A stretch of 48,199 nt of DNA from Thermosipho sp. (in: thermotogales) (GTDB taxonomy: Bacteria > Thermotogota > Thermotogae > Thermotogales > Fervidobacteriaceae), in assembly GCA_030153605.1 (NCBI GenBank), contig JASKLO010000009.1, positions 1 through 48,199 of the forward strand, in the 5' to 3' direction. Each line of letters begins with the position of its first letter. Position 1 is the stretch's first letter. This document shows, piece after piece, positions 1 through 48,199 of the stretch. The position numbers and the translations under genes are program-made. A model generated the notes under the pieces. That model saw only the letters and a list, made by a program, of their open reading frames with translations, had not been told where the DNA came from and did not search any database.

Positions 1-48
1 AGGTTAAAAAACATGGCTCCGGTGGAATACCGAAACCATGTTGTTTGA
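1..48 (+). CDS. IS3-family transposase, C-terminal end only (partial)
   Basis: Frame 1 reads RLKNMAPVEYRNHVV followed by TGA. The pattern L-K-x-M-x-P-x-E/Q-Y-R near the C-terminus is characteristic of the integrase-core (rve) domain of IS3-family OrfB proteins, which ends with a conserved NxxRxxxxLKGMSPVEYR-type segment. Only 15 residues are visible; the DDE catalytic residues lie upstream of the window, so whether the transposase is intact cannot be judged. The call depends on this short motif plus the terminal-repeat-like sequence right after it. Confidence 0.65.
   Translation, partial: RLKNMAPVEYRNHVV
6..42 (-). terminator. Possible rho-independent terminator of the pdxST operon, inside the IS end
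   Basis: On the minus strand AACATGG (42-36) pairs with CCATGTT (16-10), with an inner CGGT/ACCG stem and an ATTCC loop, followed directly by a short U run. It lies about 100 bp past the pdxT stop and no other terminator is visible between. It overlaps transposase codons, so it may be fortuitous, or the IS may now supply the terminator. Confidence 0.4.
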
Positions 49-138
49 AAAGTGTATAGTTATTTTTTTATCCGTTTCACTTTCGGGGGTAAGTCCATTT
101 TATGGGGCATTTTAATGAAAAAAAATCTGATACTATTA

Positions 139-702
139 TTATTTTACCATTTCAATAAAATATTCATGTACCCTAACATCATCAGTTAACTCAGGATGAA
201 AAGAAGCAACAAGAATTTTACCTTGTCTCAATAAAATAGGAGAATTTTCATATTCCGACAAAACTTCAACACTATTATCATATTCTACTACTTTTGGGGC
301 TCTAATAAATATAGCTCTAAAAGGATCGGATGAAAATTTAAGATTTACATCTGTTTCAAAACTATCAACTTGTCTTCCATAAGCATTTCTTTCCACTTTG
401 ATATCAATTGCTTTTAAAGAATCTTGAGGAAAGTTAACTACTTCATTCGATAAAACTATCATACCTGCACAAGTTCCAAATACAGGAAACCCTTCTATAA
501 TTTTATTTTTTAAAGCTTCGTAAAAGCCGGTCATTTTCATAATTCTTATCATCGTAGTTGATTCACCGCCAGGTATTATTAAAGCGTCAACGAAATCTAA
601 TTCTTCAGGTTTTCTAACAACTAAAGTTTCAATTCCCATCTTTTCAAGCATTTGTTTGTGTTCTCTAAAATCTCCTTGTATTCCTGAGACACCTATTTTC
701 AA
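139..702 (-). CDS. pdxT: Pyridoxal 5'-phosphate synthase glutaminase subunit PdxT
   Basis: PdxT hydrolyses glutamine and channels ammonia to PdxS in the DXP-independent vitamin B6 pathway. The 187-residue length is typical. The class-I glutaminase triad is visible: nucleophile Cys78 in GTCAG, and His169 and Glu171 in the HPEL segment near the C-terminus; the oxyanion-type PGGEST motif is at 44-49. The start is a TTG codon at 702, one base after the pdxS stop, with a GGGGATGGTGA ribosome binding site lying in the end of pdxS, so the two are translationally coupled. It is the last gene of the minus-strand operon and is followed by an IS end. Confidence 0.96.
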
Positions 703-703
703 G

Positions 704-1582
704 TCACCATCCCCTTTCTTGTAGTCTTACATCCAATTCGTCAATTTCAAGTCCTTCCATTGGTTGGCCAATATCTTCAGAAATCTTTAAAAGCATCTCA
801 GGATCATTCCAATATGTTACAGCCATAACTATAGCTTTTGCCATCTTTGAAGGATCTTTTGATTTAAATATCCCACTACCAACAAAGACTCCGTCTGCTC
901 CTAACATCATCATTAAAGCAGCATCTGCTGGAGTAGCAACACCTCCTGCAGCAAAGTTAACAACAGGTAATCTTCCGAGTTTTTTTACTTCTGCTACTAA
1001 ATTCACTGGAGCTCCTATTTCTTTTGCAAAACTAACTAATTCTTCATCAGGCATATTTTGAACTTTCCTAATTTCATCCATAACTGTTCTCATATGTTTA
1101 ACAGCTTCAACAACATTTCCAGTTCCAGCTTCACCTTTTGTTCTAATCATCGCTGCACCTTCAGCAATTCTTCTTAAAGCTTCTCCAAGATTTCTAGCTC
1201 CACAAACAAATGGAACTTTGAATTCCCATTTATTAATGTGATATTTATCGTCTGCAGGAGTTAAAACTTCAGATTCGTCAATAAAATCAACTCCTAAAGC
1301 TTCTAAAATTCTTGCTTCGGCTATATGTCCAATTCTTACTTTTGCCATAACTGGAATTGAAACTGCATCCATTATTTCCTTAATTTTATTTATACTAGCC
1401 ATTCTTGCAACTCCACCTGCTTTTCTTATATCAGCAGGAACTCTTTCTAGTGCCATAACAGCTACTGCTCCGGCTTCTTCAGCAATTTTTGCTTGCTCAG
1501 CAGTGGTAACATCCATTATAACTCCACCTTTAAACATTTCTGCAAAACCCTCTTTTACCATCCATGTTCCTTTATCAGTCAT
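704..1582 (-). CDS. pdxS: Pyridoxal 5'-phosphate synthase lyase subunit PdxS
   Basis: PdxS condenses ribose 5-phosphate, glyceraldehyde 3-phosphate and PdxT-derived ammonia to pyridoxal phosphate. At 292 residues it has family length. The two active-site lysines are in place: Lys81 in [10 protein letters not shown] and Lys149 in [10 protein letters not shown], matching the numbering in Bacillus PdxS. ATG at 1582 is preceded by a strong AGGAGGTG site. The gene lies 15 bp after mcmA and 1 bp before pdxT. PLP made here would serve the many PLP enzymes in this window (GcvPA/PB, DegT-type and class III aminotransferases), although they are in separate operons. Confidence 0.97.
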
Positions 1583-1597
1583 GTTAACACCTCCTAT

Positions 1598-3277
1598 TTA
1601 AATTATTATTGTTTCGTTATATTCACCATAGACTTCTCTTAATACGTTACTAATTTCTCCTACAGTTGCATACACCTTTACAGCTTCTATAATATACGGC
1701 ATTAGATTTTCATTGTTTAAAGCAGCATTCTTAATTTCTTTCAAGGCTTTATTAACTTTTTCATTGTCCCTTGTTTGTTTTAATTTCTTCAATCTATTTT
1801 TTTGTTTTTCCTCAAGTTCAGGATTTACTTTCAATATTTCTCTATTTTCCAATTCTTCTTCAATTTGAAACTTATTTACACCAACAATAATCTCTTTTCC
1901 ACTTTCTATCGCTAGCTGCATCTTGTAAGCACTTTCATGTATTTCTCTTTGTACAAATCCTGATTCTATTGCTTTAATCATTCCTCCTAATGAATCTATT
2001 TTTTCAATATATTCCATAGCTCTTTTTTCAATTTCATTTGTCATTGATTCAATAGCATATGAACCCGCAAATGGATCAATTGTATCAGCAACACCTGATT
2101 CATACGCAATAATTTGTTGAGTTCGTAGGGCAATCATAGCTGATTCTTCTGTGGGCAAACCCAAAGCCTCATCATAACTATTGGTATGTAATGACTGAGT
2201 TCCTCCCAAAACTGCAGCTAATGCCTGAATTGTTACCCTAATAATATTATTCAAAGGTTGTTGAGCAGTTAATGTAGAACCTCCCGTTTGAGTATGGAAC
2301 CTTAACCTCATTGCTTTTTCATTTGTTACATTAAATCTATTTTTCATAATTTTTGCCCAAAGCCTTCTGGCAGCTCTAAACTTTGCTATTTCCTCTAAGA
2401 AATTATTGTGTGCAGCAAAAAAGAATGATAAACGTTGGCCAAAAATGTTTGGATCCAATCCTGATTTAATGGCAGCTTCCACATATGCTATAGCATCAGC
2501 TAGTGTAAAAGCCACCTCCTGAACAGCTGTTGCTCCTGCTTCTCTAATATGGTAACCACTTATACTAATAGGATTCCATTTTGGCATATTTTTTGAACAA
2601 AATTCAAAAATATCTGTAATTATTTTCATAGAAGGTTGTGGTGGAAAAATGTAAGTACCTCTTGCTATGTATTCTTTCAAAATATCGTTTTGAATAGTCC
2701 CAGATAATTTTTCTATTGGAACTCCTTGCTTTTCAGCTACAACGATATACATTGCTAACAAAATAGCTGCTGTACTATTTATAGTCATTGAGGTACTAAC
2801 CTTATCTAAAGGAATTCCATCAAACAAAATTTCCATATCCTTGAGTGAATCAATTGCTACACCAACTTTTCCAACTTCCCCTTCAGCCATAGGATCATCA
2901 GAATCATATCCAATTTGAGTTGGTAAATCAAATGCTACAGATAGACCTGTTTGACCTTGAGATAACAAATACTTATATCTTTTATTAGATTCTTCTGCTG
3001 TTCCAAAACCCGCATATTGTCTCATAGTCCAAAATTTTCCTCTATACATTGTAGGTTGAACACCTCTAGTAAATGGAAACATACCAGGAAATCCTAAATC
3101 ATCAATATATCTTAAGCTTGAAATATCTAAAGGAGTGTACAACCTTTTAATTTCATAACCAGAAGACGATTGAAATTTATCTTTCCTTTCAGGAAATTTT
3201 TGAGTAGTTTTTTCTACTAATGATTTGTATTTTTCTGCACTTAGCTTTATTTTTTCTAATTCATTGTTATCAAACAT
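1598..3277 (-). CDS. mcmA: Methylmalonyl-CoA mutase large (catalytic) subunit, without the B12 domain
   Basis: This is the TIM-barrel catalytic part of an adenosylcobalamin-dependent acyl-CoA mutase, interconverting succinyl-CoA and methylmalonyl-CoA. The chain is 559 residues from ATG 3277, which has an AAAGGGGG site; the open frame extends 9 codons further upstream without support. Tyr78 in TMYRGKFWT, Arg206 in KEYIARGTY and His243 in [11 protein letters not shown] align with Tyr89, Arg207 and His244 of the Propionibacterium enzyme. That Tyr/Arg pair suits methylmalonyl-CoA rather than isobutyryl-CoA mutase (inference from family knowledge). The C-terminus stops before a cobalamin-binding DxHxxG domain, so a separate small subunit must exist; none is in this window. 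Confidence 0.9.
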
Positions 3278-3309
3278 TTTCCAAACCCCCTTTATTATTA
3301 TCAAAATTA

Positions 3310-3948
3310 TTATCTTATATCTTTTGAGTTCTGTCTATAACTGTTTAAATATTTATTTCTTAGAATAAAGGCATCCTCTTCATTAATTAAATTAAAATTG
3401 CCAATATTCAAAGCATATAGAAATATTTCGGCTGTTTTTTCACAAACCAAACTGGCTGTCAAAGCCTCTTTAATGTCCTCACCAACAGTTATTAACCCGT
3501 GATTTCTTAAAATTACCGCATGATTACTTTCTAAAGCTTTTACAACTTTTTTAGCTAATTCTAAAGTTCCTGGCAAAGCATACTCAGAAACATTTATTTT
3601 AGGTCCAAGTATCATTACTGCATCCTCAACTAATGGAGGAATAAAATCGACAACTAAAGAAATAGTTGTTGAAAATACAGGATGGGTGTGAACAATTGCA
3701 TTTACGTCTTCTCTGTTTTTATAAATTTCTAAATGAGTAGGTAACTCTGATGAAGGTTTTAACCCTGATATATGTGTGCCATCTAATTTCACTACTGAAA
3801 TATCTTCTTCTTTTAAAATGTCATATGGAATGCCTGATGGGGTAATATATATTAATTCTCCATCTCTAATAGAAACGTTTCCCCAAGTACCTTTTACCAA
3901 ACCATTTTTTACAATAAACTTCACGGCTTTTAAAATTTCATTTTTCAC
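3310..3948 (-). CDS. Class II aldolase/adducin family protein
   Basis: This is a zinc-dependent class II aldolase-fold protein of the fuculose-phosphate aldolase/ribulose-phosphate epimerase type, 212 residues. The zinc ligands His87 and His89 (HTHPV) and His150 (RNHG) and the catalytic Glu68 (SSELPTH) are visible, with the GTWGNVS and TPSG phosphate-site motifs near the N-terminus. I choose GTG 3948 because AGGAGGG lies six bases upstream; an earlier in-frame TTG lacks a site. It overlaps the end of the AcpS-FolK gene by 11 bases. The substrate cannot be read from the sequence: a sugar phosphate aldolase or a methylthioribulose-phosphate dehydratase-like role are both possible. Confidence 0.85.
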
Positions 3949-4780
3949 ATTGTCCCTCCTGTTCAAGCTTTTTCAATTCCCAATCAATTTTTTCCCAATC
4001 TTTATCAAATTTCTTAAGATATTCACTTATTGTAATCGAAGAAATCGGATGAACAAAATCAGAAGAAATCTCCGATAATGGTACAACAAAAAAAGCCCTA
4101 TTTTCAAAGTCATAATGAGGAATCTTTAGTTCAGGTAAATCAATTACTAAATTTCCATAAAATAAAATGTCTATATCAATGTTTCGCGGACCCCATTTTA
4201 TTTTGCGTTCTCTTCCAAGTTTTTTTTCAATACTCAAAACTTTTTTTAATAAATTAAATGGCGATAAATTGGTATCAACTTCTATAACTATGTTAAAAAA
4301 TTTTTCTTGATTAGTATAACCATATGGTTTAGTTTCGTACAAACTTGATATTTTCAAAATTTCTATACCATTTTTCTTTAATTCTTTTAAAGCATTAACA
4401 AGATTTTCAATTTTATTTCCTAAATTACTTCCTAAACCTAAAAAAATTTTTCCAACCACTTTTTCTAAAATAACTGAAGAGAAAACATAAGAATCATGAG
4501 ATAAAGATACATGGCAAAAATTAAATCCTTCAAAATCTTTATGAAACACACAGTAAGGTTTGCCTTTATTATTATTAAGAAAAGATATATCTTTGAAAGA
4601 ATTTTCCCCGATTCCCGTTCCTAGTGCTTTAAAAAAAGCCTCTTTTAGTGAAAAACGCCCAGCTATATATTGGGCGTCAATTTTTCTTTCTTTTTTTTCA
4701 ATCTCTGTAAGAATCCTTCTTTCTAATTTTGTGTTAATCCTATCAATTTTAACAATATCATTTCCAATACCGACTATCAA
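3938..4780 (-). CDS. Fusion of holo-ACP synthase (AcpS) and HPPK (FolK)
   Basis: Residues 1 to about 107 are AcpS, which transfers 4'-phosphopantetheine from CoA to acyl carrier protein: GIGNDIV with Asp8, and GRFSLKEAFFKALG with Glu47, the usual magnesium ligands. Residues about 111-275 are 6-hydroxymethyl-7,8-dihydropterin pyrophosphokinase of folate synthesis: GLGSNLGN at 115-122, Y-E-T-K-P-Y near 148, WGPRN at 196-200, and Asp202 and Asp204 in the IDIDIL motif. Both halves look complete and there is no internal stop. The start is TTG 4780, overlapping the upstream stop by four bases, with GGAGGAGG in front. These two enzymes have no shared pathway, and no other folate gene is nearby. Confidence 0.9.
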   Translation of the reverse strand: MIVGIGNDIVKIDRINTKLERRILTEIEKKERKIDAQYIAGRFSLKEAFFKALGTGIGENSFKDISFLNNNKGKPYCVFHKDFEGFNFCHVSLSHDSYVFSSVILEKVVGKIFLGLGSNLGNKIENLVNALKELKKNGIEILKISSLYETKPYGYTNQEKFFNIVIEVDTNLSPFNLLKKVLSIEKKLGRERKIKWGPRNIDIDILFYGNLVIDLPELKIPHYDFENRAFFVVPLSEISSDFVHPISSITISEYLKKFDKDWEKIDWELKKLEQEGQCEK

Positions 4781-6153
4781 ATAGGATAACCTCCTCCAAA
4801 TTCTTCTGCGAGATCCATATCAATCAAAAGTTTTTCTTCATACTTTTCTTTTAAATATCTTCTTCCAATTTCTCCTAGCAAAATAAATATTAACAATTCT
4901 TCATCATTAGATGCCAAAATTCCTATAGATTTTCTTGCGTTTTCAATCTCGGGTTCAATAAGATCCGCAGGTCTACACTCAATTGGCTTTTCATTACCTA
5001 AAACTTTTTCTAAAAGTTCTTTGTTTACTGGAGCAGGTGGTTTTCCATACATTCCTTTCAAATAATTTTTTACTTCATTTGTAACCTTCGAATATCTTTC
5101 ACCTGTTAATACATTTAAAACAGCTTGAACTCCAACAATTTGACTTGTAGGAGTTACCAAAGGGGGATAACCCAAATCTTTTCTAACTTTAGGAATTTCT
5201 TTCAAAACTTCTGGGAGCTTATTTAACATTTTTTGTTCAGAAAGCTGTTTAACTAAGTTCGAATACATTCCTCCTGGAACTTGTGAAACTAAAATCCTGT
5301 AATCTATACTCGTCATTAATACGTCATATTCCTTATATTTTTCTCTAACTTTTTTAAAATGTTCGACCAGAAATTCAATCTTGGTCAAATCTATTTCATC
5401 AATTTTTCTATATTCTTTTGCTGAATAATACAATGATTCAAACGGCGGTTGAGATGTTCCCAGGGCTAAAGGCGAAAGAGCAGTATCAACAAAATCAACG
5501 CCAGCATCAATAGCTGCAATGTAATTCATGCTCCCTAATCCAGAAGTACAGTGTGTATGAATTTCCACTGGAATATTAAAGTTCTTTTTTAGTTGTCTAA
5601 CAAGTTCGAAACTCTTTTTTGGAGTTAAAAGTCCAGCCATATCTTTTATACAAAGTGAGTGTACTCCTCTTTCCACAAGTTGTCTAGCAAATTGAACATA
5701 ATAATCCAAAGTATGAACAGGACTAATTGTATATGAAATTGCACCCTGAACATGTGCTCCATTTTTTAAAGCAACTTCAATACTTTTTTCTAAATTTCTA
5801 ATATCATTCAAAGCATCAAATATTCTTATTTTATCTACACCATTTTCAATAGCTTTTTTTATGAATAATTCGACCACATCATCGGCATAATGTCTATATC
5901 CAACTAAATTCTGACCTCTTAATAACATTTGAGTTTTTGTTTTTTTTAAGTTCTTTTTAATTAATCTAATTCTTTCCCAAGGATCTTCTTTCAAAAATCT
6001 AACACAAACATCAAATGTTGCGCCACCCCAAACCTCCATGGCTTCGAAATTTAACTCATCCATGTAATTTAAAGCTGGTAACATATCAATAGTTCTCATT
6101 CGTGTTGCAATAAGCGATTGATGAGCATCTCTTAATGTTGTATCTACAAACAT
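4777..6153 (-). CDS. Carboxyltransferase subunit (5S / OadA / PycB type), no biotin domain
   Basis: This is the biotin-dependent carboxyltransferase fold that moves CO2 between carboxybiotin and pyruvate/oxaloacetate. DTTLRDAHQS is at 4-13, GGATFDVCVRFL follows at 43-54, Lys170 in CIKDMAG is the carboxylated active-site lysine, and His199 and His201 (EIHTHC) bind the metal. It is 458 residues, where many OadA/PycB proteins are near 600, and the C-terminus lacks an AMKM biotinyl segment. It therefore resembles the stand-alone 5S subunit of transcarboxylase and needs a separate biotin carrier. Together with methylmalonyl-CoA mutase in the same operon it fits propionate/succinate interconversion, but oxaloacetate decarboxylase or pyruvate carboxylase use is not excluded. 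Confidence 0.88.
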   Translation of the reverse strand: MFVDTTLRDAHQSLIATRMRTIDMLPALNYMDELNFEAMEVWGGATFDVCVRFLKEDPWERIRLIKKNLKKTKTQMLLRGQNLVGYRHYADDVVELFIKKAIENGVDKIRIFDALNDIRNLEKSIEVALKNGAHVQGAISYTISPVHTLDYYVQFARQLVERGVHSLCIKDMAGLLTPKKSFELVRQLKKNFNIPVEIHTHCTSGLGSMNYIAAIDAGVDFVDTALSPLALGTSQPPFESLYYSAKEYRKIDEIDLTKIEFLVEHFKKVREKYKEYDVLMTSIDYRILVSQVPGGMYSNLVKQLSEQKMLNKLPEVLKEIPKVRKDLGYPPLVTPTSQIVGVQAVLNVLTGERYSKVTNEVKNYLKGMYGKPPAPVNKELLEKVLGNEKPIECRPADLIEPEIENARKSIGILASNDEELLIFILLGEIGRRYLKEKYEEKLLIDMDLAEEFGGGYPI

Positions 6154-6171
6154 AAAAATTACCCCTTTGTA

Positions 6172-8280
6172 CTATTCTTTTTGCTCGCCCTCTTCATCAA
6201 AAGTCAATTTTCTATTAACTTTTTTAATAATTGCAAACTCTAGTTCATCACCTTCTCTAATGTCGTCAAAATTTTCCAATTTAATTCCACATTCTTTCGG
6301 TGCATCTACTCTTCGAACATCTTGTTGATAGTGTTTCAATGACTCTATTTTTCCTTCAAATACTAGTTTTCCATTCCTATAAAGCCTTGCAATACCATTT
6401 TTATCTACAAAACCTTCGTACATTTGCACACCAGCAATAGAACCAACTTTCTTAATTTTAAAGACTTTTTTAATTTCTCCACGCCCAGTGATTTCTTCAA
6501 CTTCTTCAGGTTCTAACATACCTTCTAATGCTGCTCGCAAATCATCTATTAATTTATAAATAATAGTATATATCTTAATTTGAATTCCTTCAGCTTCAGC
6601 CATTTTTCTAGCCTGACTATCGGCTTTAACTCTAAAGCCTAAAATTATGGCATCAGAAGCAGAAGCTAACATTACATCGCTAGATGTTATTGCACCAACT
6701 CCTGAGTGGATTATATTAATTCTTACTTCTTCACTTTGTAATTTATTAATAGCATTATTTAAAGCCATAACCGAACCTAAAGTATCAGCTTTAACTATCA
6801 GTCTTAGCTCTTTTTGTTCAGATTGTTCCATCATTTTCAAAATTTCTTCTAATTTTAAATGTCTTTTTCTTCTTAATTCCTTTTGTTCTATTTCTTTTAT
6901 TTTTTCAGTAATTTCTCTAGCTTTTTCCAAAGTTTCTACAGAATAAATCACACTGTGAGCATCTGGTAAATCCTCAAAACCAACTATCATCACAGGAGTT
7001 GAAGGTCCTGCTTCTTTTATTCTTTTTCCTTGATCGTTAACTAATGCCTTTACTTTGCCCATTACTTTTCCAGCTATAACATAATCTCCTATCTTTAATT
7101 TTCCATCTTTTATAATTGCATTAGCAACAGGCCCAAACCCCTTATCAAGTTTTGTTTCAATTGTTACAGCTCTTACTGGTCCATCAGGAATTGCTTTAAT
7201 TTCTTGCATTTCAGCAACCAATAGAATCATTTCTAATAAAGTGTCTACATTTTGACCTTTTTTGGCGGAAATAGGAACCATAATAGTATCTCCGCCCCAC
7301 TCTTCAGGAATCAAAGAAAGTTTATTTACTAGCTCTTGTTTTGTAGCTTCAACATTTGCATTTGGTTTATCAATTTTATTTATAGCAACTATAATTGGCA
7401 CGTTGGCAGATTTTGCATGATTGTATGCCTCTATGGTTTGAGGCATAACACCATCATCTGCAGCAACAACAAGAACAACTATATCAGTTGCTTGTGCTCC
7501 TCTTGCTCTCATTTCTGTAAAAACTTCGTGTCCAGGCGTATCAATAAATGTTATTTTCTTTCCATCTACCTCCACTTGATAAGCACCTATACTTTGAGTA
7601 ATTCCACCTTCTTCTCTTTCAGCTACTCTTGTTCTTCTAATATAATCAAGTAAAGTAGTTTTTCCATGGTCAACATGTCCCATTACTGTAACAATAGGAG
7701 GCCTTTCAACAAGTTCATCTTTATTTTTATATTTTTCTTCAAAATATTTTTCAATTTCTTCTAATGGATTTTCTTTAATTTCTTCCTTATTTTCTTCAAA
7801 ATCAAATCCAATTCTTACATCATACATTTTTGCAATTTTTTTAGCAAGTTGCAAATTCAAACTTTGACCAGGTTTCAATATTTCACCTTTCATAAAAAAG
7901 TCTTGGATTATTCTATTTTGAGGTACTCCAATTTTTTCTGAAAATTTGTCTAATTTCAAATCATCTTCTGAAATTTTTATTAAAGGCTTTTTCTTTTCTT
8001 GCTTTTCTTTTTCAATTTCACCTTTTTTTGACAACTTCCTTTTTTCAGCAATATCTTCTTCAAGCTCTAAAAATTCTTCATATTCAATATAATCTTCTTC
8101 GTCAACATTTTCTTCTTCTGAAGATTTACTATACATTTCAAGCAAAATATTTACAGTTTCTTCATCAATATAACTCATATGACTTTTAATTTCTATTCCA
8201 AGATCAGCTAATTCTTTCAATAATTCTTTAGTATCCATTTCAAGCTTTCTTGCTAGTTCGTATACTCTTAAACGGCCCAA
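6172..8280 (-). CDS. infB: Translation initiation factor IF-2
   Basis: IF-2 is the GTPase that places initiator tRNA on the ribosome. It has 702 residues from TTG 8280. That start sits four bases after a perfect AGGAGGTGAT and gives the usual GRLRVYELA beginning; a GTG nine bases earlier lies inside the ribosome binding site. Layout: N-terminal IF2N subdomain (about 3-50), an acidic/lysine-rich linker (55-105), a second IF2N-like segment, then the G domain with GHVDHGKT at 201-208, DTPGHE, and NKIDKP, followed by domains II-IV. It precedes a metabolic operon 18 bp downstream rather than the usual rbfA, and no nusA lies upstream. Confidence 0.97.
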
Positions 8281-8318
8281 TAAAATCACCTCCTAAGTTG
8301 CTCATTCATTATAACATA

Positions 8319-8528
8319 TTACTTTTCTCTTTTAATTTTCTTCATCTCTTCATGTTCCTTTTCTAATTCATTTAACAAGTCCTCCAATGTCCACTTCAGA
8401 TTTGTTGGTGTAGACGTAGCAAAAACTAACTCCTTTTCAGGTAAGATTTCCCTTAATGCTTTAATCACCTTCTTTATTTCAGTATCTTCAAAACCATGCA
8501 AAATTATAAAAGATTTTTCTTTATTCAT
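8319..8528 (-). CDS. DUF3783 family small protein
   Basis: A 69-residue protein with the DUF3783 pattern: an N-terminal strand FIILHGF, a helix rich in charged residues, a central strand ELVFATSTPTNLKWTLEDLL, and a lysine/glutamate-rich C-terminal helix. Its function is not known. ATG 8528 follows a GGAGATGG site. It is the first gene of the infB operon, 38 bp upstream of infB. The repeated association of such proteins with translation genes in Thermotogales is something I suspect but cannot verify here. Confidence 0.75.
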   Translation of the reverse strand: MNKEKSFIILHGFEDTEIKKVIKALREILPEKELVFATSTPTNLKWTLEDLLNELEKEHEEMKKIKREK

Positions 8529-8697
8529 TTTTCCATCTCCTTAATTATCTTTAAATACTATCATTATTTATTTTAACATCTTTTTTATTCTATTTCTTAG
8601 TTTTTAACTTAATAATCTTTTACAAAAGTTAAAAAATTTTAACATTTTTAATTTCTAAATCCATATTAACAAGAAAATAATATTTTCAAAGCATTTG

Positions 8698-8774
8698 TTA
8701 CTTGATTAAGTTGAAAAAAATCTTAGAATTAAAAACCGAAGAGCAAGTAATCAAATTAAAAATTCTTAAGGAGG
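8698..8774 (+). promoter_or_regulatory. Possible structured 5' leader of the VUT transporter gene
   Basis: TTACTTG (8698-8704) can pair with CAAGTAA (8744-8750), while the overlapping TTGATTA (8702-8708) can pair with TAATCAA (8748-8754). The two pairings exclude each other. AGAATT (8725-8730) can also pair with AATTCT (8761-8766) just before the AAGGAGG ribosome binding site. It does not match the preQ1-I core that I know. In AT-rich DNA such pairings may arise by chance. Confidence 0.25.
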
Positions 8775-8780
8775 TAAAAA

Positions 8781-9401
8781 ATGAAAAACTTAAACGAAGA
8801 ACTCATTGCACTTTCATCTTTTTTTACTACAATTATTATAATTTCCAACATTATCGCTGGAAAACTTATTAATATCGGACCTTTTATTTTAACACTTTCT
8901 ATTTTAATTTATCCTTTAAGTTATACAATTGCAAATATAATTTCAGAATTATATGGAGTTAATATCACTAAATACGTTATTAGAATTGGATTTATCTGCT
9001 CATTTTTCCTAGTTATTATTTCTTTCATAACTATATCACTCCCGCCAGCTTCAATTTTTAAATTTAACAACGCATATAAAATTGTATTTGGCGCTACTCC
9101 TAGAATTATCCTAGCAAGCTTTCTTTCTTATTTATCAGCACAAAATACTAATCTTTGGATTTTTAATTCATTGAAAATAAAAAACATTTATATTAGAAAC
9201 ATTATTTCAATGATATTTACTCAATTTATTGATTCTGTCGTTTTTATAGGTATAGCATTTTTAGGAAAATATGATTTTCAAATTCTTTTTAATATGATTC
9301 TTTCTCAATATCTAATAAAGTTATTGATTTCAATTTCAAATAGTCCATTAATTTCAATAAGTGTAAAACGCATGAAAAAACAACTAATTTTAGAACAATG
9401 A
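8781..9401 (+). CDS. VUT family (YhhQ-like) transporter, probably queuosine-precursor uptake
   Basis: An integral membrane protein of 206 residues with about six hydrophobic helices and little soluble sequence. The segment YPLSYTIANIISELYG (about 44-59) matches the conserved T-x-x-x-E-x-YG motif of the vitamin-uptake (VUT/YhhQ) family, and the S-x-x-x-A-Q and TQFIDSVVFIGIAF segments match the later conserved stretches. Characterised YhhQ proteins import queuosine precursors; that substrate is inferred from family. ATG 8781 has a strong AAGGAGG site. It is divergent from the infB operon and directly followed by the AspT-like gene, which has its own promoter-like motif. Confidence 0.8.
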   Translation: MKNLNEELIALSSFFTTIIIISNIIAGKLINIGPFILTLSILIYPLSYTIANIISELYGVNITKYVIRIGFICSFFLVIISFITISLPPASIFKFNNAYKIVFGATPRIILASFLSYLSAQNTNLWIFNSLKIKNIYIRNIISMIFTQFIDSVVFIGIAFLGKYDFQILFNMILSQYLIKLLISISNSPLISISVKRMKKQLILEQ

Positions 9402-9424
9402 TGGTATAATTTTCTAGACGTCTA
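9402..9424 (+). promoter_or_regulatory. Extended -10 promoter motif with an adjoining 10-bp palindrome
   Basis: TGGTATAAT (9402-9410) is a consensus extended -10 element starting at the last base of the upstream stop codon. TAGACGTCTA (9415-9424) is a perfect palindrome over the expected transcription start, in the position of a repressor operator. No good -35 is seen. The downstream gene starts at 9435. Confidence 0.5.
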
Positions 9425-9434
9425 AATTTTTGGA

Positions 9435-10565
9435 GTGATATTTATTTCAATTTTACTAATTTTTCTTTCAATTTTATTTGGTTTAATTCTCGGAAAAGTA
9501 AAATTTTATAGATTTAAACTTGGAATTTCTGGAACAATTTTTGCCAGCTTAATTCTCAGCTGGTCTTCTAAAAAATTTTTTAATGTTCCAATTAGTTCTC
9601 TAAACCAAGAATTCAATGTTTATTTTAAATTTTCTTTAATTCTTTTTATTTCTTCTGTTGGACTTATAGCTTCAAAGAAAATAAAAGAAACATTCAGAAA
9701 ATTGGGTATAAAATTTGCTTTTTTAGGTTTTTTAACTACATTTATTGGATTTTTAACAACTTACTTGTTATCTTTTGCTTTTAAAAAAGATACATATAAG
9801 TTCATAGGACTCTTTTCAGGTGCTCTCACCAGTTCACCGGGTTTAGCTACTGCATTAGAAAATTCTATAAAAGATTCAGAAATTATTTACGGTTATTCTT
9901 TAGGATATCTACCAGGAGTATTTACAGTTATCATAATCCTTACGATTATTACACAAATTTATAATAATATTGATAAACAAAAAATATCTCTCAAAAATGA
10001 TTCAAAAATTAATAAAAACAATAATCCATTTGATTTTTTGTCTTTTTCTATTGTTATTGTTTTAGGAATTCTAATAGGGAAATTAAAATTAAATTTTGGT
10101 ATTTTTAGTTTTTCTCTCGAAATGACAGGCGGAATATTAATTTCATCTTTATTATTAGGATCTCTTAAAAAAATTTGGAAACTCTCCTTTCAGTTTGATG
10201 ATTCAATTCTTAAGGCAATACAAAATTTAGGGTTAATGATTTTTCTGGCATCAATTGGTTTAAAATCCGGACATGAAATAATAACTACTATTAATTTAAA
10301 TATTCTTTATCTAATGTCTTTATCCATTCTTATAGCCTCAATTTCAATGATAACATCTTTTTATATAGGAAAATACTTGTTAAAAATTGACAAAAACTTA
10401 TTAATTGGTGCTATTACAGGAGGAATGACTAGTACTCCTGGTTTAGCAACCGCAATTGATTTAACAAAATCTGATGAAGTTATTTTAGGATACGGTTCAA
10501 CCTATCCTTTTGCTCTACTAGGAATGGTTATTTTCAATAAAATTTTACTAGTTTTATTAACATAA
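9435..10565 (+). CDS. AspT/YidE/YbjL-type membrane transporter, short form
   Basis: A polytopic protein of up to 376 residues with two internally repeated halves: FSGALTSSPGLATALE (about 126-141) and ITGGMTSTPGLATAID (about 327-342), followed by the GYSLGY and GYGSTYPFAL segments. This duplicated motif is the hallmark of the AspT/YidE/YbjL antiporter duplication domain, known from aspartate-alanine exchange. Full-length relatives are near 540 residues with two central TrkA-C domains; here the halves are joined by only a short charged linker. The start is uncertain: GTG 9435 overlaps its own GGAG site, and an ATT at 9444 would be better spaced. The substrate is unknown; a dicarboxylate or amino acid is plausible. 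Confidence 0.75.
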   Translation: MIFISILLIFLSILFGLILGKVKFYRFKLGISGTIFASLILSWSSKKFFNVPISSLNQEFNVYFKFSLILFISSVGLIASKKIKETFRKLGIKFAFLGFLTTFIGFLTTYLLSFAFKKDTYKFIGLFSGALTSSPGLATALENSIKDSEIIYGYSLGYLPGVFTVIIILTIITQIYNNIDKQKISLKNDSKINKNNNPFDFLSFSIVIVLGILIGKLKLNFGIFSFSLEMTGGILISSLLLGSLKKIWKLSFQFDDSILKAIQNLGLMIFLASIGLKSGHEIITTINLNILYLMSLSILIASISMITSFYIGKYLLKIDKNLLIGAITGGMTSTPGLATAIDLTKSDEVILGYGSTYPFALLGMVIFNKILLVLLT

Positions 10566-10610
10566 TTTTAACATCAAACACTCAAAAAAAATGTAAAATA
10601 TAGACAATAT

Positions 10611-10783
10611 AGCAATCGGAGGCGCGTCCGAGAAGAGTAAGGTTTCTCTTCAGGGGAGAAATTGGGGAAACCTGAAAGGCGAGGACGCCGAAGGTATAAA
10701 AGGTTTTCTCCCGACCTTTATACCTGGGGATACAGGGAATACCTGTATCACTGTCACGGAATTTCCGTGGAGAGCCGATTGCT
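10611..10783 (+). promoter_or_regulatory. Lysine riboswitch (L box) aptamer
   Basis: This 5' leader of the asd operon has the L-box signature: AGAGTAA after the P1 stem, GAAAGGCGAGGACGCCGAAG, CACTGTCAC and the closing GTGGAGAGCC. P1 is formed by AGCAATCGG (10611-10619) and CCGATTGCT (10775-10783). Lysine binding is known to stabilise P1 and favour the downstream terminator, shutting off lysine synthesis. GC content is visibly higher than in the surroundings, as expected for a structured RNA. Confidence 0.96.
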
Positions 10784-10845
10784 GCGAAAAATTTTAATTA
10801 TACATTTCGCAGTGATCGCCTCTCAAAGAGGCTTTTTCTTTTTTT
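10782..10845 (+). terminator. Expression platform of the lysine riboswitch (terminator)
   Basis: GCCTCT (10818-10823) and AGAGGC (10827-10832) form a tight hairpin followed by TTTTTCTTTTTTT, a rho-independent terminator ending right before the AGGAGGTG site of asd. Just upstream CTGCGAAA (10782-10789) and TTTCGCAG (10805-10812) can form a second stem sharing bases with the 3' side of P1, so it is a candidate switching helix. Confidence 0.9.
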
Positions 10846-10858
10846 AGGAGGTGATATA

Positions 10859-11827
10859 GTGAAAATTGGAATTGTTGGTGCAACTGGTGAAGTTGGAAGA
10901 GCTATGATTAAAGTATTGGAAGATTTCAAAGTGCCGGTTAAAGAACTAAAGCTTTTTGCTTCTAAAAAATCTTCTGGAAAAATTTTAACCTTCAATGATG
11001 AAAAAATTATAGTAGAAGAATTAACAGAAGATGCTATGAAACTAAAATATGATTTCTTACTTTTCTCAGCTGGTTCTGACGTTTCAAAAAAATTTGCTCC
11101 TATTGCAGCAAAATATGGAAATATTGTAATAGACAATTCCTCTGCATTTAGAATGAATAAAGATATTCCTTTAGTTGTCCCTGAAATAAATGGTTATCTT
11201 TTAAATAACTACAAAGGTATTATAGCCAATCCTAATTGTTCAACTATTCAAATGGTGTTGTCATTATACAAAGTACACGAAAAATTTGGAATTGATGAAA
11301 TTTTCGTATCGACATATCAAGCAGTTTCTGGAGCTGGCTATAAAGCAATTGCAGAACTACAAAAACAATTGAATGGTGAAAATATCACTTCTGTATTTCC
11401 TAAACAAATTGCTTATAATGTAATACCTCTGATTGGAGACATTACAGTTGACGGATTCTCTACTGAAGAATACAAAATGATTAATGAAACTCGAAAAATT
11501 TTAAATGATTATACAATTAAAGTGTTCCCAACAACGGTAAGAGTACCAGTATTTTATGGACATTCAGAAGCTGTTGTTGTTAAAACAAAAATTCCTTTTA
11601 AAGAAATTTCAAGTATTGAAAATGAAATTAAGAATTCAAAAGATGTTATTTTCTCTGATGAAGTTATAACACCTATTGAAATTGCAGGAACAGATTATGT
11701 TTATGTATCAAGATTAAGAAAAATTGATGAATCACGTTTTGCATTTTGGAATGTAGCTGATAACATTCGAGTAGGAGCCGCAACTAATGCAATAAGAATT
11801 TTAATGGTAATGGCGGGATTATCATGA
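10859..11827 (+). CDS. asd: Aspartate-semialdehyde dehydrogenase
   Basis: Reduces aspartyl phosphate to aspartate semialdehyde, feeding diaminopimelate, lysine and threonine/methionine. It has 322 residues with the NADP-binding GATGEVG at 7-13, the catalytic Cys127 in ANPNCSTIQ, and the GHSEAV substrate motif late in the chain. The start is GTG 10859 with AGGAGGTG six bases upstream, directly after the riboswitch terminator. The last codon overlaps the dapF start (ATGA). It is the first gene of the lysine-controlled operon. Confidence 0.97.
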   Translation: MKIGIVGATGEVGRAMIKVLEDFKVPVKELKLFASKKSSGKILTFNDEKIIVEELTEDAMKLKYDFLLFSAGSDVSKKFAPIAAKYGNIVIDNSSAFRMNKDIPLVVPEINGYLLNNYKGIIANPNCSTIQMVLSLYKVHEKFGIDEIFVSTYQAVSGAGYKAIAELQKQLNGENITSVFPKQIAYNVIPLIGDITVDGFSTEEYKMINETRKILNDYTIKVFPTTVRVPVFYGHSEAVVVKTKIPFKEISSIENEIKNSKDVIFSDEVITPIEIAGTDYVYVSRLRKIDESRFAFWNVADNIRVGAATNAIRILMVMAGLS

Positions 11828-12537
11828 TTGTAGAAAAATTTACCGCTACCGGAAACTCCTTTTTGGTATGCGACATTATTGATAAAAATCTCTCAGATAA
11901 AGAAAAAAGCGTCTTTGTTATTGAAAATGCAAATAACAGAGATGGTGTAATTTTTGTTGAAAAAAAGAATAACCAATTTTTTATGGATTATTTTAATAAA
12001 GACGGGAAACGTGCTGCGTTTTGTGGTAATGGCGCAAGAACTTTTTTGTACTATTTAATGAAAAAAGGATATGTAAAAGAAAAGCTTATAAAATTTAACA
12101 CATATGCTGGTGAAGTATCTGGTAGACTAACAGATAACGGTGTAATGGTAAAAATGCCAAATCCTACTGATCCTAAAAAGATAACTATTGACGAATTTGA
12201 AGGTTATCTTTTAACAGTAGGGGTTCCACATTTTGTAATATTTGTCAAAGACGTAGAAACTATTAATGTCAATAAAATAGGAAAAAATTTAAGAGAAAAG
12301 TTAAATAGTAATATAAATTTTGTCCAAGTAATTGACGAAAAAACTTTAAAAATAAGAACTTTTGAAAGAGGAGTAGAAGCAGAAACACTTGCCTGTGGAA
12401 GTGGAACGACAGCAAGTGCATTTGTTTTCAATAAAACTAAACATGAAAAAATAGAAGTAAAAGCCCGTGGAGGAATCCTTTATGTTCACTTTTTGAAAGA
12501 TGGAATTTACTTAGAAGGAGGGGTTGAAAATGTTTGA
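11824..12537 (+). CDS. dapF: Diaminopimelate epimerase
   Basis: Interconverts LL- and meso-diaminopimelate by a two-cysteine mechanism. Both cysteines are seen: Cys67 in AAFCGNGARTF and Cys191 in ETLACGSGTT. At 237 residues it is shorter than the roughly 275 residues of many DapF proteins, but both active-site halves are present. Start and stop overlap neighbours: ATGA with asd, and eight bases with dapA. meso-Diaminopimelate would supply cell-wall crosslinking as well as lysine. Confidence 0.95.
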   Translation: MIVEKFTATGNSFLVCDIIDKNLSDKEKSVFVIENANNRDGVIFVEKKNNQFFMDYFNKDGKRAAFCGNGARTFLYYLMKKGYVKEKLIKFNTYAGEVSGRLTDNGVMVKMPNPTDPKKITIDEFEGYLLTVGVPHFVIFVKDVETINVNKIGKNLREKLNSNINFVQVIDEKTLKIRTFERGVEAETLACGSGTTASAFVFNKTKHEKIEVKARGGILYVHFLKDGIYLEGGVENV

Positions 12538-13411
12538 AGGGATAGGAACTGCAATTGTAACACCTTTTAAAGACGGTAAATTAGACGTCGAAGCTTACGA
12601 AAAACTTTTAAAATTCCAAATAGATAACCAAATAAACGCAATAATTGTTTTAGGTACAACAGGTGAGGCACCAAATGTCTCAATGCATGAAAGAGATATT
12701 TTAATTAAAAAAGCTAAAGATATTTGCGGTGAAAAAGCTCAAATTATTGTAGGTGCTGGTTCCAATGGATTATCTCATACTATGGAGCTTATTAAAAATG
12801 CAGAAAAAAATAATGCAGACGGTCTTTTAATCGTAACGCCTTATTATAACAAACCAACTCAAAAAGGTTTGTACGAATATTACAAGTACATTTCAGAACA
12901 TACCGACTTAGAAATTATCGTTTATAACGTACCTAGCAGAACTGGTGTAAATATATTACCGGAAACTGTTTACAAAATCGCCAGCGATTGTAAAAATGTT
13001 AAAGCATTAAAAGAAGCTAATTCATCATTCGATCAAATCAACAAAGATCTGTTACTATTAAAAGAATTAGAAGATTTTAAAGTTTTTTCTGGTAATGATG
13101 ACACAGCTTTTCAACTACTTGCAAGCGGTGGAGATGGTGTTATATCAGTTGCTTCAAATGTTATCCCATGGCAAATGGTACAAATGTTCAAATCTATTAA
13201 AAACGGAGAACTTGAAAAAGCTAGAAAATTGCACTTTTCATATTATCAACTATTTAAAAATTTATTCGTTGAAACTAATCCAATACCTGTTAAAGCTGCT
13301 TTATACCTTATGGGATTTATCAATAACGAATTAAGATTACCTCTAGTACCTGCTTCGGAATCAACATTGAAAATTCTAAACGAAACTCTAAAAGGATGTG
13401 GAGTAATATGA
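12530..13411 (+). CDS. dapA: 4-Hydroxy-tetrahydrodipicolinate synthase
   Basis: Condenses pyruvate and aspartate semialdehyde. It has 293 residues and a TIM-barrel. The Schiff-base Lys161 is in VKALKEAN, Tyr132 and Arg137 in VYNVPSRTG, and LGTTGEAP is at 41-48, all matching the E. coli enzyme positions. ATG 12530 is chosen because AGGAGGGG lies about six bases upstream; an in-frame TTG two codons earlier is too close to the site. It overlaps dapF by eight bases and dapB by ATGA. Confidence 0.97.
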
Positions 13412-14061
13412 AATTTGGCGTTATTGGTTTCAAAGGTAGAATGGGAAGTTTGATTTTAGATGTTTTTTCAAAAGATAATCATGAACCTGTATTGTTAATT
13501 GATAAAGATGAAATTATTGAAAATGATTCACCTGAAGTAATAATTGATTTTTCAACACCTGATGCTTTAAAAAATACTATAAATTTATGTGAAAAATACC
13601 AAAGTAAATTAGTAATAGGTACCACTGCATTAAGAGAAGAACATTTCCGTTTATTAGAAAATTTATCTAAAAAAGTTGCTATAGTACAATCTTACAATTA
13701 TTCAATTGGTATAAATATTATTTTAGATATTTTAGAAAAAGTAAACAAAATTTTAGAAAATTGGGATTGTGAAATCATTGAAACTCATCATTCTAAGAAA
13801 AAAGACAAACCTTCTGGAACGGCAATTTTGATTAAAAATACTTTAAATAGAGATGTTGAAGTTCATTCTCTTAGATTGGGTGGAATCCCTGGCGATCATT
13901 CAGTTTTTTTCTCTAATGAAGGTGAATTAATAGAAATAACACATAGAGCTATCTCAAGAAAAGTTTTTGCAATTGGTGCATTAAAAGCTGCAAAATTTAT
14001 TTTAAATAAACAAAATGGACTATTTACGTTTAAAGATATTATAAAGGAGGAATTGCAATGA
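13408..14061 (+). CDS. dapB: 4-Hydroxy-tetrahydrodipicolinate reductase
   Basis: NAD(P)H-dependent reduction to tetrahydrodipicolinate. The protein is 217 residues, the short form also seen in Thermotoga. It has a nucleotide-binding GFKGRMG near the N-terminus and the active-site [15 protein letters not shown] segment with the catalytic His and Lys. The start ATG 13408 overlaps the dapA stop and has a GGAG site; the in-frame ATG four codons earlier lacks one. Confidence 0.95.
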
Positions 14062-14759
14062 ACACACAGGAAATTATTGATTTAATTGCAAATTCAAAAA
14101 AGAAAACTTTAACGGTTGCATACTTAATGGGAAATCTCAAAAATATAGATTTTAAATCATTAGAGTTTTTCGGGAATGAAAATTTTGGAATTCTATTTGG
14201 TGAATATGATGAAATAGTTGAAATAATTGATAAAAACAAAAAATTTATCGAAAAATATAAATTGGAGATAAAAGCCCGAAATTCTGCTATTCCGCTTGCT
14301 GATTTAAGCAAATACAATGCAAGAATTGAACCTGGGGCAATAATAAGAGATTTGGTAGAAATTGGAAATGGCGCAGTTATTATGATGGGTGCAGTGATTA
14401 ATATTGGAGCTAAAATTGGAGAAGGAACTATGATTGATATGAATGCTGTAATTGGTGGTAGAGCAATTATTGGGAATAATTGCCATATAGGTGCTGGTGC
14501 AGTTGTAGCAGGAGTTATTGAGCCGCCTAGTGCCCAACCTGTAATAATCGAAGATAATGTAATGGTTGGAGCTAATGCTGTAATTCTAGAAGGAATTCGT
14601 ATAGGCGAAAACAGCGTAATTGCTGCAGGAGCAGTAGTTATTGAAGATGTGCCACCTAATTCTGTTGTTGCTGGTGTGCCAGCTAAAATAATAAAACAGG
14701 TCGACGAAAAAACAAAACAAAAAACTCAAATAGTTGAAGGATTAAGAAAATTGAGGTGA
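14058..14759 (+). CDS. dapH: Tetrahydrodipicolinate N-acetyltransferase
   Basis: Acetylates tetrahydrodipicolinate using acetyl-CoA, committing the pathway to N-acetylated intermediates. It has 233 residues: an N-terminal alpha/beta DapH domain (about 1-75) and then a left-handed beta-helix of hexapeptide repeats from about residue 88 to 205 with the usual I-G-x-G/I-x-x-x spacing. The sequence is of DapH rather than DapD (succinyl) type. ATGA overlaps the dapB stop; AAAGGAGG precedes it. Confidence 0.95.
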
Positions 14760-14763
14760 TTTA

Positions 14764-15963
14764 ATGATAGTTGTTCAAAAATATGGTGGTTCTTCAGTTG
14801 CTGATAAGGATAGAATTTTAAACGTTGCAAATAGAATAAAAAATAGAATAGAACAAGGAGATAAAGTTGTTGTTATAGTTTCAGCAATGGGTAAAACAAC
14901 TGATAATCTCATTAATTTGGCAAAATCAATTAGTAAAAATCCACCTCCTAGAGAAATGGATATGCTTTTAACAACAGGTGAACAAATTTCTATAGCGCTT
15001 TTATCTATTGCTCTAAATGAACTTGGAATTAAAGCCAAATCTTTTAATGCTTTTCAATTAAATATTAAAACTACTCATGATTTTACAAAAGCAAGAATTA
15101 AAGATATCGATTCAAATAAAATTTTAAAAGAATTAGAAGAAAATTCTGTAGTTATTGTAGCAGGATTTCAAGGTATAACTGAAAGTGGTGATCTAACTAC
15201 TCTTGGAAGAGGGGGTTCAGACACTACCGCTGTGGCAGTCGCAGCAAAATTAGGAGTTAACTGTGAAATATACAGTGATGTTGATGGAATTTACACTTGC
15301 GATCCAAGAATTGTCCCTAATGCTAAAAAACTAAAATATATTACTTTTGATGACGCTTTAGAACTCTCTTCTTTAGGTGCAAAAGTTCTTCATTCGAGAT
15401 CTGTTGAGTTAGCAAAAAAATATAACGTAAAACTATACTGTGCTTCTAGTTTTACAGACGAGGAGGGAACATGGGTGGTTGACAAATTACCTGAATGGCT
15501 AGAACAACCAGTTGTTACTGGAGCAACAATTGAAAAAGACCAAATAAAAATAACTTTAAACAATCTTCCAAAAGAAAACGAAATAATTGAAAGAATTTTT
15601 GAGACTCTAAGTAATAAAAGAATAAACATAGATATGATATCAATGTTTACTGACAAGGGAAACATTCATCTTTCATTTTCCGTTTTAAATGATCTTCGAC
15701 AAACCATAGAAGAATCTATCGAAAAAATCGATCCTTCAATCGAAGTATTATATCAAGGAATGTTCGATAAAGTATCAATTGTAGGAGTAGGGATGAAATC
15801 TAGTCCAGGTGTTGCTGCTAGGTTCTTTAAAGTTCTTTCAAAAAATGACATAATACCAGAATTAGTTACAACTTCAGAAATTAAAATTTCTGTTCTTGTT
15901 TCTAAAGATAAATCAGAGCAATTATTAAAAGAATTAGCTAAAGAGTTCTCACTTGGAGGCTGA
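14764..15963 (+). CDS. lysC: Aspartate kinase
   Basis: Phosphorylates aspartate, the first step of the pathway. It has 399 residues with the kinase KYGGSSVAD near the N-terminus, the TTLGRGGSDTTA substrate/ATP loop around 146-157, and two C-terminal ACT domains (from about 265), the second beginning near VSIVGVGMKSSPGVAA. ACT domains give feedback control by lysine and/or threonine in this family, so the operon has both riboswitch and probably allosteric control. ATG 14764 follows dapH by four bases. Confidence 0.96.
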   Translation: MIVVQKYGGSSVADKDRILNVANRIKNRIEQGDKVVVIVSAMGKTTDNLINLAKSISKNPPPREMDMLLTTGEQISIALLSIALNELGIKAKSFNAFQLNIKTTHDFTKARIKDIDSNKILKELEENSVVIVAGFQGITESGDLTTLGRGGSDTTAVAVAAKLGVNCEIYSDVDGIYTCDPRIVPNAKKLKYITFDDALELSSLGAKVLHSRSVELAKKYNVKLYCASSFTDEEGTWVVDKLPEWLEQPVVTGATIEKDQIKITLNNLPKENEIIERIFETLSNKRINIDMISMFTDKGNIHLSFSVLNDLRQTIEESIEKIDPSIEVLYQGMFDKVSIVGVGMKSSPGVAARFFKVLSKNDIIPELVTTSEIKISVLVSKDKSEQLLKELAKEFSLGG

Positions 15964-15967
15964 AAAC

Positions 15968-17116
15968 ATGTTTATTTCTAACACTTATAAAAGAATTTTC
16001 CTAAAAATTAAAAATGCTAAAGGCATTTGGATTTATGATGAAGATAACAATGCTTATCTTGATACATTTTCTGGAATTGGTGTTCTTTCTTTTGGGCATT
16101 GTGATGAAAAAATCAATCTTGCAATTTCTCAACAATTAAATAAATATACACATATTTCCAATTTCTTCGTTGATGAAAACGCAATTGAAATTGCAAAAAG
16201 ATTGATAAAAGAAACTGGTAAAGATGGAACAGTTTTTTATGCAAACTCCGGCACTGAGGCTAACGAAGCTGCCTTAAAAGCAATTAAAAAATTAAAAAAA
16301 GGAATTATTGTTTCATTTGAAAATAATTTTCACGGAAGGTCTTTAGGTTCACTTTCAGTAACTGGTTTTCCTAATTTAAGAAAACATTTTGAACCACTTT
16401 TACCAAATATAATATTTTTGCCGTTTAATGATTCAAAAAAACTTAAAAATTTTATTGAAAGTGAAGGAAAAAATATCTCTGCAATTTTTGTAGAATGCGT
16501 TCACGGTAGTGGAGGACTTGATGTAGTTAGTAAAGATTTTGTTGAAACAATTAACAGATATAAAAAAACATATGACTATATTATTGTTGCTGATGAAGTT
16601 CAAGCGGGCTTAGGAAGAACTGGAGAATTCTATTCATATCATAACTTTAATTTAGATCCTGATATTATTACTGTTGCTAAATCGCTTGGTGGAGGACTTC
16701 CTCTTTCCGCTGCAATTTTTACAGGAAAATACAAAAATGTTTTTTCTGTTGGAGATCATGGCTCTACTTTTGCACCAAATCCAGTATCTCTTGCTGCCGG
16801 TAAAACTGTTATTGAAAGATTGACCAAACCATTTTTACAAGAAGTTAAAGAAAAGGGGAATTATTTAAAAGCAAACTTGTTAAAATTAAAAGAAAATTAC
16901 CCAGTAATTAATAAAATTAAGGGTCTTGGTTTAATGCTTGGAATTGAATTGAAAAAAGCTTATTCTGATAAAATTGTTGAATATGGTTTAAAAGAAAAAA
17001 TATTGTTAAACGTTGTTAAAGGAAACACAATCCGTTTACTTCCTGCTCTCAATATTAAAACAAACGAAATAGACGAATTAATAAACAGGTTAGAGAAAGT
17101 TATAAAATTCCTTTGA
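15968..17116 (+). CDS. Class III aminotransferase, probably N-acetyl-diaminopimelate aminotransferase
   Basis: PLP-dependent aminotransferase of the ArgD/PatA type, 382 residues from ATG 15968 (GGAGG site; an upstream TTG lies inside it). The PLP lysine is Lys238 in TVAKSLGGGLP, the cofactor contact is Asp209-Glu210 in IVADEVQAGLGRTG, and NSGTEANE is at 93-100. By sequence alone it could be acetylornithine aminotransferase. Its place as last gene of the riboswitch operon after dapH argues for amination of N-acetyl-2-amino-6-oxopimelate. No arg genes are near. No N-acetyl-diaminopimelate deacetylase or lysA follows. Confidence 0.85.
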   Translation: MFISNTYKRIFLKIKNAKGIWIYDEDNNAYLDTFSGIGVLSFGHCDEKINLAISQQLNKYTHISNFFVDENAIEIAKRLIKETGKDGTVFYANSGTEANEAALKAIKKLKKGIIVSFENNFHGRSLGSLSVTGFPNLRKHFEPLLPNIIFLPFNDSKKLKNFIESEGKNISAIFVECVHGSGGLDVVSKDFVETINRYKKTYDYIIVADEVQAGLGRTGEFYSYHNFNLDPDIITVAKSLGGGLPLSAAIFTGKYKNVFSVGDHGSTFAPNPVSLAAGKTVIERLTKPFLQEVKEKGNYLKANLLKLKENYPVINKIKGLGLMLGIELKKAYSDKIVEYGLKEKILLNVVKGNTIRLLPALNIKTNEIDELINRLEKVIKFL

Positions 17117-17163
17117 CATTTTTTACTTTTTATATTTTTTAATCTATTTAATGTTTAAATTAA

Positions 17164-17598
17164 GGAAATAAAGTTTTATTTGGAGTCAACCCTGAATCTT
17201 ATGAACGTTCAGATGGCTTTTTTGCTTTAACAAGATTTTATGGAATGAATGTTCCAAAAAGTTGGGTTAAAACTATGGAAGCTGGGTTAACTTACGAAGC
17301 TGTTAACACAGGAAAAATTGATGTAGCTATGGTTTATTCTACTGATGCAAAATTACTAAAGTATAATTTAGTAGTCTTAAAAGATGACAAAAATCTCTTC
17401 CCAATATACAACCCTGCAATCTTAGTAAGAGAAGAAATATTAAATAAATACCCAGAAATTAAAGAAATTCTTAAACCTCTTACTTTATACATTAATGAAA
17501 ACATAATTACTAGATTAAATTATCTTGTTGATGTGGAAGGTCTTGAAACTAAAATTGTTGCTGAAAGATTTTTGAAAGGTCTTGGACTAATAAAATAA
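17164..17598 (+). pseudogene. Relic of a glycine-betaine-type (OpuAC/ProX) substrate-binding protein
   Basis: The open frame gives only the C-terminal half of an osmoprotectant-binding protein. Recognisable stretches are NPESYERSDGFFALTRFYG, GLTYEAVNTGKIDVAMVYST, VVLKDDKNLFPIY, EILNKYPEIKEIL and LNYLVDVEGLE, which follow the OpuAC domain in order. The open part is about 145 codons where the family has about 280. No start codon with a binding site, no signal peptide and no transport permease or ATPase genes are present. An ATG at 17245 inside the domain is the first start, but it would make a non-functional fragment. I call it a remnant of a lost transporter operon. Confidence 0.85.
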
Positions 17599-17638
17599 AT
17601 TGATAAATTCCTTAAACAATTTTTGGAAAGGTAAGAAA

Positions 17639-18340
17639 ATGCAAAGTAAAAGCACTTTAGTTAAAAAATTTTTTAATTCAATTTCATCAAAATACGATCA
17701 AATAAATTCCATTATCTCATTTGGGATGGATAACTTATGGAGAAAAAAAGCTATTAAAATTGCAAAAATAAATAAAAATGATAAATGTTTGGATTTATGT
17801 TGTGGAACCGGAAAATTTGCTCATCAAATTTCCAAAATTGTTTCCAGTAATCAAATTGTTTATGGACTAGATATTTCTGAAAAAATGCTCGAAATTGCTA
17901 TAAAAAAAAGTAAAGCAAAACCTTTAAAAAATGTTCAATTTATTTTAGGTGATGCGATGAAGCTACCTTTTGAAAATGATTTTTTTGATGTAGTTATTAC
18001 CGGTTGGGGGTTAAGAAACATTCCAGATATTAATGTAGCACTATCGGAAATAAATAGAGTGCTTAAATCTGGTGGTAAATTTGTAGCTTTAGATATGGGA
18101 AAACCAAAAAATTTTTTAATTAAAAAACTTTTTTGGTTTTATCTCAAATATATCGTTCCATTAATTGGAGGAATATTTTCTAAAAATAAACAAGCTTATA
18201 TTTATTTATATGAATCCTCAAAAAAATTCCCTTCCCCTGAAGAATTAATTAAATTATTATCAAAAAATGGTTTTAAAAACACAAAGTATCTTAACCTGGG
18301 TTTTGGAGCAGTAGTAATAATATATGGTGAAAAAAATTAA
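17639..18340 (+). CDS. UbiE/MenG-family SAM-dependent methyltransferase
   Basis: A 233-residue class I methyltransferase closely following the MenG/UbiE pattern: F-F-N-S-I-S-S-K-Y-D near the N-terminus, the SAM-binding CLDLCCGTGKFA, LDISEKML, GDAMKLPF, and the family-typical ITGWGLRNIPD and FPSPEEL segments. MenG methylates demethylmenaquinone. No other quinone gene is present and most Thermotogales are not known to make quinones, so the true substrate is uncertain. ATG 17639 is chosen for its GGAAAGG site; the open frame reaches to 17600, directly behind the binding-protein relic. Confidence 0.85.
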   Translation: MQSKSTLVKKFFNSISSKYDQINSIISFGMDNLWRKKAIKIAKINKNDKCLDLCCGTGKFAHQISKIVSSNQIVYGLDISEKMLEIAIKKSKAKPLKNVQFILGDAMKLPFENDFFDVVITGWGLRNIPDINVALSEINRVLKSGGKFVALDMGKPKNFLIKKLFWFYLKYIVPLIGGIFSKNKQAYIYLYESSKKFPSPEELIKLLSKNGFKNTKYLNLGFGAVVIIYGEKN

Positions 18341-18381
18341 CCTTGTTATATAAGTAAATAATTATTTTCCCCAAGTATCTG

Positions 18382-18390
18382 TGATATACT
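18382..18390 (+). promoter_or_regulatory. Extended -10 promoter motif
   Basis: TGATATACT, an extended -10 element, lies 36 bp upstream of the DegT aminotransferase start, in the first gap of any size after the UbiE gene. No clear -35 is visible. Confidence 0.4.
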
Positions 18391-18425
18391 TATAACAGTA
18401 AAAATTTATTTATGGAGGAAGCAAA

Positions 18426-19562
18426 ATGAAAATTCCACTTTCTAACGCTTCAATTTCTAATGATGATATTAAAGAAGTTTTAAAAGTTTTAAAAAGTGGT
18501 AGATTAGCATTGGGACCTTATTTAGAAAAATTTGAAAATATTGTAGCAAACTATGTTGGCACAAGATATGCTGTAGCAGTAAATAGTGGAACATCAGCAT
18601 TACACTTAATTTTAAAATCTTTATCATTTCAGGAAAATGACATTTTATTAGTTCCTTCCTTTACTTTTATTGCTTCAGCGAATGTGGCTCTTTTTGAAAA
18701 AGGTCTACCGATATTTATAGATATAGAAAAAGATACTTGTAATATAGATCCGAACGCTTTAGAAGATTTTCTAGAAAAAGTATATTCGGGAAAAACTATT
18801 TATAATCCAAAAAAAGTTAAATTTCTAATGGCAGTGGATATTTTTGGTCATCCTTTAGATTGGGAAAAAATTCAAGCAATTTCTAAAAAATATTACTTGC
18901 AAGTTATTGAGGATTCTTGTGAAGCTTTAGGTAGTGAATACAAAGAAAAAAAATGTGGTACCTTTGGTAAAGCTGGCGCTTTTGCCTTTTATCCTAACAA
19001 ACAAATAACAACTGGAGAAGGAGGAATAATTGTTACTAACGATGAAAAAATCGCAGAGCTTTCAAAAGCAATGCGTAATCAAGGAAGAATGGGGACAGGT
19101 TGGCTTTCACATGAAGTTATTGGATTCAATTATAGACTTGATGAAATGTCAGCTGCTCTTGGTTTTTCTCAAATGAAAAAAATTGAGTCAATATTGAAAA
19201 AAAGAGCCAAGGTTGCTGAATATTATAATAAAATTCTAGACTTTGTAGAAACTCCTGTTGTTAAAGAATATGTTTCTAATATGTCTTGGTTTATATATGT
19301 TATAAAGCTTCCAAAATATTCTAATAGAGATAAAATTATAAAATTTTTAGCTGAAAAATCAATTGAAACTAGAGATTATTTTGCACCTGTTCATTTACAA
19401 CCATTGTATAAAAAACTAGGATGGAAAGAAGGTATGTTACCTGTCACCGAAGAAATTTCAAAAAGAACTCTAGCTTTGCCTTTCTATACTGATCTAAAGC
19501 CTGAACAACAAGATTATATAGCCTTTTATTTAAAAAAGGCATTAGAATTATTTACCTCTTGA
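18426..19562 (+). CDS. DegT/DnrJ/EryC1/StrS family aminotransferase
   Basis: PLP-dependent aminotransferase of the sugar-aminotransferase type, 378 residues. VNSGTSALH is at 52-60, the internal aldimine Lys192 is in FYPNKQITTGEGG, and the C-terminal TRDYFAPVHLQPLYKKLG segment is family-typical. Members usually aminate nucleotide-linked keto sugars for surface glycans. Here there are no epimerase, dehydratase or glycosyltransferase genes nearby, so its substrate is open. ATG 18426 has a TGGAGGAAG site. The TGA stop is followed at once by lnt, suggesting joint transcription with an envelope gene. Confidence 0.9.
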   Translation: MKIPLSNASISNDDIKEVLKVLKSGRLALGPYLEKFENIVANYVGTRYAVAVNSGTSALHLILKSLSFQENDILLVPSFTFIASANVALFEKGLPIFIDIEKDTCNIDPNALEDFLEKVYSGKTIYNPKKVKFLMAVDIFGHPLDWEKIQAISKKYYLQVIEDSCEALGSEYKEKKCGTFGKAGAFAFYPNKQITTGEGGIIVTNDEKIAELSKAMRNQGRMGTGWLSHEVIGFNYRLDEMSAALGFSQMKKIESILKKRAKVAEYYNKILDFVETPVVKEYVSNMSWFIYVIKLPKYSNRDKIIKFLAEKSIETRDYFAPVHLQPLYKKLGWKEGMLPVTEEISKRTLALPFYTDLKPEQQDYIAFYLKKALELFTS

Positions 19563-19573
19563 GAGGCGATAAT

Positions 19574-21052
19574 ATGATATTTATAATTCTTGCATCATTA
19601 TTCACTACCTTGTCTATGCCTGGCTTTTTATGGGGAGGTTTTGTTTGGTTTTCTCTTGTGTTTTTATTTAAAGGTCTTGAAAATAAAAATTTATTTTTTT
19701 CAGCACTATATTCATTTGTTTTTTATTACCTTTTCACATTTTTCTCCTTGTTTTGGGTAATCCCAGTTTTAACAAAAAACTTCCCAGAATTTTTTGGAAA
19801 TTTTAATAGTTTAGCAGGTTTTGGAGTTTACTTGCTTCTTTGTTTAATAGAAGCAGTTCCTTTTCTTATATTCGGAATATTATATGGTTATTTCCTCCCA
19901 AAAATACAAGGCAAGTTTAGTAAAGCTTTATTTGTCGCTTCTATCTTTACTATTTCTGACTATTTAAGAGGAATAGGAGAACTGGGTTTTACTGGTGGAA
20001 AACTTTCCGACGCTTTATTTAGGGATGTAGGAATTATTCAGCTTGTATCTGTGTTCGGAACTGTGGGCTTAACTTTTTTGATTGTATTTATAAATTTTTT
20101 AATCTACCTTAATTTTAAAAATTTCAATAAACTCCTATTAAGTATAACTCTATCAATTTCATTCATTTACTTGATAAATTCTATAGTAGTATCTTTTTTA
20201 CCTTTAAATAAATCTGACATTCCAATTGTTGCTGTACAAACAAATTATGATCAGTTGATAAAATACTCGAAACCAAGCCAAGAAATATTAAATGATATCT
20301 CCAATATCATACAAAAAACTCCAAACTATCTTCACATCTTTCCAGAAGCTACCTTTCCTTCTGAAGATATCAGATTTACTAAAATTGAAAATAATTTAAA
20401 AGAAATAAGTCTCAAGAAACCAATAATAATAGGATTTCCTATTTCTCAAGAAGATAAAAATTTTAATAGTGCGTCAGTCTACGCCAATGGAAAAAATCTA
20501 GGCCATTATGACAAAATTAAACTTTTTCCATTTGTTGAATTTTTGCCATATAACAAAATTTTTGAAAAATTCACATTTTTAAAAGGAATTCTATACTTTA
20601 CACCAGGCAATGATGAAAAAATTTTTGAAATTCCAAATTATCCCAAAGCTGGTATTCAAATATGTTTTGAATCTTACTTTCCAGAAATTTCCCGAAAGCT
20701 TTCATTAAATGGTGCAGAATTTCTAATAACAATTACAAATGATGGATGGTATGATTTTGATATCGCTTTATGGCAACATTTTTCTAAAAGTGTTTTTAGA
20801 GCAATAGAAAATAGAAAATATATGATCCAAGTTTCAAATAAAGGAATTACTGGGTTAATAGATAAGTATGGAAGAATCATCCAAATTCTTCCTCCAAGAA
20901 CAGAAAAGTTTGCGATTTTCAATGTTGCTCCTAGTAACGAAAAAACCTTATACACTATTTTTGGAGATTGGTTTATAATTATTTCGTTAATACTTGCAAT
21001 ATTAATTCCTTTGCTTTTCAAAAATTACAACAAAAAATTTTCAAAATTGTGA
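19574..21052 (+). CDS. lnt: Apolipoprotein N-acyltransferase
   Basis: Adds the third acyl chain to the N-terminal cysteine of lipoproteins at the inner membrane. The chain is 492 residues from ATG 19574 (GAGAGG site). The first roughly 205 residues are strongly hydrophobic with about six helices. A periplasmic nitrilase-like domain follows with the triad Glu258 (FPEATFP), Lys314 (YDKIKLFPF) and Cys364 (IQICFES), and there is a last transmembrane helix at the C-terminus. Presence of Lnt fits a cell with an outer envelope (toga). Confidence 0.95.
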   Translation: MIFIILASLFTTLSMPGFLWGGFVWFSLVFLFKGLENKNLFFSALYSFVFYYLFTFFSLFWVIPVLTKNFPEFFGNFNSLAGFGVYLLLCLIEAVPFLIFGILYGYFLPKIQGKFSKALFVASIFTISDYLRGIGELGFTGGKLSDALFRDVGIIQLVSVFGTVGLTFLIVFINFLIYLNFKNFNKLLLSITLSISFIYLINSIVVSFLPLNKSDIPIVAVQTNYDQLIKYSKPSQEILNDISNIIQKTPNYLHIFPEATFPSEDIRFTKIENNLKEISLKKPIIIGFPISQEDKNFNSASVYANGKNLGHYDKIKLFPFVEFLPYNKIFEKFTFLKGILYFTPGNDEKIFEIPNYPKAGIQICFESYFPEISRKLSLNGAEFLITITNDGWYDFDIALWQHFSKSVFRAIENRKYMIQVSNKGITGLIDKYGRIIQILPPRTEKFAIFNVAPSNEKTLYTIFGDWFIIISLILAILIPLLFKNYNKKFSKL

Positions 21053-21076
21053 TTTTAATAAGAGGAGGGTTTCGAA

Positions 21077-22372
21077 ATGAAAAGACTCCATCCGAAAGTT
21101 TTTAAATTACCAATAGATAAAATCAGAATGGGATATTACTCAGATAAGTATTTTACTAGATATGTTGAAATTTTAAAAAAAGATAATCATCATCCAATAG
21201 TTTATTATCAATTTTTCCCTCGACAAGATGCCGTTATTTGTGGAATTGATGAAGCTTTAGCGATTTTGAAATATTGTACAGGGTATTATAAAGATGAAGA
21301 AAAAGCTTCTGAAATTTTTTCTGAAATGATAAAAATTGATAAGCAAATTCAAAGTTATTCTGTTGAAGGAAATGTAAAAGAAATTATTAGCTTAACAAAG
21401 AAAAAATGGGATTTAAGGCTAAGATTAAATGATATTTGGGTTGACAAATGGCAAGATATAAACGTTAAAGCAGCTTTTGATGGAGATAAAGTAAGTGAGG
21501 GACAACCAATATTAACTATTGAAGGAGATCCAACTTATTTCGGTTATTTAGAAACTGTTTTGTTAGGTGTTATTGCTAGAGCTAGTAGTACCGCTACCGC
21601 GGTATATAGAGTTGTAAAAGCAGCAAATGGTAAACCTGTATTATTTTTTAGTGCAAGGTTCGACCATTATTGGGTTCAAGCAACTGACGGTTATGCAGCA
21701 TTAAAAGCTGGCGCCTTTGGAGTTTCTACTGATGCAAATGCAGACTATTGGGGAATTGAATCAATGGGTACAATTCCTCATGCTTTAATAGCTGCATATT
21801 ATGGTAGCACAGAAGACGCTTCTATAGCATTTAACAAATACATGCCTGATCATGTTAATAGAATTTTTCTAGTAGATTGGGATAACGATGTTATTAATAC
21901 AACTATCAGAGTTGTTAAAAAATTTTATGAACATATAATTGGGAAAGAATTTATTCCTGGAAAAACTGATCCATCTCCAATAATAGGCCCTGGAAAAGAT
22001 AAAATTTGGGGGGTTAGATTTGACACATCCGGGAACCTTAGAGATAAATCCGTAGTTCCAAAAGATGAAAGTTCATTTGGAGTTTGTCCTGAACTAGTTT
22101 GGAGAGCCAGGCAAGAATTTGACAAATTAGGTTTAAATGATTTAAAGATAGTAGTTTCAGGTGGCTTTGATGAAAACAAAATTGAATTGTTTGAAAAGCT
22201 TCAAGTTCCTGCAGATGTATATGGTGTGGGGTCAAAACTTCTTAGGAAAAAAGTCGATATTACAGCAGATATTGTTGAAGTAAACGGAAAACATTGCGCA
22301 AAAGTAGGAAGATATAAAAAAGATGCTTCTCATCTCTCAAAAGTTTCTTACAAATACTGGGAAGATGAATAA
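21077..22372 (+). CDS. pncB: Nicotinate phosphoribosyltransferase
   Basis: Converts nicotinate and PRPP to nicotinate mononucleotide, the salvage entry to NAD. It has 431 residues. Recognisable family stretches are YYSDKYFTR, the FFSARFDHYW region, STDANADYWGIESMGTIPHA, and the C-terminal DVYGVGSKLL phosphate-binding segment. ATG 21077 follows AGAGGAGGG and lies 24 bp after lnt. No NAD synthase or de novo genes are adjacent. It ends the short DegT-lnt-pncB run; no hairpin terminator is visible after it. Confidence 0.92.
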   Translation: MKRLHPKVFKLPIDKIRMGYYSDKYFTRYVEILKKDNHHPIVYYQFFPRQDAVICGIDEALAILKYCTGYYKDEEKASEIFSEMIKIDKQIQSYSVEGNVKEIISLTKKKWDLRLRLNDIWVDKWQDINVKAAFDGDKVSEGQPILTIEGDPTYFGYLETVLLGVIARASSTATAVYRVVKAANGKPVLFFSARFDHYWVQATDGYAALKAGAFGVSTDANADYWGIESMGTIPHALIAAYYGSTEDASIAFNKYMPDHVNRIFLVDWDNDVINTTIRVVKKFYEHIIGKEFIPGKTDPSPIIGPGKDKIWGVRFDTSGNLRDKSVVPKDESSFGVCPELVWRARQEFDKLGLNDLKIVVSGGFDENKIELFEKLQVPADVYGVGSKLLRKKVDITADIVEVNGKHCAKVGRYKKDASHLSKVSYKYWEDE

Positions 22373-22496
22373 ATTAGCATAAGATTGTTTTTTTATTAAA
22401 TTATATTCAAATTCACCTATAATTTTAAATTGTTGTTTTAAACGAATGTTTTATTAAAGCTTATATAGTGTTAAAATAAAAATTGGAGATGATATA

Positions 22497-23804
22497 ATGT
22501 GGAAAAAATTAAAAGAAGTTGAAGGTGAAATTCAAGCAAAAATGCTTGAAGATTTTTTAAAAGCAAATGGGGTCCCAGCTGTAACAAAAATTATTGATGG
22601 ACCGTTTCCTAAAGCTTATTTTGGTTCATCTACTTTTTTTGCAATTTATGTTATGCAAAAAGACCTTGAAAAAGCAAATAATTTATTGAATTCCATTAAA
22701 AAGGAGGAATTAGAAATGAAATATACTGTTTTGCATGAGGAACATATCAAACTCGGTGCAAAAATGGTGGAATTTGCAGGATTTCACATGCCTGTTCAAT
22801 ACAAAGGAATAAAAGACGAAGTTTTGACTGTTCGAAACAAAGTTGGTATGTTTGACGTTTCACATATGGGAGAAATTTTTGTAAGTGGATCCGAGTCTAC
22901 AGATTTTGTAAATTTTTTAATTACTAACGATTTTAAATCTATTAACCCTGGACAAATAGTTTATACAGCTATGTGTAATGAAAATGGAGGTTTTGTAGAT
23001 GACCTACTTGCATATAAGATTTCTGAAAATAAGGCTATGTTAGTTGTTAATGCATCTAATATTGAAAAAGATTTCAATTGGATGTCAACTATTGCTGAAA
23101 AGTTTGATGTGCATCTTGAAAATAGATCTGATGACTATTCTTTAATCGCTGTTCAAGGCCCTAAAGCTCAAGAATTTTTGCAAAATTTAACTGATTTAAA
23201 CCTTGATAGTATCGAATATTATTGCTTTGAATTTGGAAAAATTAATGGGATAGATGCAATTATTTCAAGAACAGGTTATACTGGTGAAGACGGTTTTGAA
23301 ATTTATACTACTAATTCAAGTGGAATTATTGAATTATGGAGAAAATTATTAGAAATGGGAGTAGAACCAGCAGGATTGGGTGCTCGCGATACACTTAGGT
23401 TAGAAGCATCACTTTTGTTATATGGTAATGATATGGATGAAACAGTTACACCTCTTGAAGCAGGAATAAAATGGGCAGTAAAATTTGATAAAGATTTTAT
23501 GGGGAAAACCGCACTTGAAAAACAACTTGAGGAAGGATTACAAAGAAGACTAAGAGGTTTTGTATTAATTGATAAGGGTATTGCAAGGCACGGTTATAAA
23601 GTTTTTAAAAATGGCGAAGAAATAGGCTATGTAACAAGTGGAACTTATTCTCCAACACTTGACAAATCAATTGGAATGGCAATGATAAAAAAAGGATTTA
23701 AATCTGGAGATATTATTGAAATAGAAATTAGGAATAAATTAATTAAAGCTGAAATTGTAAAAATGCCTTTCTATCGTGGAAGTGTTAGAAGTAAGAAAAA
23801 ATAA
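22497..23804 (+). CDS. gcvT: DUF2007 domain fused to glycine cleavage T protein
   Basis: Residues 1 to about 68 form a DUF2007-type domain (AKMLEDFLKANGVPAV, then FFAIYVMQKDLEKANNLL). From Met74 there is a complete 362-residue GcvT aminomethyltransferase with VEFAGFHMPVQY, MFDVSHMGE, ISRTGYTGEDGFEIY and LGARDTLRLEA, which moves the methylene group from the H protein to tetrahydrofolate. The reading frame is open throughout, but AAGGAGG (22701-22707) sits eight bases before the Met74 codon (22716), which is also the expected GcvT start. Two products, the fusion and free GcvT, are therefore likely. First gene of a long operon with gcvPA and gcvPB. Confidence 0.92.
   Translation: MWKKLKEVEGEIQAKMLEDFLKANGVPAVTKIIDGPFPKAYFGSSTFFAIYVMQKDLEKANNLLNSIKKEELEMKYTVLHEEHIKLGAKMVEFAGFHMPVQYKGIKDEVLTVRNKVGMFDVSHMGEIFVSGSESTDFVNFLITNDFKSINPGQIVYTAMCNENGGFVDDLLAYKISENKAMLVVNASNIEKDFNWMSTIAEKFDVHLENRSDDYSLIAVQGPKAQEFLQNLTDLNLDSIEYYCFEFGKINGIDAIISRTGYTGEDGFEIYTTNSSGIIELWRKLLEMGVEPAGLGARDTLRLEASLLLYGNDMDETVTPLEAGIKWAVKFDKDFMGKTALEKQLEEGLQRRLRGFVLIDKGIARHGYKVFKNGEEIGYVTSGTYSPTLDKSIGMAMIKKGFKSGDIIEIEIRNKLIKAEIVKMPFYRGSVRSKKK
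22701..22718 (+). promoter_or_regulatory. Internal ribosome binding site and start codon for stand-alone GcvT
   Basis: A perfect AAGGAGG is followed by eight bases and ATG (22716-22718), in frame within the DUF2007-GcvT reading frame. The product would begin MKYTVLHEEHIKLGAK, the normal start of GcvT. Confidence 0.75.
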
Positions 23805-23833
23805 AATTTACATAAATTGAAAGGATGGTGAAT

Positions 23834-25153
23834 ATGCATAGATACATTCCTCATACACCAGAAGAAATAAATGAAATGCTTAAAGAAATAGGCATAAATT
23901 CATTAGAAGATTTATATGTTGGGGTTCCTAGAACTATAGATGACTATAATTTAGAAAATGGAAAAGATGAGTTCACTGTTAAAAAAGAATTAATAAACTT
24001 AAGCAAAGAAAATAAACTTTTTGAATTGGAAAATATTTTTGCAGGTGCAGGTACATACTATCATTTTATTCCTACTGTAGTTGAAACACTAGCTAACAAT
24101 CAAAGGTTTGTCACAGCCTATACTCCTTATCAAGCTGAAGTTTCACAAGGAACTTTACAATCTTTATTTGAATACCAGACAATGATGTGCGAGCTTACTG
24201 GAATGGAAGTAGCAAATTCTTCAATGTATGATGGAGCAACCGCTCTTGCTGAAGCTATGTTAATGGCTGTAAGAATTAATAACAAAACAAAAATTTTAGC
24301 AGCCAGTTCAATTAATCCTGAATATTTATTTACAAGCAGGACTTACTGTACTCCTCAAAATATAGAAATTCAAGAAATAAAATGGGATGAAAATGGCGAA
24401 GTGGATATTAACGATTTAAAAAATAAAATTGACAGTAATACGTCAGCTGTAGTTGTTGGATATCCAAATTTCTTTGGCATTATTGAAGATCTGAAAAAAA
24501 TAAAAGAAGCTATTCCTGAAAATATTATTTTTATCGTAGTTAGCGAGCCAATATCTTTATCTATTCTCGAAGCTCCAGGAAAATTAGGAGCAGATATTGT
24601 AGTTGGTGAGGGGCAAGCTTTAGGTATTACTCCAAACTTTGGAGGGCCTGGAATAGGATTTTTTACTACTCTTGAAAAATATGTTAGAAAAATGCCTGGA
24701 AGAATTATTGGTGAAACTAAAGACGTAGATGGTAAAAAAGGATATGTAATGATTCTTCAAACCAGGGAACAACATATAAGACGTGCTAGAGCAACTTCTA
24801 ATATTTGTTCTAACCATGCTTTAATGGCTTTAACAAACGCAATTTATATGTCAGTAATGGGGCCCAGTGGTCTAAAAAAAGTTGCTAAAATGTCATATAA
24901 TGCTGCACATTATCTTGCAAAAAAATTGGAAGAAAAGGGTTATAAATTGACTTTTAAAGGGCCTTTCTTTAATGAATTTGTATTTAACGCTGGAGAAAAT
25001 TATTATGAAAGATGGAAAAAATTGTCAGAAAATGGTATTTTAGGGCCTTTACCTTTAGAAAAATCACTCCCGAATTTTAAAAATAAAGCCCTGGCATGTT
25101 GTACTGAAGTTAATACTAAAGAAAGTATAGACAATCTTTTAAGACATTTTTAA
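23834..25153 (+). CDS. gcvPA: Glycine dehydrogenase (decarboxylating) subunit 1
   Basis: N-terminal half of the split P protein of the glycine cleavage system, 439 residues from ATG 23834 (GGATGGTGA upstream; the ATG three codons earlier is too close to a site). Family stretches RYIPHTPEEI, FAGAGTYYHFIPTVVE, YTPYQAEVSQGTLQ, NFGGPGIGFF and TREQHIRRARATSNICSN are all present. It pairs with GcvPB 18 bp downstream to decarboxylate glycine onto the lipoyl H protein. A gcvH gene, often placed between gcvT and gcvPA, is absent: the gap is only 29 bp. Confidence 0.96.
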   Translation: MHRYIPHTPEEINEMLKEIGINSLEDLYVGVPRTIDDYNLENGKDEFTVKKELINLSKENKLFELENIFAGAGTYYHFIPTVVETLANNQRFVTAYTPYQAEVSQGTLQSLFEYQTMMCELTGMEVANSSMYDGATALAEAMLMAVRINNKTKILAASSINPEYLFTSRTYCTPQNIEIQEIKWDENGEVDINDLKNKIDSNTSAVVVGYPNFFGIIEDLKKIKEAIPENIIFIVVSEPISLSILEAPGKLGADIVVGEGQALGITPNFGGPGIGFFTTLEKYVRKMPGRIIGETKDVDGKKGYVMILQTREQHIRRARATSNICSNHALMALTNAIYMSVMGPSGLKKVAKMSYNAAHYLAKKLEEKGYKLTFKGPFFNEFVFNAGENYYERWKKLSENGILGPLPLEKSLPNFKNKALACCTEVNTKESIDNLLRHF

Positions 25154-25171
25154 TCATTAGGAGGGATTTCA

Positions 25172-26614
25172 ATGACAATTTTTGAAATTTCAAAATCCAA
25201 TAGAATTGGTTATGAATTACCAGAAAATAATATAAATGATTTTGATCTAAATCTTCCAGAACATTTAATTAGAAAAGAAGATCCAAAACTTCCTCAAGTG
25301 AGTGAAGTCGACGTCGTAAGGCATTATACCAACTTGGCAGCCAAAAATTATGCTGTTGATGTTGGATTCTATCCTCTTGGTTCTTGTACAATGAAATACA
25401 ATCCAAAAATCAATGAAAAAATTGCTAATTTGGAAGGTTTTTCTATGATTCATCCTTTTCAACCTCATGAAACCACTCAAGGCGCCTTAAAATTGATGTT
25501 TGAATTAAAAGAAATGCTTTGTGAAATCACTGGTATGGATGATATGACATTAATACCATCAGCTGGGGCTCATGGTGAGCTTACAGGTATGTTAATTGCA
25601 AGAGCCTATCATTTAAGCAGAGGGGATACAAAACGCACTAAAGCAATTGTTCCTGATAGTGCTCATGGTACTAATCCTGCTTCAGCAGCAATGGCAGGTT
25701 TTGAAGTTGTTGAGATTAAATCAGGACCAGATGGAAGAGTCGATCTTGAAGAACTTAAAAATGCTTTAGATGAAAATGTTGCAGTTTTAATGCTTACTAA
25801 TCCAAATACCCTTGGTTTATTTGAGAAAGATATTCTGAAAATTTCTGAAATGGTCCACGAAAAAGGAGCACTTTTATATTATGATGGAGCTAATTTAAAC
25901 GCACTTTTAGGTATAACTCGCCCTGGAGACATGGGATTTGATATAGTACATTTAAATCTTCACAAAACTTTCAGTACTCCTCACGGAATGGGAGGCCCAG
26001 GAAGCGGACCAGTTGGGGTCAAAAAACACTTAGCTAAATTTTTACCTATCCCTGAAATTGTTAAAGAAAACGAGGAATACAAATTAAATTACAATAAACC
26101 AGATAGTATTGGTTTCATCAGAAGTAATTATGGGAACTTTTCAGTTATGGTTAGAGCTTATACATATTTGAAAACTATGGGTAAAGATGGTTTGAAAAAA
26201 GTAGGACAAATGGCAGTTTTAAATGCAAATTACTTAAGAAAAAAAGTTGAAAAAATTATGGAAATTGCTTATCCAGATTTTTGTATGCACGAATTTGTTT
26301 CTACTTGCGAAAAATTTACTAAAGAAACTGGAGTAAAGGCTCTTGATATTGCAAAAAGGCTTCTTGATTACGGCGTTCATGCACCTACAATGTATTTCCC
26401 ATTAATTGTTCATGAAGATTTCATGATAGAACCTACTGAAACTGAAAGCAAAGATACCTTAGATAAATTTGCTGAAATTCTTTCAAAAATCTTTGAAGAA
26501 GCAAAGGAAAATCCTGACTTTGTAAAAAATGCTCCTTATAATACTCCTGTAAGAAGATTAGATGATGTATCAGCTTCAAGAAAACCTGTTTTTAGATTTA
26601 ATTTTGGAAAGTGA
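25172..26614 (+). CDS. gcvPB: Glycine dehydrogenase (decarboxylating) subunit 2
   Basis: C-terminal, PLP-carrying half of the split P protein, 480 residues. Lys265 in [12 protein letters not shown] holds the PLP, followed by the glycine-rich GMGGPGSGP loop; [14 protein letters not shown] and [14 protein letters not shown] are also typical. ATG 25172 has a TAGGAGGG site. Together with GcvPA and GcvT it lacks only the H protein and dihydrolipoamide dehydrogenase, which must be elsewhere. Confidence 0.97.
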
Positions 26615-26625
26615 GGTAAAATATA

Positions 26626-27699
26626 ATGGATTTTTATTTACCTACTAAGCTATTCTCAAATATAGATTCTTTTTCCATAGCATTAGAAAAATTAGGTGAA
26701 AAATTTCTAATTATAACTGGAAAAAGTTCGGCGCATAATGGAAGTCTTGATGAATTAACAAAAATTTTGAATAAATATCAAAAAAAATATGAAATTTTTA
26801 ATGAAACTATTGAAAATCCTCCAAAAGAACTACTTGAACTTATTCTCAAAAGGCATGGCAAGGATTGGGATGTAATTATTGGACTTGGCGGTGGAAGTCC
26901 AATGGATACTGCAAAGGCTATAGCTATTCTTTGCAAAAACAACATTTCTGTAGAAGAACTTTATGAACTCGAAAAATATAATACAGCTTCTAAAATTGTT
27001 TGTATACCAACTACAGCTGGTACCGGGAGTGAGGTGACTCAGTATTCTGTTTTAACAATCAATGGAATTAAAAAAGGGTTTAAACATGAAAAAATATTCC
27101 CAACAATTTCGTTGTTGGAACCAAAATATTCTTTAACTTTACCAAAAGATTTAACAATTTCAACAGGACTTGATGCACTTTCACATGCTGTTGAATCAGC
27201 ATTATCTCTAAAATCAAATAATTTTTCTGAACTTTTTGCATTTAAAGCTATTGAAATTATAAAGGATACTCTACCAAAACTAATTAATAATTTAGAAAAT
27301 TATGAATTACGAAAAAGAATGCTTCTTGCTTCAACTTATGCTGGAATTTCCATAAGTGTAACTGGTACAACTATTGCACATTCTCTTGGATATTCTTTAA
27401 CGACTGACAAAGGAATTCGTCATGGATTAGCAACAGCAGTTTTCTTACCATTCGAAATTGAAAATGCTAAGACTAAAAATGCTGAAAAAATTGTATCTAT
27501 TTTAGGCAATATGCTTGATTTTTTAAAAAAATTAAATGTCGAAATCACATTTTCAGTTTCCGAACAGGAAATTAATAAATGGTCTGAAATAGTTGCAAAT
27601 TCATCACATGTTAAGGTAACTCCCGGTAATTATGATTTACAAAAAATTAAAGAAGCTTATCACTGGTTAATAGATAAATCCGGAATTTATGGGAGGTAA
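26626..27699 (+). CDS. Iron-containing alcohol dehydrogenase family protein
   Basis: Group III NAD(P)-dependent alcohol dehydrogenase, 357 residues. Nucleotide binding GLGGGSPMD is at 86-94, then PTTAGTGSEVT at 128-138. The metal ligands are Asp183 and His187 (GLDALSHAVES), His252 (TIAHSLG) and His266 (GIRHGLA). The substrate is not evident; such enzymes reduce aldehydes to alcohols in fermentation or act on butanol or propanediol. The start is the ATG 12 bases after gcvPB. It lies inside an amino acid and RNA-modification operon, and ends one base before rlmI. Confidence 0.93.
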   Translation: MDFYLPTKLFSNIDSFSIALEKLGEKFLIITGKSSAHNGSLDELTKILNKYQKKYEIFNETIENPPKELLELILKRHGKDWDVIIGLGGGSPMDTAKAIAILCKNNISVEELYELEKYNTASKIVCIPTTAGTGSEVTQYSVLTINGIKKGFKHEKIFPTISLLEPKYSLTLPKDLTISTGLDALSHAVESALSLKSNNFSELFAFKAIEIIKDTLPKLINNLENYELRKRMLLASTYAGISISVTGTTIAHSLGYSLTTDKGIRHGLATAVFLPFEIENAKTKNAEKIVSILGNMLDFLKKLNVEITFSVSEQEINKWSEIVANSSHVKVTPGNYDLQKIKEAYHWLIDKSGIYGR

Positions 27700-27700
27700 T

Positions 27701-28867
27701 ATGAAAGTATATCTAAAAAAAGATATCAAAAATCGCATAAAAAATGGACATCCATGGATTTATGAAAATGAAATAGAAAGTTTAGATGAAAACATTAAAA
27801 ATGGTGATATTGTTGATGTTTTTAATCACGAAAATCATTTTATAGGAAAAGGATATATAAACTTTAATTCAAAAATACGTGTCAGGCTATTAACGAGAAA
27901 AAATGAAAAAATTGATAAAGAATTTTTTAAAAAAAGATTGTTAGATGCTTTAAAGAGGAGAAGAACAAATGAAGAAAGTTTTAGAGTAGTTTTTTCAGAA
28001 GCCGATAATTTACCTGGTTTAATAGTTGATAAATTTGACAAATTTTTAATAATGGAAATTAATACTTTAGGAATTGAAAAATTCAAAACTCAAATAATTG
28101 ACATCTTAAAAGATTTTTTTAATCCACTAGGAATTTATGAAAAATCTGATAGTTCTTCAAGACTAAAAGAAGGATTAAATATTCGTACTGAATGGGTTTA
28201 TGGAAAAGGTCCTGAACTAATTCCTTTTGAAATTAATGGAATTAAATTTTTTGCGGATACAAAAGGACAAAAGACAGGAGCGTTTCTAGATCAAAGATTT
28301 AATGCTCTTTCATTAAAAAATTATATTGATAAAGATAAAATTGGTCTTGATTGCTTTTGCTATACAGGAAATTTTGGGCTTCACATGTTAAAATTTGGAG
28401 CAAAGCACGTTACTTTTGTAGATTATTCTCAAAGAGCTATTGAAATCACAAAACTAACTCTTAAAGAAAATGGTTTTGATAATTATGAGCTAATTGTTGG
28501 AAATGCTTTTGACATATTAAAAAATTTTGATAAAAATTCTATGTATTTTGACGTAATATCAATTGATCCTCCTTCTTTTGCAAAAAGTGCTTCCAACAAA
28601 ACTTCTGCCTTAAGAGGGTATAAAGAAATAAACCTTAGGGCAATGAAAATCTTAAAAAATAATGGAATTTTAGCAACATCATCATGTACTCAAGTAATTT
28701 CAGAAAGTGAATTTATTAATACTATTTTTTCTTCTGCAAGTGATTTAAATAAACTTGCTAGGGTTTTGTACAAAGGTGGTCAACCATATGATCATCCACA
28801 AGTTCTTAACATTTTTGAAACTCAATACCTTAAATTTTTTCTTTTAGAAATTGAAAATCTTAAGTAG
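27701..28867 (+). CDS. rlmI: RlmI-like 23S rRNA m5C methyltransferase
   Basis: A 388-residue class I rRNA (cytosine-C5)-methyltransferase of the YccW/RlmI type. An N-terminal PUA domain (about 1-75, with GHPWIYENEIES) is followed by a RlmI-specific EEHUD-like region (SEADNLPGLIVDKF) and the SAM-binding fold with DCFCYTGNFGLH and IDPPSFAKS and the catalytic SSCTQ cysteine. GTKGQKTGAF-type sequence near 191 is conserved in the family. ATG 27701 is used because GGGAGGTAAT precedes it. The target position, C1962 in E. coli, is inferred from family. Confidence 0.9.
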   Translation: MKVYLKKDIKNRIKNGHPWIYENEIESLDENIKNGDIVDVFNHENHFIGKGYINFNSKIRVRLLTRKNEKIDKEFFKKRLLDALKRRRTNEESFRVVFSEADNLPGLIVDKFDKFLIMEINTLGIEKFKTQIIDILKDFFNPLGIYEKSDSSSRLKEGLNIRTEWVYGKGPELIPFEINGIKFFADTKGQKTGAFLDQRFNALSLKNYIDKDKIGLDCFCYTGNFGLHMLKFGAKHVTFVDYSQRAIEITKLTLKENGFDNYELIVGNAFDILKNFDKNSMYFDVISIDPPSFAKSASNKTSALRGYKEINLRAMKILKNNGILATSSCTQVISESEFINTIFSSASDLNKLARVLYKGGQPYDHPQVLNIFETQYLKFFLLEIENLK

Positions 28868-28878
28868 GTGAAAAGTTT

Positions 28879-30540
28879 ATGAAAAAATATTTTTTAATTT
28901 TTTTGCTTTTAATCTTTTCAGCTTTACTTTTTTCACAAGTTTATTTTTTAACTAATGATGGGGTTTATAAACATTTAGAAAAAGTAGTTTCTGGTATTTA
29001 TAACAATATTATAACTATCGACAATTTTGTTTACTTAGTTAAGAACAATTCTATTTTAAATCTAAACACTGGAGAAGAAATTAATATTGAATTTCCTATT
29101 TTTATTGGTGAAAGATATTTTTTATCAAGAGATAAAATATATAAACTTAAAAACAATAAACTTTTGTTTTACAAAATTATCCCTAGCAATATTACAAATG
29201 TTATTATGTACAAGAATTATATAATAGGAATACAATTAGGAAAAATTGTAGCTATAAATAATGGAAAAACAATTTGGACGATTGATCCGAATGATGAAAC
29301 AATTGTTAAAATAAAAATTAGTAATGGTATTTTAGCAATTTTCACTAACAAAGGTCTTACGGTTTTTGATTTAAATGATCCAATGTATCCAAAATATATT
29401 GAAAGATTTTCCAATGTAGATGATTATGAATTCATTGGAAATCATGTATTGTTATCAAAAAATGAAGTTTTAATCTATGATAAAAATAAAAAACTTCTTT
29501 TTTCTCGAAAAGTAAATGGAAATAAATTGATTTCTGACGGTGAAAATATATACATTGGTAATTATATAATCACAAAAGATTTAAAAGTTACAACTTATCC
29601 TTATATTATTAAAGGTGTCGCCGTTTTAAAAAATGATTATATTCCTGATGGAGAAATAAAAATTCTTTGGTCTTACAATTTAAATCTTGAAGTTAAATCA
29701 AAACCTGCGGCTTATAACAACATCCTTTTTATAGCTTCGACAAATGGAAATATACTTGCTCTTAATAATGGAAATTTACTTTGGCAATATAGACTTCCTT
29801 TTATAATCACAGGACATCTTACCATTACTAATGATTCATTAATAGCAACCTGTTGGGATAACAATATATATTCTTTCAACTTCCAAGGTAATCTTTTATG
29901 GAAAGTTCCTTTAGATTCAGATATAACTTTAGGAGTTGCATGGGATGGAATAAAAATATATGCTCTTTCTGATGATGGTTACTTATATGAGTTAAAAGAT
30001 GGAAAGATTATTAATCAATATAAAGTTGGAAGATGGCCAATTGCTGGACCTTTTATATCTTTATCAGGAAAAGTGTACTCAATTGATGCAATGGGATTTT
30101 TATGGATCGATAATGAAAAATCTACATTTATTGGAAAAGTTAAAAATTTAGCATTTTTCTCCGAAAATCCCGTTATTCCACCTGAAAATTCATTTGTACT
30201 TCTTGATGATTTCGGTAATGAATTTATTTTTCAAAATTCATCTGTATTCAAAAACGGAAAAAATGTTTTTAGTTCACAATCTGAAATCATTGACGCTGTT
30301 CTTGGTAAAGAAAATATATATTTATTAACTTCAGATGGAATGGTTTATTTTATTGACAGAAAAGATTTCAATATTTTATACTCAAACAATTTTAAAGACT
30401 CAAAATTCCTTGTTTATGAAAACGGAATACTTTACATAATTGGTAAAAATGTGTATGCAATTTCTACAAATGATATTAATCCTGATTCATGGTATAGCAT
30501 TTTTAGAGATAATAAAAACACTTCTTCTATTAATAATTAG
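28879..30540 (+). CDS. Exported PQQ-like beta-propeller repeat protein
   Basis: A 553-residue protein with a clear signal peptide (MKKYFLIFLLLIFSALLFS) and then repeated short beta-strand units of the quinoprotein/BamB-like propeller type, for example NILFIASTNGNILALNNGNL followed by LWQYRLP, SLIATCWDNNIYSFNFQGN followed by LLWKVPL, and IYALSDDGYLYELKDGK. No lipobox cysteine or C-terminal anchor is seen, so it is probably periplasmic or held at the toga. Function unknown; such propellers bind proteins or assemble outer-membrane complexes. It follows rlmI by 11 bp and precedes the Nudix gene by nine. Confidence 0.82.
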   Translation: MKKYFLIFLLLIFSALLFSQVYFLTNDGVYKHLEKVVSGIYNNIITIDNFVYLVKNNSILNLNTGEEINIEFPIFIGERYFLSRDKIYKLKNNKLLFYKIIPSNITNVIMYKNYIIGIQLGKIVAINNGKTIWTIDPNDETIVKIKISNGILAIFTNKGLTVFDLNDPMYPKYIERFSNVDDYEFIGNHVLLSKNEVLIYDKNKKLLFSRKVNGNKLISDGENIYIGNYIITKDLKVTTYPYIIKGVAVLKNDYIPDGEIKILWSYNLNLEVKSKPAAYNNILFIASTNGNILALNNGNLLWQYRLPFIITGHLTITNDSLIATCWDNNIYSFNFQGNLLWKVPLDSDITLGVAWDGIKIYALSDDGYLYELKDGKIINQYKVGRWPIAGPFISLSGKVYSIDAMGFLWIDNEKSTFIGKVKNLAFFSENPVIPPENSFVLLDDFGNEFIFQNSSVFKNGKNVFSSQSEIIDAVLGKENIYLLTSDGMVYFIDRKDFNILYSNNFKDSKFLVYENGILYIIGKNVYAISTNDINPDSWYSIFRDNKNTSSINN

Positions 30541-30549
30541 GTGATTTCT

Positions 30550-31128
30550 ATGTATTTTAATGATATAGGATTTTTAACACCATATACAGAATATTCTGTT
30601 GTAATTCCTATTGTTGAAAACAAATATTTTTTATTTGAAATTCGCTCAAAATTTCTTAAAAATCAACCTTCAGAGGTTTCATTCCCAGGTGGAAAGATAG
30701 AAGATAATGAATCCCCACTTGATGCAGGTATTAGAGAATTATATGAAGAAATTGGAATAAAACCTAAAGTAATTTTAGGAAAGTTAAAATATTTGGTAAC
30801 ACCTTTTAATATTGTAATCCATCCTTTTATTGTTAAAATTGAGTTCAATAATATTTTATTAAATACAAATGAAGTTGAATCTATCTTTAAAGTTCCTATT
30901 GATATTTTTGAAAAACCTCTTTATAAGTTTGAAGCTGAAATTAAAATTATCCCACCTGATAATTTCCCATATCATTTAATTCCAAACGGAAAAAATTATA
31001 AATGGAGAAAAGGCAAATATGAAATTATGTTTTTTAAATACAATGATAGGATCATTTGGGGACTTACTGCCCGTTTAGCTTTTGAAGCTTACAAAAAATT
31101 AAAAGGGGGTATTAGAAATGACCATTAA
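30550..31128 (+). CDS. Nudix hydrolase, CoA pyrophosphatase-like
   Basis: A 192-residue protein with a full Nudix box, GGKIEDNESPLDAGIRELYE then EIGI (G-x5-E-x7-RE-L-x-EE-x-G-I), preceded by PSEVSFPGG, which resembles the VSFPGG segment of the NudL/YeaB CoA pyrophosphatase group. CoA or a CoA ester is therefore a likely substrate, as inference. ATG 30550 follows TAGGTGAT; GTG 30541 in the same frame sits within the site. Its end overlaps the M20 gene by 11 bases. Confidence 0.85.
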   Translation: MYFNDIGFLTPYTEYSVVIPIVENKYFLFEIRSKFLKNQPSEVSFPGGKIEDNESPLDAGIRELYEEIGIKPKVILGKLKYLVTPFNIVIHPFIVKIEFNNILLNTNEVESIFKVPIDIFEKPLYKFEAEIKIIPPDNFPYHLIPNGKNYKWRKGKYEIMFFKYNDRIIWGLTARLAFEAYKKLKGGIRNDH

Positions 31129-32347
31129 AGAAAAAATTCAGAAAAAAGTTGAAGAATTAAAACCTGAAATCATTGAATCAATGAAAAAGTTTATTTCTAT
31201 AAACTCTGTAAATCCTCGTGCTGGTGGTCCAGGTGAAAAAGAAGTTGCTGAATTTTTAATGAATTTAATTAAAGGGTGGAAATTTGATTTAATAAAAAGA
31301 TATGATGCTCCAGACGATGCAGTGCCTTATGGTTTTAGACCAAATATAGTTGCCATATACAAAGGTTCTGAAGGTAAAAGAACTATCTGGATTATAACTC
31401 ATATGGATAAAGTTCCTGCTGGAGATTTATCACTTTGGAAATATGATCCTTTTAATCCTGTAGAAGAAGATGGCAAAATCTATGGCAGAGGATCTGAAGA
31501 TAATGGAGCTTCTTTAATTGCATCAATTTATGGTGTCAAAACTATTATGGATTTAGGAATAAGGCCAAAAGACAATTTAGGTATTGTCCTAGTATCAGAT
31601 GAGGAAACTGGCTCAGATTATGGTATTAAATATTTAATAAAACAAGGAATTTTTGATAAAAATGATCTTTTTATTGTCCCCGATTCTGGTAATCCTAAAG
31701 GAGATTTTATTGAAATTGCTGAAAAATCTATAATGTGGTTAAAAATAATTACTGAAGGAAAACAAGCTCATGCTTCACGACCAGATATTGGACTGAATGC
31801 TCATAGATATGGTATGAAATTTTCTGTTTTTCTTGATGAATATTTACATAAAAAATACAATGCCACTAACGAATTGTTTGATTATCCAAAAAGCTCTTTT
31901 GAACCAACTAAAAAACTAAACAATGTAGAAAATGTAAATACAATTCCTGGAACTGATGTTATTTACTTTGATTGTAGAGTTTTACCAGACTATAACATTG
32001 ATGAAATATTTAATGAAATACTTTTATTAGCTGACGATTTTTCGAAAAAACATTCTATAAAAATTAAGGTTGAAAAAATTCAGTTTGAACAAGCTGCTCC
32101 ACCTACAAGTGAAAATTCTGAAATTGTATTAAAGGTTAAAAATGCAATAAAGGAAATGCGAAATATTGAACCTAAAGTCGGTGGAATTGGTGGCGGAACT
32201 TGCGCGGCATTAATTAGGAAGGAAGGATTGCCTGCAGCTGTCTGGGCTACCATAGATGAAACTGCGCACCAACCAAATGAATATGTAAAAATTGAAAACT
32301 TAATAAATGATACCAAAGTATATGCTTATTTAATTGCAAATTCATAA
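31118..32347 (+). CDS. M20 family metallo-hydrolase (ArgE/DapE type)
   Basis: A two-zinc amidohydrolase/peptidase of 409 residues. Metal and catalytic residues follow the M20 order: His95 and Asp97 (THMDKVP), Asp128 ([10 protein letters not shown]), Glu162-Glu163 (SDEETGSD), Asp189 (VPDSGNP) and a C-terminal His in [11 protein letters not shown] dimerisation domain lies between ([12 protein letters not shown]). It could be a dipeptidase or deacylase. The lysine operon lacks an N-acetyl-diaminopimelate deacetylase, so this is one candidate for that step, but its operon gives no direct support. ATG 31118 follows a run of AAAAGGGGG. Confidence 0.88.
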
Positions 32348-32360
32348 AGGAGGAGATAAA

Positions 32361-34010
32361 ATGAATAGGATAATTAGGGCTCCTAGAGGTACAAAATTGT
32401 CATGTAAATCCTGGCAAACCGAAGCACCAATGAGAATGCTAATGAATAATCTTGATCCTGAAGTTGCTAGAGACCCTGCAAATTTAATTGTTTATGGTGG
32501 AACAGGAAAAGCAGCTAGAAATTGGGAATCATTTGATAAAATTGTCGAAACATTAAAAAATCTTGAAATGGATGAAACTTTACTAGTTCAAAGTGGTAAG
32601 CCTGTTGCTGTTTTTAAAACAAGCGAATGGGCTCCTAGGGTTTTAATAGCTAATTCTAATTTAGTACCCAAATGGGCTAATTGGGAATATTTTAGAGAGC
32701 TTGAACAAAGAGGTTTAATAATGTATGGTCAAATGACAGCTGGAAGCTGGATTTACATAGGTACTCAAGGTATATTACAAGGCACATATGAAACATTCTT
32801 TGCTGTTGCAAAAAAATATTTTAATGGATCTTTAAAAGGTAAATGGGTTTTAACAGCAGGATTAGGTGAAATGGGTGGAGCACAACCTCTAGCAGTAACT
32901 TTAAATGATGGAGTTGTATTAGCTGTTGAAATTGATAAAAGAATGATTGAAAGAAGATTAAAAACTGGTTATCTTGATACTTGGACCGATAATCTAGATG
33001 AAGCATTAAAACTTGTTCAAGATGCTGTAAGAAATGAAAAACCATTGTCTGTTGGATTACTTGCTAATGCTGCTGATATTCATCCAGAACTTGTTAAAAG
33101 GAATATCATTCCTGATATTGTTACTGATCAAACTGCTGCTCATGATCCTCTTAATGGATATATACCTGGTGGTATGACATTTGACGAAGCAGTTAAACTG
33201 AGAAAAGAAAATCCTGAAAAATATATGAAATTAGTTTATGAAAGCGTTGTAAAACACATAAATGCTATTTTAGAAATGCAAAAGCAAGGTGCAAAAGTTT
33301 TCGAATATGGAAACAATATTAGACGTCTTGCATATGATCATGGAGTAAAAGATGCATTTAACATACCAGGTTATGTGCCGGAATATATTAGGGATCTATT
33401 CTCAGAAGGAAAAGGACCATTTAGATGGGTTGCACTTTCTGGTAATCCTGAAGATATTTATAAAACCGATAAAAAAGTATTAGAGCTTTTCCCGTATGAT
33501 GAACACTTAAAAAAATGGATTGAGCTTGCTCAAAAGAAAGTTAAATGGCAAGGATTACCAGCAAGAATTTGCTGGTTAGGTCAAGGAGAACGAGCTGAAT
33601 TTGGGCTTGCAATTAACGATATGGTCAAAAAAGGGGAATTAGAAGCTCCAATTGTAATTGGAAGGGATCATCATGATACCGGTTCAGTAGCTAGTCCATA
33701 TAGAGAAACAGAAGCAATGAAAGATGGAAGTGATGCTATAGCTGATTGGCCAATATTAAATGCTATGTTAAACGTTGCAAGCGGTGCCACATGGGTTTCT
33801 TTCCATCATGGCGGAGGTGTTGGAATAGGTTATTCTTTACATGCTGGAATGGTTATTGTTGCTGATGGCACAGAGCTTGCACATAAAAAACTGGAAAGAG
33901 TTCTGACTAACGATGTTGGCCTAGGAGTTGTAAGACATGCTGATGCTGGTTACGAAATCGCAATCCAAACTGCAAAGAAACATAATTTAAAAATTCCTTG
34001 GCTTAAATAA
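32361..34010 (+). CDS. hutU: Urocanate hydratase
   Basis: Converts urocanate to imidazolone propionate in histidine degradation. It has 549 residues from ATG 32361 with a strong AAAGGAGGAG site; the open frame extends back nine codons into the M20 gene without a site. [10 protein letters not shown] and [10 protein letters not shown] are at the N-terminus, the NAD-binding [11 protein letters not shown] near 161-171, and the [14 protein letters not shown] segment carries the catalytic-site cysteine. No hutH, hutI or formiminoglutamate enzyme is nearby. Last gene of the plus-strand operon. Confidence 0.97.
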
Positions 34011-34029
34011 AAAATTTTTTCAAATTGAA

Positions 34030-34055
34030 AAAGCCCCCTATGGGGGCTTTCAAAT
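34030..34055. terminator. Bidirectional rho-independent terminator between hutU and the uracil permease
   Basis: AAAGCCCCC (34030-34038) and GGGGGCTTT (34042-34050) form a nine-base-pair stem with a three-base loop. T-rich sequence follows on the plus strand, and AAAAA precedes on the other side, giving a U run for the minus-strand transcript. It sits between two convergent genes. Confidence 0.93.
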
Positions 34056-34091
34056 TTTTATTTTTATTTTTCAAATGCTTTTCTTGAAATC

Positions 34092-35393
34092 TCAATCATC
34101 TGAAGCACCAGTTAAAACAAATATACCATTTACAACAACACCAACTATTGCAGCAAGACCTAAACCTTGCAAAGAAAAATTACCAGCTTTAAAAACAGCT
34201 CCTCCAAGTCCTGTTACTAGCATTAATGACATTGTTACCAAATTTCTTCCATCAACTTTAACTTTATTTACGACTAATGTTCTAACTCCTATACTTGCAA
34301 TCATTCCAAATAACAATATTTCAATACCACCCATTACAGGGACCGGAATTGATCTTACAATAGCTCCTACTTTTGGAACCATAGCCAGTAAAATAGCAAA
34401 AAATGCTGTTATTCTCATTATCCAAGGATTAAACGCCTTTGTAAAAGCCAATACTCCAGTATTCTCACTGTAAGTTGTATTAGCTGGTCCTCCCAAAAGT
34501 CCTGCAACTGATGTGGCTAATCCATCACCCATAAGTGTTCTGTGCATTCCTGGATCTTCAAAGAACCTTTTACCAACTACAGCTGAAATTGCAAAAATAT
34601 CTCCAAAATGTTCAACAGATGGAGCAATTGCTACAGGAACTATAGTTGCTATTGCATATAATGAAAATTTCGGTAAATAAAATTCTGGTATACCTACCCA
34701 ACTTGCTTTCCCAACTTCTACAAAATTTACATTTCCAGTCAAAGCTGCAACAATATAACCTACAATTATACCCCAAATTACTGGAACCAATCTACTAAAA
34801 CCTGTAAAATATAACCTGGCAATCACTGCCGTAATCAAAGAAGCTAAAGCAATCCACCAGTTGTTACTAGCCATTTGAATAGCAACAGGGCTTAAAATAA
34901 GTCCAATAAGTATAATCATAGTACCGGAAATTACTGGAGGGAATAATTTTTCAAATCTTCTAATTCCAATTAGTTTAATAAGAAAACCTAAACCAAATTT
35001 CACTAATCCTGCTAGTATAATACCACCAGTTGCATAAGCTAAATAAGGACGCAAATCAACGCCAGCAGCTACGGCATCATTAATTGAATTATAGTTAAGT
35101 CCAGCTTGATTCATATAATACATGGTAACTGCTATAATAGGAGCAATATATGCAAAACTTGAACCCAAAAAAACTGGAACTTTCCACTTTGTAATCCAAT
35201 GGAATAATAAAGTACCTATACCAGCCGTAAAAAGTGCAACATTTACCGGTATACCAGTTAAATATGGTACTAAAACTGTTGCTCCAAACATTGTAAAAGT
35301 ATGTTGAAGACCAAGTAAGATCAAGCCTCCTATACCCATTCCAGCACTTCGATCTTCCTGAGGTAATACATTAATATATTCACTCTCTGCCAC
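34092..35393 (-). CDS. uraA: Uracil permease-like NCS2 transporter
   Basis: A nucleobase:cation symporter-2 protein, 433 residues with about 14 hydrophobic helices. QHTFTMFGATVLVPYLTG near the N-terminus and GGPANTTYSENTGVLAFT in the middle are typical; TTYSEN is closer to uracil carriers than to the xanthine/urate NTFSQN form. GTG 35393 is chosen: AAGGGGG is six bases upstream, and the product begins MAESEYINV. The open frame runs 25 codons further upstream to the edge of the pseudogene. The family acts in the cytoplasmic membrane; uracil as substrate is inferred. Confidence 0.88.
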   Translation of the reverse strand: MAESEYINVLPQEDRSAGMGIGGLILLGLQHTFTMFGATVLVPYLTGIPVNVALFTAGIGTLLFHWITKWKVPVFLGSSFAYIAPIIAVTMYYMNQAGLNYNSINDAVAAGVDLRPYLAYATGGIILAGLVKFGLGFLIKLIGIRRFEKLFPPVISGTMIILIGLILSPVAIQMASNNWWIALASLITAVIARLYFTGFSRLVPVIWGIIVGYIVAALTGNVNFVEVGKASWVGIPEFYLPKFSLYAIATIVPVAIAPSVEHFGDIFAISAVVGKRFFEDPGMHRTLMGDGLATSVAGLLGGPANTTYSENTGVLAFTKAFNPWIMRITAFFAILLAMVPKVGAIVRSIPVPVMGGIEILLFGMIASIGVRTLVVNKVKVDGRNLVTMSLMLVTGLGGAVFKAGNFSLQGLGLAAIVGVVVNGIFVLTGASDD

Positions 35394-35471
35394 GTTAATC
35401 CCCCTTCCTAAATAAGATATGTTTTTGAATAATTGGAAAATTACTGATATAAATTTACGTCGCATCATAAA

Positions 35472-36177
35472 TTATTTAGCTAAATCAAGTGCTATAAAAA
35501 ATTTTTGATGCTCATCAATACCTTTTGCACCAAATGGTAATAATACTTAGAAAGTTGTAAAAATCAATTTGATCTCTTCAGGAAATTCATCAATTGTAGG
35601 GATTTTATAATCTGTATAGGAAATTGTCATAGGATAACAATTAACATCTTATTTCAAGTCTTCAAACAACGCTTGTACCATTCACTGTATAGTTCCTCTA
35701 ACTACCAACTTCTAGCAGTTAGTGAAAAACGTTTGTCTAAGGTTCAATATTTTAAATAGGCAAACTTTAATAACATGCAATATAAGGATGAATTAAAACT
35801 TTGCTTTTCATCGTCACACTTGGACCTTATACTAGGGTTGTTCTTAATATCCAACTTCAGTAGGCTTTGCTTATCTCTTAACCATTTCCAAAGTATCGTC
35901 AATAACTACTGCAACTGGTTTACAAAAATTCCTAACTTTATCTTAAGTAATAATTGGTCTATCAACTAAAATAATTCTCTTATCTTTAAGGAACATCTTT
36001 TCGAGTAATTATAGCACACACCTTATAATCTTTCAACCTTAGATGGATCAATTTTCTTTATTATTCCGTGATATATATAACTTCTTTTCACAAATTCAAA
36101 CAAAATATTTGGAAATACCATATCTATTAAATTCACAGCTTTTCCATTAATTTTTTTACTACATCAACACTTTGCAT
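35472..36177 (-). pseudogene. Decayed, internally deleted xanthine dehydrogenase molybdopterin-binding subunit
   Basis: No intact gene lies in this stretch. Translating the minus strand across frames gives ordered fragments of the molybdopterin-binding subunit of the xanthine dehydrogenase family. N-terminal part (36177 to about 35880): INGKAVNLIDMVFPNILFEF, VKRSYIYHGIIKKIDPSKVE, AIITRKDVP, then KPVAVVIDDTLEM. C-terminal part (about 35681 to 35472): MVQALFEDLK, MTISYTDYKIPTIDEFPEE and PFGAKGIDEHQKF. Several stops and frameshifts interrupt it. The whole spans about 235 codons where the family has about 750, so most of the middle, including the cofactor-binding core, is gone. Confidence 0.85.
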
Positions 36178-36199
36178 AGAATTAACTAAATAAGTTTAC

Positions 36200-36232
36200 C
36201 AAAAAAAAAACGGCTCAAATTTATTGAGCCGT
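36200..36232 (-). terminator. Rho-independent terminator of the nucleoside ABC transporter operon
   Basis: ACGGCTCAA (minus strand 36232-36224) pairs with TTGAGCCGT (36218-36210) around a five-base loop, followed on the minus strand by a run of ten T. It lies 107 bp beyond the last permease gene. Confidence 0.92.
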
Positions 36233-36338
36233 ATTTAAACATTAGATTTTTCAGATATTTATTAGATTTTTAAAAATTAAATCCTTTTTACTCATTGAAA
36301 TTCTTTCATCTTTTTCAAAGTTATTGATTAATTACTAA

Positions 36339-37298
36339 TTAAGCTTCTTTCTCATATGGAACTCCATCAGCTTTTGGCACATGAGATTTTCCAACAAAAC
36401 CCGCAACAACAATAATAGTTAACACAAATGGAATCATATCAAACAAAGGTTTAACAGTAGCAGATACATGGATCAAAGAGCTGCTTTGCATTTGATTTGC
36501 AAAAGCACTTGATGCACCGAAAAGTAAACTTGCTAACATAGCTCCTACTGGGTTATAATTTCCTAAAATCATGGCTGCAAGAGCAATAAAACCTCTACCA
36601 CCAGACATTAATTCCCTAAAGTGTCCAACTTCACCAACACTTAAATATGCTCCTGCAAGTCCTGCCCAAACTCCACTCATTAAAACTCCAAAATATCTAA
36701 TTCCATAAACATTAATCCCCAAAGTATCAGCAGCTTCTGGATTTTCACCAACAGATCTCATTCTTAAACCTAATCTAGTTTTATAAATTAACCACCATGA
36801 AAATGCCACAGCAGCAAAAGCCATATATACAAAAGGACTTAATTCACCAAACACCTTTCCAATAAATGGAATATCTGCAAGCCCGGGAATGCGTAATTCT
36901 TCAACCTTTCCAACAAAATCTGTTTGCCCTGGCTTACCAAATATAGGTTCCATTAAAAAACCCGTTACTCCCTGTGCAATTAAGATTAAAGCAGTACCTA
37001 AAACAACCTGATTTCCTGCCCATTTTATACTACCCCATGCGTGTAGCCATGCTAAGGCAAGACCAGAAATTACAGCCATAAAAACACCAATCCATACATT
37101 TCCTGTTAACCAAGTAAACAAAACAGAAGTAAATGCACCTAAAAGCATTATTCCTTCCAAAGCAATATTTACAACACCAGTTATTTCACTATAAACTCCT
37201 CCTAATGAAGCAAAAATAAGTGGAGTAGCAGCTGTTAAAGTAATTTTATAAAATAGAGGATTTATAAAAACTAAGAAAATTGCTTCTAAGATTCTCAT
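36339..37298 (-). CDS. BMP-family (nucleoside) ABC transporter permease, second
   Basis: Integral membrane permease of the NupQ/YufQ group (BPD_transp_2 family), 319 residues, about eight helices. GGVYSEITGVVNIALEGIML near 29-48 and MRSVGENPEAADTLGINV near 179-196 are the usual conserved segments. ATG 37298 has a GAGGGTGG site and overlaps the stop of the first permease by ATGA. It forms the channel with the first permease. Last gene of the operon, followed by a strong terminator. Confidence 0.93.
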   Translation of the reverse strand: MRILEAIFLVFINPLFYKITLTAATPLIFASLGGVYSEITGVVNIALEGIMLLGAFTSVLFTWLTGNVWIGVFMAVISGLALAWLHAWGSIKWAGNQVVLGTALILIAQGVTGFLMEPIFGKPGQTDFVGKVEELRIPGLADIPFIGKVFGELSPFVYMAFAAVAFSWWLIYKTRLGLRMRSVGENPEAADTLGINVYGIRYFGVLMSGVWAGLAGAYLSVGEVGHFRELMSGGRGFIALAAMILGNYNPVGAMLASLLFGASSAFANQMQSSSLIHVSATVKPLFDMIPFVLTIIVVAGFVGKSHVPKADGVPYEKEA

Positions 37299-38329
37299 TT
37301 TTCCACCCTCTTTCTGATCATAATGGTTCGTACAATTCTATCCGCTGCTACAAGGAATATAACTATACCTTGAATGATCATGACCATATGCTTTGGAACT
37401 CCTATAAACTGCATTTCATTGCTACCAGTTCTTAAAGCGCCAATTAAAAAGGCTGCAAATATTATACCTATTGGATTATTTTGCCCAATCAACGCAATAC
37501 TAATTCCATCAAAACCTTTACCACCAGAAAGTTCTCCTAAAAATCTATGATGAACTCCCATTAATTCGGTTGCACCTGCTAATCCTGCTAAGGCTCCACT
37601 AATTGCCATAGCTAAAACAATGTTTTTACTTACTGAAATGCCTCCATATTCAGCAGCATAAGGATTGAAGCCCACTGCTTTTATTTCATAACCTGTGGTG
37701 GTTTTATTTAATAAAATATACATAAAAATTGCAGCAATTATTGCAATTATTATCCCAGCGCTCATCTCTATTGCTCCCACTTTCATTAATATAGGCAATT
37801 GTGCCGAATCAGCTATTTCTGGACTTTTAGGAGTACCTGAACCAACTTTCAGTGGACCTGTAACCATGTAAGAAGCAAAATAAGTTGCTATCCAGTTTAA
37901 CATAATAGTTGTGACAACTTCATGAGCACCTGTTTTTGCTTTTAAAAATCCAGCAATTGCCGCATAGCCAGCACCTACAGACATAGCAATTAAAATTGTC
38001 AAAGGAATTGCAATTAAAGGAGGAAGAAAACCAAAGTTACTGGCAAAAGTTGCAGCAATCAATGCTCCCATTACCATTTGACCCTCTGCACCAATATTAA
38101 AAACACCTGCTCTAAAACCAAAACCTACAGCTAAACCAGTAAGAATCAATGGTGTAGTTTTTATAACTGTATCAGCTATAGCTTGTTTGGAACCAAAAGA
38201 ACCCTTTATTAAAGCTCCATATGCATCTATTGGATTTTTACCAATTAAAATAATAATTATCGTTGAAATAGCAAGAGCAATCAAAACAGAAACAACCGGA
38301 ACAAGTATTGCCATAAATTTTTTATTCAT
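37295..38329 (-). CDS. BMP-family (nucleoside) ABC transporter permease, first
   Basis: Integral membrane permease of the NupP/YufP group, 344 residues. LAVGFGFRAGVFNIGAEGQM (about 65-84) and IKAVGFNPYAAEYGGISV are conserved segments. ATG 38329 is preferred: GGAGGGG lies six bases upstream, while the ATG two codons earlier nearly abuts the site. The site itself is the end of the ATPase gene, so translation is coupled. Confidence 0.93.
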   Translation of the reverse strand: MNKKFMAILVPVVSVLIALAISTIIIILIGKNPIDAYGALIKGSFGSKQAIADTVIKTTPLILTGLAVGFGFRAGVFNIGAEGQMVMGALIAATFASNFGFLPPLIAIPLTILIAMSVGAGYAAIAGFLKAKTGAHEVVTTIMLNWIATYFASYMVTGPLKVGSGTPKSPEIADSAQLPILMKVGAIEMSAGIIIAIIAAIFMYILLNKTTTGYEIKAVGFNPYAAEYGGISVSKNIVLAMAISGALAGLAGATELMGVHHRFLGELSGGKGFDGISIALIGQNNPIGIIFAAFLIGALRTGSNEMQFIGVPKHMVMIIQGIVIFLVAADRIVRTIMIRKRVEK

Positions 38330-38331
38330 TC

Positions 38332-39855
38332 TCATCCCCTCCGTACTTCTTCAAATCTGTGTCCTGTCATCATTAACCCGACTTCTTCAATAGTAGTTTC
38401 TTCTGGTTTAACTTCTCCCATTATTTCTCCTTCGTACATGACAAGTATTCTATCGCTTAAAGAGAAAATTTCTTCTAGTTCCATTGATATTAATAATATA
38501 CCTGCATCAAGACTTCTCATTTTTAAAATTTGTTTATGGATAAATTCAATTGCACCTACATCTAAACCACGTGTAGGCTGAGCAACAACTAAAAATTTTG
38601 GATTTGTTTTTATTTCTCTTCCAACAACTAATTTTTGTTGGTTTCCACCAGAAAAATTACCTCCTAGATGATCTATCTTTCGAGGCCTAACATCAAATTC
38701 TTCCATTAAATCCTTAGTGTAATTAAATATATTATCATGATACAAAAAAGTTCCATTTGAGAAAGGATATTTATAATGTTGACCTAAAATAACATTATAA
38801 TAAGCCTCAAATTCTTTAATTAAACCATGTTTTAATCTATCTTCGGGGATATGTGCCATACCAAGTTCTCTTAGCTGTTTAGGATTAAAACCAGTAACAT
38901 CTTTTCCTTCAAAATAAATATTTCCACTTTCTATTTTTCTCAATCCTGTAATAGCTTCAACTAACTCTGTTTGACCATTTCCTGCAACTCCAGCAATACC
39001 TACTATTTCTCCTTTTCTAACATTAAAAGATATCCCATTTACAGCTGTTAAACCTCTATTATCTTTTACTACCAAATCTTTGATCTCAAAAACAACTTCT
39101 TTTGGTTCATGTGGTTCCTTTGTAACTCTTAAAACAACTTCTCTTCCAACCATGTGTCTTGCAATCTCTTTAGGATTTGTTTTTGAAGTCTCAAGTTCTC
39201 CAGTAACCTTTCCTAATCTCATCACTGTAATTCGATCACTAATTTCCATAACTTCATGAAGTTTATGTGAAATAAATAATATAGTTTTTCCGCTATCTTT
39301 AAGTTTTCTCATTATTTCAAATAACTCTTCAACTTCTTGAGGAGTTAAAACTGCCGTAGGTTCATCCAAAATTATTATATTAGCACCTCTGTAAAGTGTT
39401 TTTATAATTTCAACCCTTTGCTGCATTCCAACAGGAATATCTTCAATTTTTGCATCTACATCAACAAATAATCCGTATTTTTCGGAAAGGTCTTTTACAT
39501 CTTGCCTTGCTTTTTTCATATCAAAATTCAGACCTTTTACAGGTTCTGAGCCTAAAACTACATTTTCCGCAACAGTTAAAGTATCAACAAGCATAAAATG
39601 CTGATGAACCATTCCTATACCATTTTTTATTGCATCTTTAGGTCCACGTATTGTTACTTTCTCACCATTTATAAAAATTTCACCTTCATCAGGATGATAT
39701 AGACCGTAAAGTTGATTCATTAAGGTTGATTTGCCAGCTCCGTTTTCACCAACAATAGCATGTATTTCTCCTTTTTTCACCCGAATTGTAACATGGTCAT
39801 TAGCTAGAACACCAGGGAATTTTTTAACAATATTCACCATCTCTACGGCATACAC
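38332..39855 (-). CDS. BMP-family (nucleoside) ABC transporter ATP-binding protein, tandem domains
   Basis: A 507-residue ATPase with two ABC domains, like NupO/YufO and RbsA. Domain 1 has Walker A GENGAGKST, a signature-like VGMQQRVEI and Walker B IIILDEP. Domain 2 has the degenerate GVAGNGQTE in place of Walker A, signature FSGGNQQKL and PTRGLD. The degenerate second Walker A is normal for this group. GTG 39855 is the start, with GGGAGGAG seven bases upstream. It is separated from the binding-protein gene by a 97-bp gap containing two hairpins. Confidence 0.94.
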   Translation of the reverse strand: MYAVEMVNIVKKFPGVLANDHVTIRVKKGEIHAIVGENGAGKSTLMNQLYGLYHPDEGEIFINGEKVTIRGPKDAIKNGIGMVHQHFMLVDTLTVAENVVLGSEPVKGLNFDMKKARQDVKDLSEKYGLFVDVDAKIEDIPVGMQQRVEIIKTLYRGANIIILDEPTAVLTPQEVEELFEIMRKLKDSGKTILFISHKLHEVMEISDRITVMRLGKVTGELETSKTNPKEIARHMVGREVVLRVTKEPHEPKEVVFEIKDLVVKDNRGLTAVNGISFNVRKGEIVGIAGVAGNGQTELVEAITGLRKIESGNIYFEGKDVTGFNPKQLRELGMAHIPEDRLKHGLIKEFEAYYNVILGQHYKYPFSNGTFLYHDNIFNYTKDLMEEFDVRPRKIDHLGGNFSGGNQQKLVVGREIKTNPKFLVVAQPTRGLDVGAIEFIHKQILKMRSLDAGILLISMELEEIFSLSDRILVMYEGEIMGEVKPEETTIEEVGLMMTGHRFEEVRRG

Positions 39856-39875
39856 AATATAACTCCTCCCTTCGA

Positions 39876-39944
39876 AATTTTGTCACTTTACTAAAGTTAA
39901 AACCTTAGTAAAATGACAAAATTGGGGGCCTAAGCCCCCAAATC
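39876..39944 (-). promoter_or_regulatory. Tandem hairpins between the binding-protein and ATPase genes
   Basis: On the minus strand the first structure is TTGGGGGC-TTAG-GCCCCCAA (39940-39921 region), followed by a 19-bp stem: AATTTTGTCATTTTACTAA (39923-39905) with TTAGTAAAGTGACAAAATT (39894-39876) and a ten-base loop. The only non-Watson-Crick pair is U-G in the minus-strand RNA but would be C-A in plus-strand RNA, so the structure belongs to the operon transcript. Such elements after a binding-protein gene usually stabilise the upstream mRNA or partly stop transcription. Confidence 0.75.
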
Positions 39945-39952
39945 ATTTAATT

Positions 39953-41050
39953 TTAAAATGGGAACTCAATTTTTGGAGTTCTAAATGAATTTAAGCTTTC
40001 TTCTGTATCGGGAATTACAAGTGTTCCTTCTTTAATCAAAGTTACCAAGTATTCTAATTCTGCTAATGTTCTGTTTGATACTAAACCTTTTGTATATTTC
40101 ATTGGACTCATTCTAACACCATCTTCAGCTAATCCAAGAACGTGTACACCTGGTTCCCATTCTCCGTTATATGCCCACATAACTCCCATGTAGGAAGCTG
40201 TATCTACACCTTTCATAGCACTTGCAAGAACAACACCAGGAGCCATGTAATCTTGATCTACGTCAACACCCATGGCAAAAATTCCACCATTTTCAAAAGC
40301 GTATTCAATTATCTTAGACAAATCTTCACTTCCAACTAGTGAAACCATTTTTTCTTTAGCTGCTTCAATGACTCCATTACCACATGCGCCACTTGCATGG
40401 AAAATAATATCTACACCTTCAGCAAATTGTGAAAGTGCAAGATCTTTACCTTTTTTAGGATCACTAAAGTGATTTGTATATCCTTTAATAATTGTTACAT
40501 TGGTACCATGTAAATCGTTATATACTTTTACTCCTGTTTCAAAACCATATCTGAATCTTTCAACTGGAGGAATTGGAATTCCACCAATAAATCCAACTTT
40601 TCCTACACGTGTTGTAGCAGCTGCAACATATCCAACTAAGAATGCAGATTCTTGTTCTTTAAATAAGAATGTTACAACATTTGGTGGAACATTTTCGGTT
40701 GGAGGAGCAATATCAATTCCAGCAAAATATACATCTGGATATTGTTGAGCAACTTGGAACAATGCATCAGTCATCATAAATCCAACAGCATAAACAATTC
40801 CACCATCTGGTTCTTTTTGAACTTCTTCTGCTGCTTTTGAAAGGTTAGAAATATAATCTGCTTGTTCATATGATTGAATAACTTTTGATTCTACACCAAG
40901 CTCTTTTGCTGCTCTTACGATACCTGCCCAAGTTCCATCATTAAATGATTTGTCTCCTAAACCACCAGTATCAGTAACCATAATAGCTTTAAAAGAAAAA
41001 GCTGAAACAACAAACAACATAGCCAATAAAACAACAAATACCTTCTTCAT
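39953..41050 (-). CDS. BMP-family (nucleoside) ABC transporter substrate-binding protein
   Basis: Periplasmic binding protein of the BmpA/Med/NupN family, 365 residues. The signal peptide is MKKVFVVLLAMLFVVSAFSF; there is no lipobox cysteine, so the mature protein is soluble rather than a lipoprotein. Family motifs TDTGGLGDKSFNDGTWAG (about 26-43), GKVGFIGGIPIPPVERF and HASGACGNGVIEAA follow. Substrate is probably a purine or other nucleoside, inferred from family and from the associated NupOPQ-like genes; riboflavin and other ligands are known for some BMP proteins. ATG 41050 follows AAAGGAGGG. Confidence 0.93.
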   Translation of the reverse strand: MKKVFVVLLAMLFVVSAFSFKAIMVTDTGGLGDKSFNDGTWAGIVRAAKELGVESKVIQSYEQADYISNLSKAAEEVQKEPDGGIVYAVGFMMTDALFQVAQQYPDVYFAGIDIAPPTENVPPNVVTFLFKEQESAFLVGYVAAATTRVGKVGFIGGIPIPPVERFRYGFETGVKVYNDLHGTNVTIIKGYTNHFSDPKKGKDLALSQFAEGVDIIFHASGACGNGVIEAAKEKMVSLVGSEDLSKIIEYAFENGGIFAMGVDVDQDYMAPGVVLASAMKGVDTASYMGVMWAYNGEWEPGVHVLGLAEDGVRMSPMKYTKGLVSNRTLAELEYLVTLIKEGTLVIPDTEESLNSFRTPKIEFPF

Positions 41051-41081
41051 AAACTTCCCTCCTTTTGAAAAGTTTTATCAA

Positions 41082-42902
41082 TTATCCCTTATAGGGGATT
41101 AATTTTTTTATTATCATTACAATTCCTGGAATTAAAATTAAAGGTATAACAAATTTATAAGTTATATGAATTGTTGGAACACCAAATTGAACTATAAATT
41201 CTACAGGGTTAATAAGCATAAAAATTGATGAAATTAAAGCTGCAATGTACCATATAAAATCATATTTGAATTTTACCGCTGTTAAAAACAAAGCAATTGA
41301 AACAAGAACAAATGTTAAAAGACCATACTTAGTTCTATAAAACTTAACAGGCACATTTTCCAAATCTTTAATATTTTCTAATTTAATTTTTATTTTATTT
41401 AATGTAGGCTTAACCTCTTCATAATTTAACTTTTTGGTTATTTCTGTCAAAAATAAGTTTTCAAATTTTTCTGATGAAATTTTAGCAATTTTCTGAGCAA
41501 AGTTTAAAATTTCCTTTTCATATGAAAAATATTTTCTTTTTCTAATATTTTCTTCAATCTGGTAATTTTCAAATTCTAAAGCCACATTTTTAAAATCCTC
41601 TATTCTTTTGTCAAAGTTATCAACATTTAAGTACTTAGAATCTTGAATCTTCTTTTCAAAATTCAAAGCATTTGTTTTTAATCTCCTAACAATATCTTCC
41701 GTTTCAATTATACTAGAATTTGATTGGGTAAGTAAACCTTTAACCACATTAGAAAATTTCGAGTAATTATCTTTCAAAACATCATTTGTTAACTCGCTAA
41801 AATAAATCGAATCTTCAAAATCTAAATTATTTTTCATCACTAAATCGGGTGAATAATATGTTGGGATAAAGAAAGAAAGTAGAACAATAAAGCTCATTAA
41901 TAAAGCAATAATATTCCTTTGCTTTAGAAAAATAAGTCCAGCAGAAATAAATCCAAATAAAGAAACTAGTCCATATATTGTTGAAGAAGAACTAGATAAA
42001 TAGTCAAATCCTAAAAATAAATATAAAATTTCAACTAAAGAAATTAAAATTATTACAAAATTCCATTTTTTTTGCTTGAAAATAATTAAAGATAAAACAA
42101 TTAAAACTATATAGAAAATCCATCTTAAACTCCAAAGATTAAAATCCCTTGGCGCAATTTTTGCAAAAATTTCGGAATAAATATTTTTTAACCCTGCAAT
42201 TACTTTAATAATGCTTCTTTGTAATAGGCCGCCATATCTTAAAATTTGTTTTTCAATGGTACTAGGGTTTTCTGATAAAGTTTTAAGATATTGATTGAAG
42301 GTTTTTACAAATTCTGGATCGTTTGCTAGATACTGCATTTCAAACTCATAGCCGCTTACTTTGTATCTTGGAGTATAATTAAAATCGAAATCATAATAAG
42401 GAGCATCTATGTCGACTGGAAGGTCAATATCTGCACCTAAATGTTTAGCAAGTAAATCTGTAAAATAATTTCTTGCAATTAAAACAACTTTGTTCTGGTA
42501 ACTATTAAAAAACTGGTTAAAATTTGGTGATGCTTTAATAAAACTTGATTCGAAATTTTTTCTTTCAAGTTTAGCTTCCAAATAAGCCATAAAAGCTGCT
42601 CTTGCTAATTTTTCTTCATCATTACTCCCCTGATATTTCTCATAAATTACATTTAAATAATCTCCAACTTTTTTAGTGACTTCAGTTTTCTCAACACTTC
42701 CAACTAACCATATTTTATAAAAACGATATAAAGGTAATTCTTTATCAATTAATGACTTAATTGCTGACAAAAAATCATCATTGAGAGGATTTTCATAATT
42801 TTCAATGTATTGCAAAAAAAGTGTCTTTGAAGTTTCAATATCTAGGGAAAATAAACTTAGAGAAAGCAAAAAAAGAAACACGACTAATAAAAATCGCTTC
42901 AT
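41082..42902 (-). CDS. Unrecognised exported and membrane-spanning protein
   Basis: I do not recognise this 606-residue protein. It begins with a signal-peptide-like segment (MKRFLLVVFLFLLSLSLFS). A mostly soluble, helix-rich and charged region runs to about residue 250, a cluster of four or five hydrophobic segments lies at about 258-350, a second charged, coiled-coil-like region (about 360-510) is rich in Lys, Glu, Asn and Phe, and two or three further hydrophobic segments end the chain. It stands 31 bp upstream of the nucleoside-binding protein gene on the same strand, so it is probably the first gene of that operon. It could be an envelope or sensor protein; no enzyme motif is visible. 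Confidence 0.8.
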   Translation of the reverse strand: MKRFLLVVFLFLLSLSLFSLDIETSKTLFLQYIENYENPLNDDFLSAIKSLIDKELPLYRFYKIWLVGSVEKTEVTKKVGDYLNVIYEKYQGSNDEEKLARAAFMAYLEAKLERKNFESSFIKASPNFNQFFNSYQNKVVLIARNYFTDLLAKHLGADIDLPVDIDAPYYDFDFNYTPRYKVSGYEFEMQYLANDPEFVKTFNQYLKTLSENPSTIEKQILRYGGLLQRSIIKVIAGLKNIYSEIFAKIAPRDFNLWSLRWIFYIVLIVLSLIIFKQKKWNFVIILISLVEILYLFLGFDYLSSSSSTIYGLVSLFGFISAGLIFLKQRNIIALLMSFIVLLSFFIPTYYSPDLVMKNNLDFEDSIYFSELTNDVLKDNYSKFSNVVKGLLTQSNSSIIETEDIVRRLKTNALNFEKKIQDSKYLNVDNFDKRIEDFKNVALEFENYQIEENIRKRKYFSYEKEILNFAQKIAKISSEKFENLFLTEITKKLNYEEVKPTLNKIKIKLENIKDLENVPVKFYRTKYGLLTFVLVSIALFLTAVKFKYDFIWYIAALISSIFMLINPVEFIVQFGVPTIHITYKFVIPLILIPGIVMIIKKLIPYKG

Positions 42903-42974
42903 TAACTCAGCACCTCCGTCAACTGATATGATTTATTTAAATTTTAACATAATCTTTAATATTTGCTATCTTTA

Positions 42975-42983
42975 ATTATAGCA
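42975..42983 (-). promoter_or_regulatory. Extended -10 promoter motif for the nucleoside transporter operon
   Basis: On the minus strand it reads TGCTATAAT, a consensus extended -10, about 70 bp upstream of the membrane-protein start at 42902. Confidence 0.55.
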
Positions 42984-43057
42984 TAAAAAAGAAGATATTT
43001 ACTAAATTCTTATCCTAATTCTCATTATTTCTTTGTTTTTTTTTATTTAAAATTTTT

Positions 43058-43065
43058 TGTATAAT
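43058..43065 (+). promoter_or_regulatory. -10 promoter motif for the P5C dehydrogenase gene
   Basis: TGTATAAT contains a perfect TATAAT (43060-43065), 36 bp before the ATG at 43102. A poor TTGTTT lies upstream at 43033 with over-long spacing. Confidence 0.55.
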
Positions 43066-43101
43066 TTCGATGTCAACTAAAAAAAAGGAGGGAAAAAGTT
43101 C

Positions 43102-44676
43102 ATGGAAGTTACAGATTACTTAATCTTAAAACCTTTCAAAAATCTACCAATCTCTGATTTTTCTAACCCGGAAATTGAGAAAAAAATGAAAGATGCTTTA
43201 GCAAAAGTTGAATCTGAATTTGGAAAAGAATACGACATTATTATTGGTGGGAGAAAATACAAATCTGAAAGAAAAATCAAATCAATTAATCCAAGTAAAA
43301 TTTCTGAAATTGTTGGAATTACTAATGCTGCCGATGAAGAATTAGCAGAAAAAGCTGTACAAGAAGCATTAAAAACATTTGAAGAATGGAGTAAAGTACC
43401 TGCCTGGAAAAGAGCTGAATATTTATTAAAAACAGCTGAAATATTAAGACAAAAGAGATATGAATTCGTTGCTACAATGGTCTTAGAAGTTGGTAAAAAT
43501 TGGATTGAGGCTGATGCAGATTTTGCTGAAGCTGTTGATTTTCTAGAATTTTATGCAAGGGAAATGCTAAGATATGCTTCTGAACAACCTCTTGTCAGAA
43601 TTCCAACTGAGAAAAATGAATTAAGATATATTCCATTAGGTGTCGGAGCTATTATTCCTCCTTGGAATTTCCCCCTTGCTATTTTAGTTGGAATGACCAG
43701 CTCTGCTATTGTGACTGGTAATACAGTTGTTTTAAAACCCGCAAGTGATAGTACTGTAATAGCAGCTAAATTTGTTAAAGCACTTGAGGAAGCAGGCCTT
43801 CCAGAAGGTGTTGTCAATTTCTTACCTGGAAGTGGTGCTCTTGCTGGAGAATATCTTGTTAAACACCCGAAAATCAGATTTATTAGTTTTACAGGCTCAA
43901 AAGAAGTTGGGTTAAGAATCCACGAATTGGCTTCAAAACATCAACCTGGTCAAATATGGATAAAAAGAACAATTTTAGAAATGGGAGGTAAAGATGCAGT
44001 TGTAGTAGATGAAACCGCAGATCTAGAAGCAGCTGCAGAAGGAATTGTAGTTAGTGCTTTTGGATTTCAAGGCCAAAAATGTAGTGCAGGTAGTAGGGCT
44101 ATAATCGTTGAAAAAGTTTATGATGAAGTAGTTGAAAAAGTAATTGAAAAAACCTCAAAAATAAAAATTGGGGATGTAAGATTTAAAGAAAACTGGCTTG
44201 GACCAGTAATTAACAGAGGAGCATTTGAAAAAATTAAAGGATATATTGAAATAGGTAAAAGAGAAGGCACTTTAATATATGGAGGAAAAACTTTAGAAAA
44301 TTTAGGAGGATTCTTTATTGAACCAACCATTTTCAAAGATGTTCCTTGGAACGCAAGAATTGCCCAAGAAGAAATTTTTGGTCCAGTTTTGGCGATAATC
44401 AAAGCCAAGGATTTCGATGAAGCTTTAAAATTTGCCAACTCAACAGAATACGGATTAACTGGTTCTTTATACTCTAAATCTCGCGAAAGAATTGAAAGAG
44501 CTAAAAATGAATTTCATGTTGGAAACCTTTATTTCAACAGAAAATGTACAGGGGCTTTAGTAGGAGTTCATCCATTCGGAGGATTTAATATGTCTGGAAC
44601 AGATAGTAAAGCGGGTGGAAGAGATTATCTTGGTTTATTCTTACAAGCAAAAGCAATTTCAGAAAAGATTCTTTAA
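43102..44676 (+). CDS. pruA: L-glutamate gamma-semialdehyde (1-pyrroline-5-carboxylate) dehydrogenase
   Basis: NAD-dependent aldehyde dehydrogenase, 524 residues, of the P5C dehydrogenase type (RocA/PruA). IIPPWNFPLAILVGM at 184-198, the general base Glu293 in ILEMGGKDAV, and the catalytic Cys327 in FQGQKCSAGSRAI are present; TGALVGVHPFGGFNMSGTDSK near the end is the family anchor loop. It oxidises glutamate semialdehyde from proline or arginine breakdown to glutamate. ATG 43102 follows AAAGGAGGG. It is monocistronic with its own promoter motif and terminator; no proline dehydrogenase is nearby. Confidence 0.93.
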   Translation: MEVTDYLILKPFKNLPISDFSNPEIEKKMKDALAKVESEFGKEYDIIIGGRKYKSERKIKSINPSKISEIVGITNAADEELAEKAVQEALKTFEEWSKVPAWKRAEYLLKTAEILRQKRYEFVATMVLEVGKNWIEADADFAEAVDFLEFYAREMLRYASEQPLVRIPTEKNELRYIPLGVGAIIPPWNFPLAILVGMTSSAIVTGNTVVLKPASDSTVIAAKFVKALEEAGLPEGVVNFLPGSGALAGEYLVKHPKIRFISFTGSKEVGLRIHELASKHQPGQIWIKRTILEMGGKDAVVVDETADLEAAAEGIVVSAFGFQGQKCSAGSRAIIVEKVYDEVVEKVIEKTSKIKIGDVRFKENWLGPVINRGAFEKIKGYIEIGKREGTLIYGGKTLENLGGFFIEPTIFKDVPWNARIAQEEIFGPVLAIIKAKDFDEALKFANSTEYGLTGSLYSKSRERIERAKNEFHVGNLYFNRKCTGALVGVHPFGGFNMSGTDSKAGGRDYLGLFLQAKAISEKIL

Positions 44677-44682
44677 AAAAAC

Positions 44683-44707
44683 AAGGTCGGCTTTTGCCGA
44701 CCTTTTT
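44683..44707. terminator. Bidirectional rho-independent terminator between pruA and the ferredoxin gene
   Basis: AAGGTCGGC (44683-44691) and GCCGACCTT (44696-44704) form a perfect stem with a TTTT loop. TTTTT follows on the plus strand and a seven-base A run on the left gives U residues to the minus-strand transcript. Confidence 0.95.
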
Positions 44708-44726
44708 AATTGAAATATTTAAAAAA

Positions 44727-44921
<195 letters not shown>

Positions 44922-44956
44922 CTATGTTTGTGATAATCTTTAGCAATTTCATTATA

Positions 44957-46276
44957 TCACACACTCTTTCCTTCTGCAAACTTTTTTGTCTTTTTATCCA
45001 ATTCTTTCAAGTAATTCTTTATTGCTAAATTTCCCTCATTTATTGTTCTTTCTATCTGTTTTAAACTTTGAACAACTGTAGAGTGTGTCTTATTAAAAAT
45101 TTTCCCAATTTCTCTGGTTGATAGTCCAACATACTTGCTTAAATAATACATTCCTATTTTCCTAGCAAAAGATACATTTTTTGTTCTTTTTGAAGATAAC
45201 ATTTCTTCTGGAGTGCATTCAAAAATTTCAGATAATATCATAATCAAATTTTCTGTTAAGCTTTTTGAGTCTGTTCTGTGGTTAGGTATTAACGATTGCG
45301 CTATTGATAAGTTCATTTCTCCAAAAAGATTTTTATAAGCTATAAGTTTTAGTAAAGCTCCATGTAAAACTCGTGGTGTATCATAAATTTGTATTAAGTA
45401 TTCTATTATTTCATCGTCCAAATTAACTTCTTTCAATTCCAAAATTTTCTTTCCAATTTTAAATAAATCGTATTTTGATGGCTTATCAATTTTGACTATC
45501 AGTCCCATTTGAAACCTTGAAACCATTCTTGAATGAAAATCTTTTAACTCATTAGGTGTTCTATCTGAACAAATTATAATCTGTTTTCCTGCTTCGTGAA
45601 TAGCATTAAAAGTATGGAACAATTCTATTTGAGCTGCCTTTTTTCCGATTAAAAACTGAATATCATCAATAATCAAAATATCAGCTTTTTTTCTATATTT
45701 TTCTCTAAATTCCTCTGTAGTACCTTTTTTAATAGAAACAATCATTTCATTCATAAATTCTTCACTTGTTAAATAAGCTACTTTCATATCCGGATCGTTT
45801 TCCAAAAGATAATTCCCCAAAGCTTGAGCCAAATGAGTTTTACCAAGCCCAACTCCACTATACAAAAAGATAGGATTATAATATCCAGGATTTTTACTTG
45901 CCTCTAAAAAAACGTTATAAGCAAACCTATTAAATTCTCCAACTATTAAATTTTCGAAAGTATATCTTGGATTTAAAGGAGTAATCAAAAGAGGTCTTTT
46001 CTTAACTAACGGCCCTTCTTGTTTAACAGAATTATCTTGACTCTTTATTTCACGGTAAGCTATTTCAAAAGTATAATCTTTACCGAAAATATCACGTAAA
46101 ACTCTGGAAATAGTTTTACCAAACTTCTGTTCAAGCCTGTCTTTAATAAATATATTTCCAACCTCAAAAATAACATGGTTATTTTCAATTTTTTTAACAT
46201 CAAAATCAAGAAACCAACTTTCCCAATTTTGTCTGCTGATTCGTTCTTTTAAGGCGTTGAGTATTTCTTTTTTCAT
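44957..46276 (-). CDS. dnaA: Chromosomal replication initiator protein DnaA
   Basis: Binds origin DnaA boxes and opens the duplex. It has 439 residues. Domain I is about 1-75, a very short domain II linker follows, then the AAA+ domain with Walker A GVGLGKTH at 141-148, Walker B LIIDDIQF at 201-208, and sensor-type SRF, and the C-terminal helix-turn-helix with STREIGKIFNKTHSTVVQS, the DnaA signature. The product is close to T. maritima DnaA in the visible blocks. ATG 46276 follows GAGGTG. It is divergent from the M55 gene across a candidate origin. Confidence 0.97.
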   Translation of the reverse strand: MKKEILNALKERISRQNWESWFLDFDVKKIENNHVIFEVGNIFIKDRLEQKFGKTISRVLRDIFGKDYTFEIAYREIKSQDNSVKQEGPLVKKRPLLITPLNPRYTFENLIVGEFNRFAYNVFLEASKNPGYYNPIFLYSGVGLGKTHLAQALGNYLLENDPDMKVAYLTSEEFMNEMIVSIKKGTTEEFREKYRKKADILIIDDIQFLIGKKAAQIELFHTFNAIHEAGKQIIICSDRTPNELKDFHSRMVSRFQMGLIVKIDKPSKYDLFKIGKKILELKEVNLDDEIIEYLIQIYDTPRVLHGALLKLIAYKNLFGEMNLSIAQSLIPNHRTDSKSLTENLIMILSEIFECTPEEMLSSKRTKNVSFARKIGMYYLSKYVGLSTREIGKIFNKTHSTVVQSLKQIERTINEGNLAIKNYLKELDKKTKKFAEGKSV

Positions 46277-46401
46277 ATACAGTACACCTCATAAAGGAAT
46301 TTTTTTTTGGAGGGAGCAAGAAAAATTATCTCATATTTAAATGTAAAAAATCAAGAAACAAATGTATCAAACTTCTAAATAACTTCCCAATAATTTGAAA
46401 C

Positions 46402-46519
46402 AAAACCTCTTAATTACTCAATCTGTTCTTCAAAAAAAAAAGAAAACCTAGTAAATAAAAGTATTTCAAAAATTTCATCATTTTTCGAAAAATTTAAAAC
46501 TTAGAAAAAATAAGGTTTT
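46402..46519. other. Candidate replication origin (oriC) with three DnaA-box-like hexamers
   Basis: The 290-bp intergenic region between dnaA and the M55 gene is extremely AT-rich with A runs. It carries AAAACCT at 46402-46408 and 46443-46449, and the inverted copy AGGTTTT at 46513-46519. T. maritima DnaA is known to recognise AAACCTACCACC-type boxes in an origin beside dnaA, so three copies of the first half within 118 bp next to dnaA are suggestive. The second half of the 12-mer is not conserved here. Confidence 0.45.
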
Positions 46520-46566
46520 GGGTTAAAATAAAATTGTAACAAAAAAAAATTGGGAGGGGGGAAATT

Positions 46567-47388
46567 ATGAAAATTTATATTTCTGTTGATTTTGAAGGTT
46601 TAGGAGGAATTGTTCAATGGTCAGACGTTTCAAAGGGAAGTAATTTTAAACAACATTATTTGATGGAACAACTAAAAGCTCTTTTAAAAGGACTGGGAAA
46701 TAATTATGTGTTAATTTCAGATTCTCATGCTACTGGTGATAATATTTTGTGGGACATAACCATGGAATTCCCAAATGTGGAAATAATAAGTGGTGGGCTT
46801 AGAAAAAACTACATGATGAGTGGTATTGATGAAACTTTTGACAGAGTTATATTTTTTGGATACCACTCTTCAATTGGCACAAAATATTCCACAATGGACC
46901 ACACATATTCCGCTTCATCCATACATAATATTTGGATAAATGGCCAATTAGTAAATGAAGCAATAATAAATGCAGCTTTTGCAGGAATGTTTAATGTTCC
47001 TTTAAGTATGGTAATTGGAGATGATAAATTGAAAAATGAATTGAGTTATTTTAAGAATCTTTCTTATATTGAAACAAAAATATCTTTGGGAAAATATTCT
47101 GCAAAATTAAAACCCATGAAAACATTACTTGAAGAAATCAAATCAAAAGCCCAAGAAATGATTTCCAAACCCAAAGATTATTTTACAACATTAAAATTTG
47201 AACCTCCAATTGAACTAATAGTTGAATTTTCTGATACAAGTAGAGCTGATTTAGTTGAAATGCTACCCCTAACAGAAAGAATAGATGGTAGGAAAATTAA
47301 AGTTGTCCATTCTGATTATCAAGTAATTTTTGATACAATATTGTCAATGGCATTCTTAAGTAAAGTAGCAAAAAATATTGGGAGGTGA
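46567..47388 (+). CDS. M55 family D-aminopeptidase (DppA-like)
   Basis: A zinc D-aminopeptidase family protein of 273 residues. The DppA metal residues are in order: Asp8 and Glu10 (ISVDFEGLGG), His54 (SDSHATGDN), His100 (GYHSSIG) and Glu131, with the catalytic-site His112 (MDHTYS). DppA releases D-alanine from D-Ala peptides; members in Thermotogales probably act in peptide use or wall recycling, as inference. ATG 46567 follows TTGGGAGGGGGG. A short four-base gap precedes the phosphotransbutyrylase gene, so they are co-transcribed. Confidence 0.92.
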   Translation: MKIYISVDFEGLGGIVQWSDVSKGSNFKQHYLMEQLKALLKGLGNNYVLISDSHATGDNILWDITMEFPNVEIISGGLRKNYMMSGIDETFDRVIFFGYHSSIGTKYSTMDHTYSASSIHNIWINGQLVNEAIINAAFAGMFNVPLSMVIGDDKLKNELSYFKNLSYIETKISLGKYSAKLKPMKTLLEEIKSKAQEMISKPKDYFTTLKFEPPIELIVEFSDTSRADLVEMLPLTERIDGRKIKVVHSDYQVIFDTILSMAFLSKVAKNIGR

Positions 47389-47392
47389 AGGA

Positions 47393-48199
47393 ATGCTAAA
47401 ATCTTTTCAGCAGATCATTGAAATAGCAAAAGGTAAAAATGCAACTATTGCTTTGGCTGGAGCAGAGGACTTAGAATCATTAAAAGCTATTAAAAATGCC
47501 CTTAATTTGGGGATTAATGCTATTCTTGTTGGTAATAAAGAGGTAATACAAGAGCATTTAAAATCTTTGCAAATAGACTTACCTATTGTAGATTCTGAAA
47601 ATGAAGTTAAATCCTCTGAAATTGCTGTTAAATTAATTAGTGAAGGAAAAGCAAATATTCTGATGAAAGGTTTAGTAAAAACAGCGACTCTTTTAAAAGC
47701 TGTTTTAAATAAAGAATGGGGCCTTAGAACAGGAAATCTTCTTTCTCATGTAGCAATATTGGAAACTCCTGGACTTGATAGATTAATTTTTGTAACAGAT
47801 GGTGGTATGATTATAAAACCAGATTTAAATCAAAAAATTGGAATTATACAAAATGCTGTTAATTTAGCACACGATCTTGGATATGAAAGGCCAAACGTTG
47901 CTTTAATTGCAGCTGTAGAAGTAGTTAATCCTGACATGCCAGAAACGATGGAAGCTGCAATAATTTCAAAAATGGCCGACAGAAAACAAATCAAAGGATG
48001 CAATATAGATGGTCCTCTTGGTTTGGATAATGCCTTAAATTTGATGGCAGCCAAAATAAAAAATGTAGAAAGCAATGTGGCTGGTAAAGCAGATATTTTG
48101 GTTGTTCCAGATATCCACAGTGGAAATTTTCTTGGAAAATCTGCTGTTTATCTTGCAAATGGTAAAATTGCCGGATTAGTTGTTGGAGCAAAAGTTCCA
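47393..48199 (+). CDS. ptb: Phosphate butyryltransferase (3' end cut by window)
   Basis: The reading frame from ATG 47393 (GGGAGGTGAAGGA upstream) is open to the window end, 269 codons, and begins MLKSFQQIIEIAKG. KANILMKGLVKTATLLKAVL, LLSHVAILETPGLDRLIFVT, GPLGLDNALNLMAA and AGKADILVVPDIHSGNFLGK are the family stretches of phosphate acetyl/butyryltransferases, closest to Ptb (about 300 residues). It converts butyryl-CoA or branched acyl-CoA and phosphate to the acyl phosphate for ATP formation by a butyrate kinase, which would be expected just beyond the window. Confidence 0.9.
   Translation, partial: MLKSFQQIIEIAKGKNATIALAGAEDLESLKAIKNALNLGINAILVGNKEVIQEHLKSLQIDLPIVDSENEVKSSEIAVKLISEGKANILMKGLVKTATLLKAVLNKEWGLRTGNLLSHVAILETPGLDRLIFVTDGGMIIKPDLNQKIGIIQNAVNLAHDLGYERPNVALIAAVEVVNPDMPETMEAAIISKMADRKQIKGCNIDGPLGLDNALNLMAAKIKNVESNVAGKADILVVPDIHSGNFLGKSAVYLANGKIAGLVVGAKVP

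Follow-up and report, generated by a model that had tools for sequence, protein, structure and literature searches.

The acpS–folK fusion gene

We analysed a window of 48,199 nucleotides, positions 1–48,199 of contig JASKLO010000009.1 from a Thermosipho genome (GCA_030153605.1). On its reverse strand a holo-ACP synthase (AcpS) domain and a 6-hydroxymethyl-dihydropterin pyrophosphokinase (HPPK, FolK) domain are encoded in a single frame, with a carboxylase-like gene upstream and a class II aldolase gene downstream (Table 1). Each of the 29 fused loci examined has the carboxylase-like gene directly upstream, and the aldolase gene is found at the locus only in genera g1, g4 and g5 of family f1, the family that includes the window genome. 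A GGAGG-type sequence precedes the start in most f1 fusions. A scan of window positions 1–9000 for promoters and terminators gave matches at chance level only.

Table 1. Features of the fusion locus in the window, and the f3 genes that encode a tailed AcpS
Feature	Position	Strand	Details
Methylmalonyl-CoA mutase gene	1598..3304	-	catalytic part only, 568 aa; no cobalamin-binding part in this gene
Class II aldolase gene, downstream	3310..3966	-	listed ORF overlaps the fusion 3' end by 29 bases
acpS–folK fusion gene	3938..4780	-	single open frame, 280 aa, TTG start; Pfam ACPS and HPPK
HPPK (FolK) domain, residues 112–270	3971..4447	-	Pfam HPPK 113–239; predicted fold
Junction, about 4 residues (108–111)	4448..4459	-	no flexible linker in 29 aligned fusions
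AcpS (holo-ACP synthase) domain, residues 1–107	4460..4780	-	Pfam ACPS 4–99; invariant catalytic residues
Pyruvate carboxylase subunit B/oadA-like gene, upstream	4777..6153	-	4-base overlap (TTGA) with the fusion start
GGAGGAGG, ribosome-binding sequence	4790..4797	-	9 nt upstream of the start
Tailed f3 AcpS genes			L067, L076, L080, L081, L084, L087, L089, L092–L097

A preliminary description of this DNA had read the frame as two complete enzymes in one chain with the catalytic residues of both kept, and had named read data with a stop or frameshift near codon 108, or separate intact acpS and folK genes elsewhere with the fusion unexpressed, as observations that would speak against it. The frame is open throughout, with no internal stop, and the same fusion is present in 30 genomes. 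In the source genome (1.69 Mb, 56 contigs, 98% complete) the fusion frame accounts for the only HPPK match and the only ACPS match, so neither gene has a separate copy. An assembly or frameshift artefact was considered and is ruled out by the recurrence of the fusion in those 30 genomes, several of which are single-contig assemblies.

Both halves keep their catalytic residues

The two-enzyme reading is borne out by the domain matches and by residue conservation. On the N-terminal side, PF01648 (ACPS) matches residues 4–99 (E = 4e-15; 56.2 bits against a cut-off of 25), and the fusion protein also exceeds the cut-off of the NCBIfam model TIGR00516 (acpS; 66.7 bits against 59.8). The Mg/CoA-binding and catalytic motifs that were sought (GxD, R, F..KEA..K and SH) are all present, and five residues, D8, R14, E47, K51 and H95, do not vary among 29 fused proteins or among 13 AcpS proteins of family f3 that carry a short C-terminal stub, described below. 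The ratio dN/dS for this half is 0.10 between genomes G005 and G017 and 0.10 between the window and G001.

The C-terminal half matches PF01288 (HPPK) over residues 113–239 (E = 2e-39; 135.4 bits against a cut-off of 25.7), and the protein scores 145.8 bits against a cut-off of 54.1 for TIGR01498 (folK). The equivalents of E. coli HPPK residues N10, Q50, N55, E77, R82, R84, W89, R92, D95, D97, H115, Y116, R121 and F123 are invariant in 29/29 fused proteins; the equivalent of Y53 is Phe. dN/dS is 0.09 for G005/G017, 0.09 for G027/G089 and 0.21 for the window genome (G000) against G001.

In a structural model pLDDT is above 75 for most of the HPPK half and in many places above 90, and this half aligns with S. 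aureus HPPK (4crj) with a VIA-align Z of 26.8 and an r.m.s.d. of 1.4 over 157 residues. Residues 1–106 have pLDDT mostly below 50, and only three sequences covered the AcpS half; a search of viral contigs for further AcpS sequences to add to the model alignment yielded none.

From these sequence features we infer that the AcpS half would move 4'-phosphopantetheine from CoA to apo-ACP and that the HPPK half would pyrophosphorylate 6-hydroxymethyl-dihydropterin. Dihydropteroate synthase (DHPS) and the alternative GTP cyclohydrolase FolE2 are encoded in nearly all f1 and f2 genomes, which gives an HPPK activity a pathway to work in. The fused protein is thus likely to have both activities, to judge from its conserved residues and the predicted fold of its HPPK half.

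Distribution across Thermotogota

We searched 103 Thermotogota genomes, assigned to families f1–f11, for the ACPS plus HPPK architecture. HPPK and ACPS share one frame in all 30 HPPK-bearing genomes of the first two families (20/20 in f1 and 10/10 in f2). Each of these genomes has one match of each kind, and none has a second copy. The window genome belongs to f1, as do L003 and L004, public MAG records of Thermosipho that also carry the fusion; one of the 30 fusions, that of G091, is interrupted by a contig end. One more f2 genome, 71% complete, has neither an HPPK nor an ACPS match. In families f4–f11 the two matches are never found together, and the frame that encodes AcpS is shorter; in Thermotogota outside the order to which f1 and f2 belong, AcpS and FolK have genes of their own.

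A contig scan, which reaches only near relatives, found the fusion in Thermosipho only, and plasmid records gave no match covering 80% of the fusion protein. The fusion is a clade character, probably ancestral in the order, and cleanly marks one order of Thermotogota in genome data. As a separate observation, a family f10 genome carries an HPPK match with several stops (G071:C7:300292-300638), apparently a decaying folK.

An HPPK-like tail on the AcpS of family f3

In family f3, which we take to be the Thermotogaceae, all 13 AcpS proteins (from five genera) extend about 55–75 residues past the normal AcpS end. The extension starts at the position of the fusion junction, and its segments follow the order of HPPK: a first strand, a strand–helix segment with the pattern E(I/V)(E/D)T..L.PF.L(L/K), and YGN(I/L). 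It lacks the R82–D97 stretch and everything past YGN, including H115 and R121.

Aligned as profiles, the f3 tail and the fused HPPK domains give an hhalign score of 31.0, a signal that rests mainly on 33 aligned columns. None of 300 column shuffles of the tail reached this value (mean 11.9, s.d. 2.4, maximum 21), and reversing the tail gave 14.1. Free-standing FolK scores 17.8 with the tail, so it is the fused form that the tail resembles most. In three unsaturated pairs the tail has dN/dS values of 0.07, 0.12 and 0.15; a fourth pair gives 0.45 at low dS, with few changes. These ratios indicate selection to keep the tail in most, although not all, comparisons.

One tailed AcpS has a solved structure. 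The sequence of PDB entry 5XUM matches the AcpS of G030, presumably Thermotoga maritima, over 169/169 residues, and the f3-type tail forms its C-terminal part. The NCBIfam model NF011255 (PRK14661), also 169 residues long, appears from its length and AcpS match to be the same protein. The window fusion scores 120 bits against NF011255, under the cut-off of 209, and carries the full HPPK domain, so it is not an AcpS of the stub type: the AcpS half and the junction are alike in the two, but the 5XUM/NF011255 tail of about 55 residues has no HPPK catalytic segment, whereas HPPK is complete in the fusion. Because 5XUM was absent from the fold comparison made with the HPPK-half model, the tail was compared by sequence only. 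The literature searched, from which most subscription journals were outside coverage, contained no paper naming 5XUM. Judged by its profile match and segment order, the f3 tail is a decayed HPPK remnant, perhaps kept as a structural part of AcpS. A fossil enzyme domain would then explain the unremarked C-terminal extension of this solved Thermotoga-type AcpS.

Free FolK and the history of the fusion

A separate folK is present in eight f3 genomes, and five genomes with a tailed AcpS have none. In f3 and in f8 the gene adjoins folP, and its product belongs to the same HPPK family as the window domain, with which it is about 43–50% identical; unlike the fusion, it is a separate gene in a folate operon and falls on a distinct branch of the HPPK tree. 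There the free FolK of f3 branches with that of f8 (96/85) and apart from the fused domains, and the idea that it split off from the fused domain is for that reason unsupported. The f1 and f2 fused domains group together weakly (83/52); in an earlier HPPK tree one clade of all fused domains was not recovered, nor was it rejected (p-AU 0.48).

On the short AcpS tree, where support is weak, the stubs of f3 are not monophyletic, and repeated decay is therefore possible. A tree of IF-2, which served only to check that the sampled f3 genomes belong together, places them in one clade (support 88). The simplest history suggested by these sequences is that the order ancestor would have had both a folP-linked and a fused folK, with lineages losing opposite copies; a regain of folK in f3 is also possible.

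Relation to known enzymes

Several known enzymes likewise join HPPK to a second enzyme with both sites kept, such as FolB–FolK of S. pneumoniae (2CG8) and HPPK–DHPS of Francisella (4PZV) and Plasmodium (6JWR), and the modelled HPPK half superposes well on such bifunctional folate enzymes. In these the partner is a neighbouring enzyme of the folate pathway; here it is instead ACPS, an enzyme of lipid and carrier-protein metabolism, on the N-terminal side. On the other side of the comparison, the fusion shares its domain, motifs and catalytic residues with AcpS-type synthases (PF01648; B. subtilis 1F7L), from which it differs in its full C-terminal HPPK domain. AcpS-type synthases such as 1F7L are homotrimers with active sites between subunits; the fusion may likewise be trimeric, which would array FolK domains around the AcpS core as the preliminary description supposed.

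Bifunctional folate enzymes are thus already known, and the new elements are the AcpS partner, which adds lipid and carrier-protein metabolism to their range, and the decayed descendant. The preliminary description had known of no functional account of this pairing, and none was found in the literature searched, with most subscription journals outside its coverage. A survey of folate genes describes several folate fusions and names none with AcpS in its relevant passages (PMC1971073).

Origin and role of the fused protein

We consider it probable that the protein is a bifunctional enzyme with two independent sites, that its halves were joined in the order's ancestor, and that in f3 its second half has lost catalysis and been kept, perhaps for a structural role. 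A folK copy of the Thermotogota type would have been joined in frame behind acpS, once, in the order ancestor, at a time when the folP-linked folK was still present. In f1 and f2 the separate folK would then have been lost and the fused one kept. In f3 the separate folK would have been kept, or folate synthesis lost, with the fused half decaying to a stub of 55–75 residues. The two active sites of the fusion would work independently, without channelling. Most comparisons that could be measured show the stub to be under purifying selection, so some of the HPPK fold probably serves the f3 AcpS structurally, in packing, trimer stability or ACP docking.

The same fusion could also be neutral throughout, adjacent genes having lost the intervening stop and remaining joined because both are single-copy and needed, with the halves mutually inert and the Thermotoga tail as slowly decaying debris. 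The junction of only about four residues and the lack of a common reaction step agree with this, as does the distribution of the copies: the fused HPPK is kept only where there is no other folK, and a separate folK is confined to genomes whose fused half is dead. Debris would not, however, be expected to persist in 13/13 f3 AcpS proteins from five genera, nor to show dN/dS of 0.07–0.15 in three comparisons, and we put full neutrality at somewhat below an even chance. These objections touch the structural step and leave bifunctionality as it stands. What fits best is a neutral fusion that was followed, in f3, by recruitment of the remnant as a structural part of AcpS.

A further-reaching proposal, which we hold tentatively, is that HPPK became architecture once fused to AcpS, so that the Thermotoga AcpS would still need the remnant after catalysis was lost and the intact HPPK half would shape or regulate ACP activation. 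With both the fused and the decayed forms at hand, the order offers a testable case of a catalytic domain turning into a structural scaffold.

Another possibility is functional coupling, in which the fusion would link folate synthesis to the use of CoA and set the supply of the one-carbon carrier and of holo-ACP together. Folate gives PanB its one-carbon unit for pantothenate, from which CoA is made, and thereby the 4'-phosphopantetheine that AcpS moves. The statement in the preliminary description that the two pathways share no intermediate accordingly holds for direct intermediates but leaves aside this indirect link through PanB and CoA. PanB is encoded in 30 of the 31 genomes examined. The exception, G022 of family f3, also lacks HPPK, DHPS (FolP) and FolE2, so that folate and pantothenate synthesis have been lost together; in another genome panB is apparently split in two, and its frame contains a TGA (G026:C7:116397-117163).

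Coupling draws on this co-occurrence of PanB, FolE2, FolP and HPPK and on their shared absence from G022, as well as on the second folK copies that the folate-gene survey, in the passages concerned, describes in pantothenate operons (PMC1971073). Against it, the two halves are not known to share a ligand or an allosteric site, and folE2, folP and panB are not adjacent to the fusion. PanB is also equally common in f3, where HPPK is unfused, which leaves coupling an unlikely, minor possibility.

That the f3 tail is an unrelated extension whose likeness to HPPK arose by chance would suit the shortness of the similarity and the fact that, among the Pfam and NCBIfam entries examined, no HPPK model covers the tail; set against a score about 7.8 s.d. 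above the shuffles, the low reversed control, and the retention of the junction, the segment order and the YGN motif, we regard it as quite improbable. Least credible, to the point of being very improbable, is that one half of the fused proteins is catalytically dead and serves the other while a non-homologous enzyme fills the missing step, for although the HPPK half has gone this way in f3, 29 proteins show no change in the catalytic residues of either half, both halves are under purifying selection, and the presence of DHPS and FolE2 in f1 and f2 means that HPPK is needed.

The aldolase step of folate synthesis

FolB (dihydroneopterin aldolase) was found in none of the 31 genomes G000–G030, although nearly all of them encode HPPK, DHPS and FolE2, so the aldolase step appears to be filled by something else. 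The class II aldolase gene immediately downstream of the fusion is, from its position alone, a candidate for this step.
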